Source: Globodera rostochiensis
Taxonomy: Eukaryota; Nematoda; Chromadorea; Rhabditida; Heteroderidae
NCBI GenBank assembly: GCA_018350325.1
Contig: JAEVLN010000008.1
Coordinates: forward strand, 3,057,794 to 3,121,793
Direction of reading: 5' to 3'
DNA length: 64,000 nt
Notes under the pieces: model-generated
What the model saw: only the letters and a program-made list of their open reading frames with translations
Told to the model about the DNA's origin: nothing
Database searches by the model: none
In this document: positions 1 to 64,000 of the stretch, piece by piece
Numbering within the stretch: position 1 is the first letter of the stretch
Layout of the letters: every line of letters starts with the position of its first letter
Translations under genes and position numbers: made by a program

Positions 1-494
1 AAATGATATTATAGGGACAGAAAAAATAATGAGATTAGTCAAAATCCGTTATTATCGGGGATATGTTTGTTAAATATCTACGCGTCGAACCCCAAAAACG
101 TTTTTTATTATTTTTGTTATATGTCCGCGGTCGCATCAAAAACTTTCCGTTGCTGGGTTTGACTAGAAGAGAGGTTTGGTGCCGCGCCGCAATCGAACGA
201 AAGTGCACATTTTCTTAAATTCGATTATGTTATGGCATTTTGTTTATCGCAGTTTTGGCATTTTGTTTATCGCAGTTTTAAAAAAATTGGCATTTTGTTT
301 TTCGCAATTTTAAATAAATTGTCATTTTGTTTTAAGCTAAATAAAAAGCTGAAAAAATTGTTTGCTCCCACCAACAAAAAATCGACCTTTTATGCTAAAT
401 TTTCTTAGCCGAATTATTACATTTTTTGAAGAGCTTGAAATTGTTTTAAAAGGCAAATTAAGCTTTTGCTTTTAGCTCTATCCGGTTTCACGAA
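1..494. other. AT-rich intergenic sequence upstream of the receptor gene
   Basis: No coding region is seen. Between about 235 and 335 the motif ggcattttgttt(a/t)tcgca recurs three to four times, spaced by A/T-rich linkers, as a degenerate local tandem repeat. The rest is AT-rich and may hold the promoter of the gene starting at 495, but no clear TATA box was identified. Confidence 0.6.
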
Positions 495-3105
495 ATGTGC
501 GATCGCAGCAGCAGCAGCGAACGCAATTTTGTCCGGTCCGCTTGCCCAGCAGCTTCGTCCTCATTAACTTCATCTTCGTCTGATCACTCTCCGTCCGCTG
601 TCAACAACAATTTGCCCGGTTTCCCCGTCGGCGTCCATTCCTTGCCCATCGCCATCGGCATTTGTGCCGTGTGCGGTGACCGTGCCGATGGCCATCACTA
701 CGGCGTGCTGTCCTGTCGGGGCTGCAACGCGTTCTTTCGCCGCGCGGTCACTTTCAATTTGCAATTTCATTGCCGACGGGAAGGCCACTGCGACATCAAC
801 AAAAGTGAATATGCTTTTTGGACATGGCTTTAGCTTTTCAATTCTTAACACTGTTTTTTGGTACTCCAGTTTTTTATTAATAAAAACTGTTCAAAAAATA
901 TGCGAAAAATTTGACTTTTTTCTGTCAGATGCGCGCTGTGCATGCCGAGCTTGCCGTTTGCAAAAGTGCCAATCCGTCGGAATGGACCGGTCGGCGGTGC
1001 AGGTGCGACGTGAGATGAAAGACGTGTTGGCGTTGGGTGACGCACAGCAGAGACGGGCAGGTTCTTCAAAAATCGATGTTAAAGAAATTTTGTCAGAGAT
1101 AAATAAATAAATGTTAGGCAACTCGACAGAAATGCTTTGCCTCTCACCGCAACAGTCCGTCCCGCCGCAATTCTCCACAAATTCGCCCGTTTTGGGCAGT
1201 GCGCGAACGCTCGATTTGGTCAGCCGGCACTTTTCTTTTCGGCATTCGAATAATAAATTTTTTGCGAGGGTTTTTGGCATTTTAAAATTCCTAAAATAAT
1301 ATGACTTAGGGACAAGTTGAGGGAATTCCCCTCCCCCCCCGAATATTAACAAAAAAAAAAAAAGCAGAAAACGGCACTCGGTGCCGCCCGGATTGTTTTC
1401 TTTTTGTTGCCTTTCGGTTGCCCCCCCCTCCTAAAATACTTTTCTGGCTACGTCCCTAAATAAAATTCTATTAAAAATTAAAAAAAAAAAAACATTTTTT
1501 AATGAATGCGAAGTCCCTCCTCCATTTGAGCTGCCCGTTCGCTCGCGTCTGCTCGGCTCCGTGACGACTGTCAGCAGTCCGTTGGCAATGCATTCGCTCG
1601 ACCGTCTCATCGAATGGTATTTTTGTCAGCGCTATCGGCGCCAAACGATGCTCTGTCAGAAGGCGGATGAAATTCTGAGGCTTATCGGTGGCGGAGGGCA
1701 GGCGATGACGGGGGGAAATGTGGGGAAACCGGGGGGAAGGGGTCCCTCTGGAAGCTTTCAACTTTTGGTAAAGCCGGACGGTTTCTGAACCTGTTTTTGC
1801 AAGCCGAACTTTTAAACAAACGCACATTTGTCATTTTTGGACTCGCATTTTTCCAAGTTTCAGTCCGCCGCCATTCCGTCAATGGAATGCCCACGTGTCG
1901 CGACGGTGGACGACATTTGTCAAGTGCACAGAGTGGAGACGGTGCTGATGTTTGAGTGGGTGGTCCAGTTGGAGGAGTTCGCGCTGATTGACCCGGCGGA
2001 CAAGGTGATGAACGGATGGATTTTCTCGAATTTCCAAAATTCTGGGCCATCTCTCCCACCCCACCCCGAATCACGGGAAATACCGCCGCTAACGGCCCGC
2101 CATTTCAGATTCGTCTTCTGCGTGCATTTGCCCCACGCTATTTGCTGCTCGACTTTCTCCTTCACTCGCTCGAATGCCATTCCGTTGACCGTCTTTTGCT
2201 GCCTAACGGTGCCGCCCTTGTGGGCCAACTGAACCACAACAACCACAACCCTTTTGCGTACATTGGACACATCGATGGCGGCGGCGGTGGTGGTGTTCAT
2301 GACAGTGACCGAACGATGGAAATGTTAGCTGGAAAATGGAACAAAAATTTGATGGAAATAATTCTCTTTTTTTCTCGAAAAAATTTATGACGGTTTTTCC
2401 AGGCTGTCCATGGATGGCGAGGCGATGGTGAGGACACTGCTCATCCCTTTGGCCGATGCTGGGGTCACTTTCGGTTGGATTTTTTGAATGGTTTTTTAGT
2501 TTTTCTTAATTTTAGGTGAACTGATGGCCCTCCGTCTGTTGCTCTTCTGGGACTGCTCCGTCCCTTTGGAATGTGTTGGCAGCAGAGACCTTGTGCGGCA
2601 GGCGGCGGAGCGGACGCGCAGTGAGTTGGCCGGATGGTTGGAGCAGTACTCCGTCCGCGGAGAAGGAAAGGTGGACGGACAAGACAGTTTTTTGAATTTG
2701 TTTCATTTGACCCTGAAACATATCACTGGAAAAAAAGGGAAAATTTTGAAATTGGAAAATAAAAAACGGAAAAAATTCGTCCATTTCTTTCTGCCAGCAG
2801 AAAAGATCTGTAAACTTTACTAAGAGTTTTTCGGATTTCATTAATTGGCATGTCGAGGTTTTAATCTTTTTTTTCTTTAAATTTTGATATTTACACAAAA
2901 TGATCGGACCGATTGGAATTGTCAGGTGGACACACTTTTGGCCATGACGCCAACGCTGTGCGCGTTTGCCGCCAAGTTCGCCAGCATTTGCGGGACGATC
3001 GGCGAGTTCAACATTATGCCCGGATTGCAATTTATGGCGGATTTGTTGGACGAGGGGACAGTGAACGGAATTGTTGAAGGAAACTTTCTAAAAAATTTTA
3101 TTTGA
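495..3105 (+). CDS. nuclear hormone receptor (zinc-finger DNA-binding domain plus ligand-binding domain)
   Basis: Multi-exon gene for a ligand-type transcription factor. Exon 1 starts at the ATG at 495 and carries the first C4 zinc finger (CAVCGDRADGHHYGVLSCRG) and a P-box reading CRGCNAFFRR. It ends at a GT donor near 805. The next exon, from about 929, completes the second zinc finger with CACRACRLQKC and the CQSVGM turn. Further exons (about 1561-1690, 1860-2010, 2105-2280, 2400-2460, 2515-2670, 2925-3105) encode a helical ligand-binding-like domain, including a helix reading VLMFEWVVQLEEFALIDPAD. The N-terminal 45 residues are rich in Ser. It resembles the expanded nematode NHR family, so no orthologue is assigned. 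The exon ends between 1100 and 1560 are uncertain. The next gene starts 270 bp downstream on the same strand. Confidence 0.9.
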
Positions 3106-3375
3106 TATTTTTACTTTATGAATGATGTCGTCGATGATTGAGATTTACACTTTTTATTGTCACATTTTGTTTGCCATACTAATAATTGCTCAACCGAAAT
3201 GGAAAATTACGATAAATTGATAAATATGATTTATTTGGTGCTATAAAATGGTAAAATTGTTTGATTCGTCCAAATATCGCTGCCCATCCGTCTCTGACCG
3301 ATCGTTGATTTTTCGTCATACCAAAAAATTTGATTAAGCACAACACAAGAAGCGATCATTAGAGCATATTGATTG

Positions 3376-5773
3376 ATGAAGGTCGAACTCAACCAGAGGG
3401 TGGTCCTCAACGGGTCCAAGGGCGTCGTTCGCTATTTGGGACACGTCGACGGCACTTCGGGCGAATGGGCGGGCATCGATTGGGACGACACGAGTCGGGG
3501 CAAACATGACGGAAGTTTGGAGGACGGCCGGCGCTACTTCACCGCCTCGTGAGCAAATTGAATTTGGTTCAATTTTTATTGTTTCAGTTCCCCCTCCTCC
3601 GCCTCTTTCGTCCGCGAGCATTGCCTGCACACCGGCGTCGAACTGTTCGGGGCAATTCAGGCCAAATACGCTCCAGTTGCTGCTGACGAAGACGGCGACG
3701 ACGACGAGGTTGTCGAGCAGTGTGACGTGGCCGCCACCACCGCCGAATGTACTCGCGGCGGGGGTAAAGGGCGCTGGCAGTTGGTGAACATGGACAAAAT
3801 CCGACGCAAGCAGCGCGACGTTTTCCGTCTGCGGTGCATTGTGCTGAGGTGAGCGGTTGGGGACGGACAGAAAGTCGTGGCCAAACAAACAAAAAATAGG
3901 GGGGGGGGGTAATAATTTTGAACTTTTAATTTATGTATTTTCCATTCCATTTTTTTGTTTCGTTCTGTTTAGTTGGTCCAATGTGTCCCATTTTGACGCG
4001 TCCAAAGTCGGCAATCGGACATTTAACGAATGCGTCGAATTGGACCTTACCGAAACGCTGGTGGGCAAATGGACACAAATTTGTCAGATTTTGACAAACT
4101 TTTCGGCACTGCGCGTTTTCCATTTGAGGTCGGTGCCATCGTCCGTTTAAAATAATTTAGTGAAAATTTCCCAATTTTCAGCGGCAATCGCATTGAACCG
4201 TTGGGGCTGGACACCGGTGAGGAGGCGGCGGCAGCGTTTGAGCAAATCAAACGCGAATTGGCGGCTTGTCGAATTACGCACCTGTCGATGAACAAATGCA
4301 GGCTGGACGAGCAAACCGTAAACACTTTTTGTTGATGGATTTTGTTTTTAACATAATCGAAAAAAGACAATAATTGTTTATTAAAATTAGTAGTCACTTT
4401 TAGAGTGCCCTTTTGACGGCACTTTTCACATGTCTCGAGGAGATTTATTTGGCCGACAACGGACTGGCCCATTACGCGCCCGTCGGCGACTGTGCCCGGC
4501 TCAGAGTCGTCGATTTGCAACACAATGCCTTCGGGGGAGGCGACGGCCGACTGCCGGCGATTTCGCGTTTGCCGAGGTCAAATTTGGATTTGGTTTCTGA
4601 TCAGCAGTGATCAATATTGTGTTGAACGCGCATTTGGTTCTGTCAAATGGTGGCACTTTCAGTTTGGAGTATTTGAATTTGTCCTCCTGTGGGCTGTCCA
4701 GACTGAACCTCGACGATGATGACGGAGGCTTTTGTGCTCTAAAAACGCTGATTCTGCAGGGCAATCCGATTTGCCGGGTCTGTTTTGGTGTGATTCATTG
4801 TCCACGACGCTCTGCTGATGTTTCAGTGGGAAGCTGTAGATGAACTCGCCCGACTGCCCGTCCTGGCCAAACTCATTCTCCGGGGCGCTCCGTTGCCGGG
4901 CGCTCGTGGGGTGGACAGTCGGGAGATGATCATCGCCAAACTGCCACAAATTGTACGTTCTCTCGTTTTATAATCCCCCTCCACCCCCAAGTCGTACCCC
5001 CCAATTTTTCAGTTGGATTTGGACCGTTGCGATGTGTCACCGGTGGCGCGTCGTTCTGCCGAATTGCTTTTTCTGAGTCGATTCGGAGTCGAGCCAATTG
5101 CACCTGAACACAGCGCAACGCTTGCGCGACTTGCAGCCATTTATGACATGCAAAACGGTAAAATCGGCAGGGGCGTGGTAAAGAATTTAAAGATTTTTGA
5201 AAAATTTATATTTTATAAAATTGTTTCCCCAATTAAGACATGCAAAACGGTCTCCACCAACAGTGCCCCTCAAGCGGCGCTGCTGTACCCCCCGCAGCGA
5301 CGGCTTCCACCATTTACTCCAAAAGGGTCCGGCTTGAACATGCGGGTCGTAGCAAGGAGCGCAGCCTGTCCCTGGCATTGCCCATACACAAAATTGTTGG
5401 GTTGGGTGCCCGATTGTTAGGGTTCGACCCGGACGCACTTAAAGGTGGACGATTGGACAGAGACTCTCTAAACCGAAAAGATTCCATTTTTTGGAAGTGA
5501 AATTTGGCATTTCAGCAAGTTTTGGGACTTTTTGCTTTCAATTGCTGACACCCAAAAATTGGTACTTTAAGTTAGAAAATCATGAAGGTTCGCAAAAAAA
5601 TGATAGAATTTCCATAAAATGCAAAAGTTTGGCATTTTTTTTTTGTTTATTTTTCAGGTGTTGAACTTCGACGAGCAGATCCCGCATATCCTGCTGAATT
5701 GCTGTGCCGTACAATGGACAATCTGTTGCGACAGTTCGACATCGACGACGGGGACGTTCTCGTCTTTGTTTAA
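3376..5773 (+). CDS. tubulin-folding cofactor E (TBCE-like)
   Basis: Chaperone of the tubulin-folding pathway that handles alpha-tubulin. The ATG at 3376 opens a CAP-Gly domain containing GVVRYLGHVDGTSGEWAGID and the GKHDG signature. An acidic linker (DEDGDDDEVVEQ) follows, and then leucine-rich repeats encoded by exons at about 3972-4132, 4181-4318, 4404-4576, 4660-4779 and 4826-4951. The C-terminal ubiquitin-like part is read from exons at about 5012-5157 and 5240-5442 (RSLSLALPIHKIVGLGARLL) and a last exon at 5658-5773 ending DIDDGDVLVFV before TAA. The CAP-Gly, LRR and Ubl order is the full TBCE architecture, so the gene looks intact. The acidic insert between the CAP-Gly and LRR parts may be lineage-specific. 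Exon edges were placed by eye. Confidence 0.9.
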
Positions 5774-6196
5774 CAAAGAATGTTTTTGAACGAAAGTGAT
5801 GCTCACAAAAAATGTTCTCCCGGTCCCAAAACGGTTCAAGAACCGCAACTGCGGAACCGTAAAAATGTCTGAGAATCAATTTTTTGTAGAAAAAGCCCGG
5901 AATTTATAAAAATAAATATTTTGGAGAATATTTATTAAACTCGCCCTATTGGGAATTTTGAAATAAATTGGGCACAGAGGCCATTACTTTAATGTAAAAT
6001 TGGGGTCCAATTTTTGATAGAAAAAGCCCGGAATTTATAAAAATGATATTTTGGAGAATAGGGCAACATCTTGTTCTGCTTCAACGCATTCCTCGAGTTA
6101 ATATAATTAAAACTTTCATCGATTTTTGCATAATCCATAGACAATAAATAAATATAATAAACATGTCAATATTGTATATCAATGAATCAATCAAAA
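5774..6196. repeat. intergenic region with a ~50-bp direct repeat
   Basis: The segment at about 5880-5935 is repeated at about 6010-6062: both contain agaaaaagcccggaatttat followed by an A/T-rich tail and attttggagaata. The two copies are direct and about 130 bp apart. The interval separates the convergent 3' ends of the cofactor E gene and the minus-strand zinc-knuckle gene. Nothing else was recognised. Confidence 0.7.
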
Positions 6197-8682
6197 TCAA
6201 TATGAGTCTGTTTCCGCCCCCTCATTCTGTTGCGGCTCCTCACCTTCATTTTTGGTGTCCGTCGCCTCAACCAGCCCCGCCGGCGGCTCATCGTCCTCCA
6301 AATCGAGCAGAGCGCCGTGCTCCCCGTAATATTCGTCCTCCTCCATAATGCGCTTCAGCCGACGTCCGTCGCCGGCCCCTTCGCCGTCTGAACAGTCGTA
6401 GTAACTTGACGAATCGGAGTCGAACTCCACGCAACCGTCCACCTAAATAAATACCAAAAGTTATAAGAAAACAGTCCACGAAAAAGACCGGGAATTCCCA
6501 GTCCAGAACGGGACCGAATTGCAAAAAATGTGAACGGCATTTTATTTCATTATTAGAAAAGGCAGTTTTTAGAGAATCGACCGATCCCATTGTTTTTGAG
6601 TTTCAGAAATTTAATTGTTCACGGCTAACCAATGCTCGCTCACCTTGACCGAGACGGTCTCCAATTCATCTTCTCCATCCCCCTTCTCCGGCTGCAAATG
6701 CTCGTCCTTCGTGTCCACCTCGTCCATGTTCAGTTTCTGGACCAGCTTCTCAAGGCCCTCTGTCCCCTCCGTCTTCGCTGGTGCCGTCTCTTCCGATGCC
6801 GTCGCTGACGACGTCACAATTGTCTTCGACTGTCCCCCAACCTCCTCCCCACAACTGCCGTTGTCCTCCTCCGGCGTCTCCACCACTTCTTCGTCATCCT
6901 CTTCCTCTGAACTCTCCGATCGCGGGTTCACCACCACCGGCGACGTAGCGGCAGGAGAGCCCCCAACACTGTTCGATGACAAAAGTTTGGCTGAAAAATA
7001 AGAAATTTTAACACAAATCCCCATTACTCCCATCAGATGGTGCCAATTTCGCATGTTTCGGTCACCAAATTTGGTTTTGGATGTAAATGCCGGTGCCATC
7101 CCCGTCCCGGACCAATCAGTGCCTCTCACATCGAAGCTGCACTTGCGCCTTCACTGTAGACACGGGCACCGGCAAGGGCACTACCACCAGCGGCTTCTTG
7201 TTGCCCGCGGTTGTAGCCTTCTTGCGTTGATGCTGCTCTTGTTGTCCATCACTGACTAAGCCGGCGGCGGCGACGACGTCTTTGAGCGGTTGCTGTTGTT
7301 TCTGTTGTCGATGATGTTCATCTCCCGTGCCCTCCTCGTCCTTCTGCTCCTCTTTCCCACCGTCTTTTCCTCGCTCCTCCTCCGCATTCTTCTCTTCTTC
7401 ATTCACATCATTTTCCTTCTCTTCATCGTCCTCACCCGTCTCCACGTCATCATCCTCCGATTGTCCACCCTCGTACGGCTTGGTAAACACGTCAAAACTG
7501 CTGTTTTCGTTGGGCGATACGGTGACGGCTGAAACGACGCCAACGCCGCCCGACCGCTCCTGAGAGGTGGTACGACGGAAAGTGTAGTTGACCACGCGTG
7601 GCACTAAACACACCGGAGGTGTCGTCGAATTGTCACTTACCCCAATTGTAAGCCAGGCCAAGGGCTTGAAAAAAAGAGGACCCAAGCGCACTTTTTGTGC
7701 AATTGTACCAAAATTTTCAAAATTTACACCGGTTGTAATAAAAATGTCAAAAACAAAACAATTTTCCATTTTCTCATCATAATTTATGAGTTTAAAAAGT
7801 CAAGGCTTAAAATAATGTAATGGTTTTTTTGTCAAAAAATTTCCGATTTGAATGCCTATCGAAGTATTTGTCAGCAGAACCAACCGCTTTGCGCTGCCTT
7901 CTTTTTGGCCTCCACGTGCATTCTCTTCTCACAGTCCGCCAACATGTGGCCCTCGTTTTTGCAGTAAAAGCAGACAACTTAAACGGGGGAAGAATTAAAT
8001 TATTCAAAAGAAAAATATTTGTCGAATTATGGCACAAAAATTATTCAAAAATTCTAAGACCAAATGTCTTCTTTTCTTATGGCACATTAAAGCGATAGAA
8101 TCGCCAAAAATACCAAATATCCCCGAGTTTCTGGCCTTGTCCCTGGCCTGAACAAACAATCGGGGATGGATGTGCCAGGCGGGGACCTCCCCGCTTTTCC
8201 TACTTGATCAGATCTGTCGGATTTAACTCACAAAAAATTTTCAGTTTTGGAGTTTTCTCTCATCTTCTAAAGCCCAAAATTTCGGGATTTTTAGGTGGAA
8301 AATGTCGAGAATGGGCAGTCACCCGTTGAGCAGTTCGACCTTTTATTTACAAACAAAGAAAGAATGAATGAAAACCTGGTTGTTTCCTGGCAACAATGTG
8401 ATGATGTTCCTTCTGATTATGATGGACTATTAGCGGCGGATGTTGTTGCTGGAGTCGTTCCGCCGGCTGTTTCTCCAGACTCTCCTTCGACTCCTCCTTC
8501 TTCGTCTGCTCGTCCTTTTGGATGTCCTTCTTCGTCTGCTCGTCCTTTTGGATGTCCTTCTTCGGCTGCTCGTCCTTTTGGATGATGGCCATCATCTGCT
8601 GACTTTCGTTGATGCCAATTTGATTGCTGATGTTGGGCCGCTTCTTCGGCACAAAACCACCGCCTCTGCCGCGTCCGGACAT
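6197..8682 (-). CDS. acidic CCHC zinc-knuckle protein of unknown function
   Basis: Read on the minus strand from the ATG at 8682. The N-terminus begins MSGRGRGGGFVPKKRPNISN, a Gly/Arg-rich basic start. A near-perfect three-fold repeat of nine residues (QKDEQTKKDI type, 27 bp at about 8505-8585) follows. An exon at about 7880-7975 carries a single zinc knuckle CFYCKNEGHMLADC, matching CX2CX4HX4C. Exons at about 7116-7600 and 6640-7000 encode long Glu/Asp/Ser/Gln-rich low-complexity tracts, and the last exon (6197-6442) ends EEPQQNEGAETDSY. A zinc knuckle plus basic and acidic tails suggests nucleic-acid binding, but no family was recognised. Several junctions are tentative because low-complexity sequence hides frame signals. 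Confidence 0.7.
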
Positions 8683-9261
8683 TGTGATAGAAATTGGCAA
8701 ATTTTGGTTGAAAAATATGGAAAAATCTGGGCAATTTGAAAAAAGGAAAGAAGGCACTTCTTTATTGAGCTGAATATTTGGTTTCACCAATTTAAAGAGA
8801 AATCATCGGGTGATTGTAAAGCCGTGGCCATTTTGTGGTTGGGAAGAGGAGAACTAACAAATTTGATTTTATGATAAATATAAGTAAAATAATAAAAAAA
8901 ACAGTAAATTGAATGGATTTGCGTACGCGTTTTTAAAAGAAATTTAAATTAGAGACCGGAATTTTGAAAAAGCCGAGCCAAGTAGCCGGTACTTGCAGCA
9001 TTTTAGTTGGTTTTTCTTGTCCGTCAATTTGCCCTCTTTTTTTGTTTGACTTTTTTAAACATTTTGCCAAATTGTTTAAAAGGCACTGACAAATGAAACA
9101 AAAAAAAAGAAACAAAGGTAAAGCCCCCGCACTGTTGCCTTCCCTTTTCTTTTTTCAAGTACAGACCGGCTTAAATTCAATTGGGGGACAGCGACTAAGA
9201 TTTGAAAACACTCAAAATTCAGTTAATCTATTTACATTTTAGGCGTTTATATTCGACCAAA
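8683..9261. other. divergent intergenic region
   Basis: AT-rich interval between the minus-strand zinc-knuckle gene and plus-strand RAD50, presumably containing both promoters. A T-rich acceptor-like site (cattttag near 9242) lies about 20 bp before the RAD50 ATG and could serve as a trans-splice acceptor. No coding sequence was recognised. Confidence 0.55.
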
Positions 9262-12200
9262 ATGGTCCAATTCGTCGGGTTGAAAATTGCGGGGGTCCGG
9301 AGCATCGGGGACACGCCGCAGTGCATTAATTTTCTGACCCCTCTGACAATTATCCAGGGACTCAATGGGACGGGAAAAACGGTACCCCCCCCCCTTTTCC
9401 TCTGTTTGGTAATTGTTCTGCATTTTGCATTTAGACGATAATTGAGGCATTGAACTACGTCACTACGGGTGCTTTGCCGGCCGGCAAAATGCAAACATTT
9501 ATTCACAATGCACAGGTAAATGCCACAGTCCAGCACTCTCGTTGTTGGTGGGTTATCTGCCCGCAATAGCAAAATTTTAAATTTAAGTGAGTTAAAAATG
9601 GAAACATTTTTGCGAAAAAATTCCGTCGGATTTCCATTTTCCCAAAAATCTATACAAAAAAATTACTACACTTCTTGGAAGTTTCAAATACTGCTTAAAA
9701 AGAATTCAAGATTTTTCGGCCGAATGAAGAAAGTTGTTCAGATTGCCAACACAAGTCGAGTGGACGCTCTCGTGCAGCTCGACTTTCGGGACATCAAAGG
9801 GAACAAATGCACCGCGACAAAACGAATGAACGCGAGCACAAGTCACACTGTGCGTTCCGTTCAGTTTTATGCCAATGCCAAAACTTCCGTTGTTTCATGC
9901 AATTGCTTCCCCTTCCAGAAAAGGAAGCAATTTTATGCAAATTATTCCCCGTTACTCCCAAAAAAATAGAAACTGAAATTTTGAGTTGCGCATCGTCGTC
10001 CGAACTCTGTCAATTGCTTGATCGACGTTTGTCTTTTTCAGGGCAAGTTGTCCACAAAGTCGGATGAGTTTACGCTGAAAATTGTGGACAAATTCGGCAA
10101 CCTAAAGAGCATTTCGTCCAAAATTTGCGACTTCAACAAGGAGGTTTGTCCAAGTTGGGAGGGGTGGGGGCTTGAATTTTCGGCATTTTTTTAAGATGTT
10201 GAACCTTCTCGGCGTGCCGAAAGCCGTTTTGGAGCATGTGCTGTTTTGTCACCAGGAGGAGGCCAATTGGTGAGGCGAGTGAAATGATTGGAGTCCAACG
10301 CCGGGGCGGACGCCTCGGAAATCCGCCAAAAATTAAACTCCAAACTTTTAAGGCCTTTGTCCGAGCCGAAAGAGTTGAAAGTGCGCTTTGATGCGATCTT
10401 CGAGGTGACCAAATACGTCAAAGCGTTGGACAACATCAAAAAAACCATCAAAGAATTGGTGGGGAAAAAATTTATGCAAAATTTTTTCTTAATTTTGAAA
10501 AATTGCCCCTAAATGAATTTTTTTCCCCCAAAATTTCAGGGAGTGCAAATTCAGCTGATCGACAAGGAATTACCGCACTTGGAAAATAACACGAGGGCAC
10601 GCGCTGACGTCGGTTTTTTTTTATTTATTTATATTTTTTTGTGTCAAATTCGGAATTTTTTCTTCACATTTTCAGCTTCGTCTCCGCTACGACGAGACAT
10701 TGACAGCACTGAAGCACAACCGAAAGTCCATTGAGCAGAAGTTGAAGGAGGAACGGGAAACAGTGGACAAAGAGTTGCTCATCATCCGCAAACAGCTCGA
10801 AATGGCGGTGAAGTGCAACCACGAATTTGGTTGGTTGACATTTAGTTATGCAATATTTGGCTAAACAATTATAGCAGAAGAAATCCTCGAAAGTTTTTAA
10901 AATAATTTTTGAATGATTTTTTAGATGTCATCCAGGGCCAAATAAATGCGCAAACGCGTTTCCTGGACGGAATGCCCCCGTTGACGTACAAAGACTCGCG
11001 GGAGCAGCTCCAACAGTCGATCGATGAGGTGAGTTTATTCATGGTTTAATCCATGTTTAATGTTTCTGTTCCAAAAAGATCCTACATAAAAACTCCTTTT
11101 TTAAATTTGTTACAATTTAAAAATTGTGAATAATTTTTGTAGCTGAAACGTTCTGCCTCCGTTCGGGAGGCGGACGAGCTTCGCGCGTCCGTTGTGCGCC
11201 AAGTGCAAAGCATCGCCTTCGAGATGAACCAGTGCAAGAAGCTCGAGGAGGCCTACCGGACCAAGCAGATGCAGCACGAGTCCAGACTGATGGTGGGGTG
11301 GAGGATTACTTATTGTATATTTGGGGGGGGGGGGGGGTATGGGAATGATCATTTTGTAGAAAAACGGCTGGTTTTGATTTTTCGATCATTCTGTTTTCAG
11401 ATGATCGAAAATCGTGAAAGCGAATACTCCACCCTTTTGGAGCAGTACGCCCGCAAATACGACGTTACGGGTGTGACTAAAATATTAGCACAATTTTATA
11501 ACGCAAAATTTTTTTTGCGATTTTAAGCTGGACCAAATTTTGTTGAACAATTGCGCGAAAAAGTGCAGAACATCGAGGAGAAACGAACATATTTTGTGGT
11601 GATTTTAAATTTAAGCATTTAAATTTGTTTTTGTCAAAATTTAAAATCTCTTCTTTTCTGTTATTGTTTGTTCACAGGCAGATACCGATGGACAGCAGAA
11701 ACAGTTGGCCGAACACATTGAAAAGCTTCGGTTCAACATGGCACAGCTGAACAGCAACAGCACCACGAAGAGGCAGGAATGTGCCAAACTGTCCCAAGCC
11801 ATCGCCTCGGCGGAGAGGGAACTGCGCTCGCTGGGCCCAACCACGCAAATGTGTGACAAAAAACGGCAGAAATAATTACAAAAATCGGGTCAAATTTGGC
11901 TTTTTCCTTTTTCTAGCGTTGACAAGCTGACCCAGGACATTGTGAAGTGGGAGTCGCAGTTGAAGCAGCTCAGCGACTTCTCTCTGTTGGACGACGTGTG
12001 GCAAAGTCTGCAGGGCCTCCAGGCATGCAAGCATGTTTCATAAAATGGATTATTGTTTGATTGAAGACGGATCTGAACACACTGCGCATGGACATGATGG
12101 AGCTGGCCAGCAGTGGCGGAGATGAGGGCGTGGTAGGCAAGGCGACCGCACTGCTGGAGAAGGCAGGCGACAAGTTGGACCTGTCTATGGAGCACATTGG

Positions 12201-14804
12201 GACGTTGAAGCGCCGTGTACAGCTCAGCAACCAGGTGGGTCATTACCATAAAACACAAAATAGTTCTGAATATTAGACGAAAGAGTGTTTTTTCTATGTT
12301 TTCAACTTCAGCTGGCGGAGTTCAAGGATCGACGGGCGGCGGCCAGCGAAAAGGCAATTCAAGTGGAAACAATCCGTGAGAGCATTGGGGAGAAGTCGGA
12401 GCAGATCAAGCAGCTGGAGCAGCTCATTGCCACGGCTGGCCACGAGTTGCCTGAGGTGGAGCGGCAGCTGCGCGCCATGGAGCGTTCCAAACAGGCAACC
12501 AAACAAAAAATGCCAATTTTCATCCATCCCTCCCAACTCCGCCCATAGTTAAGGAATTGGACGCGTCGGTTCACCAGCAATTGCGCAGAATGGCACTCGA
12601 AGTAGACGGCATTAATGGTGCGCTGGAAAAGATTGCGGAGCTGGGCGAGTCCAACGAGCGCGACCGGCTGAGCATGTCGGCCACACCCACCGACTTTCGC
12701 GAAATGGTGACTAAAGTTGGGGTTATTTTGACCAACAAAAAATCGATCCAGGCTGATCAGTCGGGTCAGCCTAGACAAATTTCCGTTAAAAACTGTCAGT
12801 GTTGATATTTCAAGCTTTTCAGTTTGAGGAGCAAAAATTGCGTTTGGAAAATTTGGCATGTCGTAAAAGTCAGTTGGAGAAACAGTTGGACGGCGACGAG
12901 GGCAAGAAGCACCAATTGCGGACTTTGGAGGATCAGTTGAGGCGCATGGAAATGGAGGAGCAGGTGGCATTTTTAAAAAAAGCTTTTTTAGGCATTTCCC
13001 TCTCTTTTTTCAGCTCGAAAAGTACAAAAAACAGCTGGAGGATGCCAAAGAGAACGCCACGATCAAAGGCACCGAAAATTTGATGGAGCTAAGGAAAAAG
13101 GTGGCCACTTTTTTGTTTGGGCCTTAAGGCCTCAGCAACAAAAACTAAAAAAGAAATTAAATTATTTTGGTGTTTTTTTTTTGCGGTCTCTCTCTCTTTT
13201 CAAAGATTTGATCTTCTCCAAAAATGAATGCATTTATTCCATGAAATTTCAGGAACAAACGGTGGGCCAACGGGCGGTCGAAGTGAACAATCGCATTCAG
13301 CAGAAGACGGGCGAGCAGTTGCAGTTGAAGCGCAAGGTGGAAGAGCTGAGGGCGCAGCTGGAGGAGACGCGCTATGCCAACGCGCAGAAGCTGTACGTGG
13401 ACAAGTTGGTGGAACGCAACGTCACCTCGGCGTCGATTGGTGTGAGTGAGTTGAGCGAACTGCGCAAAAAGCAGTCCCTGACACGCAGTGTGGAACTGCA
13501 CACTGACTTATCTTTTTTTTTGTTACAGGATTTGGAACGCTATTACAAGGTTGTGGACAATGCCATAATCAACTTTCATCAGCAGAAGATGGAGCAGATC
13601 AACCAAATTTTGCACGAGCTGTGGATCCGCGTCTACCAAGGCAACGACATCGACACGATCAAAATCAAGTTGGCATGGCTTAACACCTCCAAATTTCGAT
13701 CAATTTGCTGCAATTAGTCAAAAAATATCTCAATTCATCGTTCACTTTTTGATTTGTTTATTTCGAATTTGATCTGCTATGCTTGCATCGATGATCTGAT
13801 CACATGGAGAAACATTTGTGACATTGAGTTAAACACACACTTCCTTTTCCATTTATTTTGAGGTCGCAGCCCGTGTCGGGCGTGGAGAAGAAGAAGTCGT
13901 ACGACTACAGCGTCGTGATGACCGTCGACCAGGTGGACATTGACATGCGCGACCGGTGCAGCGCCGGACAAAAAGTCAGTCAGTCAGAAATTGGCCGTCG
14001 AGCAGAAAAACATTGGCCGAGGGGGGAATATGGACGAAAAACATGCCAAAATGATTTTTTATGCCGCATTTTGTTTAGGTGTTGGCATCAATTCTGATCC
14101 GGATTGCGCTTGCCGATGTTTTTGCGGGGAACTGCAGAATTTTGGCGCTCGGTAAACGCTGCTTTTGTTTTGTTTTTTAGTTATTTTTTATTTTTAGACG
14201 AGCCCACAACAAATTTGGACGAAGATAAGGTGAGGGTGAATTTGCTGTTGTTGAACTGGATTCAAAAGGTCCGTTTGATTGCATTTTAACGTGTATAAAT
14301 GAGATCATCAGTCTGATCGAACCCGGAGTTTTGCATTTGCAAAAATCAAATTTAAAAACTTTCTTTTAGGTTGAAAACATCGGCTCGATGCTGAAGAGTT
14401 TGATCCAAATTCGCAAGCCAACAACGACGGGCGGAGCGATTGGAGCCCAACGCATTTACGAGGCGGACGATTTGGACTTTGAGGAAGACGACGGCGATGA
14501 ACTTGCTGGCGCTGCGGCGGAAAGGACACGGGCGGCAGAAGAGGACACAAATGACGGTGACGACGGCATGGAGGTGAACCGCTCGCTGCAGCTGATCGTC
14601 ATCACGCACGACCGTCGCCTTGTCGAGCATCTGCACTTGGCGTGCCGACCCGAGTACATCTACAGTTTGGCCAAGGATGAGAACGGCGTGTCGCACATCA
14701 AAGAGCACAGTCAGATAACGACGAACGCGGACCTCGACTTGTTCGCGTACGTTTTGCGGCGGTCGGTTCGAAGCGTCGTCAATTTGCTCTTTCTGTTTAG
14801 TTGA
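9262..14804 (+). CDS. rad-50: RAD50-like SMC-family DNA repair ATPase lacking a visible zinc hook
   Basis: ATPase of the MRE11-RAD50-NBS1 complex for double-strand break repair. The ATG is at 9262. Exon 1 ends in the Walker A motif (IIQGLNGTGKT) and continues as TIIEALNYVTTGALPAGK in exon 2. The exon near 10195 gives LLGVPKAVLEHVLFCHQEEA, a RAD50 hallmark. About 15 coiled-coil exons follow (10.3-13.5 kb). The distal head is clear: QQKMEQINQILHELWIRVYQ, the signature DRCSAGQKVLASILIRIAL, Walker B LALDEPTTNLDEDK and LQLIVITHD. I estimate about 1,075 residues against about 1,300 in human RAD50. No CXXC appears at the coiled-coil apex (see findings). An acidic insert (FEEDDGDEL) lies before the ITHD motif. 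The last junction is ambiguous: a GT donor near 14750 joined to 14801 would give a different short tail. Confidence 0.9.
12023..12066 (+). other. probable GC-AG intron in RAD50
   Basis: The coding frame runs to GLQ, then hits an in-frame stop, and resumes at TDLNTLRMDM. Joining cag|gcatgc (donor at 12023) to attgaag|acg gives a 44-nt GC-AG intron in phase 0. The alternative is a GT-AG intron of about 32 nt starting at the gtttca 11 nt further on, which would keep ACKH in the protein. That would be unusually short. Confidence 0.5.
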
Positions 14805-15178
14805 ATTCTCTGCATTGAACGCAAGAATGGTCATGTTGACGTGTAGCTGATGGATTGACGCGAGAAAATTTTATATTTTTTTGATTTGAGCAAATCTCAC
14901 TTTATAAAATACTATAATATGTACGTGTATGAATTTATTTTTGCATTTTTATGCCTAAAAAAGAACATTTGTTACGATATTTTGGCGAGTTGTGCAGGAA
15001 GTTTACCCAACACATCACCCCCCCCCCCCCTGACTGTGCAAGATTTTTTTGAGTAGTCGGAACTTTTTATTCAATTTTTTCAAAAAAAAAATCCTTGGGC
15101 CCAAAGATTCGCTTCACGAATCCAAGACAAAGAGTTGAACACAATAGACAAACGCAACATCATTATCATCAAACAGCA
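14805..15178. other. convergent intergenic region
   Basis: AT-rich spacer between the 3' ends of RAD50 (+) and PRORP (-), with a short poly-C run near 15020. No gene or RNA was recognised. Confidence 0.55.
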
Positions 15179-17690
15179 TCATTTTACACGAACACAATGG
15201 ACAAACTGTCGGGAACGAGCACGCCTCTCCACCAGAATGTGATAGCCTTTGGATACGTCGCCCTGACTGTGCCATGTGTTCGGAAGCTGCAAAAGCAAAA
15301 GTTTCTGGGCATTACTCCTGGCAATGGTTGCTGACCGACCAGATAATCGGGATTTGTTTTGGTCACTCTCGGCACCCAAAATCGAATGAGTCGCGACTTG
15401 ACCCATCGGAAGAAAAGTGACGGGTCGAGCTCCGGCGGCACGTGTTGACGGAACCCGTCGTTGCTCATTAAATGTGCGTCCGGGCCCAGCTGAAGTGCAG
15501 CGTTCAGAATGAACAGGTCGTCATGCATTCTGTATATATACGGGAAGCGTAAGCAAAAATTATTTTTTATTTAATTCCCGTTTACATTTTTGCCTTTGAC
15601 TTGAACAAAAACGTTTATAAAATTGTGGCAGCACCGCCCGAACGCTCACAATAAGTCTCTGGAGCGCATGTCGAAAATGTGCACGCCCATTTCGTGGAAG
15701 GTGTTAATGAACGCGGGCGGAAAGGTGCAGCGAGTGACCGCCAAAATGGGCGAAAACCCGTTGCGCGAGAGCGAGGTGATGAAATGGCGCACATAGCCCA
15801 AATGTTGACTTTTTGGATAACCTTCCACCATGTTGAGCGCGTCGATCACCAACGGACGGCTTCAAAAACAGTGAAATCATCAGGCCCAAAACCGAAAAGC
15901 CCTTTGAACGCCCACAACACGGAACCGGAGAATAAAAAAGTCAAAAGATATTTTTGTGCCCTCTGGTCAATCAAATGGCCGGTTCTTGGAAATGTGCAAA
16001 ATGCTGTGCCCGGCTGAGTTGTGACGTCAGAATGTCAACTTTTACTTTCTTCGAATTTTGTCAACAGCCCCAAAAACCACAACACACATACCCCCGCTGT
16101 TGTTGGTGTTGACCACTTTTCTGTTTAATCTCTCTCAACTTGTCGGACAACGCAACAACCTCTGAAATTGGATATTTGTGTTGTGCGTGACTTGATCGGA
16201 TGATTCTTGCCGATCAATCAAATCACATGACCAAAAATCTCTCTCAAAAAAACAAAAACAAATTTCCCTACGGGCTGCAGTCGCGCGGTTCTTCGACTTG
16301 GCGCCTTCGTCCAACTCGTTGAGCATTGCGTCCCGCAGTTGGGCAAACTTTTGCGGCTCAATGGTGGTCGGGACCAATTTGGCCGCGCAATGCGAACACT
16401 CCAAGGTACTAAAAGAAGAAAAAAAAGCGATAAAATTGGGGGAAAACGATAATAATTAAATAATAAAATAATTTTACTGATGGTTCACACGGGCGCTGAC
16501 GTCGAGCCGCCATTTGCCATAACATCTGGACAAATTGAAAATCAAATTTCAGTCGAACTTTTTGGACAAAAAATCGCTTACGCTAAGGCCCTCTTCAAGT
16601 GTTGCGCGTCAAACTCGTTCAGCGGGTTGTCCAACAGCACCAGTTGGTCCATGTACATTTTCATCAGCCTGTCTCGGTCCTTCGAATTCTCTTGGAGACA
16701 ATGCAGAAAATGGGTCCAAAACGGATGCTTTGGCGCCACGGAGAAGGGCACTTTGGGCTCAATCTCATTGCACAATGTTCTGAAAACATTTTGTTCATTC
16801 AAAAAATATAGAACATGTATGTAATCGGCCTTTTGTACAAGTCGGCCTTTTGTCCAATTTTGTACAAGTCAGCCTTTTGTCCCATTTTGGACAGGTCGGC
16901 CTTTTGTCCAACTCGTGATAATACATTTTTATGGAAGTACATTCAAAATGCCTTACTCGAGTATGTTCAGCTGGTGCCTGGCCAGTGCCATGCCGGCTAA
17001 CAGATGGAAGCAGTCCGTCTTGAACACGGCCTTGGCCAACAACGGGCGCAGCCGATCCCAGCGTCCCTCGCACCCATCCAACAACAGCTCAACGGTGGCA
17101 GCGATGTGCTCGTTGTCGCCCAACTTTTCAGCGCACAGCTTGCGCAACACCGGCACACGCACGTGGTTGTCTTCCCCGTCCTGGCACCGGCCGCTGGCAA
17201 ATTTCTGTACAAAAATAAGAAAAAGTGCATGGAGGAGATCTGCTGATCCGATTTCCCAAGTCTAATGGTTGGGTGGGGTCTGTAGTTCTTTTCTTTGATT
17301 GTGTACAACTACGGACCAGTGCAAGCAGTTTGACGCCGTCCAGCAACAGTTTGTGATCGAGTTGGTCCGTTGCTATCAGCGTGTTCAACATGTCCAGACC
17401 CTGCTTCGCATTGTTGGCCTTGAAAAGAAAAAAAAAATACGGATTTTCAAAAGCGTTTAAAGTTTGACCAATCGGCTACAATGCTACCGCTCATAAATAA
17501 ATGTTAATGTCGCAAAATCACTGGCATAAAATGGAAAAATAATTTTGGGATTTCTTTAAAATGGTTAGAATGTATAAAAAACCTTGTAGTACTCGCTCAA
17601 CTCCATGCGTTGGCCCATGACGATCTTCGTCGGTTTGAGCAGATCAATCGTATCAACCCGAGGGTACAGCGTCTCCTCAGTTTCTGTCTG
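15179..17690 (-). CDS. mitochondrial ribonuclease P catalytic subunit (PRORP/MRPP3-like)
   Basis: Protein-only RNase P nuclease, expected in mitochondria, cutting 5' leaders from tRNA precursors. The C-terminal NYN-type nuclease domain is clear on the minus strand: VIDALNMVEGYPKSQHLGYV (first catalytic Asp) at about 15650-15850, then HDDLFILNAALQLGPDAH with the metal-binding Asp pair and MSNDGFRQHV at about 15400-15530. Using a 53-nt intron, the tail reads LPNTWHSQGDVSKGYHI and stops at 15179, matching the terminal Trp-His motif of the family. Exons at 16270-16400 (CSHCAAKLVPTTIEPQKFAQ, half of the structural zinc site), 16580-16800, 16960-17200 and 17330-17415 are helical and PPR-like. The most upstream exon seen is 17584-17690 (preceded by a 'ttcag' acceptor), so the start codon and targeting peptide are unresolved. 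Confidence 0.85.
16820..16915. repeat. intronic minisatellite in PRORP
   Basis: A roughly 28-bp unit built on tcggccttttgt followed by (a/c)caa(g/t) recurs about four times. It lies within an intron between PPR-type exons. Confidence 0.75.
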
Positions 17691-17859
17691 AACAAATGTT
17701 GTCAATTTTAATAGCAAATATTATTTTGTGTTTAGTTTTTTTGTTGACCCTAAAAATATTATGCATTTTTTTTTGTCAAGGCTCTTTTACTATACATCAA
17801 AGACCAAATTGTTAATTTCCATAAAAAACAAATGACAAACATCAACTTCGTCGAACAAA

Positions 17860-18327
17860 TCACTTCGAAGGCCCCGGTTTGTCTGCCACAATATATTTGC
17901 CGTCCTGCACTGCAATAACCTGCTTGTACTTCTCCAACTTGTGTTTGCGCATAAAATGTTCCCTAAAAGGCGAAAAAAATTAGCATCGCAATAAAAAGGC
18001 CCATCGACTGGTGAACCCCCTCCTCCCCCCCAAACTGTTCAGCCCAAAAATGTGATGTCTGAAATCCCGGAACACCGATTACGCAATACATATTTATTTG
18101 TTTTTCATCAAAAGGTGGCATTTCGGCACGGGAAAAGGTCCGGTGGCGCTGTGGCATCCGTGCCCGACTTACACCCAAGTGGCAGGGCACGCCCTACCAA
18201 ACACGGCATATTCCCGCTGACACTTGCGCTCGTCCTCGTCGTTGCTTGCCAAACAATCAAAGAACAAATCTCGCGCGCGATAGCAATTTTTTCGGTTCTC
18301 AAGCAAACCCGGCTCTTTGTTCGGCAT
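17860..18327 (-). CDS. cytochrome c oxidase assembly factor 6 (COA6-like)
   Basis: Small mitochondrial intermembrane-space protein needed for copper delivery to COX2 in complex IV. Two exons: 18327-18173 (ATG at 18327, donor GTAAGT) and 17962-17860 (acceptor ttttag, stop TGA), giving 85 residues. The twin-cysteine motif is explicit: C-YRARDLFFD-C is CX9C and C-QREYAVFGRA-C is CX10C, the exact spacing of COA6. These are followed by the family's P-x-x-W and a Lys-rich helix (EHFMRKHKLEKYK). The exons join in phase 2 to give TWVEHFM. Length matches the family. It lies on the same strand about 170 bp upstream of the first visible PRORP exon, another mitochondrial gene. Confidence 0.9.
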
Positions 18328-18977
18328 ACAAAAAAGCTAAAAATTGGAAGGAAAAAGTGAAAGTGCAGCGCTTTTTGCACTAAAAGCTTGGAACGTTTTC
18401 CAAAAAATAGCAGCATTTGAATATTTGATGCTTTCGCTTTTGTGGTTTTTTGTAGAGTCCGGTAAAATATACATATACTCCATTTTAAAAATAACTTTAG
18501 GCTTTGCAATTTCTTAACTAATTTGTAAGTGTTGTCTCTTCTTTAAATTTTTCGAATTACATACGTCGAAATTCACTCTGTTGAAAAAAGTTAAAAATGA
18601 GAAGGTGAAAGAGTTCATTGTCAAAATTAGGGTGCGATATGTTTTCGACAGTGAACTATCGCCGTTCTTAGACTGTCCCAAACGTCCCGGACCCGGGAAA
18701 AAACGATTAAAATAAAGTTTCCGGGCACGGGAATTTCAAATTTTTAACGGGATGCTGTTCCCGTGAAAAATCTCGCTCGGCAAAAAAAGAGCCGAGAACG
18801 AGACCCGGCGGGAATCCCGTACTCTTTTAATTACTCACCTTCTAATAATTACCCACCCTCTACTGATCCCCATTAACAGTTCGAATCCAAATTTATCACC
18901 ATTTCCAATGGGTAAAATTTGACGAGATGTACATAGAAACGAGGAAAATGGATATGTACATAAACTGTGAAAGTGTT
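18328..18977. other. intergenic region with GC-rich palindromic remnants
   Basis: No gene was found. At about 18660-18830 the otherwise AT-rich sequence becomes GC-rich, with repeated cccgg/ccggg blocks. One stem pairs ctcgctcggc with its near-complement in gagccgagaacgag. It resembles an eroded miniature element, but no clean termini were found. Confidence 0.4.
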
Positions 18978-19906
18978 CTAAATTTGAAAAAATAATTCAT
19001 CGTCTTCGCCAACACCGCCAAGCTCCAAATCATTTTCAGCTGCTGTTGCTGCTGGTGGTGGGTTTTGGCTGGCCGTTGTTGTTCGCCGCAGAACAAAGTT
19101 GTGCCTTTTGAGCAATTTCTCCAACCATCCGTTGGAGACCTTTTGTTTAAATAAAATATAAATTGAGTTTAAAGTTTGTTTTGAAGTCTCCTTACACTTA
19201 CACAAATTATTGTACCTTAATGTCAGTGTGGACGAACAGTGCGGACGCCTTGTTCTTGATGATGCTTCTGCTGACAGGCCTTTTGTTCTGTCGCATTTCT
19301 TTGATCCATTCGGCCAGTGTGGCGTCGATTTCCGGGTGCAGAACTGGGCGTCCTCCTCCACCGAGTCTTTTGCGTTTTCCTCCGCATGAATTCCTAAAAG
19401 TAACTTCTTATATTCCAATTGAACGGAATGGAGAGAGAGAGAGCAGCACGTACATTTGCTGCTTCAGTTTGTCCTCTTGCTTCAGCCATCGCTGAATTGA
19501 CTTTCTGTCGACGCCGTACTTCTTTGCTGCTGATTTGATTGAATTCCTGCGCGCCCATTCAATTGCTTCAAGCTTTTTCGTTGCGTCGTTGTTTCGGTGG
19601 CGTTTTCGATCAGTTAATATGCCATCGGCATCAAAGTGTAGTTGTTGAGGCCCGGCCTCACCTTTTTCACCATCTCCGTTAGCCACACACTGCTGATTGC
19701 TAAAATAAACTTCTTAATTAGGTAATTAAGCATGATGAATACCTAGGTGGGTACTTTACGGCAATTTCGGGCCCATTATTCTTGCAGTTGAAGCAGACTA
19801 CTTGGGCGGCGTAGCCTTGACAAATCGCGTGACATGGCATTTTGCAGATGGAGCAGTGGTGGCTTCCTTCATATTTAAGTTTGCAGACACAACAAATTGA
19901 ATCCAT
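18978..19906 (-). CDS. zinc-finger / Brinker-type DNA-binding / CENP-B-type HTH protein (transposase-derived)
   Basis: Four exons read on the minus strand from the ATG at 19906. Exon 1 encodes a Cys/His zinc module: CCVCKLKYEGSHHCSICKMP, then CHAICQ and VVCFNCKN. It ends at a GT donor in phase 2 and joins an exon reading NQQCVANGDGEKG. That exon holds a BrkDBD helix-turn-helix (EWARRNSIKSAAKKYGVDRK then SIQRWLKQE). The next exon gives HPEIDATLAEWIKEMRQNKR and ASALFVHTDIK, typical of the CENP-B/Tc5-type HTH, completed by VSNGWLEKLLKRHNFVLRR in exon 4. The protein ends with an Ala/Asp/Glu-rich tail at 18978 and has no DDE catalytic domain. It is therefore probably a DNA-binding protein derived from a pogo/Tc5-type transposase, about 250 residues long. 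A hAT-like element sits just upstream of the start codon. Confidence 0.8.
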
Positions 19907-19939
19907 GCTGAACATTGACGGGTTGAAATGGGTGTGAAT

Positions 19940-20058
19940 CAGGGATGGTCGGAATTCCGGTTTCCGACTTTTTTGGGGTCGGAATTCCGGTTTCCGACTT
20001 TTTTGGGGTCGGAATTCCGATTTACGAAATTTTTTGAGGTCGTCGGCTCCCATCCCTG
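19940..20058. mobile_element. hAT-like miniature inverted-repeat element with 8-bp target-site duplication
   Basis: The element begins cagggatgg and ends ccatccctg, a perfect 9-bp terminal inverted repeat. It is flanked by the direct repeat gtgtgaat at 19932-19939 and 20059-20066. Eight-base duplications and CAGGG-type ends are characteristic of hAT transposons. The 119-bp interior contains no coding capacity and consists mostly of three 30-bp tandem units (ggtcggaattccggtttccg, then acttttttgg). It is therefore a non-autonomous copy. Confidence 0.85.
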
Positions 20059-20066
20059 GTGTGAAT

Positions 20067-20580
20067 GAAGTATGGAAGGTGGGTGAAATGAAGAAAATTT
20101 TGGTGATTTATATGAATTGTAATTACCCACTCTCTCTCTACTAATTACCCACTCTAGGGGGAGGGGGTTGGGGTTGAAAAATAATTACGCATGTGTAATT
20201 AAAAGGGTATACACGGTGTAGACTTTTTTCTGCTTCCCCTCGATAGTCTCCCATCTTTTCACTGTCATGCGTCCCATAAAAAATAATTCCCCCACTCTCT
20301 CTGCTTCACATGCACTAATTGCCAATCGATTATGTTAAGTACTTCATTCTCTGCCGTAACCAAAATTGGTGGCAATCAATTAAATTCTCGCGCTGAGCAT
20401 TTTATTGTTTTTGATGGGAAATGGCGCATTTAGTTTAATGTTTTTAAAAAACAAATGACCACAAAAAAATGAAAATACATAAAAAAGGACAAAAATAAAG
20501 AGATCAAAAAATTGATCTACACAATCAATCAACAAAAGAGAGAACGTGGAAGAAAAGTGTAAAAATAAACAAAACGAAAC
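20067..20580. other. AT-rich intergenic region
   Basis: Separates the zinc-finger/BrkDBD gene (5' side) from the 3' end of the DHX35 gene; both are on the minus strand. It contains the short motif aattacccactct twice near 20121-20155 and otherwise nothing recognised. Confidence 0.5.
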
Positions 20581-23500
20581 CTAATTCAAATTTGCTATTC
20601 TTCCCTCCGCATAATTACTTTCCTCCGTCATTTTTCGCCTCTTCCCTTCGGGCAAACTCTTAAATTTTGACCAATTAAAATATGCAATTAATGTGATAAT
20701 TATGTAAATGCGTGTTGGGGGTGTACACTTACCGATCCAAATTCGTAATAATGCGGGGCAATGTGCTCCAACCAGGCGGGGTCAATTTCGCTCAAATCTC
20801 TGCAAAAATAAATAAAGTGGAACAAACCGACAACAAAATTGAAAAATACCGGATGGAATTTTGCATGACGTCAGTGAAAAGAACCCTGAAATGACTCAAA
20901 AAGCTTTTTAAAATTTGAAGGCATTTTTTGACAAAAAAAAAGTGCCCGGAAACCGACCGACCACTTCGGGTACTCCTTGCGATACATGAGCACGGATCCC
21001 TTGTACGCCTTGAAGGAGTGTTCACCTTTCACCGTCACGTACAGCCCGGTGTGGTCGTAATAGGCGATCTGTGGGGTTCAATAAAAACGGATTAAAATTC
21101 AATTTAATGGATTGGTTGGCTTTTATTTAAGCTCGGGACGAGTTGGGTCAAAAATCAGTCTCGAAAACATATTTCAACCCCAAATTGTGAGGGCTCCTCT
21201 CTCTGTGGGGGGACCTGAGAAAAGAAGCCGCTGAGCAGCGCCCGTCGAATTTTTGCGGTGTCACCGATGGTATCTTTGCAGGAGATGACACGCAATTTGT
21301 CACCGTTTTTCAGGAAGCCGACAAACTGCGCGCGAATGGACTCGGCACGGCACAACGCCTTATAATTCAGGAAATTTTGTTGGCACCAAGCCAAGGAACG
21401 GTCGTGCTGAAATTTTAGTAATTTTTAGGCCCCCGACAAAACAAAGTCACCCCCCCCCCCCCTCCCCCCGAATGTGGAAATTTGATGACCTCAACAAATG
21501 AAGAGTAAACGTTAAGCAACGTCAAATGGTCTAAAAAAGTAATTAAAAAAACATTTAAATATACAAAAAAACGGACCGCCTTCCTCCACCGAAAACGAAC
21601 GTCGGCTGAGCTCCGCCTTATGTTTTGCGCCGGTTGGCTGCACAAAAACGTCTCGGATTTGCATCATTGCAATCTGGCACAAAGTTGGTGACAATGTTTA
21701 TGGCACGAAAATGTAAAATCGGCACGAAAGCGTTAGTTAACGATTTTTCGAGAGTCTCTCTCTCGAACAGAACGATCCGATCAAACCCAAATTCTTTGAC
21801 TGCTAGCTGATTGTGAAAGAAAGAAAGCACCGGATGGGATCATTCATTTCCCATTCTTTAAAAATGATTCACAGTTTTCGAACAGTACTTTTGATCAGGC
21901 CAACCAAATCGGATCCTATGTCTGATCAGCAACACCAAATAACCGCAAAAACCACGGCGGAAACATTGTGAATTGAGACTAGTAATCAAAATTAATTACA
22001 ATTGTGGCAACTTCGCTGGAACACTCGAGCTCCACTGAAAAACAAAACAAAATAAATAACAAAATTCAATTAAAAAAAAAGTGCCGACTGACCCGAGGCG
22101 ATCAGCGCTTTGGCATGCATCGGGGCCAATGGGAGTTCGGCCATGTGCAGGCCGAGCGGGTTGACCAACAATCCGTCCTCGTCGATGGCCTTCAGCGCGA
22201 AGAGCAGTTGAAGCGCTTGCACCATCGCCACGGAGGACGGGCGGGAGAGGTAATGGAATCTGTCGGACAACAGAAATTATGCCAATTTCGTTAACAAAAA
22301 TTGATGGAAATTTCATTTTTTCTGCACTTCTGTCGGTCACCTTACAACTCACAAAACAGCGACTATAGTGGGATTACTAAAAAAGGCAATTTTCCTTTTC
22401 CATGGGACTGAACGTCCAGCAACACAACCCTCCGGCAAATGGACGAAATGTTGTTCAACCCACTTGAGCACATTCTGCACGCCGAGCGCCTTCATTCGGA
22501 GCACCACCGACGAAAGGTCGCACCGCTGAATTTCGGGCAGTGTGGCACGGGGCAGCCGTCGGAATTCGCTTTCCGGATAGAGACGGAAACATTTGCCGGG
22601 CCGCACTCGACCCGCACGTCCGGCACGCTGTTCAGCTGAATAGGTGAACTCAACAAGCCGTTGGTCTCCCGTCCAATTTGGCCGCCCGACCTGACGACTT
22701 TGAGCAGGCGGCGACCATCAAAGTTTCCATGCCGAGTTTGGGGCTGAACACGCGCATTTTGACAAAGCCACAGTCGATCACTGGAGGGCGGGGAATTGGG
22801 AACGTACAATTTACATTTTTTATTATATAAAGGGCATGTTTAAGCTGCCACTTTCGAGATTATCCAGACCAATCAGTCCCCTGGCGTCTGAGTGCGCGAC
22901 GGAGACTAATTCTAAACCACCATCAAAAAGACGCGTTACCGTAGCAAACGCCCGCGATGGTCACCGACGTTTCGGCAATGTTTGTTGTGATGATGGCCTT
23001 TCGGCTCTGATAGGGGGCGGAGTCGAACGCGCGGAACTGTTCGCGGGCTGGCAAACCTGAAAACAGTGGACAGACAGACAGTTCAACCAACCATAAAAGC
23101 CCGTTTTTGATCATGAAAGAGACGAACTCTGACCGGATTCATCCTCAAATCGTGAATTCTGACTCTAATCTAAGACTTCACCAAACTGGCATCCTTCGTC
23201 TATGGTCAGAACTCATTTTCATTGTCCGTTCACTCTTTGGACACGATCTGACTCTGATCAGATTCGGGGTTGGGTTCGCCTCGGAAATGCCACTTTTTGA
23301 ACCAGTACAACAAGCATACACAACTGAACACCGGATTGGTTGGTTGGTCTTACCTCCGTACAGTGGGACCACCAGCAGTTTGTCCTTGTCCTTGCTCAAC
23401 ATTTTGGCAGCTTTCCGCAAGAAATCGCACGCCCTCTCCACCTCGTCTTGGCCCGTCAAAAAGGCCAAAATGTCGCCGGAAGACTCCACGTCATGCAGCC

Positions 23501-25318
23501 GCAACACCGTCTCCACCGTCGTCTGCACATAGTCGGGAACACCGCTTTAAAATTGGGGGATTTTTTAGGGGTTTTTAACAAAGAAAAAATCGCGAAAATG
23601 TGATCATTCATTGATTGGCCAATTGCTGATCGGAGGACAAAATGTTTTTCAAATGAATGTTACACATTTGATCGGATTTTTTGTCTTCGATTTTTTTTCC
23701 TCAAAAAAACGTACACTTTTGTGTAAAATGTGGCGACTGGGAACATTCTGCCCTCGACGGAAATGATGGTGGCCGTATTTTTGTCCGGTTTCTGCTGGGG
23801 ATTGTCGTTGAGTTCAAAAAAGTCGCGAAATATCTGGAAAAAATCCCAAAATTTCCTAATTTAATAACGCAACAAAAAAAAAGATAAATTTTGGGTTGAA
23901 TGTTTCGGATTTGAAACAAAAGAATTTTTTTGTCTTTTTTTTACAATGCCAAAAATTGCGCAAATTTTGTTGCCTCGGCTTCGATGGTGGCAGAAGAAAT
24001 GATCACGCGAAGATCGTCTCGGATCGCGACAATTTTGCGCAGCAGGCCAATGATCAGATCGGTGTTCACCGATCGCTCGTGCGCCTCGTCGACGATGACG
24101 ACGGAGTAGGCCTGCAGCAACGGGTCGCTCATCAGCTCGCGCAACAGAATGCCGTCGGTTACAAACTGCGAGAATAGAGGGGGAAGTGGGCATGAACAGA
24201 CAAAAACGACTCTGATCACACAGCACTGATTAGATCAGCCGGATGCTCGTAACTCCAACCCAATGTCTGCTGGTATGATTGAGTGTAAAGCCCGCCCGGA
24301 CTAGAGAGGTGATCGATCGATCGATTGACATTTCAGACTCGACAATATCGATCGGTCTGGGACAATATCGATCGGTCTAGGACAACACAAGCGCGCACCT
24401 TTATACGACTTTGTGCCGAAATGCATTCATCAAAGCGGACCGCGTAGCCGACCGCGTCGCCCAGCCGGCACATCATTTCGTCCGCCACCCGACTCGCCAA
24501 GGAAATGGCCGCCACCCGACGGGGTTGGGTGATGCAAATTTGCTGTCCGCCCTCAGCCCAACCGAACTCGGCCAAATACTAACACAAAAAAAAAAGATAT
24601 TTATTAACAAAAAAAAAAATATCGGTGCGCGACGAATTAATCCCACTGATCAACGGAATGGGACACCAAAATGTTTTAGTTTTCGCAGAATTCGTCCAAT
24701 TAAATTACACTTCCAAACAAGAAAACGCTAATTTTTTAGGGGTTTCACGGCTTTTTTGTTGTCAAAGCCCAAAAAGCGACTGTTTACCTGTGGCAATTGC
24801 GTGCTTTTTCCTGAGCCGGTCTCACCTGAATGAATTTGATTTTTTAAACCATAATAAATATTGCATTTTTGAAAGCTAGTCAACAAATTTTTAAAATTGT
24901 CAATGTTGAGAAATTTTGGAAAAACTCGATTTTTACTTAAATTTTGCGAATCATTCAATTTCCAAACGACGCTTACCCACCACGATGACGGTCTGGAAGT
25001 GTTCGCATAAGTACAGCAAATGGTTGCGGCACTTCGCGATGGGCAGTCGTTGGCGTTGCTGCTGCACGGACATGGCCAAGTAGGGGTTGTGGCACACGAT
25101 GGATGCACTGCCAGCCGCCTCGTCCGCGCCCTCCAAGTTGAGCCGGTCACCCTCCACGATCATCGAGGCACGTTCGTCGTCTGCAATTCAAGAACGACAT
25201 CATTTTGAAGCAGTACATGCTTAGGGTTCTTTTCCAAATCACCGACCAACTGGACGAAGGAAAAACGATGGCCTTCCGCCGCCGCCCCCTCGGCGTTGTT
25301 GATAAGTGCGGCCGCCAT
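20581..25318 (-). CDS. DEAH-box RNA helicase, DHX35-like
   Basis: ATP-dependent RNA helicase of the spliceosome-associated DHX35 family, nuclear. On the minus strand it starts MAAALINNAEGAAAEGHRFS at 25318. An intron joins VQLV to DDERASMIVEGDRLNLEG, followed by HNPYLAMSVQQQRQRLPIAK. Motifs appear in order: Walker A GETGSGKSTQLPQ (about 24800), TQPRRVAAISLASRVADE (24500), DEAH box VDEAHERSVNTDLIIGLL with SAT (about 24000-24100), AFLTGQDEVERACDFL (23440), TTNIAETSVTIAG (22960), EQRAGRAGRVRPGK (22620). Then come the ratchet/OB regions (PLGLHMAELPLAPMHAKALI; HDRSLAWCQQNFLNYKALC; LLSGFFSQVP). The last exon, 20581-20655, ends AEGRIANLN after a basic KRRK. All helicase motifs are present. It lies about 230 bp downstream of TAF13 on the same strand. 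Confidence 0.92.
24305..24395. repeat. intronic GATC-rich tandem repeat
   Basis: Within a DHX35 intron the motif gacaatatcgatcggtct occurs twice in tandem about 22 bp apart. It is preceded by a gatcgatcgatcgatt run. Confidence 0.7.
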
Positions 25319-25544
25319 TTCGTTCCATTTTCCTTTTGTGTGTGTTTTTTTGCCAATAATTATAGGAAAAGGAATTAAATACATTAAAACAAATAAAAAT
25401 AAAATAAATATTCAGCAAAAATGATGCACTTTTAATGCATAAATTCGTCCAAAAAAATCAAATTTTGTAATGAAAATATTCGAAATGAAATGCAATTAAT
25501 CAAAAAAAAGGGTCAATCAAATCGTTCGTTCGCCCGCCCATCCG

Positions 25545-26423
25545 TCACAAATCCTTCGCGTCATCGAACGCCTTGCGCGCCTTCTTCAACTCCTCGCTGA
25601 GCGACAAAAGTTCCTTTACCCGTGTGAACTTTTTCTGATCCCTCCGAATTACTGAAAATGTTCAACAATTTGTTGTTGTTGTTGTTGTTGTACGGAGTCC
25701 AAATGTAACAAAAAAATTCGCTCAAAAATCGTTAATCATGGAAAAATGCAACTAGCACAGCGCCGTCAGGGTACTACTAAATAGTACACACCGGTGGTAG
25801 CCAGCCAAATTTTTGAGATTTTTTAAAGTCATCAAAATGCTTTTAACTGTGCCCTCTTCGACCGATTCGAAGTCCGGACTGTTTGTTCGTTTCAAAAAAC
25901 CCGATTTTTTAGATCAAAATGAATGTGTAAAAGGTACGGGGTTCGGAATCGTTCGAAACTGAAGGCAGACTTGGACTAAACTCCTAGAAACAAGCTTGGT
26001 CTACGTGTGTTTTCTATAAACCCCGTCGGGGGCACCCATTTTTCAATTCCCAAATTTAAACCACCCCCACCCCCCCCCCCCCACCGCCCAAGCCCCAAAC
26101 AGACGGTAATGGATGTCCTCCAGGTTGAGCCGGTTCGGCTTGCCCACCTCCAACGCCTTGCGACACACTTCCTTCACATATTCGACGACAATTTGTTCCA
26201 ACGCTTCCAGCGTGTCATCGTTTGGATTCTGAAAGTTCGAGAGTTTGTGCCTTCAGGCCTTGTAATATTCCCGCATTTGGCCACACACTTTTTCGTCCCC
26301 AAATCCGAAAAGCATTGAGCGCAACTCTTTGCGGAACAAATATTTGCGCTCCTCCGGCGTCTTCTTCTTCGCCTCCTCGTCCTCCTCCTCCTCCGAGTCG
26401 AAAAGGCACGATTCGTCGATCAT
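25545..26423 (-). CDS. transcription initiation factor TFIID subunit 13 (TAF13-like)
   Basis: Histone-fold subunit of TFIID, which pairs with TAF11 in RNA polymerase II promoter recognition. Read on the minus strand from the ATG at 26423 (MIDESCLFDSEEEEDEEAKK), an acidic N-terminus as in the family. The histone-fold follows: FRKELRSMLFGFGDE, then LEALEQIVVEYVKEVCRKAL and RLNLEDIHYR across two exons. After a roughly 450-nt intron (about 25652-26100), the last exon reads VIRRDQKKFTRVKELLSLSE and ARKAFDDAKDL, with its stop at 25545. Length and end match TAF13. A ttgaag acceptor-like site lies 12 nt before the ATG. DHX35 follows on the same strand. Confidence 0.9.
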
Positions 26424-27051
26424 TTTATCACCACTCTTCAAAAAACAATGATTTTTTTTTGTTTTTGTTGTTTTAATGCAAACAAAATAATGTGCTCAAG
26501 AACAACAAAATGTTTTATTGAAGAATATGTACGTTTTTTTGTTTGTTAGAATTCTTACAAAATTCTATGCATCACAAATTGAACTGTTTACATGGAAAGA
26601 ATAAATTTTTTGGTATAAATATGGAATTAATTGAATAATGTGTGAATGAATATCGAAAAAATTGAAAAGAAAAACAAACGAATTTTTGTGTAATGGCAAT
26701 TTCTTTAGGAATTACATATAAAAATGGAGATCGCCGACGGAGTGTGGGGATGGATCGCCGCCAAAATCTTTTTTTGACACCCCGAACACACGAAAAGCAC
26801 GCCGGTGGTGGTGGTGGTGGTATGGTAAAGCCGTGGAAAATAATTTTTAAAAATAAAAAGAAATTTCGAAATTCTTTGCCAATTCCAAAGCCCAGCCCGA
26901 ACTTCCAGATCGATGATCTCCAGTCAGTAGTAACAAAAAAAGGCTGGTTGTAAAAAATTGTCGGCATTGCCGGATTAAAAATTTTAAAAAGTGAATTCTT
27001 TCTTCAAATCGATCAAATCGGTCGTCGTCCTCCAAACCCAACCAATGTCAG
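26424..27051. other. AT-rich intergenic region
   Basis: Between the 5' side of TAF13 and the 3' end of the transaminase gene, both minus strand. It contains a short (GGT)n run near 26800. No gene was recognised. Confidence 0.5.
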
Positions 27052-30000
27052 TCATATGGCCTTCAATGCGTCGTCGAGCAAGGCCAATGCAATGTCCAAA
27101 TGGCGCTTTGTGAAGACCAACGCGGGTCGAAATCTGAGTGGAAAAAAGCCCTTTTAAGGACAGGAATTTTTCTTATTCCATTAATTTATGAGCCCTTTCT
27201 ATTGCATCAATTTAAAAATGGATTCCGGTCAATTAAAGAATATAATGATCCAATTAATCACAACAATTCTTCTTCCGAAGCTCCAAAAATCGTAAAACCA
27301 AAAGAAAATGTTTATGTACCGGACGGTGGCCTCTCCACAACCGCCGATGAGCAGCCCCATGGACATCGCTTTTTTCAGGAAGCCATCGCGGACGGCCGTG
27401 TTCGGCATGTCGAAAGAGCAAAGAGTGCCAAGTCCACGCGAGTTCATCACCTGACCAGCAGGAAATGCAATGATTACTAAGAGATCGAAAAAGAAAACAA
27501 CGCTAAGGCTGCGTTCTCCTCAGAACAGAAAGTAAATTTTTTTTCTTTGACCTTTGAAGTACGATTCAGAATTCTGATCCCCTTTTTCCTCCATTTTGTT
27601 GTCGTTTTTTATGCCATTATCAGACCAGGTTTGGGTGCCGACTTTCGAGCTCCTTCAGTCCGGCCAACAGTTTGGCACCGAGTTCGCCCGCCTTTGCCAC
27701 CAAATGTTCGCGTTTGATCACATCAACGACCCGTTCCAGCAACACCAGCTTGGTCGGCTCGCCCATCCACGTGTTGTAGATGCGGTAGGGCTAAAGCAAG
27801 AAGACGTACAAACAAAACAAAAAAATTTTAATTTGTTTTTGCAGTTTCTGCGCATTGGGAGCTTTTTTTGAATGGCATAAAAACGACAGACGGTCCAATC
27901 AATCAAAATCTATCTAGCCCAACCAAAAACTAAAATCAAAAAACATAATTTTGTCCACTTAAAATTGCTTATCCCATTTTTCTCAAGTAGCGCACCTCAT
28001 TTACTCGTAATTCGTCTCTGTAAAAGTATCCGCCAATAAGCGTCTTCTTGGAAAAGGTCACAAAATCGGGTGGCGCTGTAAATAATTTTTCCTTAAATTC
28101 ACAAAAAAAAATTTCCGATTTTGCACAGCTTTTGCCCCTCCCCGAAAAAATGCTATCCCCCGTCGTCGTCGTCGTCGTCGTCACAAACTCGGCAAATCCC
28201 ATTGCTCGTGGGCCCAAAATGTGCCACAAATGCCGCCGCCCGTTTGCACTTCGTCCACAATGAAATAGACGCCGTTGTCCTGACAAATGTTCTGCAAGCC
28301 TCGGAAGAAGCGGGCCGACCCGTGGTGATCGCCTGACGCAAATTGGGGAATATGTCAGAAGCTATTTATCAGAAAATTCAGTTTTTAACAAAAAAAGTCC
28401 CTTAAAGGGCGACACCCTCTGCCCCCACCCCCAAATATCAAACTCCAAAATAAAGCATAAATCACCAACCTCCTTCACATTGAATCGGTTCCACAATCAA
28501 TGCGGCAACATCGCGTCCCTCACTTTTGCTTGTGTCAATCAATTGGGAGACTTCGGCCAAACATCCTTCAAAAAACCCGAAAATTTTTGCGTTTGTTACG
28601 CTTAACTCGGAAAATTTTATGAAATCTTTAAAAAAATCCGTTTTAACCACACAATTTTCAACACATTTTTGAGCAGGAAACAATCAAATGTATTCATTTA
28701 ACGAGCGTACGTTCGTCCTGCTCCAAGTTGTACTGCTTGTTCTCGTCCAAAGGGTACAAATAGCGCGGGAAATTGGCAACGGGCCAATCAAATGCCTGAA
28801 ATTTTGTTGTGCTATATGGGTGAGCACTGGAAATTTAATATTTAAAAAATTTACAGAAAAAGACAAAAAAAATTACCGGAAAATCCACTTTATGGATTGC
28901 CTTCGATCTGCAATATTTAACCATTACAAATGAACAAAAAATGAGTGGGAGAACAACCAACCGAGTGATGCTCAACATGCAAAGCGATCGGCCGTGGAAT
29001 GAGCCGTTGAAACCTCAAAAAATAAACATTTTTGAATGACTGTAAATTAATCTTTAAAAAAAGAACAAAAAACTAAACACCCTCAATCCAAAGAAAACAT
29101 TAAGAAAAAGTGCTCAATTTTTCTTTTAAAAAAATTTCATCCAACGGCTAACCCTTCCCGCCGTATATAAAACCCATCCCTGCTCAGTGAAAATGCTCAT
29201 TTTTGCATAATAATTTTAAGAAAAAAAATCGCTACCAATTGTCAGGCGTAAAAAACGCGGCAAACACACCGAGAACGGCGAGGCTCGGCGTGCCCGGCGC
29301 CTCGTTGCGCATACAGCTCGACAATTGTTGTGCGGTCGGCACTGCGCCTCCGCGCAAGCGCGTCTGGTAGTGAATGAACGCCGTTTTGATGGCATTTTCG
29401 TTGGCCGACGTGCCGCAAAGCATTGTCTGCACGTGGGAAAGGCCGCGCGGTGCCACGCGCAGCAACGAATTGGCGATCAGATCAGCAAAATCGGTGCGCG
29501 GAAAAGCGCCGAGGGCGGGCCGACTCACCGCGGGAATCTGACAATGAAAATATGACGATGATTTAAAAAAGCGGAAAAAATTATCTCGAAAATCTCGTAT
29601 CGGTCTCGGGATCAAACTCACGGGTCTCGGTAATTTTAGGTCTCGATCACCACTATAAATAATTCTGTTTAGGAACAAAAAATTTTCAGACATTTCTTTT
29701 GTTTCGAAACAATGAATCGTTGTTCGTAGATTTTGTTTTTATGGTGAAAATTGCGTACAATCAGTCGCACATCGTTGGCCAACTGGATCAGTTCGGGATG
29801 GTTGTAGCCCAACGGAAGGGACGAAATTTGCGTAAACAAATCCTAAAAATAAAAAGTTGAAAAAAATATGCAATATCCCCAATTATTATTTATTATACAA
29901 GCAAAGTGTTGCCATCCGCGTCGACCATAAAATTGCCGAACGAACGCTCGTAGTCCACGAAGAAATTGATTGAAGTTGTTTGCTGAATTTATTTTAAATT

Positions 30001-30388
30001 TTTATGAAAAAAACGGCTAAACGACTCGTAAAGCATGTTAAATTTAATCAAGTCGGAAACCAAACTAATTTTTGAATTTAGAGCAATAAATAGAGACAAG
30101 ACGACAACCATCGATCCACCAAAAACTGTTGTTTTTCAAAGGAATTCTTTAAAAATTTGTCAAAATTTACAGGTACAGTCTTTGAAATTTTTCTCTCCTA
30201 AAACAAAAGGTGCAATTAATTTCAATCAGCAAATGAAAGCGGCCTACATGAACTTTCTCCATTTGGTCCTTCAGAATGTTCGACTTTGGCCCGGGGATTG
30301 GCGTCCGTACGGCGGGACCTTCGGGCTCGCGCGACGCCAAGGAGGCGAGCGAATGTGTGAGGCGGCGATTGGTTGGACATACTAACGG
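27052..30388 (-). CDS. gta-1: 4-aminobutyrate aminotransferase (GABA transaminase), mitochondrial
   Basis: PLP-dependent class III aminotransferase that converts GABA plus 2-oxoglutarate to succinate semialdehyde plus glutamate. Read on the minus strand: EGPAVRTPIPGPKSNILKDQ (about 30200-30340), FFVDYERSFGNFMVDADGNT, QISSLPLGYNHPELIQLAND, RPALGAFPRTDFADLIANSL, VQTMLCGTSANENAIKTAFI (29400), AALIVEPIQCEGGW (28500), IVDEVQTGG then GTFWAHEQWDLPSL (28200), PPDFVTFSKKTLIGGYFYRD with the PLP Lys (28050), PYRIYNTWMGEPTKLVLLER (27750), LGTLCSFDMPNTAV and GGCGEATVRY (27300). The end is LLDDALKAI with TGA at 27052. Its length fits. No in-frame ATG is visible in the first exon seen, so an upstream exon or mitochondrial targeting exon is missing. 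One intron near 28160 contains a (GAC)n microsatellite just after its donor. Confidence 0.9.
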
Positions 30389-31375
30389 CAGAAACAAATA
30401 ATAGGATTTTATTATTGGGCATCAGCAATCAATCAATGATATGCTGCTGATCAACACTACCGATCAGATACTACAATCCGCCAGTCCCAAGTCTGGAACT
30501 GAGGAGCAAAGAGGGAAATGCACCCGGTCAGGGATCAGCTCAACCAAAGCCAATTTTTATGTTTGAGAAAAGTGGTGAGAGCGCCAGTTTTTCTGTCTGA
30601 TTATGGTTAAATGGCCTTAAACATTTTTGAGCCAGCCCTTTCAGCAACGATACAAGCATGATTTTGACTCGATTTTCCGACAGGTTGTGGAAATTTTTTT
30701 TAGCGAGGCGAAGCTCGCAATCTCATGGAATTGTTTAAATGAGAAGAAATGTAATTGTATTTTTTATTCACCCAAACGGTACGAGGCCTCGGCGATAAGT
30801 GGCAGCCGCTGTTGTCTTGAAACGAGAGTGGAAATCATCATGTTTTAAGCTAAAGCCTTTCCAATTTTCTGAAATTTCTTTATTAAATCTTAAATAAATT
30901 TTGGAGAAGAATGTTTTGTTGCTGTTCTAGCGGGAAAAAATGATTTGAATGTGTTGGCGCAAAGTTCTTCGCGTGAAATAATTGTTTCAAAAAACGAGTA
31001 CTGAAAATCCAAAGTTTCAGAAGAAAAAATGTTTTTGTTTTGAAGGGGGAGAAATGCTGACTCTAGTCCGGTTTCTGCGATCAAATTTTTTTCGGGAGAT
31101 TCTCGAGCAATCAAATTTTTTACGCGAGATTCTCGATCTTTTTGCTTCCGTTATTTTTTCGCCGTTACAGTTTTTCCGTTAAAATAATGATGCCCACTAC
31201 GGCATTTCCCCCCCCCCCCCATGCGCTCCGAAAATGAACGTACGTAAACAAGAAAATTTTGGGAAAAACTTCATCGGACGAAAACCCAAGCCATTTCAAT
31301 GTGCATTGAATTTTCTGGACGCAAAAAATTGAATTTTGTATTCATCTTTATTTAAAAGCACACACATTGATTCAA
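30389..31375. other. long intergenic region
   Basis: Nearly 1 kb without a recognisable gene. It may include the missing 5' exon of the transaminase. The motif agattctcga occurs twice near 31095-31135, and a poly-C run lies at about 31208. Nothing else was supported. Confidence 0.5.
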
Positions 31376-31549
31376 GAGATCGAGACACATACATATACAT
31401 CAATAGGCTGGGTTATTGCATACATACAGCATTTATGGGGAAATGAGATCGTGTGTGATTCCAGAGATCGAGGCACATACATATACATCAATAGGCTGGG
31501 TTATAGCATACATACAGCATTTATGGGGAAATGAGATCGTATGTGTCTT
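31376..31549. repeat. two tandem copies of an 87-bp unit
   Basis: The unit starting agagatcgagacacatacat at 31376 is repeated from about 31463 with few changes. Both copies include catcaataggctgggtta and gcatttatggggaaatgaga. They lie just past the stop codon of the minus-strand repeat-protein gene and so may be part of its 3' UTR. Confidence 0.85.
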
Positions 31550-31589
31550 CACTGTGGTCGGGTCTCTGACTGCTTCAAACGCTTCAGTT

Positions 31590-32372
31590 CTAGTCTGCGG
31601 CCGGTTCAGACGCCTCGGGTTTGGGCTCTTCGGTGACTGCTCCAGCGTCCTCAGCTTTGGGCTCGTCAGTGCCTGCTCCAGCGTCCTCAGCTTTGGGCGC
31701 GTCAGTGCCTGCTCCAGCGTCCTCAGCTTTGGGCGCGTCAGTGCCTGCTCCAGCGTCCTCAGGTTTGGTCTCTTCAGTGACGGCTCCAGCGTCCTCAGCT
31801 TTGGGCGCGTCAGTGCCTGCTCCAGCGTCCTCAGGTTTGGTCTCTTCAGTGACGGCTCCAGCGTCCTCAGCTTTGGGCGCGTCAGTGCCTGCTCCAGCGT
31901 CCCCAGTTTTGGTCTCTTCAGTGACGGCTCCAGCGTCCTCAGCTTTGGGCGCGTCAGTGACTGCTCCAGCGTCCTCAGTTTTAGGCGGCTCTGGAACTGC
32001 TTGGACCGGCTCAGTCTTGGGCTTCTCTGGAGCTGCTTGGACCGGCGCAGTCTTGGGCTTCTCTGGAGCTGGTTTGGCCGCCTCAGCCTTGGGCTTCTCT
32101 GGAGCTGGTTTGACCGCCTCGGTCTTGGGCTTCTCTGGAGCTGGTTTGGCCGCCTCAGCCTTGGGCTTCTCTGGAGCTGGTTTGGCCGCCTCAGCCTTGG
32201 GCTTCTCTGGAGCTTTGACCGCATCCTTCTTCGCCGACTTCTCTTTGGCCGGCTCACCCTTCTTGCTCTTCTTCGTCGAATCTTTCCGGCTCTTCTTCTT
32301 GTCCTTGGATTTTCGCTTCTTCTTCTCTTCTTTTTCGGCGCGGGCCTTCGCTTCGTCTTCCTCCTTCGTCAT
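31590..32372 (-). CDS. Lys/Pro/Ala-rich repetitive protein of unknown function
   Basis: Single-exon minus-strand frame of 260 residues from the ATG at 32372. The first 50 residues are strongly basic (KKRKSKDKKKSRKDSTKKSK). The centre repeats a unit of the form PEKPKAEAAKPA about six times. The C-terminal part alternates EDAGAVTEETKP and EDAGAGTDAPKA blocks about ten times and ends in KPEASEPAAD. No signal peptide or known domain is seen. The charged Pro/Ala repeats suggest a disordered, possibly highly expressed structural or chromatin-associated protein, but no function can be assigned. It is transcribed away from the REEP-type gene across a shared promoter region with its own TATA box. Confidence 0.75.
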   Translation of the reverse strand: MTKEEDEAKARAEKEEKKKRKSKDKKKSRKDSTKKSKKGEPAKEKSAKKDAVKAPEKPKAEAAKPAPEKPKAEAAKPAPEKPKTEAVKPAPEKPKAEAAKPAPEKPKTAPVQAAPEKPKTEPVQAVPEPPKTEDAGAVTDAPKAEDAGAVTEETKTGDAGAGTDAPKAEDAGAVTEETKPEDAGAGTDAPKAEDAGAVTEETKPEDAGAGTDAPKAEDAGAGTDAPKAEDAGAGTDEPKAEDAGAVTEEPKPEASEPAAD

Positions 32373-32522
32373 TGTTTGTCGACTGAAATGTGAAAAAAAT
32401 GAAAGTATTGTTGTTAAGAAATCAAAAAAAAAAACTCACGCGATTGAAGTTGATGAGCACAGATGTCGTTTGAACGGAATCAGAAGTTGTCAAAACAGTA
32501 CATAAAGTGTGATTTTGCCCTC

Positions 32523-32530
32523 CTTTTATA
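32523..32530 (-). promoter_or_regulatory. TATA box for the minus-strand repeat-protein gene
   Basis: Minus-strand TATAAAAG about 150 bp upstream of the ATG at 32372. It is the same octamer as the plus-strand box 68 bp away. Confidence 0.65.
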
Positions 32531-32597
32531 GTAAGGGAAGTCTGGTTAAACAATCAAAGTTAACGATTTTGCTAAAATTCTAAACAGCAGCGGAAGG

Positions 32598-32605
32598 TAT
32601 AAAAG
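32598..32605 (+). promoter_or_regulatory. TATA box for the REEP-type gene
   Basis: Plus-strand TATAAAAG about 160 bp upstream of the ATG at 32766. A pyrimidine-rich initiator-like stretch (atttccagtcatctc) lies about 30 bp downstream. Confidence 0.65.
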
Positions 32606-32765
32606 AGCACTTTTAGCTACATGTCTCCTCATTTCCAGTCATCTCTAAATTGATAAGGTGACGTTCATTTTTTTTATTCCCTTTTAACAGTTTTACAATT
32701 TTCCCTTTTCAGCAGAGCACACAATCGAAGCCAAGCGAAGCAACCGAACACAGAAGACATTGAAG

Positions 32766-33882
32766 ATGGCAGACGAACCAACGACACCGAAAACGGAGGA
32801 AGCAACGGACAAAGCGGACGAACCGGCGGCCAAAGCGGACGAACCGGCGGCCAAAGCGGACGAACCAGCAGCCAAAGCGGACGAACCGGCGGCCAAAGCG
32901 GACGAACCGGCGGCCAAAGCGGACGAACCGGCGGCCAAACCAGACGAGCCCGTGGAGAAAGTGGACGAACCGGCGGCCAAACCAGACGAGCCCGTGGAGA
33001 AAGTGGACGAACCGGCGGCCAAACCAGACGAGCCCGCGGAGAAAGTGGAGGAATCGGTGGAGAAGATGGATGGCTCATCGTCGAAGGGAGACGAATCTTC
33101 AGTTACATCGGGTGGACAATCGTCGCAGACGGGCCAATCTTCAACGACGTCGGATGAATCGCCCGTGAAGAAGGAAGTAGCAGAAAAGAAGACGGATGCA
33201 TCTAAAGCGAAGAAAGCCGAATCGTCGTCATCTGCTGTTCGTGGAGTGCGTCCTCAGAAGCGTGAAGTCCCGATCAAGAGCCTCAAGGACGTCCGCCCGG
33301 TGCTGCAGGAAGCACTCAAACAGTTGAAGCATCCGCTGATCAAGAAACTGGAGGCGCAGACCGGCATGAAGCGCGAAATGGTGAGCAATTTTTTGGGCGT
33401 CGCATTTTGTCGTTCATCTGAAACTTTTCAGCTTTTCTACATCGCATGCGGTCTCATCGCGTTCTTCTTGATGTTCGGCCCCTGCAACGAAGCGATCTGC
33501 AACCTGATCGGTTGGTAATTGTTGAGGAAAGAATGTACAATCATTTATCTTCACTGTTTCAGGCATCGTCTACCCGGCACATCAGAGTTTGATGGCAGTC
33601 CGCAGCAAGACCAAAGGTAGGCGGCTCTCATTGCATTCGTTTTGATTCAAAAATCGAATTATTTCAGCGGATGACACACAATGGCTGATGTATTGGTGCT
33701 CTTTCGCTCTGTTCTCCGTGTGCGACTTCGTCCTTACTCCGTTCGTTGGGCCGCTGTTCGTGCTTCTGAAGGTGACCTGCTTGCTGTACCTGGCTGTTCC
33801 CCAGACGTACGGCGCCCACAACATCTACGTGAGCTGTGTGGACCCGCTGATGGACCGGGTGGCAAAACGCATCAAAATCTGA
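32766..33882 (+). CDS. REEP/TB2-DP1-HVA22 family ER-shaping protein with a long acidic repeat N-terminus
   Basis: Four exons: 32766-33380, 33432-33510, 33563-33616 and 33668-33882. The C-terminal 135 residues form a TB2/DP1/HVA22 domain: DVRPVLQEALKQLKHPLIKK, hydrophobic LFYIACGLIAFFLMFG, GIVYPAHQSLMAVRSKTKAD, DTQWLMYWCSFALFSVCDFV, KVTCLLYLAVPQTYGAHNIY. Proteins with this domain (REEP5/6, yeast Yop1) insert hairpins that curve tubular ER membrane. Unusually, about 150 residues precede it. They start with six KADEPAA heptads, continue with 14-residue KPDEPVEKVDEPAA units, and end in a Ser/Thr/Lys-rich linker. This N-terminus is not typical of REEP5/6 and is likely disordered and cytosolic. The gene is divergent from the Lys/Pro/Ala repeat gene. 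Confidence 0.88.
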
Positions 33883-34604
33883 TGTGATCGGTCGGTGTCG
33901 GCTGGTGGTTAAGAAGGAAACATCCCATTGATCATAATTAGGTTAGGTTCTCCGCGAAATGTAAAAGTGATAATATTCTATATGTTCGTTGTACCATAAG
34001 TTACATAATTGATTGTGCTCTTGTTGTTGCCATTTATTCTGTCTCTATTGTATGTATGGCTCACATTTCATGTTCGGTTGTACCCGTATAAATATGTCTT
34101 CCACCGGAATGAAGGATTTTTCTTTTCCTTAGCAAAAAGGAACATTTCCCAGTGTCCTCCCCTCGCCGACGAAAAAAATTGGCAAAGTTTTCGTTTTCGA
34201 CAATTTATTTATCAATATTTTTCAAGCCAATGCAACCCAAAAAGCATGAATTCGATAATTATTTGCATAACAGTTGGTAATTGGGTGCATGAAGGTTCTT
34301 AAATCTTTGTTTAATTTTTTTCTTTTTGGGGAGGGTGGGGAAGTTGGCATTATGTTTTTAAGGGGGTTTGCCGCACTTAAAAAATCCATCGATTGGTTTG
34401 GAACACGTAAACTCGTTGCAAATCCTCCAAAGAAAGAATTCGTTGTTCAAAAGGCCTTAATTTGGTCAAATGGACGATTACGTCTGTCTTTATTTGATAT
34501 TTGTTTTATATGTATCACCAAATGTTTTTCTTCATTGGGCGTGACCGGGAGAAACAATAACAACGAACGACAGTATTAGCAAATACCAAACATAAAATGA
34601 GAAT
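33883..34604. other. intergenic region
   Basis: AT-rich region between the 3' ends of the REEP-type gene (+) and the first MSP1-type copy (-). A short open frame occurs at 34270-34560 without recognisable similarity. No gene is called. Confidence 0.5.
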
Positions 34605-35985
34605 CTTTTTGAGCCCACTGAGCACCACAATGTATTTAATCCAATGATATAAAGTTGGCAGCAATTGTTTCCATCGTACGGATTTTGAAGTCGTTCAGCG
34701 TCCGAATGACGTCATCGTGTGACAATGTGATTTCCGCGATGCGTTGCTCCCTGAATTGTCTCGAATTTGGGCACGTTCGGTAGAAAAAAGCTCACTGAAG
34801 TTGCTGCTCAGACGGGTTGTTGCCGACGAGATCCTGGATGACACTGCGATAACGCGAGAGGCAGGCGAGTCGGACGACCTCCTTCAGATCGGAGCCGCTC
34901 AACGAATTCGTCTCCTGAGCGATTTTCGCGAAGTTGAAATCGTTCTCCAAATTCTGTTTGCGCAGAATCACACGAAGGATGTGCTCACGAGCGGCCAAGT
35001 CGGGCTTCGGCACGTGCATTCGAAGAGGAAGGCGGCGCATAATTGCTTCGTCTGGCAAAAAATTAATATCCGAAAATACTTGAGGCATTTACCGACGTCT
35101 TGCGGTCGATTGGTGGCACCGATGACGATCACCGTGCTGTCGGAGTTGAGGAAACCGTCCCACAGTGCCATGAACTGCGTCTTCATTATGGCAGAGACCT
35201 CGTGATCAAAATCTTGGCGGGTACGAAGCACAGAATCTGCAAGACAAAGACAAATCAAATTTTGGTGTTTGATCAATCATGAGGTTTTGGGAGCCAAACT
35301 TGACCAAAATCTGGTTTTAATAAAATTATAATCTGTTGCTTACATCAAAGTGAATTATTTGCCCAATTTGTAAAAGTAATACCAATCTCATCGATGAATA
35401 TCACGCACGGTTGAACCTTTTCGGACTAAAAGAAACATTGGTGAACGTGCATTTTTAAAGCAAAAGGACCAACGAAAGTGAACAATGCCTTCGTAAGTTT
35501 AGCTGTTTCACCATAGAACATATCTGAAAAGCGAGGCGATGCACAATTTGCTTAAGAACCGAAAAGGGCCAGGCGGTCTCATTTGCAAATTGTGGACTAA
35601 TTTTGTAAAAAAAAATAATAAAGACCAAACCTTTTGGTTTAACACTCTCACTCAACAAACAAACCAAAAACACCTAGAAAAAGGAGGCTTAACAAACCGT
35701 TAAGGACAGCAATGTCGAAGTTGATGAAGAACGCGTCGACTTTCTTGGCGATTGCACGCGCAATCAGCGTCTTGCCACAACCGGGCGGTCCATGCAGAAG
35801 AACGCCCTTTGGCGGCGTGTACAGCGAAGAAGGAACAATGACTTTGGCGGCCATCAGACGAAGAGGGAAAATAACGTTTTCCTGCAGTTGGTCTAAAATC
35901 GCAGCACAACCGCCGATCTCGTCGATGTCGATGCCTTCGTCCGGCAGTGCTTAAAGTTTCACCCATTTTACCCCTTCAAAATAAT
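34605..35985 (-). repeat. left arm of a ~1.4-kb inverted duplication
   Basis: Nearly identical, on the opposite strand, to about 52850-54245. Identity covers exons and introns of the MSP1-type gene from the intron before [10 protein letters not shown] through the stop codon and about 30 bp of 3' flank. It ends where the flanks diverge after gtgctcagtgggctcaaaaa. The spacer between the arms is about 17 kb. Confidence 0.88.
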
Positions 35986-36339
35986 AAATATCGTTAAACT
36001 ACGAACAGATCATAGCGGCAATGCGCGTCTGAAAGGTAAAATTGGAAGCAATAAACGCTTGAACATGTCGAAACCGACCTCGTAAGAATTGAGGCTGCAT
36101 TTATCAGGATCCAACTTCAGGACCTTCATAAGCTCAATCACCTTAACGGACTCGATTGGTTTTGATCATTTTGGTCCATCAGAACGAACCTTCTTTTTCG
36201 CGTTCTTTTGAGCCTCATAGTTTGGGTCCATTATCCGTTCTAACGCTCTGGACAAAATGAATGCAGCAATGGCGGCCGATGCGCAAGCGCCAATCGTCTT
36301 GATTATTGCTGACGACAAATTGAAATCACTGCTGCTCAT
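34636..36339 (-). CDS. MSP1/ATAD1-like AAA ATPase, copy 1
   Basis: Membrane-anchored AAA ATPase of the MSP1/ATAD1 family, which extracts mislocalised tail-anchored proteins from the outer mitochondrial membrane. The ATG at 36339 opens [20 protein letters not shown], followed by a transmembrane helix ([13 protein letters not shown]), then [20 protein letters not shown]. The AAA core reads [32 protein letters not shown] with Walker [18 protein letters not shown], an exon with [16 protein letters not shown] (pore-loop region), Walker [30 protein letters not shown] and [20 protein letters not shown]. It stops at 34636 after ANFISLD. All catalytic motifs are intact. The 3' two-thirds nearly matches copy 2. 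Known differences are DFDHE versus HFDHE and LENDF versus LVNDF. The first two exons are clearly diverged. Confidence 0.9.
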
Positions 36340-36787
36340 TTTTTATAACTATTATAAAGACACAAACGCGATAAATCTGATGTGATTTTAAACTTTGTAA
36401 AAGAAAAGTGGGTTCCAATTTTCCACTAAAAACTGCCCTAAATAACGCCAGCAGCCGAACCCTTCCAAGCTCGACCTTTTTGGTAAGAAAATTTTGATCA
36501 TATTGTATAAAAAAATTCAGATCCCGATCCGGTATTCTCACTGTTCCTATTTCCAGTAAAAATAGCATACAAACAAATTCAATGATTGTTAAAAGTTTGC
36601 GTAAAACTAATGCAACGCAAAAAACAACAACAAAGCAAACAAATCTGTCTGTAGCACACTAATAACAATGTTTTATCAAGCAATTGATTAAAACAATAGT
36701 GGTTGTTCAACAATTACTCGCTCAACTCCATCAATCATCCAACAACAATAAAAAATCAATGATCGTTTTTTTATTCGTCTCCACTTT
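36340..36787. other. AT-rich intergenic region
   Basis: Between the 5' side of MSP1 copy 1 and the 3' end of RACK1, both minus strand. Nothing was recognised. Confidence 0.5.
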
Positions 36788-38532
36788 TCATGCGCTAGCA
36801 ATGCGCCACACACGAATGATGTTGTCAGTGTAGCCGGCGAACAACGTTTGCCCGTCAGTGGACCAGGCCAACGAGACACACTGAGGGCACGACTTTTTGG
36901 AAATACGTGTCAGATTTGTGCCGGTGCTTGCGATGTCCAGCTTCAGCTCGTCCACCACTGTTTTGTTCTCCAGATCCCAAATTTTCACCACCGGGCCCAC
37001 CGCGGCGCACAGCCAGTAGCGGTTTGGCGAGAAGGCGAGCGCGTTGATCACGTCGTTGCCGCCCAAAGTGTACAAGTGCTTGCCGTCGTTTAGGTCCCAC
37101 AACATTGCCGAACCGTCCTAGAGGAGACAGCGATTTAAGGATATTTTCTGAATGAATTTCTTTCATTTTTTCCAAAAAAGTAGTTTCTTGGAAGAACACG
37201 TCCCCATCAGTCACCCGGTCAATCTCACGCAAAAATATATTAAACGATGGCTAATTAAACTTGCATCCAAATCCAACAACCTTGCCTCCAGATGCGCAAA
37301 GAGAGCCGTCAGGTGACACAGTGACCGAGTTGATGAAGCCGGTGTGTCCAAAGTGGTTGGTCTTCAGACGGCATGTGGCCAAATTCCACACCTTCACAAT
37401 TTTGTCCCAGCCGGCGGATACAATCACCGGATTGGCATGCGAAGGCGAAAATCGCACGGTGGACACCCAATCGGTGTGGCACTCTTCCTGAATTAAATGA
37501 AAATTAAAAACCGGCACTCCCTTAATTTATTCTAGCAGGCGTTTGTTCTGGATTTTAATGGATTCAAAATCCTGAAAAATTCAGCTGAATCAAAGATTCA
37601 GATCCGGTTAGCTCGTATAATCCATACGGCAACAACAGTCCGCAATTTTTTTCCCGAAGCATTTTTGTTCAAATTCGTTGCATTTATGAATAAAATAAAT
37701 ACCACAATGGAATGTTTGCATTGGGCAAGCGTGTTCCACAGTTTGATCTTTTTGTCACGCGAGCCGGACACAATCTGACGGTTGTCGGCGGAGAATGCGA
37801 CGGACAGCACATCCTGACTGTGCGAAACGAACTGACGTGTTGTTTGGCCTCTTAAATGAGAGTTACGTTCAACATTTTCTTGTAATCAGAGCTTAACGCG
37901 GTGCTTTCAGTTTCGAGCTCAGTGTCATTTATTCGCAAAATTTGCATATTTTGTTTTGAAACAAAAAAAGATTGAGCATAGTTGCAAAAAAAAATCCAAT
38001 ATTGAAACTTGGATTGACTCTTTAAGACTGTTAATTCGGTAATAGTGCAGAACATTGGTCCCACAAAAAAAAGGGGTTTATGAGGGTTTTACGCATTTTT
38101 TTTTTGTGAAAAGATCTATGGATTTCCATCAATCAATAACGCTCATTAGTCCTAAACGAAAACAAAAAAAAAACCATGTGTAAACAAAACGGACGTGTTC
38201 AGGTCCCAAAGACGCAAAGTTTTGTCCCACGAGCCGGACAATGCGTACTGTCCGTCCGAGGACATCACAACATCGGAGACGAAATGTCCATGGCCGTGCA
38301 AAGATTTGATCGGTTTGCCGGTCAACACCGACCCGCTCTCATCAAGCGTCCACACAACGATGGTTTTGTCTGAAAAAGAGTGGGATAATATGAAAATGTT
38401 TTGTCATTTCACTCAACATCAACCTCTTGAGGACGACACCAACATGTTCTTGTTCAACGGATTGGTGGCAATTTGGGTGACCCATCCGTTGTGGCCACGG
38501 AGAGAACCCTCCAGCTTCATTTGTTCACCCAT
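36788..38532 (-). CDS. rack-1: RACK1-like seven-WD40-repeat ribosomal scaffold protein
   Basis: Receptor for activated C kinase 1, a beta-propeller on the small ribosomal subunit. The minus-strand ATG at 38532 starts [20 protein letters not shown]. The following exons give [40 protein letters not shown] then [14 protein letters not shown] (about 38200-38350), [20 protein letters not shown] (37750), [12 protein letters not shown] and [20 protein letters not shown] (37280-37480), and [58 protein letters not shown] (36790-37110), stopping at 36788. The repeat count and end match RACK1. A short in-frame insertion ([12 protein letters not shown]) lies in the last blade. Confidence 0.93.
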
Positions 38533-39107
38533 CTTTCACGAATATATGTTGAGAAGATATTATGTGGGTAAAAGTAAGCAAGCAACACTGAAAATACGAC
38601 GTAAAAACCTCACCTAGTCGTTTACCTGATCATATCTTTTAAGTAATGCCCAGCGAAAGTTAAAGTCCGGATTAGAAAATTCTGTTTCAAAAATCTTTCG
38701 TTCGGATAACCGAAAAGTTTTTGGTTCGGTAACCAAAGAATGTAGGAAACGACAACACTAATCTAGATCGTGTCCGCGTTCGTGTGTCCAACATTTTTGT
38801 AAGCGAATCATTTACTAGTTTTCTTTTTGGCGTTTTGTTTTTTGCACAAAAGTTTGTGCATTTTGTTGTTTTTGTCGCCCACGTAAAGCTTGTAGAGAAG
38901 GAGATTTGCTTGCGACCTATATATGTAGATTGCTAGAGGTTCATGAGATTTTTTAACAAAAAGAAATGTTCACTTTAGGCATTTCGGGGCCGTAGCCAGC
39001 TTTGGATTTGGGGGGGGGGGAGGGGCAAAAAATGCCAATTTCATTATTCTTTTGGTTAATTTCTTCGGTTTTGCAGTTTTCCCACATCACAGATCATTTT
39101 AAAACAT
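38533..39107. other. divergent intergenic region
   Basis: Between RACK1 (-) and the snRNP gene (+), so it should hold both promoters. It contains a ggttcgg/ccgaa inverted motif near 38700-38740 and a poly-G run near 39010. An acceptor-like cacatcacag lies about 17 bp before the next ATG. Confidence 0.5.
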
Positions 39108-40229
39108 ATGGCTGACGTTAAGCCCAATCACACGTTGTACATCAACAACCTGAATGAGAAAGTGAAGAAAGATGGTAATTGTTTTTCCTTTTTTTTTTCT
39201 TCTCACTGATGCATTGTTAAATTGCAGAGCTGAAGAAGGCGTTGTATGCGATTTTCTCCCAGTTTGGGCAAATCATTGACATTTTGGCGTTCAAACACAT
39301 TAAAATGCGTGGACAGGCCCACGTGATCTTCAAGGAGATCAATTCGTCCGCCACCGCTCTGCGATCCATGCAAGGCTTTCCCTTCTATGACAAGCCGATG
39401 CGCATCCAATTCACCAGGGAAGACTCGGATGTGATCGCAAAAGCGAAAGGCACTTTTGTTGAACGGTTTGTGAATGATTTGTTTCCTTTAATATGCATTC
39501 TGATGGGGCGGGCTTATTGTTAGAAAAAGAACATATTAGTACAATTCCGAACGAGTATACGAACAATTTTGAAAATTGATTCTATATTACAAAATCGTTC
39601 GTTCAAAATGCTTCTAAGGACAACGGATAAGCGAACGAATGAATTGTTAATTTTGATTGATTTTATGACGTAAAAATTTATCGAAACAAGAAAAAAACTG
39701 TTCGTACGCTCGTTCGGAGTTGGTCAAAAAAGGTCCGATTTTTTTTCTTGTTACGGACTTTGGCCAATGCTATAATGGTGAGAGTAAAGTCCTAAGGCTT
39801 AGTCCTCATTGTTGAAGGCCCAAGAAGAACATAGCCGTGCCGAAGAAGAAGAAGAAGCTCGCCGAGGGTCCGACCAAAAAGAGCAAAACGCCCGGCAAAG
39901 AGGGCCAACAACGTTCGACCGCTCCGCCTAACAAAATTCTGTTCCTCACCAATTTGCCGCCCGAGTGCACGGAGGAAATGTTGCGCGTTGTGTTCCATCC
40001 GTAGGTTTTTTACATTTGTTGGAAAATCCGACGCATTTTGATTTTATGGACATTTTAAATTTTGTTTAGTTTTCCCGGACTGCGCGACATTCGTCAAGTG
40101 CCCAACCGTACGGACATTGCATTTGTCGAGTTTGGCAGCGAAAATGAGGCAACCAATGCGAAAAAAGCGTTGAACAACTTCAAAATCACCCCAACTAATG
40201 CAATGCGTGTGGAATATGCGAATAAATGA
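39108..40229 (+). CDS. U1A/U2B''-type spliceosomal snRNP protein, two RRMs
   Basis: RNA-binding protein of U1 and/or U2 snRNP. Exons: 39108-39171, about 39228-39465, about 39817-40001 and 40071-40229. The ATG at 39108 gives [20 protein letters not shown] with RNP2 LYINNL. RNP1 is RGQAHVIF, followed by [20 protein letters not shown] and [13 protein letters not shown]. The linker is basic ([20 protein letters not shown]). RRM2 reads [20 protein letters not shown] and [20 protein letters not shown], ending RVEYANK. Length and two-RRM layout match U1A/U2B''/SNF. Sequence alone does not separate U1A from U2B''. Confidence 0.92.
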
Positions 40230-41386
40230 GTGGCAAATTCGATCATTTTTGTTGTTATTTGATCTTTTGTGTCTGTTGGCGAAGAAGTTTTGTTTGCCAT
40301 CTCGTTCTTTCTCCCTCCTCTATCAAATTCAAACATTTTTCATTTTTTTGTTCCATGTTCGACGGCTACAGCATTAGCTTCCTTGGCAAATTGAACTCCA
40401 ATTTTCATCATTTAATAAAGATTTGACCACACCCTGTTCATCTGCTTAAACTGGGCTCCTGACCAAATGTGCATTCTAGGGATGGACGAGGGTCTCGGCG
40501 CTTGGCTCGAGAAATTTCTCAATATTTTTTTGGTCTAAGTCTCGGGTGTCATAATATTCCACAGATTTTGCATTTCTTCACGGGTTTGGGCATCGGGGTA
40601 AAAGGATAACTTATTTGTTAGTTACCCCAATTTTTTTAGAATTCTAAGAGACATCGTTATGGTAAAAATATTCTACCACCAAATTGGAAAGAATATGATG
40701 TTTTTACCAAAAAATCTTTATTTTACTGTATTTTGTTGAACAATTTTGTCGAAAAATCATATTTTATGTTCATTTTTAAGTAACAACATTATGCCAAATT
40801 TTTCAAAAATTGTTGAGGATTCTTTTGAAATTTTCATTCATTTTCCAAAAACCACAAAAAACGACAAAAAGTATCATTGGATTATCGAAAACTCACAAAA
40901 AGATGCTAAAGCATCTGAGATTTACTCAATTACATTACTTGTTCTGGCACGACGATTTGAAATTTGTTAATACGGCATTTTGCCGTTTTCGGTGAACGGC
41001 TGCAAATAATGCCACCATTCTCCAATACATATTTGCTTCACATTTGTATTTAGTGCTCTAACACAAAAACTAAAATCAAACATTATTGATTGTGTTTGTT
41101 CTTTCAAAGGGGTCAATAGACGGGGTAAATCCATCTTATCCATTAAAAGTTCCAACTAAACAAAATAAAGCTTTAGTGCCATTAGAAAAGCTTCAATCGA
41201 GTAGAAGATATACATATCAGCACGGTTCGAGCTGTTCAAAGCATTTCTGAAAAGTTTTATATTTGTGAAACTGCAAAAACTTTTAATGGATGAGATATGG
41301 GTGGGATCCCAAAAGAATCATGGATATAACGCTTCTGCCATAGTAGCAAAACATCTGCATTTCTTTGTTCAGTGAACGTTTGCAAA
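40230..41386. other. intergenic region of about 1.15 kb
   Basis: AT-rich with no recognisable gene. Near 40477-40545 the motifs agggatgg and gtctcgg occur. They resemble fragments of the miniature elements seen elsewhere in the window, but no matching end was found. Confidence 0.45.
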
Positions 41387-44165
41387 ATGTTGCTTAAATT
41401 CCCAACTGTTGCGCGTTTCTGCAGCTCCCGTTCTTTGGTAACATTTAATCATGCAAAATGTTTTGAAGTTTTAATTTTTTTTACTCACTAAGTCCCAATT
41501 GCCAAATACACATGAAGTGTTGCGGGACCGTGGCGACGCCGCCGAGCTGAGTCAGCTGAAGAACGGTTTCCGTGTCGCTACCTTTGACAACGGCCGTCCT
41601 ACCACAACGGTACGCGGCACTTTCATTCAATTTTATAAATTCTTGCATTTTTTCTCAAAAACAGATCGGCGTCTGGCTGAACGCGGGGTCGAGAAGCGAA
41701 AGCGTAGCGAACAGCGGCGTGTCCGCGTTCTTCGAGGGCTTAGTGCACAAGGTTTTTATTTAATTGGACGCTTAATTGTCTCTTTTCGGTGGTCATTAAT
41801 TGTTTAATGGTGTCTCTTTTCGGAGGCCATTAATTGTTCAAATACCGCCACTTTAAGGGCTCTCAAATTAATTTTTAGGGGTCGAAGAAACGCAATTCGC
41901 TGCAACTCCAAACGGAGTTGGCCAAACTCGGCGCACACCTGCGATCATTCACCTCGCGAGAGCATTCGGCTTTCTTTGTGGAGTGCCTCAAGTCGGACAC
42001 GGACAAAGGTTTTTTCAATCATAAGTTTGTTGCGCAAAAATTGTCGTATTAATTTAATTTTTGACTTTGTTGACTCTTTATTTTTGGTTTGCCTTTGATC
42101 TGCAAAATCTTCTTCTTTAGTCGTTGAACTGCTTGCGGACGCGGTGCTCAACGTTAACACGGAGGCGTCCAAAATCGAGGAGCAACGCGCCGTGGCGTTG
42201 GATCGGCTGGAGAAGGCGGAGAAAGGCAACATTCGCGGCTCTGTGTTCGACAATTTGCACGCCACCGCGTTCCAAGGCACGCCGCTCGGACTGTCGCCGC
42301 TGGGGACCACAAACTCGCTGAAGTCGGTGGAGCACACTTTGGGGAATTTTTTTCTTGAAAAACTGACCCTAATTTGCTTTTTAAACATCTTTTTTAATCT
42401 TTCTTTTTCCTACACAGGGAAATGAACAAGGAGACGGTGTCCAACTTTGTCGACGACATTTTGAAGGCGAGTGGAATGGTGCTGACCGCCGTTGGCGGGG
42501 TGGACCACGAGAAGATCAGCAAATTGGTCGGTTTGGACATTTTGCAGAACTCCCCTAATTAACTGATGGTTAGACTAGATTAACCTTTTTTATGGCCATA
42601 TTTTAAATTTTTAATACAAATAACTTTTACTCTTATGCACAGTCCGATTCATTTCAGAGTCCAAAGAGAAAATTCCAATAAGGATCATTTTTCAATTATT
42701 TCCACCCACGCGCAGGCCGAACAACACTTTGGCCATCTTGGCAATACTTACGCGCGCAAAGTGTTGCCACACGTGGCACCGATGAATCACACCGGACACG
42801 AGAACATCCACACGCGGGGGTACCGGTTCAGCGGTGGCGAGTTCCACTACCGTGACGACTACTACCCGGCCATGTACGGCGCCGTGGCGGTGGAGGGCAT
42901 TGGCAGAGGCCATCTTGATTACATCGCAATGCTGGTAGGTGGTGATCGAAGGTCGTGACTGATCCAGGTCAACATTTTGGGGCAGGGGGGTGGTGTTGGG
43001 TGTGGCGTCGGCGGTAGAGCAACAAAAAAATGGGAAGAATCTCGCAAGCGGCTCTTTTATGGCATATTTAAACATTAGGGGGCGGGTTGACGGTGCCAAT
43101 ATTACGGGAAAATTTTTTCCCTTTTTCTGTTGGGAAAATTTTATTAGCCTCCTCCCGTCCAGACAGCATCCCAAATTCAGTAGATTTGACTCCATGGCAT
43201 ATTTTGATTCGTATACTTTACAGGTGGCAAATTCATGTGTCGGCAAATGGGATCGTTCCTTTGCGGCGTCGTTTAACGCCCCGTCACCGATCATTCAAAA
43301 TGTGGCCAGCAATGACGACTTGTTGGCATTTGAGAACTTCAACATCAGCTACGATATCACCGGGTCGGCAGAATTTTAATTTGCATAATTCTGGCTCTTC
43401 AAAAAATTTGATTTTTCAAATTGTCCTAGGATTCTTAAACAAATAATCGTTTTGCCACAATTTAAGTCTGTTTGGCTTCTACATTGTGATGAAGGGGGAG
43501 GATGACGAATTTTCGGGTTCCGCAACGCGTGCCATTCTGCGCGCGTATAAGCATTTGGCAATGGGCATCACCGATGAGGAGGTGGACGGGGCGAAGAACG
43601 CGCTGAAGACCAACCTGTTCCTGGGCCTGGAGAACAACTCACAACTTGCTAATCACATTGCGTTGGAAGTGAGCGAACAATTTCTTTTGGAGTGGGCGGG
43701 GTGAGGGCAGGGCAGCGCGCAATTTCCTTATTTTAGGTGCTGAGCAGCGGCAAAATCACTCCCCTCCACGAATTGGAGCGTCGCATTCACTTCGTCGACG
43801 CGGGCGCTGTAAAGGAGGCGGTCTCTCGACACGTTTATGACCGGGACATTGCGGTGGCGGCAATCGGTAATGGGAGAACAACACCAAAAATGCCACGAAA
43901 AAGGCTTCGTCCGCTTAACCTCCGTATTGGATAAAAGACTTTTCAACGAAAGGACAGCCATTTTTGTGGAAATTCAGGGTTCTGACTCTCGTGGCACAAG
44001 TTACTAAATTCTAGGCTGTTCAAGATCATGTTCTGTTCTATTTTATATATTAGTCTTGGGTGTTTTGAAACACAAAACAATAATTCGGTAAAATTTGCAG
44101 GTCGGATCGAGGCGTTCACCCCCTATTTCGAGTTGCGCTACGCCATGAGTTGGTGGCGTCTGTGA
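41387..44165 (+). CDS. ucr-1: cytochrome bc1 complex core protein 1 (UQCRC1-like, M16 family)
   Basis: Matrix-side core subunit of respiratory complex III. The ATG at 41387 begins MLLKFPTVARFCSSRSL, a plausible mitochondrial targeting peptide, followed by SQLPNTHEVL and NGFRVATFDNGRPTT. The M16 N-terminal domain reads IGVWLNAGSRSESVANSGVS then AFFEGLVHKGSKKR, LGAHLRSFTSREHSAFFVEC, VFDNLHATAFQGTPLGLSPL. The C-terminal half shows YRFSGGEFHYRDDYYPAMYG, GFYIVMKGEDDE, TDEEVDGAKNALKTNLFLGL and IGRIEAFTPYFELRYAMSWW, stopping at 44165. The catalytic HXXEH of processing peptidase beta is absent: the aligned stretch is AFFEGL. This favours the structural core-1 subunit over MPPB. One junction (42332-42417) needs a GC donor to stay in frame. 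Confidence 0.88.
42332..42417 (+). other. possible GC-AG intron in the core protein 1 gene
   Basis: Keeping the frame from LKSVE into EMNKETVSNFV requires the donor gtgga|gcacac and acceptor tacacag|ggaaatg. The nearest GT donor, 8 nt upstream, gives the wrong phase. A sequencing or assembly error is the alternative. Confidence 0.45.
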
Positions 44166-45479
44166 GACGGAAAAGAAACGTCCATAACTGGTCGGATGAC
44201 AATAAGCGATTATATATATTTAGTGCATAAAATAGGCTACAATTTACTGTTTTCTGAATGATTTTATTGTTCTTTTTTAATTCTTGAAAAAAAGTGCTAA
44301 ATTAATTTTGCCAAATTGAATTGTTAAATGTGTAGCTTTAGACCAAATTTCGGTATTTGTACCATCGATGGTGGAAACATTTTAATCGAAATTAACATTT
44401 GACAAAAAAAAGATACTTGTAAGAAAATCACACATATTAGGGAGAGGTAAATCACATTTGTTGGCGGGACGAATCAAATTTATAAATAAGTCAATTTGTC
44501 AAAGGAAATAAATAAAATTAAAAAAAATATATTAGTTTTTGAGTTTATAGGCGAAATCATACAATTCGACGGCCCATTGGCCATTAGGGATGCTCAAGAC
44601 CCATTTCCCCAGACTTGAGAAGATTTGCCCTAAGCTATGGCCCCGAGACTCATAAAACAACCGACTTTTTCTCGACGCGAGCATCCTCACTTTGCATTAG
44701 CTTCATGACCAAAATGCTTTCTAAACTTCGAATTATTAAATAAATTAATTTCTGACCAAAACTTTTAATCAATTTTTCTAAAAATTTTCGGCGGCGCCTT
44801 TTGGTACCGCCAGCCCTCCTGCCAAAAAACCACCATAATTTGTGAGTGGGAACGGAACCGGATGTCAGCAGTCAATCCCCAAAAACTGCTAGCTGCGGAC
44901 GATTCAAAAAAGGTGATTTGGTCGATCATTCATTCACCCGTCCATTCATTCAATTCATTTACTTGTTGATCGATGATGCATGGCGGCCGGGCGTACTTCT
45001 CGGAATCGCTGCTCGCTGGCACGCATTGTCAGCCGATCCGTCACTGCACAATTACTCATTCATTCATTCACCCAAATCATCATCAATCTTCCCCCTCATT
45101 TGATTATTTATGCGGCGTGATTACCCACCCGTCCCGCCACATTTGTTTGTTGTACTCCTTGCCCTCCTCCTCCCCCAATCCGGACACTTTCTTCCCTTTC
45201 ATCGGCTCTCCTAATCACCACCAATCTTTCCCGCAAGCAATGCTTCTTCCGGTTGTCAGCAATTTCAATTGTGTGAAAAGTGAGTGTTTTTGTTTGTGAT
45301 GCTTTTCCCATTCTTTCTGACAACCAATAAAAGTACAAAAGTGGCCAAAGGGTCCGGGCACTTCCAGCAGGTCGAAACTCCATTCAATTGATCATATATT
45401 TTGTACTTCGCTGTGGTGTGTTGAGGAGCACCGACCCCCCGGGGGGCGGGGACCAGTAGGACGGGGTAATATAAATACC
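44166..45479. other. long intergenic region
   Basis: No gene is supported. It includes attcattcattc-type microsatellite sequence at about 44925-45090 and a candidate short leader exon near 45240-45280 (MLLPVVSNFNCVK, donor gtgagt) that could not be joined in frame to a downstream gene. Confidence 0.45.
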
Positions 45480-45577
45480 AGAGCCCGGAAGGATTTTCCA
45501 GGATTCCTGGTCCCGGAATCCTGGTAAATCAGGATTTGTTCATTCATTTCCAAAATCCTAATCCGGGACCGGGCTCT
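45480..45577. mobile_element. short inverted-repeat element
   Basis: Begins agagcccgg and ends ccgggctct, a perfect 9-bp inverted repeat, with a palindromic GGATTCCTGG/CCGGAATCC-type interior, 98 bp in all. No convincing target-site duplication was found, so it could be a simple palindrome rather than a transposon remnant. Confidence 0.45.
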
Positions 45578-45799
45578 AATAAATAGTAACAAATAAGCGG
45601 AATTGTTGTCGGATCGAAGGTTCAGGGGGTCGGAGGGCCGCGGGGGGAAGCCGTCGGGCGCGATATTCGGCGGACGTGGGCCTTCGGGGGGCGTCGAAAA
45701 GCTCCATTCTTTACTTTGATGTTTTAGCTGACCCAAAACCGGCATCGATTCGGTCATCAAAATATCGGATTGGACTTTTGCTTGAAAACAGACAAACTT

Positions 45800-46344
45800 T
45801 TGACGCAAAACTGGATCGGATTTTCTCATTTAACTGATTCCAGCGAACAAATTGTACGCAAAACTCGACATTCTTTCCGGTTAGATTTGGAACGGTTACT
45901 GCTGCTAATTGGCGCCATTCTTCTGCTGTCCGTCTCCACTTCACACTGTGTACAGCAACAGCAGCAGCAGCATGTTTTGCACAAACGCCAGACCTTTCAC
46001 TACCCAGAAGAGTTGAAGGAGTACGCGCAGAACTACCACACGGGCACCCGGGTCATCCACGGCACGCTTGGCCGCTTCGCGCCTCAGGATTGGCCTGCTT
46101 GGTCAGAGAAGGCGGGGGGGGGGGGGAATTGGCGCCGAAGGGGCAAAAAATCTGTTGAGTCCGGAAATTTTGTTTTTGGCCCGGTACGGGAGTCTGAAAT
46201 TTCAAAATTTCCATTGCTTTTCTGTGCAGGTACACGCGAACGATGATGAAGTGGAACGGCGAGTCGCGCATGTCCCCGTATTCGCCCAACGACGTGCAGT
46301 ACCGAGCGTGGAGAATAAATCGAATTCTCAGCGAACAGCCATAG
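45800..46344 (+). CDS. small secreted protein with a dibasic processing site (start unresolved)
   Basis: Two exons join cleanly: one ends at 46101 (phase 2, GT donor) and the other is 46230-46344. The predicted product contains a hydrophobic core typical of a signal sequence (LERLLLLIGAILLLSVSTSH), a run of six Gln, and then HKRQTFHYPEELKEYAQNYH. The Lys-Arg could be a proprotein-convertase site exposing an N-terminal Gln. The rest reads GRFAPQDWPAWYTRTMMKWN and SPYSPNDVQYRAWRINRILS, ending EQP. No ATG lies in frame at the beginning of the visible exon, so an upstream exon is missing and 45800 is only a nominal edge. The second exon preserves an ordinary coding frame to a stop. Family not recognised. 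A neuropeptide-like or other short secreted protein is possible. Confidence 0.5.
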
Positions 46345-46442
46345 AAAACCAATCAAATTAAATTACCTATGAACATATCGATTCTTGACTGTGATTTTGT
46401 CGTGCCCAACTTCCTTTTTTCCCGATCCTAAATCCTCGGAAA

Positions 46443-46735
46443 TTCTGATCAGTCCACGATCCAAAATGATCGGGCCGGAGATCTCCAGAAGTTCTGATCA
46501 GTCTACGACCCAGAACGATCGGATCGGAGATCTCCAGAAGTTCTGATCAGTCTACGACTCAGAATGATCGGGCCGGAGATCTCCAGAAGTTCTGATCAGT
46601 CTACGACCCAGAACGATCGGATCGGAGATCTCCAGAAGTTCTGATCAGTCTACGACTCAGAACGATCGGATCGGAGATCTCCAGAAGTTTTGATCAGTCT
46701 ACGACCCAAAACGATTGTCTCTAGGAGTTCTGATG
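46443..46735. repeat. 49-bp tandem repeat, about six units
   Basis: Units of 49 bp begin near 46443, 46492, 46541, 46590, 46639 and 46688. Each contains ttctgatcagtctacgac, a cagaacgatcgg variant and the 10-bp palindrome ggagatctcc. There are few differences between units. The array lies about 100 bp downstream of the small secreted protein gene. Confidence 0.9.
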
Positions 46736-46981
46736 GGGTTTGTTCACAATTGCCCCCTTCAAATTCTTTTTGCATAAATTATTCGTATTCGCCGAATTGA
46801 TGTTTTTCCATTTTCAAAAAGAGGACAAAAAAAAATATAAAAAATCACTAAACAAAACTTTTTGTTGTTGCCCCATTTTCCCATTCCCACAAATTCTGGG
46901 AGGGAGTCGACGAAAAAAAGCATCGGAGGCACCCATCGAAATTCCCATTGAAGCAAAAAGTTTTTGGGAAAGGACGGCGTC

Positions 46982-47031
46982 GGGGGGGGGGGGGGGGGGG
47001 GGGGGGGGGGAATTGGCGGGGGGGGGGGAAT
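46982..47031. repeat. long poly-G tracts
   Basis: A run of 29 G (46982-47010) is followed, after aattggc, by another run of about 11 G. Similar tracts occur near 48018-48065 (G) and 50173-50198 (C). Such runs can form G-quadruplexes, and they are also prone to assembly error. Confidence 0.8.
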
Positions 47032-48547
47032 TGGGAAAAAATCGGAGAAAGTTTGAAAATGAAAGTGCCCTTTTCTCTTTTCTGCTGGCACGCCAACACA
47101 AAGCTTTTCGTATATTTAAATATTTACGGCAAATTCCCCCACTTTTTGTATTCTCGACTCTTCGGGAATTCGGCATTTTTTCTAATTATGCTAAAAAGTG
47201 TATTTTATAAGTCCAATCTTTATACCAAATATGTCGGACTGATCGCTAAAAAAGTGTGTGCCAAACACTGTGATCAATATTGAGAGCAAAGATTAATGTT
47301 TGATCATTACAAATGAATGGCCATTCATTAACCATTAATTAGTCTGTTTGATAGTGGGCCCTAAAATCTCAGAGAAATGAATGGAATGGACGCATTTTAT
47401 GTTTTTATTATTTCGGCGGGTCAGTTGTCCCCCCCCTCTTTTTCCGACATTGGCGGACAATTAATTGTTTGCCTCGGGGCCACTGAATGGCGCCCGAGGC
47501 AAATAAAGTGTCCGTTGTCCCAAACAAATTGCAAATGAATGAATGGCCCGGGGGCATTTGCATTTTTCGATTGTTTGCCGTGCCCCAAAATTTGCCTAAC
47601 CGCCAAAATATATGCGACTTTGCTGTCTTTGGCAACCCAAAGATTGGACCGGAATTTACAAATTTTCGCGGTAGGGATTAAAGAAGCTTCGATCGAATTT
47701 GGGTCGATCGGTGAGCCATAACATTGCTTATCTGACTCAAACTCGGCCTTATTTGGCTCATTTGAACTGATCAGAGAGCAGAATCGATCAGAGTTTTTGC
47801 CACCACCAAATCACTCTAATGCCAATTACTCCAAATGATTATTCATTCATTCGTCGATCATCCGTTCGTTCGTTCGTTCCGTCCATCCATCGTCGTCTTT
47901 GAGCAGTTCTCCTCCTCGCCCCAACGCCCTTTCCTCAGCAAAATGGCGCGCCCCCACGTCCTCTGCTCCGCCCATGCATAATTTATTTGCCTCCGAAGGG
48001 CGACGATTGCCCCCGGGGGGGGGGGGGGGGAGAGGGGGGGGGGGGAGAGAGGGGGGGGGGGGGGGACCGTCCCCTCCCCCCCCCCCGTAACTTACAATTT
48101 CCGTCGTTTCCAACCAAAAATTTTTTTGTTTTGAAAAATTGCTACTGCCAAAGTGCCCCCCCCCTCCAAGGTCAGTCAGTAGACACTTCCCCCCACACAA
48201 AACAGAAAACGGATCACCGGGGGGGGGGATCAAATTATTTCATTTCTTCCGTTCCGTTCGGCGGATTAGTGGGGGAAAAGCGTTCATTTGCGCATTTTCT
48301 CACCATCGTTCAGTTCAGTTTTTTGTTTGTTTTTTTGTCTCGCCACTGGTCGTAAAAGCAAAGCTCGCCAATTGTCTTTGTGTTTTTGGCACTTTTTGGG
48401 GTGATAAATAAATTTTTGAATTTTGTCGGCACTTTTTGTCCCTCCGTTTTTCTTTGTTTTGTTCAGCGGATTAGCAGCAGCAGCACAACTCTTTCGGTGA
48501 CGATGTGACGACGGCGCCTTGGACATATTAATCCGCCCCTTCCGCCG
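47032..48547. other. long non-coding interval before the Fringe gene
   Basis: AT-rich and then G/C-homopolymer-rich sequence with attcattcattcgtcg and cgttcgttcgttc microsatellites near 47840-47880. No coding region was recognised. Confidence 0.5.
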
Positions 48548-51407
48548 ATGTTTTCATCCTCCTCCATCTTCTTCTTCTTCTTCCTGCAGCGGACCCTCCT
48601 CCGCCTGCTGATGATGTCGTCGTCCCCATCGGCAAGTTCACTTATCTCTTCCAGGGACAGGACAAGCCCCCCCCCCGAGGGTCAATTATGCCGGCAGGTA
48701 TGAGTTTGAGTGCAAGAAACCCTCTGCCATTGCTTTAATGATGTCTCCAATCAACAATTTAAAGAACGACTCGAGACTCAAGACTGGGGTATCGGTTTCC
48801 AACCGACCAAAATTGGTTCGGTTGGCACCCACAGAAAATTATTTGAGCTCTTGGAAATTTGACCGACTCAATCCATCACAATTTGGGTTAATTCTGCTGA
48901 CAGTTGGGATTTGTACCAAAGGGGTTAAACATCGATTTTAGAGGGTATTCGCCTAATCTGATCACAGTTTTGATCAATTCGAATCCCCAAGTCCTCCGAG
49001 ACAGGTTCAAAAGGTTGGCCCTTACCGTCCGTCCGACTTGCCCTGTCTGTCCTAATCTGTCTCCCCCCCCCCACTTTTAATCTTTTTTCTCCAAATTAGG
49101 CATTTCCGATCAGTTCTTCTTTCACCGACCCGTCCATTCTGATCACGGTCAAAACGACGGTGGCAAACCATCGGAGTCGAGTGGAGGACGCATTGGCCAC
49201 GTGGGCTTCGTCCGCAAGCCGTTTGAGAGAGGAAAATACGGTGGGCGCTTTGTGTTAAGCGGGGACCGGGCAAAATTGGGACGAGGCCCCCCTCCTCCCC
49301 CCCCCCCCGACAATTTTTGGGAAACATTTTTTCAAGTTTAAAAAAACCCAAAAAATTGTCCATTTCTCTATGAATTGAAACGCTTTTCGGTCAGTGAATT
49401 CTTCCGGAAGCGGGCGAAATAAATGATCAAATCCATCTCAATGAATTAACGGCATCGCGCCCAATTTCAGCAAATTTTGTTCGTCACCGATTCGCCGCCC
49501 CAACCGCCGTCCCCTTTGATCCAACCGACAAAATGCCCTCGGGGGCACACAAAGTGAGGGGGGAGGGGATGAGCCTATTATTGCACAGTTAGCACAGCAC
49601 CCATCATAAAATTTTTCATTTTTTGAATATGAATAAAATTATTGAACTTTGTACATAAAACTAGGGTTGGACAAGACCGATTAAACCCCCTCCCTGTTAA
49701 TTACCCTTACTCCGGTTTCTCAATGCCCGGGTAACGGGTTCCGGTTTTTCGACCAAAATCCCGGTTCGGGTTAACCGATCTTGTCCAACCCTAATAAAAG
49801 CAATCACTTTTGGTTTAAGTTTATTTAAATACTTAAATAGGTAAATGTGTTTGCAAATTAGGAAACTTAAAATTGCCTCAGGGCTTTCGGAGAAAACTTT
49901 TATTATCAAAAATGAATGGCCATTTTCCGCTCTTTAGCGCTGCCCTCTGTTGCAAAATGGCGGCCGAATTGCGAATGGCACTCCAACGGTCACCGGAGTG
50001 AGTTTCGATGAATTTTTTGTTTTGAAAATTTTCGTCCCCTCCGGCGGCGGGCAATGCCACCCAAACCGAACTCCCCGATGAGGGGTCAAAATTCGGCTTA
50101 GACTCCTTTCCTCTTCTCTAAGATAAGGTTGCTTTGGAGTGGCTGTGGTGGAGAGAGAAGACTTGCCCATTACCCCCCCCCCCCCCCCCCCCCCCCTCCC
50201 CCGCGGGGTTAATTGCTGCCCTCTCCAATAAGTTCCGTTCCGGCCCTTATCGCATCAACGAATCGGTCAGAAAGTGAGGAGAAAATGGGCAAATCTATGC
50301 AAATAAATAGGTAATAAATGTTGTGGATGGTTTTAAACGTTTAAACTCTCACAATGGCATTTGTGTCAGTTTTTGCATAATTTTGAAAGTCAATTATTTG
50401 AAATGGAGGGACGAATTTCGGCTTTATCAGTTTTTGGTGCCATTTCGACGACGACAACTTTGTGTTGCTGGCCAACCTTCGTGACTTCCTTCGACAATTC
50501 CGTCCCGAGTTTGACGACCTGTACTTGGGACGTGCCTCCACGTCGGGCCCGGTCACCATCCCTCAACTCGTTGACCGTCCCGAACTTCTCGCCCTTCATC
50601 CGCGCGAACGGCACTTCTGGTTCGGCACCGGCGGGGCTGGCCTCTGTCTGTCCGCTTCGACACTTCGCAAACTGCGCGACTTCGTCTCCGGCACACATCA
50701 CCAACAACAGAAGAGACAGTTCGAGTGGCTTTGTGCCCAACTCGGAGTGCCGGACGACGTGACGCTCGGATTCATTCTGGGTGAGAGAGTGGAGGCAGCC
50801 GGACATAAAATTCGTCTCCCCCATCACTTTTAAGGGCTTTTGGCCAAGTCTTTTCAAAGCAGGGTGCTAAAATCGATCACGACCAAAACCCTAGCTTCTG
50901 ATCAATGATCACTAAATTTTTGGAATTTGGACTGATCACATTTATGTAATTTGACTGAATATTTTAAAGAAAGTTTGCTCGGCATTCCGCTGACCCGGTC
51001 GGACCGGCTCCACTCCCATTTGGACCGGGTGGACGCCATTCCGCGCTCTCAGCTGGCAGATCAGGTGACAAAATGATGCGAACAAATTCAAAATTTGATT
51101 TAAAAAAATTATTTTTCCGAGTCCAGGGAACAAAAATTGAGACTCAAAACTAAAAATTGGGCAAAAATATTAATTGATAAATTGTTTGTTGATATTGTTG
51201 CGGGTCCAGATCAGTTTGAGCGGCTCGTGGCCCGACGATAATCTTGTGAATGTGCCCGAACACCTCCGACCACACGACGGCAACGATTTGCTGCGCTTTC
51301 GCTCGCTGCACAAATTCATTTGGCGGAGAGATGGAAAAGAAAAACGGCGGCGGACAAAATTTAACAAAAATTATAAAAAAAAAACAAATAATTTAATTTC
51401 CACATAA
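48548..51407 (+). CDS. Fringe-type beta-1,3-N-acetylglucosaminyltransferase
   Basis: Seven exons join in frame (48548-48697, 49100-49240, 49471-49553, 49938-49997, 50431-50780, 50970-51064, 51210-51407) to give 358 residues, a normal length for Fringe. The start MFSSSSIFFFFFLQRTLLRL is a signal-anchor, so a type II Golgi protein is expected. Then come PSILITVKTTVANHRSRVED, QILFVTDSPPQ, ALCCKMAAELRMAL and the metal-binding DDD in WCHFDDDNFVLLANL. YLGRASTSGPVTIPQ, HFWFGTGGAGLCLSASTLRK, VPDDVTLGFILGESLLGIPL, RLHSHLDRV and QISLSG follow, in the family order. Fringe enzymes add GlcNAc to O-fucose on Notch EGF repeats; I infer that role here. The C-terminus carries an unusual basic tail (RRDGKEKRRRTKFNKNYKKK). 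Confidence 0.9.
49662..49794. mobile_element. Tc1/mariner-like miniature inverted-repeat element in a Fringe intron
   Basis: Inverted ends agggttggacaagaccgatt (from 49663) and ttaaccgatcttgtccaacc (49771-49790) match over 22 bp with two mismatches. The element is bounded by TA on both sides, as expected from a TA target-site duplication. The 130-bp interior is GC-rich and repetitive (cgggt/acccg) and has no coding capacity. It lies within the intron between the third and fourth Fringe exons. Confidence 0.75.
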
Positions 51408-52536
51408 TACCAAATTTTAGGGCCACAATCGCCAAATGGACGAAAGAAACTCATTATTTATTTATTTTCACATATTTTTCATGTATATAAAATTGAGTGC
51501 GCGACATCGAACAATATCTCTAGAAAAAAAGTATTATGAACATTTGTACAGTATGTTTGCTCCCCCCCCCCCCCCATTCTGAATGATCACTGATCAGTAG
51601 GGCTAGGATTTATATGTGCTAAAAACCCCAAAATATGTATGTTTTTATGTGCTTAAAAATCCTAAAATATGTATTAAAAACCCAAAAAATGCCAAAATAT
51701 GTGCTAAAAATGCCCAAAATCTAGTCAGTTTACGCATAAAAACCTTAAAAATTCGGTAAAATTGAAGAATATCAAAAACTTTTGGTTTTCCTGAATTTAT
51801 ATATCAATCGACTCCTCTCGTCGAGACAAATCGAATGGTATCAAAATTTTGATTGGAAAGCCACGTTGAAGCAAGTTATGAGCCCGGGACTGAAGTGTCT
51901 TTTGAGTGGGGACTCAGTTGTCCACTGATTAAAAATGGAGAAAATCACTCAACTAGGCTTTCAAAATTACGAATTTGTAGATACTGTAGAAATAAAAATT
52001 GAGAATTTAAATCCGTTTTTGAAAACAAATACTTTTTTGGGCTTTTCTCATGGTAAGGAATCCACGAAAAAAATATGTTAAAACATAAAAATCCGATTCC
52101 TACTGATCAGTGAAGGAAAAGTTTTTGTAAATTATTTTTCTGTAACTTTTTTTGGTAGTTGGCATTATGCTTTTGACAAGAATTTCTTTATTTAAACCCG
52201 GCTTTTTTTTTGATTAGAAATCATTTCCAGCAGACTGGGGACATATTTTTCATCTCTATTTTGTTCAACCATAAATTTCCAAGTCTTACAAATTAAAATG
52301 TCGCTTTTGAGACTGTTGTTCCTAACTGCGCGTATCTGATTTAGATCACCAATCGTCCTACAAAATTATTCCTTAAGATTTTCGGGACAAAAAAAAACGA
52401 GATTTTAAGAGTTTCAGCCTGTCATATCATATTTGTTGACTCGAGGACTTTCGAGACCGAAAATGTAAGAATTTCTCTCACCGTTTTCAAAGCTCCCACC
52501 AGGATTGAAAGTTAACTTGTAAATATTCTTTCTAAA
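51408..52536. other. intergenic region with a degenerate A/T-rich repeat
   Basis: No gene is seen. At about 51612-51725 a motif of the type tgtgctaaaaacccaaaata is repeated four to five times with variation. A poly-C run lies at 51562-51575. Confidence 0.5.
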
Positions 52537-54215
52537 ATGTCGACAATAATCGTGAATTCTGTGTGCACTATCGCGTCGGCCGCCCTTGCTGCATTCATTT
52601 TGACCAGAGCATTGAAACGGTTAAAGAACCCGGACCTTGAGGCAGCGAAAAAGAGGGTTTGTTCTGATAGATCTAACTGATCAGACCCTTCCGAATCCTT
52701 TAATTTAAGATGGCTGACCTTATGAAGCTCCTGAAGTTGGACCCGAAGAAAGTCAAACTCAATTCTTACGAGGTCGGTTTCGAGATGTTCATGGGTTATT
52801 ACTTCCAATTTTTACTTTTCAGGTGCGCATTGCCACCATGATCTGTTCGTTGTTTAATAACAAATGTATATTGAAGGGGTAAAATGGGTGACAAAAACTT
52901 TAGCGATGGCGAACGAAGGCATCGACATCGACGAGATCGGCGGTTGTGCTGCGATTTTGGACCAACTGCAGGAAAACATTATCTTCCCTCTTCGTCTGAT
53001 GGCCGCCAAAGTCATTGTTCCTTCTTCGCTGTACACGCCGCCAAAGGGCGTTCTTCTGCATGGACCGCCCGGTTGTGGCAAGACGCTGATTGCGCGTGCA
53101 ATCGCCAAGAAAGTCGACGCGTTCTTCATCAACTTCGACATTGCTGTCCTTAACGGTTTGTTAAGCCTCCTTTTTCTAGGTGTTTTTTGTTTGTTTGTTG
53201 AGTGAGAGTGTTAAACCAAAAGGTTTGGTCTTTATTATTTTTTTTTACAAAATTTGTCCACAATTTGCAAATGAGACCGCCTGGCCCTTTTCGGTTCTTA
53301 AGCAAATTGTGCATCGCCTCGCTTTTCAGATATGTTCTATGGTGAAACAGCTAAACTTACGAAGGCATTGTTCACTTTCGTTGGTCCTTTTGCTTTAAAA
53401 ATGCACGTTCACCAATGTTTCTTTTAGTCCGAAAAGGTTCAACCGTGCGTGATATTCATCGATGAGATTGGTATTACTTTTACAAATTGGGCAAATAATT
53501 CACTTTGATGTAAGCAACAGATTATAATTTTATTAACCAGATTTTGGTCAAGTTTGGCTCCCAAAACCTCATGATTGATCAAACACCAAAATTTGATTTG
53601 TCTTTGTCTTGCAGATTCTGTGCTTCGTACCCGCCAACATTTTGATCACGAGGTCTCTGCCATAATGAAGACGCAGTTCATGGCACTGTGGGACGGTTTC
53701 CTCAACTCCGACAGCACGGTGATCGTCATCGGTGCCACCAATCGACCGCAAGACGTCGGTAAATGCCTCAAGTATTTTCGGATATTAATTTTTTGCCAGA
53801 CGAAGCAATTATGCGCCGCCTTCCTCTTCGAATGCACGTGCCGAAGCCCGACTTGGCCGCTCGTGAGCACATCCTTCGTGTGATTCTGCGCAAACAGAAT
53901 TTGGTGAACGATTTCAACTTCGCGAAAATCGCTCAGGAGACGAGTTCGTTGAGCGGCTCCGATCTGAAGGAGGTCGTCCGACTCGCCTGCCTCTCGCGTT
54001 ATCGCAGTGTCATCCAGGATCTCGTCGGCAACAACCCGTCTGAGCAGCAACTTCAGTGAGCTTTTTTCTATCGAACGTGCCCAAATTCGAGACAATTCAG
54101 GGAGCAACGCATCGCGGAAATCACATTGTCACACGATGACGTCATTCGGACGCTGAACGACTTCAAAATCCGTACGATGGAAACAATTGCTGCCAACTTT
54201 ATATCATTGGATTAA
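52537..54215 (+). CDS. MSP1/ATAD1-like AAA ATPase, copy 2
   Basis: Paralogue of the gene at 34636-36339, on the opposite strand. The ATG at 52537 gives [20 protein letters not shown] and a transmembrane helix, then [19 protein letters not shown] and [20 protein letters not shown]. These two exons differ from copy 1 at roughly half of positions. From [20 protein letters not shown] onward the protein is nearly identical: Walker [34 protein letters not shown], Walker [41 protein letters not shown] and [14 protein letters not shown], ending ANFISLD with TAA at 54213-54215. The catalytic motifs are intact. Introns are also nearly identical to copy 1. MAEA begins 313 bp downstream. Confidence 0.9.
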
Positions 54216-54245
54216 ATACATTGTGGTGCTCAGTGGGCTCAAAAA
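52850..54245 (+). repeat. right arm of the ~1.4-kb inverted duplication
   Basis: Near-identical reverse-complement partner of 34605-35985, including introns. Homology drops in the exons upstream of about 52850. It ends abruptly after gtgctcagtgggctcaaaaa. Confidence 0.88.
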
Positions 54246-54527
54246 TTCTGATGGTCATTAGGAAAAACAGCTGTAGCTATTTGTTTGTATATATTGTATT
54301 AAGACGACGATGTTTGTGTATAAACTTTTTAACGGAAAAGTTGCATTTGTACTTTGTTTCATTACCCTTTTTAAATTTTTGAGGTTTTAAAGTCCAAAAA
54401 CAAATTTGTTATAAAAATTTGGCGATCTGCTCTTATTTCAAATTGGTTTATGTAAAAGACCCACCAAATAGGCTTTGTTGTTCGTTGACTTCATATTTAG
54501 GGAGGGTAAAACATTTTTTAAAGCTTG

Positions 54528-56728
54528 ATGTCTGGAAAAGCATTAACAAATTTTAACGAGTTGAACTGTCTCGAATATGGCACACTTAAGGTAAAAGACG
54601 TCGAACAACCAATTCTTCCCCCCGCCCCCCTTTTTTAGGTCCCTTATGAGTTGATGAACAAAAAGTTCCGCGCCACTCAGCGCGCAATTGACCAGTGCAA
54701 TTTCCACTTTCAGAAGGAGTTTTCGGTTGTTGAACAGAAACTGAAGGACAGGGCACAACCAATTCCATTGTCCGAGGTTCCATTTTATAAGAAAATAACG
54801 AAGTGTTGTCATATAAATAGAATAGGCGTTGCCAAAAAGCACAACTAAAATTAAACATTTTGAAAAATGGAAAAAAAAATTTACAAAAATAACTTTGCAT
54901 TTTGTGGTTAAGGTCTCCGAATGTGTGCAAAAGCTGAACAAAATTGTGGCCCAGTTCAAGCAGGACATTGAGCTCCGAGTGGCGGGAGAGATTTCCGCTT
55001 GCGAAGATTTGAGCCGATGTGTGGGTCATTTGAGTGAGGTATGTTTTTTTCGTTATTTTAATTTTAATTTTTAAAATCTCCCTAAACCTGGGCATGCCAT
55101 AGCTTTGTTCTCGCGAGGCTAAATTCTTTTCCAAAGTCCAAAAAGACAACAATTTAAAGGATAAGCTTGATTTTTTTTTCTCTTAAGATCGCTAAATTTT
55201 GAATAAATTTCCCGAACGCGCATTCAACGGAGCCGTACTGAAAACTTCCCAAAAAAGGCTTAAATTGGATTAAAAAGAGTCAACTAATGGATTATCTGAC
55301 TTCCGGGTAGTCCGAGTGGTTGCCGAACCGTCAATTTTTTACATTTTTGCTAGCGCTTAACCTTCTTTTGTTTATCGACCGGTCTTTCCTTCAAATCTTT
55401 TTTTTTTCGCTTTTTTGTTAGGCAAACAGCGCGGAGGAGACGGCACGGCACTTTTTCAGTGAGCAGCGCCTGAACCGGTTCATCGTCGACCATTTGCTGC
55501 GCACTGGACATTTTGCGAGTGCGCAAGCGTTGGCCGACTTTGTCGGCCTGGACATCCAAGCGCAGCGCGACGTGTACCACGTTGCCAAGCAGGTCATCAG
55601 CGACGAGTTTGGCTGCCACTATTTGCTGGGGAATTTAAAATTGCTTTTGGAATGAAAACGATTCTTTCCGTCCGTTTCTGATTATTATAATTTTGTTCAG
55701 TTTAGGTGGAGGAATCGTTGGAGCAGCACGACCTCGGGCCCTGTCTGTGCTGGATCCGGGACAATCGGTCGCGTCTGCACCGAATTGGCAGCTCGTTGGA
55801 GACCGAAGTGCGCATTCAGCAATGCATTGAGCTGATAAAGGAGGGCCACACCATTGGGGCATTGAAATATGTGCAAATATTCTTCGGGTCTGCCCTATTT
55901 TTTTTGGGTTTTTTTGTTGAAAAAATCGATTTTTTCTTCCAGCAGTCGCTCGGACATCCACGGAGCGCAGTGGGCAGTCAACGCCAATCTTTTGCATGTA
56001 AATTTTTATAATACACCCTTTTTGCTTTGAATGCCAAAATATACGAAATTCTTCTGATCACTACTGATCATTCCACCTCCCGCGTTCTCTTCTCCTCCTC
56101 TCAGCTGATGGGCCTCCTCGCGCTTGGCAAAGACTCGGCACGGTCTGAGCATCAGCCGTTGCTCAGCGACGATCGCTATCAGACACTGATCACGCTGTTT
56201 CGGATGGAGAATGAGCGCATTTACAAGTTTTCCAACAAGTCGCCGTTCAGTGCCTGCCTTCAAGGTAAGGCGATAGCGCACGACATGGAATGGAAATTTG
56301 TGCGTGTGAACAAAGTTTTTTCAAATTTTTAATTGCCAGCTGGAATTGCGGTACACAAGACGCCCCACTGCACTAAGCAGCCCGAGTCGCGTTGCATTGT
56401 GTGCAGCAGCGTGTTTGAACTGTCCGAGGGCCTTCCCCACACGCATTTGACCAACTCCAAATTGTTTTGTGCCATCAGCAGTGAGCCGTTCGACTGCGAG
56501 GAGAATCGGCCAATGATGCTGCCAAATGGTCGGTCTTCGATTGGATGGATGGGGGGGGGGAGGGAGGGATTTGCCGGTTTTATTTTTTCCCAAATTTTGG
56601 TTACCCCCACAGGTTTTGTGTACGGCGAAAAATCCATCAGAACGAGGGCGGTCAACAACGAATTCAAATGCCCGCGTACGCTCCAAGTGTGCTCTTTGGA
56701 AGATTTGCAACGAGTTTACGTGTTCTGA
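54528..56728 (+). CDS. MAEA-like E3 ubiquitin ligase subunit of the GID/CTLH complex
   Basis: RING-type subunit of the GID/CTLH ubiquitin ligase. The ATG at 54528 gives MSGKALTNFNELNCLEYGTL and joins VPYELMNKKFRATQRAIDQC. A coiled-coil N-terminal part (CVQKLNKIVAQFKQDIELRV) is followed by the LisH-like region RFIVDHLLRTGHFASAQALA and the CTLH region VEESLEQHDLGPCLCWIRDN and EVRIQQCIELIKEGHTIGAL. The CRA part reads LMGLLALGKDSARSEHQPLL and RYQTLITLFRMENERIYKFS. The C-terminal non-canonical RING has CIVCSSVFELSEGLP, HTHLTNSKLFCAISSEPFD and PMMLPNGFVYGEKSI, ending DLQRVYVF. The domain order and PMMLPNG signature are diagnostic of MAEA/GID9. Length is normal. Confidence 0.92.
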
Positions 56729-57443
56729 ACCGATCGATGGATTATTGTGATCCGATCATTTGGCTGCATATTTTTGAATTTGAGAATTAATGCGACATTT
56801 TTGCCGAACAAAATAAATTCTAATGCTTCTTTTAATTTTTAAATGCGGCAAAACCCCCTTAAAAACATAATGCCGTAGTTTGAGTGGCGCCGTTTCAAGG
56901 CTGGTCGCGATTAACTCATCGCCGAGCATCGATTCAACTTGTTACACAATTAATTGATAAAAAAATGTAATCGCAACATTTCTATGGCCGTGGGTTGATC
57001 ACGAAATCGAATTACGATTCACAAAAATAGCGAGGGTTCCGCCGAGTAAATTTTTAGAAAAATTGACCTAGGCCTAGGTATAGTATTTTTGTTAAGAAAT
57101 TGAACCAAACCGCACAAAAAACCTTTGTTATTTTTAGCAACATTATGCCAAACATTCAAATTGCAATCTTTTTTTTTTTGTTTTCCAAATAATCGGCAAA
57201 AAGTCCATAAGCTCCTGAAACCCACAAAAAGCAGTTCGAAAAAAACATCATTGGACCTTCAAAAAAGCTGCTAAAGCAGCAGAAGTCGGAGCCTTGCATA
57301 GGTTCGAGCCTATTTTAGTCGCGAAAATCCTCCCAAAATAGGTTTTTCTGGGTCCGAAAGCATTCCTGTGATTTAAATGTCGCCGTTCGATTTATTAAAA
57401 TAATTTGCTAAACATACGTATTACCTTGACTTTTTCAGCAGCA
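56729..57443. other. intergenic region
   Basis: AT-rich, without a recognisable gene. It contains gaaatcgaattacgattcac near 57003 and no tRNA-like fold that I could support. Confidence 0.5.
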
Positions 57444-57830
57444 AAGACTTTTTATAAATTCTAACCTAAAAAATTGAGCGATGACGTCGCGAAATGAGAG
57501 GCATTCAGATACATGGGACGTGTTAAAACAATGGACCAAAAGCCAACATCAACGTGTTTCGCGCTTCTACAATCCGGAAAGTGCGTTTGGGGGAACCCAT
57601 TTTTAAGAAAATCGGGAGCAGGGATTGTACAAATTTCCGTTTTTATGAACCTGATTTTTTAAGTGATCCGTCATTTTTACTTTTATGGCAAATTGAAAAA
57701 ATGTTCTCAATTTTAGCGGTCGTTCAGCTCTTTGATCACTTGGAAAAAACCCAACAACAATTGCACTTCGCTGTGCAGGAAAAGAACACTTTGGCTGGCC
57801 AGAACATGCGAATGAAGCAGCAAATTGAGT
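57444..57830. repeat. left copy of a ~387-bp direct duplication
   Basis: Repeated in the same orientation at 63526-63910. Both contain gagcgatgacgtcgcgaaat, the stretch acaatccggaaagtgcgttt and the exon encoding QLFDHLEKTQQQLHFAVQEK. This copy covers the upstream non-coding part and first visible exon of the coiled-coil gene. Confidence 0.9.
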
Positions 57831-59378
57831 TTTGTTTTTTTTGTGATTTTCTTGCGCTTTTTTTAAATTTGAATTTTGCAGAAACTTCGAGGTCCAATTG
57901 GGGCTGAGCAACGCGACAATCCGCCAACTCCGGACAGAATTGGCCGCCAAAAGTGAAGTGGCGGACTCTTTGCGCATCGAACTCCGTGAACACCAGCTGA
58001 CCTTCCACACGGCCATCAATGATCTTCAGGTTTTTGTTGTTTTCTAACCGGACATTTTCAGTTCGTTCTGAAAATAATATCCATTTTCTCGAAATCGCCT
58101 ATGAATTTCTCGGAGTTGATTTGCAAAAGATTTATTAATGGGAATATCTGGAGTTATTCACGAACAGAAGCAGGAACTTTCCCGGATTTTTATTTTAATG
58201 AACTTGATCTTGGCAAGTTCAAGGGTTTTCTTAACAAAGAAACGAGAGTTATTTTACAAAAATTGGTTGCTTATTGAACGTAAGTCTATCGGTTTAAAAA
58301 GAGAGGAGACCCTTTTTAGGTTGAGAGAGTTAGGTAATAATGTTCCCAAACAACAGAATTTGTTTACATTTTACAAAAACTAAAACAATTTATGCAAAAA
58401 GATAATTTGTAGAGCTTCTGGTGTTTGCCAGTACATAATTTGTTTTTAGAATATTACCGTCCGTCGTTCGCGCTTTGACGACACCGTCAGTCAATCAACG
58501 AAAAGGGGAGGGACCGATGCGCGCAACAAAACGTGAGCATATTTCCTCAACAAATTGTCTGGCATTTTTATTTTTGTTGATGTAGCGTTTTAAATGGTTA
58601 ATGCTATTTTTTTGGGGGGGGATGAATTTTTTTTTGAAAAAAGAATTTATTTTTATACCCTTTTGTCTTTCAGTTTGGTCAAATCGCGTGTCCGATGCTG
58701 TCCGAGCCCGAGCAGCCCGCTGCGGATGCCGTCCGAAAAGCGCGCCAAGCGAATGTCGGAAGTGGAAGAGGACGACGACCGTCTTAAGTAAGCGAGAGGG
58801 GCTCTAACAAATTCAAAAATTTTGAAGCATAAGCAAATTGTTGTTTTAGTTTGAAGCATAGTCTTGGGTAATTTTTTTTTTTTTAATTTTGCTTGGCGAT
58901 TGGACTTAGAACCAATTAAGTCAGTGATTTTGATCACAAATTTTGTACTCCCTCCGCCCCTTCCTCAAGTGTTGGTCCAACGCTCACTCCGCGTCGGAAA
59001 CCGCTGCTGCCGCCTCCGCTCGTCCTCACGCCGCTCACCCACTACTTCCCGCGTCGTTCCGTCTCCGAGCCGAGGCCGACGCCCGCTACTCCAAAATTCG
59101 CCCCATTTCAGGAACAACAGCAACACCACCAGCCACAACGTACCGATGGAGTGGAAGAAAGCAACGAAAAATACGACAACTTCGGGCCAACCACCACCAC
59201 CACCACCACCAACTTTTGTTGCCATCCGCCGGGGGTTGGTCGAATTCGTCATAAAAAGTCACCCCAAAAAAAAAATTCTTCCCAACCAGAGGATGCTGAT
59301 GCCGCCCGTGCACATGACCAACAGCGGTGGCGGTACGGCGTTGTGCTTCTCCTCTTACGCCTCGACATCGTCGATTAG
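57717..59378 (+). CDS. coiled-coil protein of unknown function
   Basis: Five exons join in frame. The first visible one (from 57717, after a ttttag acceptor) encodes VQLFDHLEKTQQQLHFAVQE and KNTLAGQNMRMKQQIE. The next gives NFEVQLGLSNATIRQLRTEL and EVADSLRIELREHQ, so the N-terminal part is a heptad-rich coiled coil. An exon at about 58450-58533 gives NITVRRSRFDD, and the exon at about 58676-58787 has a bipartite-type basic cluster (PSEKRAKRMSEVEEDDDR). The last exon (from about 58970) is Pro-rich (TPRRKPLLPPPLVLTPLTHY), then His/Gln/Thr-rich, with TAG at 59376-59378. No family was recognised. A nuclear or centrosomal coiled-coil protein is possible. The true start is upstream and not found. 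A large intron (about 58030-58449) has no recognised content. Confidence 0.6.
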
Positions 59379-60316
59379 CAGCACGCCGTTGTTGGGCGGT
59401 GGCTTCTCGGCGGACAGCTCGTCCATGTTGGGGCCGGTCACCTGGACGCAGAGCGGCAAAGGCGCGGCACAACAGCAGCAGAAGAGCAGCTGGTTGGCAT
59501 GCAAAAACAGCACAAAATTGGCACCCATAATCTGAGTGAGGGGGCCCGGCCGATTTTGGGGGGTGACTCTCCGCTGAGTGAAGAGCATTTTTATCTATTC
59601 AAAATTGTTCCCGTTCTTTTCTTGAGACTTTGGATGGTTTGATTGATTGTTTTACCATTTGATTTACATTTAAATTAAAGGATACAGCCCTCCCTCCATA
59701 ATTGTGTGTTCTTTTTTGAGGATGGCCAAGCGCGTGCGCAAAGGAGGAGCACTCTTTGCCCGGCCCTACTGATTAGACTATTGATTGGCACTGTGACTAC
59801 TTTTGTTGGCGTGCGTGACAATGAACAAACAAACACAAAGAAATCGGAAACAATTTTCGGGCAGCATCTCATCGTCTTCCTTTGGTTTCCTCCTCTCTAT
59901 TGTTCTCACCTTTTCTTCCCCCGCCGTGCCTTTCATCTCGCAAATTTTGTTTTGTTTTTTTTCCTGTTCATTTTGAAGCCCCCCTCCCCCACATTTTGAT
60001 CTGTGAAATTGACGTGCATAATCATTCCATGATACACATTTTTGTGATGCAATTAAAGATGTATTCAAAAACAAATTAAAATGGGATTTATTGTTCATGT
60101 TCGCCGTATTGGAATAACAGAGATTGTTTTTTCACAATTACACTTTCAGCAACATTTTCCGACCAATTCATCGATTGATTGGACGTGCTTTGCGCGTTCC
60201 GTCAGGTCGTCATGTCATTTTACAAAGCATTTTATTATTCATTCTGTAATTTTGTTGCCCTGTCGAAAAAATATTGGTTTCCTCCTCATTCAAAAGAAAC
60301 TTCAGCCGTCACTGTC
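59379..60316. other. intergenic region
   Basis: No gene supported. It probably holds the 3' UTR of the coiled-coil gene and the promoter of the reductase gene. An acceptor-like aaacttcag lies 14 bp before the ATG at 60317. Confidence 0.5.
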
Positions 60317-60992
60317 ATGGCCTCCTCCCGGGACGGGAACGGACCATCGCCCGCCATCGAACAGCTCGCCGAAAGCGCCAAAATGGACCCAAAGGCAGTG
60401 ACGGAGGACGAATGGCGCAAAGTTTTGTCGCCGGAGGCGTTCGAAGTGACGAGGCGCGCCGGCACGGAGGTGGGCGGCGGAGCCCGCAATTTATCAGAAT
60501 GCCGTGATTTTTGTTTTCTCCCTCAAGGCACAATTCACGGGCAAATTCGACAAACATTTTGTCGCCGGCGGCAAGTACACGTGCGTGTGCTGTGGCGCTG
60601 ACTTGTTTTTGTCGGAGCACAAGTTCAACTCGGGCTGCGGGTGAATGGAATTTTTTTGAATTTTTTGTTTTGAATATAAAAGAGGTTCAGATGGCCCGCC
60701 TTCTCCAAGTCAGTTGGGGCCGACCAAAACATTGTGCGGCTGCGCGACAATTCGTTCGGTCGCCAGCGGACGGAAATTCGATGGTAAAAGCATTCGAACA
60801 TTGGCGCCATTTAATCTGCCAAATTTAGTGCCAAATGCGACGCCCATTTGGGCCATGTGTTTGGTGAGTTTCTGTGTCTCTTTTTCCCCGAAAAAACTGC
60901 TTGAAGATGACGGACCACCGGCCGACGGCGGGGAGCGGTACTGCGTCAACAGTGTGTCCATCGACTTTGTGTCTGAGGGGAAATCGGATTGA
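60317..60992 (+). CDS. peptide-methionine (R)-S-oxide reductase, MsrB-type
   Basis: Repairs methionine-R-sulfoxide in proteins. Five exons: 60317-60469, 60528-60641, 60691-60783, about 60827-60864 and about 60907-60992. The ATG at 60317 gives MASSRDGNGPSPAIEQLAES, then DEWRKVLSPEAFEVTRRAGT. The SelR domain follows with AQFTGKFDKHFVAGGKYTC, zinc ligands CVCCGADLF and CAKCDAHLGHVF, NSGCGWPAFSKSVGADQN and the catalytic RYCVNSVSIDF, which uses Cys rather than selenocysteine. The protein ends VSEGKSD. The frame stays open upstream of this ATG, so a longer form with an N-terminal extension (FYKAFYYSFCNFVALSKKYW) is possible. The second and third exon ends fit phase. Its third exon has a displaced copy at 61346. 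Confidence 0.92.
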
Positions 60993-61345
60993 CACTCAAA
61001 ACAATCAATCGACAACTCTCGCAATAAATTGAACGATTTTTCGTTATTTAATAGTTTTATTTATGCTAATGAGTAACACAAATAAATAAATTGTCAGTGA
61101 ATTTCTTTGTTTAGCACTCCATAGACTTCTTCCCAAACTTTCCCCATCTATGTTTAATTCAAACACTGCAAAACTCGTTGCACTCTTAGTGTCAAAAAGA
61201 AGCAATAAAACTGCGATTATTTTGAGTCGATATATTGTCATAAATAAAATGTTGGTGAAGTTGAAGAGTAAAACTTCAAGTTAATAAATGTTTTGGCTAA
61301 TGCCGCTGTTTTTTTCCGATTTTGGTCAAAATTTGTCGGCACTTT
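60993..61345. other. intergenic, AT-rich
   Basis: Presumed 3' flank of the reductase gene; nothing else was recognised. Confidence 0.5.
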
Positions 61346-61436
61346 TGGCCCGCCTTCTCCAAGTCGGTTGGTGCCAACCAAGTCCGACTGCGCGACAATT
61401 CGTTGGGTCGCCAGCGGACGGAAAATCGATGGTAAA
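61346..61436 (+). pseudogene. displaced copy of MsrB exon 3
   Basis: The sequence tggcccgccttctccaagtc and its continuation match reductase exon 3 (60691-60783) with a 6-bp deletion where the parent has aaaacattgtgcgg, and with scattered substitutions. The match includes the start of the following donor (ggtaaaa). No neighbouring MsrB exons accompany it, so it is a non-functional fragment. Confidence 0.8.
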
Positions 61437-62007
61437 AAAGAGAGGGTATCAGGCATCGACAGCCCGTGCAAACAATGCAAAAAATGTTGCGATTTTTGAC
61501 ACTTAATATTTTATTTATGGTTGCTGTCCCGATTAGGGTTTTAGAAAGTACCAGGATAGAAAATCCTGTCCTGACAGCGAACGTCCGCCGCTGAGACTAT
61601 GCCTTCCCAGCGGGCAGCCGACGTCCGCCCGCCTGCACATTAAATTGCTTTGACCGTTGCCTCGCGTCTTTTTCCTTTGTGTATTATGGCCATGGCTTAT
61701 AGCCAAGTGATTTGTTGCTGAACGAACGAACAAAGCATGCAAAATGCGAGAATTCGTTGATCGTTCAGAAGTCGAATGGGCTCAAGTTATCCCAAAAAAA
61801 TATATCCTCAAACAATTAAATCTTTCTTTAAAATGCCAACAATTTATTCAGAGCGTTCGTGCCGACCTGTTACGCATCCTCACTCCCAAATCTATGCACT
61901 CCGAGTGTCAGATGGGCAACCGATCGTTGGCAATTTGACGATGGACCACAATCCCTGCAATTTATAAAATGGAATTGCAGATTATACATTGATAAGATGT
62001 GTCATAA
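61437..62007. other. intergenic region
   Basis: A short open frame at 61744-61938 shows no recognisable similarity. No gene is called. Confidence 0.4.
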
Positions 62008-62737
62008 ATGTAATGAATTGGCTCTTTTTTCGTTTACATGAATTGGCTCTTTTCTTTTTCGTTTACATGAATTGGCTCTTTTCTTTTTCGTAAATGAATT
62101 GGCTCTTTTTTCGTTTACATGAATTGGCTCTTTTCTTTTTCGTAAATGAATTGGCTCTTTTCTTTTTCGTAAATGAATTGGCTCTTTTTTCGTAAATGAA
62201 TTGGCTCTTTTCTTTTTTCGTTTACATGAATTGGCTCTTTTCTTTTTCGTAAATGAATTGGCTCTTTTCTTTTTCGTAAATGAATTGGCTCTTTTCTTTT
62301 TTCGTTTACATGAATTGGCTCTTTTCTTTTTTCGTTTACATGAATTGGCTCTTTTCTTTTTCGTAAATGAATTGGCTCTTTTCTTTTTCGTAAATGAATT
62401 GGCTCTTTTCTTTTTCGTAAATGAATTGGCTCTTTTCTTTTTCGTAAATGAATTGGCTCTTTTTTCGTTTACATGAATTGGCTCTTTTCTTTTTCGTAAA
62501 TGAATTGGCTCTTTTCTTTTTCGTAAATGAATTGGCTCTTTTTTCGTTTACATGAATTGGCTCTTTTCTTTTTCGTAAATGAATTGGCTCTTTTCTTTTT
62601 CGTTTACATGAATTGGCTCTTTTCTTTTTCGTAAATGAATTGGCTCTTTTCTTTTTCGTAAATGAATTGGCTCTTTTTTCGTTTACATGAATTGGCTCTT
62701 TTCTTTTTCGTAAATGAATTGGCTCTTTTTTCGTAGA
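62008..62737. repeat. minisatellite, about 27 units of a 27/30-bp motif
   Basis: Each unit starts gaattggctctttt, usually continues ctttttcgt, and ends either aaat or ttacat. About 27 copies of ttggctc are counted. The two unit types alternate irregularly. Because most units are multiples of three, part of the array reads through as a Leu-Ala-Leu-Phe repeat, but no gene context supports translation. Confidence 0.92.
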
Positions 62738-63525
62738 ATATTAGAAAAATGAATGTAATGGATCAAATGAGCAGAAGAACTGGGCTTTTATAGACATTTC
62801 AGTAAGGAAATTTGTGGAAAATGTAAAACATTTCGCCAAACGTCACAGCTTGCCAAGATTCAAAAATTTTCATAAAATGAATAAAATTTGAGCTTAACAT
62901 GGCGCGTCACCTTTTTTCATACTTTGCTTATGAACCCGGGTTTGAGCCTATTTTGGCACTTTCTTCTCACCTATTTAGGTGCCTATTTTAACATTTTTCA
63001 AGCCTAAAAATCCTCACAAGTAATTATGTTCCAAAAAACATGCAAATCAAATGCCCAAACTTCAACTGCCATTTTCACACTTTGCTCGTTTTAGCCAAAA
63101 TTATTTTATTCTGATGAGTTAGCTTTTGTCGTCGTCTCGTATTCTTCTCGCCAAGCTGGACAAGTCCGGCTCGCAGCAGCTCGACCATTGCGCGCTTCTG
63201 TCGTGCAGCAAACGCCTTGGCGCCTCCGAGTCTGACAAGATCAAGCAGGCGCGAAGTCGGGAAGGCAAATTTCGCATTGCGCACCCGAAGAGCGACGAAG
63301 CGGCACAAATCTCGCCAAAAGTTTGCTTTTCGAATAGAACGACAGGACATTATTATTGTCTTCTAAAAATGTTAAGGTTTTTTGTTTCTAAATTTAATGG
63401 CTCGAAAAAAATTCTAGCCAATTTAGGGGGTTGGGTCGTATCAAGGCCTTCCGAGGTTAAAAAAATGTTACTCAGCGAAAGGGGACATTTTTCTAAAGGC
63501 CTTTTAAAAAAATAAACAAAAAAAA
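62738..63525. other. intergenic region with one unassigned open stretch
   Basis: At 63120-63320 a GC-richer stretch reads LLAKLDKSGSQQLDHCALLS and GASESDKIKQARSREGKFRI on the plus strand. Its base composition resembles the exons in this window, but no start, acceptor or family was identified. The rest is AT-rich. Confidence 0.35.
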
Positions 63526-63910
63526 AAGACTTTTTATAAACTCTAACCTAAAAAAGTGAGCGATGACGTCGCGAAATGAGAGGCATTCAGATACATGGGA
63601 CGTGTTAAAACAATGGACCAAAAGCCAACATCAACGTGTTTCGCGCTTCTACAATCCGGAAAGTGCGTTTGGGGGAACCCATTTTTAAGAAAATCGGGAG
63701 GAGAAATTACAAATTTCCATTTTTATGACCCTAATTTTTTAAGTGATCCGTCATTTTTACTTTTATGGCAAATTGAAAAAATGTTCTCAATTTTAGCGGT
63801 CGTTCAGCTCTTTGATCACTTGGAAAAAACCCAACAACAATTGCACTTCGCTGTGCAGGAAAAGAACACTTTGGCTGGCCAGAACATGCGAATGAAGCAG
63901 CAAATTGAAT
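63526..63910 (+). pseudogene. right copy of the ~387-bp duplication (fragment of the coiled-coil gene)
   Basis: Near-identical to 57444-57830, including the exon for QLFDHLEKTQQQLHFAVQEK. After the coding part it diverges from the parent. Then at about 63921-63960 it resembles the 3' end of the MsrB gene (gaaatcg, actcaaa, caatcaatcga order as at 60980-61015). The following exons of the coiled-coil gene are absent within the window, so it appears to be a chimeric fragment. Confidence 0.75.
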
Positions 63911-64000
63911 TTATTTTTTGAAATCGATTGGCACTCAAATCAATCAATCAATCGATAGCTGTTCAAAAAATGAAATGCGGACGTCACTTAATAGTTATTT

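What the first reader, a model, noticed from the sequence alone, without database searches (positions are those of the whole stretch)
11401..12705. RAD50 homologue with no visible zinc hook
Both ATPase heads are intact (GLNGTGKT, DRCSAGQK, LALDEPTTNLD). RAD50 dimerises through a CXXC at the coiled-coil apex. Here the segment expected to span the apex reads LSDFSLLDDVWQSLQGLQ, TDLNTLRMDMMELASSGGDE, VVGKATALLEKAGDKLDLSM, and continues into the descending coil without any Cys pair. By my remembered alignment to human RAD50, about 45 residues around the hook are replaced by a short Gly-containing turn. The total length is also about 240 residues shorter. If real, the MRN complex of this animal must tether DNA ends in another way.
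Basis: partly seen in the sequence, partly recalled or inferred. Interest (0 to 1): 0.75.

Follow-up and report, generated by a model that had tools for sequence, protein, structure and literature searches.

The report
RAD50 without its zinc hook
Cyst and root-knot nematodes carry a DNA-break repair protein, RAD50, from which the tip of the long arm, with the zinc clasp thought to be nearly universal, has been cleanly removed while the rest of the protein stays well preserved.

Summary
The window is from Globodera rostochiensis: 26 exons at 9262-14804 splice exactly to its deposited RAD50 (1048 aa). ATPase heads are intact and there is no CXXC. A profile of 12 full-length hooked RAD50s aligns as two main blocks, positions 1-481 and 777-1233, which meet without a gap. 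So 295 positions holding the hook are gone, not 45. The junction lies inside one exon (11917-12022) and no intron exceeds 226 nt, so no hook exon can hide there. The same junction occurs in five of five Tylenchoidea rows tested (Globodera, Heterodera, Meloidogyne). Hooked relatives used as queries find only this RAD50 gene in the 92.6 Mb genome. Head sequences are not accelerated, and the new apex is among the most conserved parts of the coil. Structure predictions for Globodera and Meloidogyne give a plain helical hairpin with a short turn (residues 511-516 in Globodera). Hook loss seems to have happened at least three times in these nematodes; two of the cases rest on gene models alone. Likely mechanism (inferred): a dimer held by heads and MRE11, with shorter hairpin arms and no zinc clasp. 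Whether the new tip dimerises is unknown. A new variant of a known family.

The parts
9262..14804 (+). rad50 gene of Globodera rostochiensis, 26 exons, 1048 aa
   Evidence: Spliced window DNA equals P0002 exactly; all introns GT-AG except introns 14 and 16, which are GC-AG.
9262..10458 (+). exons 1-6: N-terminal ATPase head (Walker A GLNGTGKT, Q-loop FCHQE), residues 1-197
   Evidence: Pfam AAA_23 87.9 bits.
10540..11850 (+). exons 7-13: ascending coiled-coil arm, residues 198-461
   Evidence: Lies in the first profile block, positions 1-481; mostly helix in the model.
11917..12022 (+). exon 14 (residues 461-496): ascending coil fused to descending coil; join at 11972/11975
   Evidence: profile 481|777; codon 481 starts at 11975, no intron at the join.
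11948..11950 (+). codon of W472, Trp in 5 of 5 Tylenchoidea rows, in at most 2 of 16 hooked rows
11999..12001 (+). codon of W489, Trp in 5 of 5 Tylenchoidea rows, in at most 2 of 16 hooked rows
12067..12234 (+). exon 15 (residues 497-552): rest of the new apex
   Evidence: Predicted helix 483-510, turn 511-516, helix from 517.
12109..12126 (+). codons of the predicted apical turn SSGGDE (511-516)
   Evidence: pLDDT below 50 at 512-515; corresponding turn at 508-514 in Meloidogyne incognita.
12312..13441 (+). exons 16-20: descending coiled-coil arm, residues 553-803
13529..14804 (+). exons 21-26: C-terminal ATPase head (signature DRCSAGQK, Walker B LALDEPTTNLD) with a low-confidence insert at 940-992

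Best explanation
It is the RAD50 orthologue of a cyst nematode (one copy detected), in which one ancestral event, before the Meloidogyne-Heteroderidae split, removed the outer part of the coiled-coil arm together with the zinc hook. SHOWN by sequence: heads intact; about 295 apical positions absent; the same junction in three genera; no hook elsewhere in the window and none detected in the genome. PREDICTED: about 60 residues that used to lie in the descending arm now refold as the tip, half running up, a Gly-containing turn, half running down, so the two arms are again of nearly equal length. INFERRED: the complex works as a two-headed ATPase with MRE11, dimerised by ATP-bound heads and by MRE11; the shorter arms give a rod without a zinc clasp; and bridging of DNA ends relies on head-to-head oligomers, rod-rod contacts or a weak protein-only contact at the new tip.
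For: Exact gene model. Two-block profile match with the same break, within one position, in the window, P0003, P0004, P0006 and P0007. The right-hand block starts at a motif shared with hooked RAD50s (D at position 777 in 14 of 16, D at 782 in 13 of 16 hooked sequences). Hook profile left-out control: 7 of 7 hooked found, 0 of 11 hookless or hook-degenerate proteins at E<=10. Genome searches with the window protein and two hooked relatives: 23 of 23, 12 of 13 and 11 of 11 matches lie in this gene; the one outsider (E=0.83) is simple-repeat sequence without CXXC. MRE11 DNA-binding domain found on C7. Head tree: hookless Tylenchoidea one clade (100/99) beside hooked Ditylenchus (85/82); head distances from the group's ancestor 0.59-0.64, against 0.55-1.20 in the 20 other rows. 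Apex window 460-499: 90% identical to Heterodera and 60% to M. incognita, against 70% and 33% for ascending mid-coil. Arm-ratio arithmetic gives 63 surplus descending residues, half of which (my sum) puts the turn near residue 512; AlphaFold2 put it at 511-516, and at 508-514 for M. incognita with no Heteroderidae in the alignment.
Against: No transcript, protein or biochemical data were available. Genomic DNA was read only for G. rostochiensis; the other species rest on deposited gene models, some clearly faulty (P0001 internally duplicated, P0007 fused to another gene, P0003, P0005 and P0008 with missing pieces). The block edge is soft: with another profile the left block of some sequences runs on to positions 522-544, and pairwise global alignments scatter the gap. 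Structure predictions are of monomers with moderate confidence (pLDDT 79.3 and 76.5, pTM 0.48); no coordinates or contact errors were inspected, so arm pairing is inferred. Genome searches score only the best candidates, so a very divergent second copy could be missed. NBS1 and CtIP were not searched for. The sister position of Ditylenchus has only 85/82 support.
Confidence: 0.65

Rival explanations
1. The new tip is itself a zinc-free dimerisation module: a conserved hairpin with derived aromatic residues (W472, F482, W489) takes over the clasp function of the hook, as an SMC hinge can do in yeast.
For: The apex is among the most conserved coil segments; the residues at W472, F482 and W489 are the same in 5 of 5 Tylenchoidea rows and found in at most 2 of 16 hooked rows; W472 and W489 are the only Trp between residues 162 and 835. 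An unrelated dimerisation module can replace the hook in fission yeast (PMC6969161, passages).
Against: No dimer was modelled; monomer models show a plain hairpin. Trp is not rare in RAD50 coils in general (mean 1.81 per coil in the 77 proteins that my coil rule could parse). Conservation could serve arm packing or partner binding instead.
Confidence: 0.22
2. The gene is decaying: these nematodes make little use of MRN, and hook loss is one step of degeneration.
For: Apical coil lost; mid-coil evolves quickly (33% identity to M. incognita).
Against: Open frame over 26 exons; catalytic motifs kept; heads 83-84% identical to M. incognita and head distances among the shortest of the group; same architecture in three genera.
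Confidence: 0.07
3. The hook is supplied by another gene or isoform (second RAD50, or an alternative exon).
For: Strongyloidoidea do have two RAD50 paralogues, one hooked and one with degenerate or no hook, so duplication occurs in related worms.
Against: No intron over 226 nt, flanking introns 66 and 44 nt, while about 885 nt are needed; no second locus with three RAD50 queries and no credible hit with a 95-aa hook query; the 8 Tylenchoidea protein clusters returned, a capped list of 100, lack a RAD50 hook.
Confidence: 0.03
4. Assembly or gene-model artefact.
For: Coil segments of several deposited nematode models look incomplete.
Against: The junction lies within one uninterrupted exon in genomic DNA and is at the same aligned position in other species; the fused arms come out nearly equal in length in prediction.
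Confidence: 0.02

Closest known systems
RAD50 of the MRE11-RAD50-NBS1 complex (C. elegans rad-50, human RAD50)
   Same: Orthologous heads, ABC-ATPase motifs, long helical arms; the best structural matches of the model are RAD50 chains (7zr1, 9q9k, 5da9 among them).
   Different: About 295 apical positions with the CPxC zinc hook absent; arms about two thirds as long; tip is a plain hairpin turn in prediction.
Coil-shortened but hooked RAD50s of Ditylenchus, Steinernema, Halicephalobus, Bursaphelenchus
   Same: Also nematodes in which coil segments are missing on both arms, in pairs of similar length in most cases.
   Different: They lost middle coil and kept CPLC; the window's protein kept middle coil and lost the tip. 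Their gaps rest on gene models only; S. hermaphroditum (118 against 41 positions) does not fit the pairing, and Bursaphelenchus fits in length but is some 50 positions off in place.
Strongyloidoidea RAD50 paralogue B and Aphelenchoides besseyi RAD50
   Same: Hook degenerate or absent with intact head motifs.
   Different: Separate losses on the head tree (fewest changes 3); Strongyloidoidea keep a hooked paralogue A; A. besseyi has a 37-residue unaligned stretch at the break.
Engineered hook mutants and hook-to-hinge chimaeras (yeast, human)
   Same: RAD50 working without the zinc clasp under some conditions (PMC3642328, PMC6969161, passages).
   Different: Those are laboratory constructs; here the loss is natural and shared by a clade, together with shorter arms, which compromise function in yeast (PMC11661359, passage).

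Membership tests
RAD50 | N-terminal Walker A and Q-loop head | tested here: met
   GLNGTGKT and FCHQE present; Pfam AAA_23 above cut-off.
RAD50 | C-terminal signature and Walker B head | tested here: met
   SAGQK and DEPTTNLD present; Pfam SbcC_Walker_B at 26.4 bits, just under its cut-off of 27.
RAD50 | Orthology of the heads | tested here: met
   Head tree of 33 rows groups by nematode lineage; Tylenchoidea 100/99.
RAD50 | Long antiparallel coiled coil between the heads | tested here: inconclusive
   Long helices of near-equal arm length predicted; pairing of the arms was not inspected.
RAD50 | CXXC zinc hook at the apex | tested here: not met
   No CXXC; hook profile finds none, with a working left-out control; 295 apical positions absent.
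RAD50 | MRE11 partner in the same genome | tested here: met
   PF04152 at C7, 34.9 bits, over cut-off; none of the 14 control genomes rang for this family. Physical binding not testable.
RAD50 | DNA-end tethering and ATP-driven conformational change | not testable with these tools
   Needs protein.
SMC proteins with hinge domain | Globular hinge at the apex | tested here: not met
   No hinge family in the Pfam scan of P0002 at E<=0.01; helix-turn-helix, no globular apex, in the secondary structure of the model.

The most novel reading that the evidence does not exclude
A whole lineage of animals runs its MRE11-RAD50 complex without the zinc hook, having built a new zinc-free tip out of former descending-arm sequence (kink, aromatic residues W472/F482/W489, Gly turn) that either dimerises by itself or makes apical dimerisation dispensable. 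The hook was lost at least three times in this part of the nematode tree, alongside paired shortening of both arms.
Probability: 0.35. Interest if true: 0.85.

Novelty: new variant of a known kind. Interest (0 to 1): 0.72.

Why it matters
[quoted passage not shown] A natural, conserved RAD50 that lacks both the hook and about a third of the arm lets one ask which MRN tasks (end tethering, ATM activation, meiotic break processing) truly need an apical clasp, with hooked related lineages (Ditylenchus, Aphelenchus) and paired paralogues (Strongyloides) as built-in comparisons.

Tried and rejected
Pfam zinc-hook model PF04423 as a test: it gave no match in the genome (3 of 14 control genomes rang), but it also gives no match in the hooked Aphelenchus protein at E<=0.01 and is below cut-off in Ditylenchus P0009, so its silence was not used; an own profile with a left-out control was. 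A hook in another contig: the one outside match (C23, E=0.83) is a simple repeat without CXXC; the only hit of a 95-aa hook query (C19, E=0.113) contains two stops and was not followed further. The first gene model (1063 aa) had a doubtful donor at exon 16 and a read-through last exon; it was replaced by the 26-exon model. Searches used that first model; its apex differs from P0002 only by one residue upstream, hence residue 479/480 there and 480/481 in P0002. Identification of the species by 18S rRNA was tried once and gave no usable answer; the species rests on identity to P0002.

Papers: searches (RAD50, zinc hook, nematode: 1 paper, a review, seen as title and abstract start; one found, 30 listed; RAD50, Meloidogyne: 3, unrelated by title and abstract start; one found, 20 listed; RAD50, Globodera: 0; 1,208 found, 8 listed; 26 found, 15 listed; 84 found, 10 listed); none of the listed titles or abstract starts reports a hookless animal RAD50. 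Passages only were read of PMC6969161, PMC9061753, PMC11661359, PMC9569753, PMC5344682 and PMC3642328. Supplementary files, most subscription journals and bioRxiv were not searched.

Rows dropped: P0001, P0005 and P0008 were not put into because their gene models are duplicated or incomplete (one search shows their block edges). The tree used 33 rows; nematode rows at hand but not used were P0001, P0005, P0008, P0019, P0030, P0033, P0034, P0070, P0076, P0077, P0096, P0104-P0108 (and P0002, which is the window's own protein).
Full report
WHAT THE WINDOW HOLDS. The gene at 9262-14804 (+) has 26 exons whose splicing gives a 1048-aa protein identical to the deposited Globodera rostochiensis RAD50, P0002. 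All introns are GT-AG except two GC-AG (introns 14 and 16). The largest intron is 226 nt. NCBI places Globodera in Heteroderidae and Meloidogyne in Meloidogynidae, both Tylenchoidea, and Ditylenchus in Sphaerularioidea. A piece of a protein-only RNase P gene lies convergently downstream (27.8 bits, below the Pfam cut-off).

THE HOOK IS ABSENT. The protein has no CXXC. A profile built from 33 hooked RAD50 apices finds nothing in six frames of the 64-kb window below E=0.78. Rebuilt without seven of the hooked nematode sequences (Ditylenchus, Aphelenchus, Bursaphelenchus and Steinernema), it finds 7 of 7 of those and 0 of 11 hookless or hook-degenerate proteins at E<=10.

WHAT WAS LOST. A profile of 12 full-length hooked RAD50s (1294 positions, hook at 668-671) matches the window protein as residues 1-479 = positions 1-481 and residues 480-938 = positions 777-1233, followed by the C-terminal end as a third block (residue numbers of the model, one less than P0002 here). 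The same break, within one position, is found in G. pallida P0003, Heterodera trifolii P0004, Meloidogyne incognita P0006 and M. graminicola P0007: 5 of 5 rows examined. The right block begins with a motif kept in hooked proteins (D777 in 14 of 16, D782 in 13 of 16), which marks it as descending coil. With an earlier profile the left block of some rows ran on to 522-544, so the exact edge is soft, and pairwise alignments scatter the gap. The join falls at 11972/11975 inside exon 14 (11917-12022); the flanking introns are 66 and 44 nt, so the missing 885 nt cannot be hidden there.

NO SECOND COPY DETECTED. Genome searches with the window protein (23 of 23 matches), hooked Aphelenchus RAD50 (12 of 13) and hooked Ditylenchus RAD50 (11 of 11) hit this locus. 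The exception is a simple-repeat region without CXXC. A 95-aa hook query gave one hit, E=0.113 with two stops. These searches score only the best candidates. The 8 Tylenchoidea protein clusters returned (P0001-P0008; the list holds 100 proteins) lack a RAD50 hook; the CXXC motifs of P0007 lie at residues 107-130 in a fused upstream gene. An MRE11 DNA-binding domain is present in the genome.

STILL UNDER CONSTRAINT. On a tree of head sequences alone (33 rows, 453 columns) the hookless Tylenchoidea form one clade (100/99) beside hooked Ditylenchus (85/82). Their distance from the ancestor of this nematode group is 0.59-0.64, against 0.55-1.20 in the other 20 rows. Within the coil the segment spanning the join (460-499) is 90% identical to Heterodera and 60% to M. 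incognita; ascending mid-coil is 70% and 33%; only stretches next to the heads reach similar values to M. incognita. Two tryptophans, 472 and 489, flank the join, are the same in 5 of 5 Tylenchoidea rows, occur at those positions in at most 2 of 16 hooked rows, and are the only Trp between residues 162 and 835. Trp in RAD50 coils is not rare in general (mean 1.81 per coil, 77 proteins).

SHAPE OF THE NEW TIP. In the hooked profile the arms have 468 and 423 positions; by that ratio the Tylenchoidea join leaves 63 surplus descending residues, and half of these, by my sum, puts the turn near residue 512. AlphaFold2 gives helices 457-478 and 483-510, a turn at 511-516 (SSGGDE), and a helix from 517 (collected in the same turn). 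M. incognita, predicted without any Heteroderidae sequence in the alignment, gives helix 483-507, turn 508-514, helix from 515. Model confidence is moderate (pLDDT 79.3 and 76.5; pTM 0.48), and coordinates were not inspected. Foldseek's 16 best matches are RAD50 chains.

WIDER PATTERN. Other nematodes of this group show coil segments missing on both arms while keeping the hook: Ditylenchus (238 and 204; 219 and 206 positions), Steinernema carpocapsae (229 and 216), Halicephalobus (173 and 162), Bursaphelenchus (112 and 98; 115 and 109, but some 50 positions off the expected place); S. hermaphroditum does not fit (118 and 41). Hookless too are Aphelenchoides besseyi P0012, Rhabditophanes B P0026 and Parastrongyloides B P0028; three Strongyloides B proteins have CKVC, CKKC or CENC that the hook profile does not recognise. 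The fewest changes on the tree are three, whether the degenerate rows are counted as hookless or left out. These further cases rest on gene models.

MECHANISM. Shown: loss of the hook and intact heads. Predicted: a plain hairpin tip and balanced arms. Inferred: dimerisation by ATP-bound heads and MRE11 without a zinc clasp. Passages in print make this workable: the hook mainly tethers RAD50 monomers so that heads meet, and its loss can be offset by more complex, whereas the coils are needed for ATM activation (PMC3642328); a MukB hinge replaces the hook in fission yeast (PMC6969161); Rad50 heads oligomerise through a beta-sheet (PMC9061753), a region that I believe corresponds to residues about 104-134 here (alignment; correspondence judged by eye, function not tested). 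Against an easy answer, shortened coils compromise yeast function (PMC11661359). A new protein-only clasp at the tip is the main rival.

NOVELTY. In the listings seen nothing describes a hookless animal RAD50. It is a RAD50 by orthology that fails one defining feature, hence a new variant of a known kind.

Noticed in passing
RAD50 A: P0016, P0019, P0021, P0022, P0101, P0032; B: P0024-P0028: Strongyloidoidea carry two RAD50 paralogues: A keeps CPLC, B has a degenerate (CKVC, CKKC, CENC) or lost hook; Rhabditophanes B lacks profile positions 496-829.
   Followed up: partly
P0009, P0011, P0014, P0029, P0013, P0017: Hooked nematode RAD50 models lack coil segments of similar length on the two arms, as if arm length were balanced by selection.
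   Followed up: partly
P0012: Aphelenchoides besseyi RAD50 model also lacks the hook, with 37 unaligned residues at the break; its sister Bursaphelenchus is hooked.
   Followed up: partly
window 15184-15570 (-): Protein-only RNase P (PRORP) piece, 27.8 bits, below the Pfam cut-off; convergent with rad50.
   Followed up: no
window 31613-33057: Arrays of 36/72-bp and 21-bp units (multiples of three, so possibly coding).
   Followed up: no
window 62012-62729: 27-bp tandem array, about 26.6 copies.
   Followed up: no
window 8495-8584: 30-bp unit, 3 copies, inside a minus-strand open frame with KDEQTKKDIQ-like repeats.
   Followed up: no
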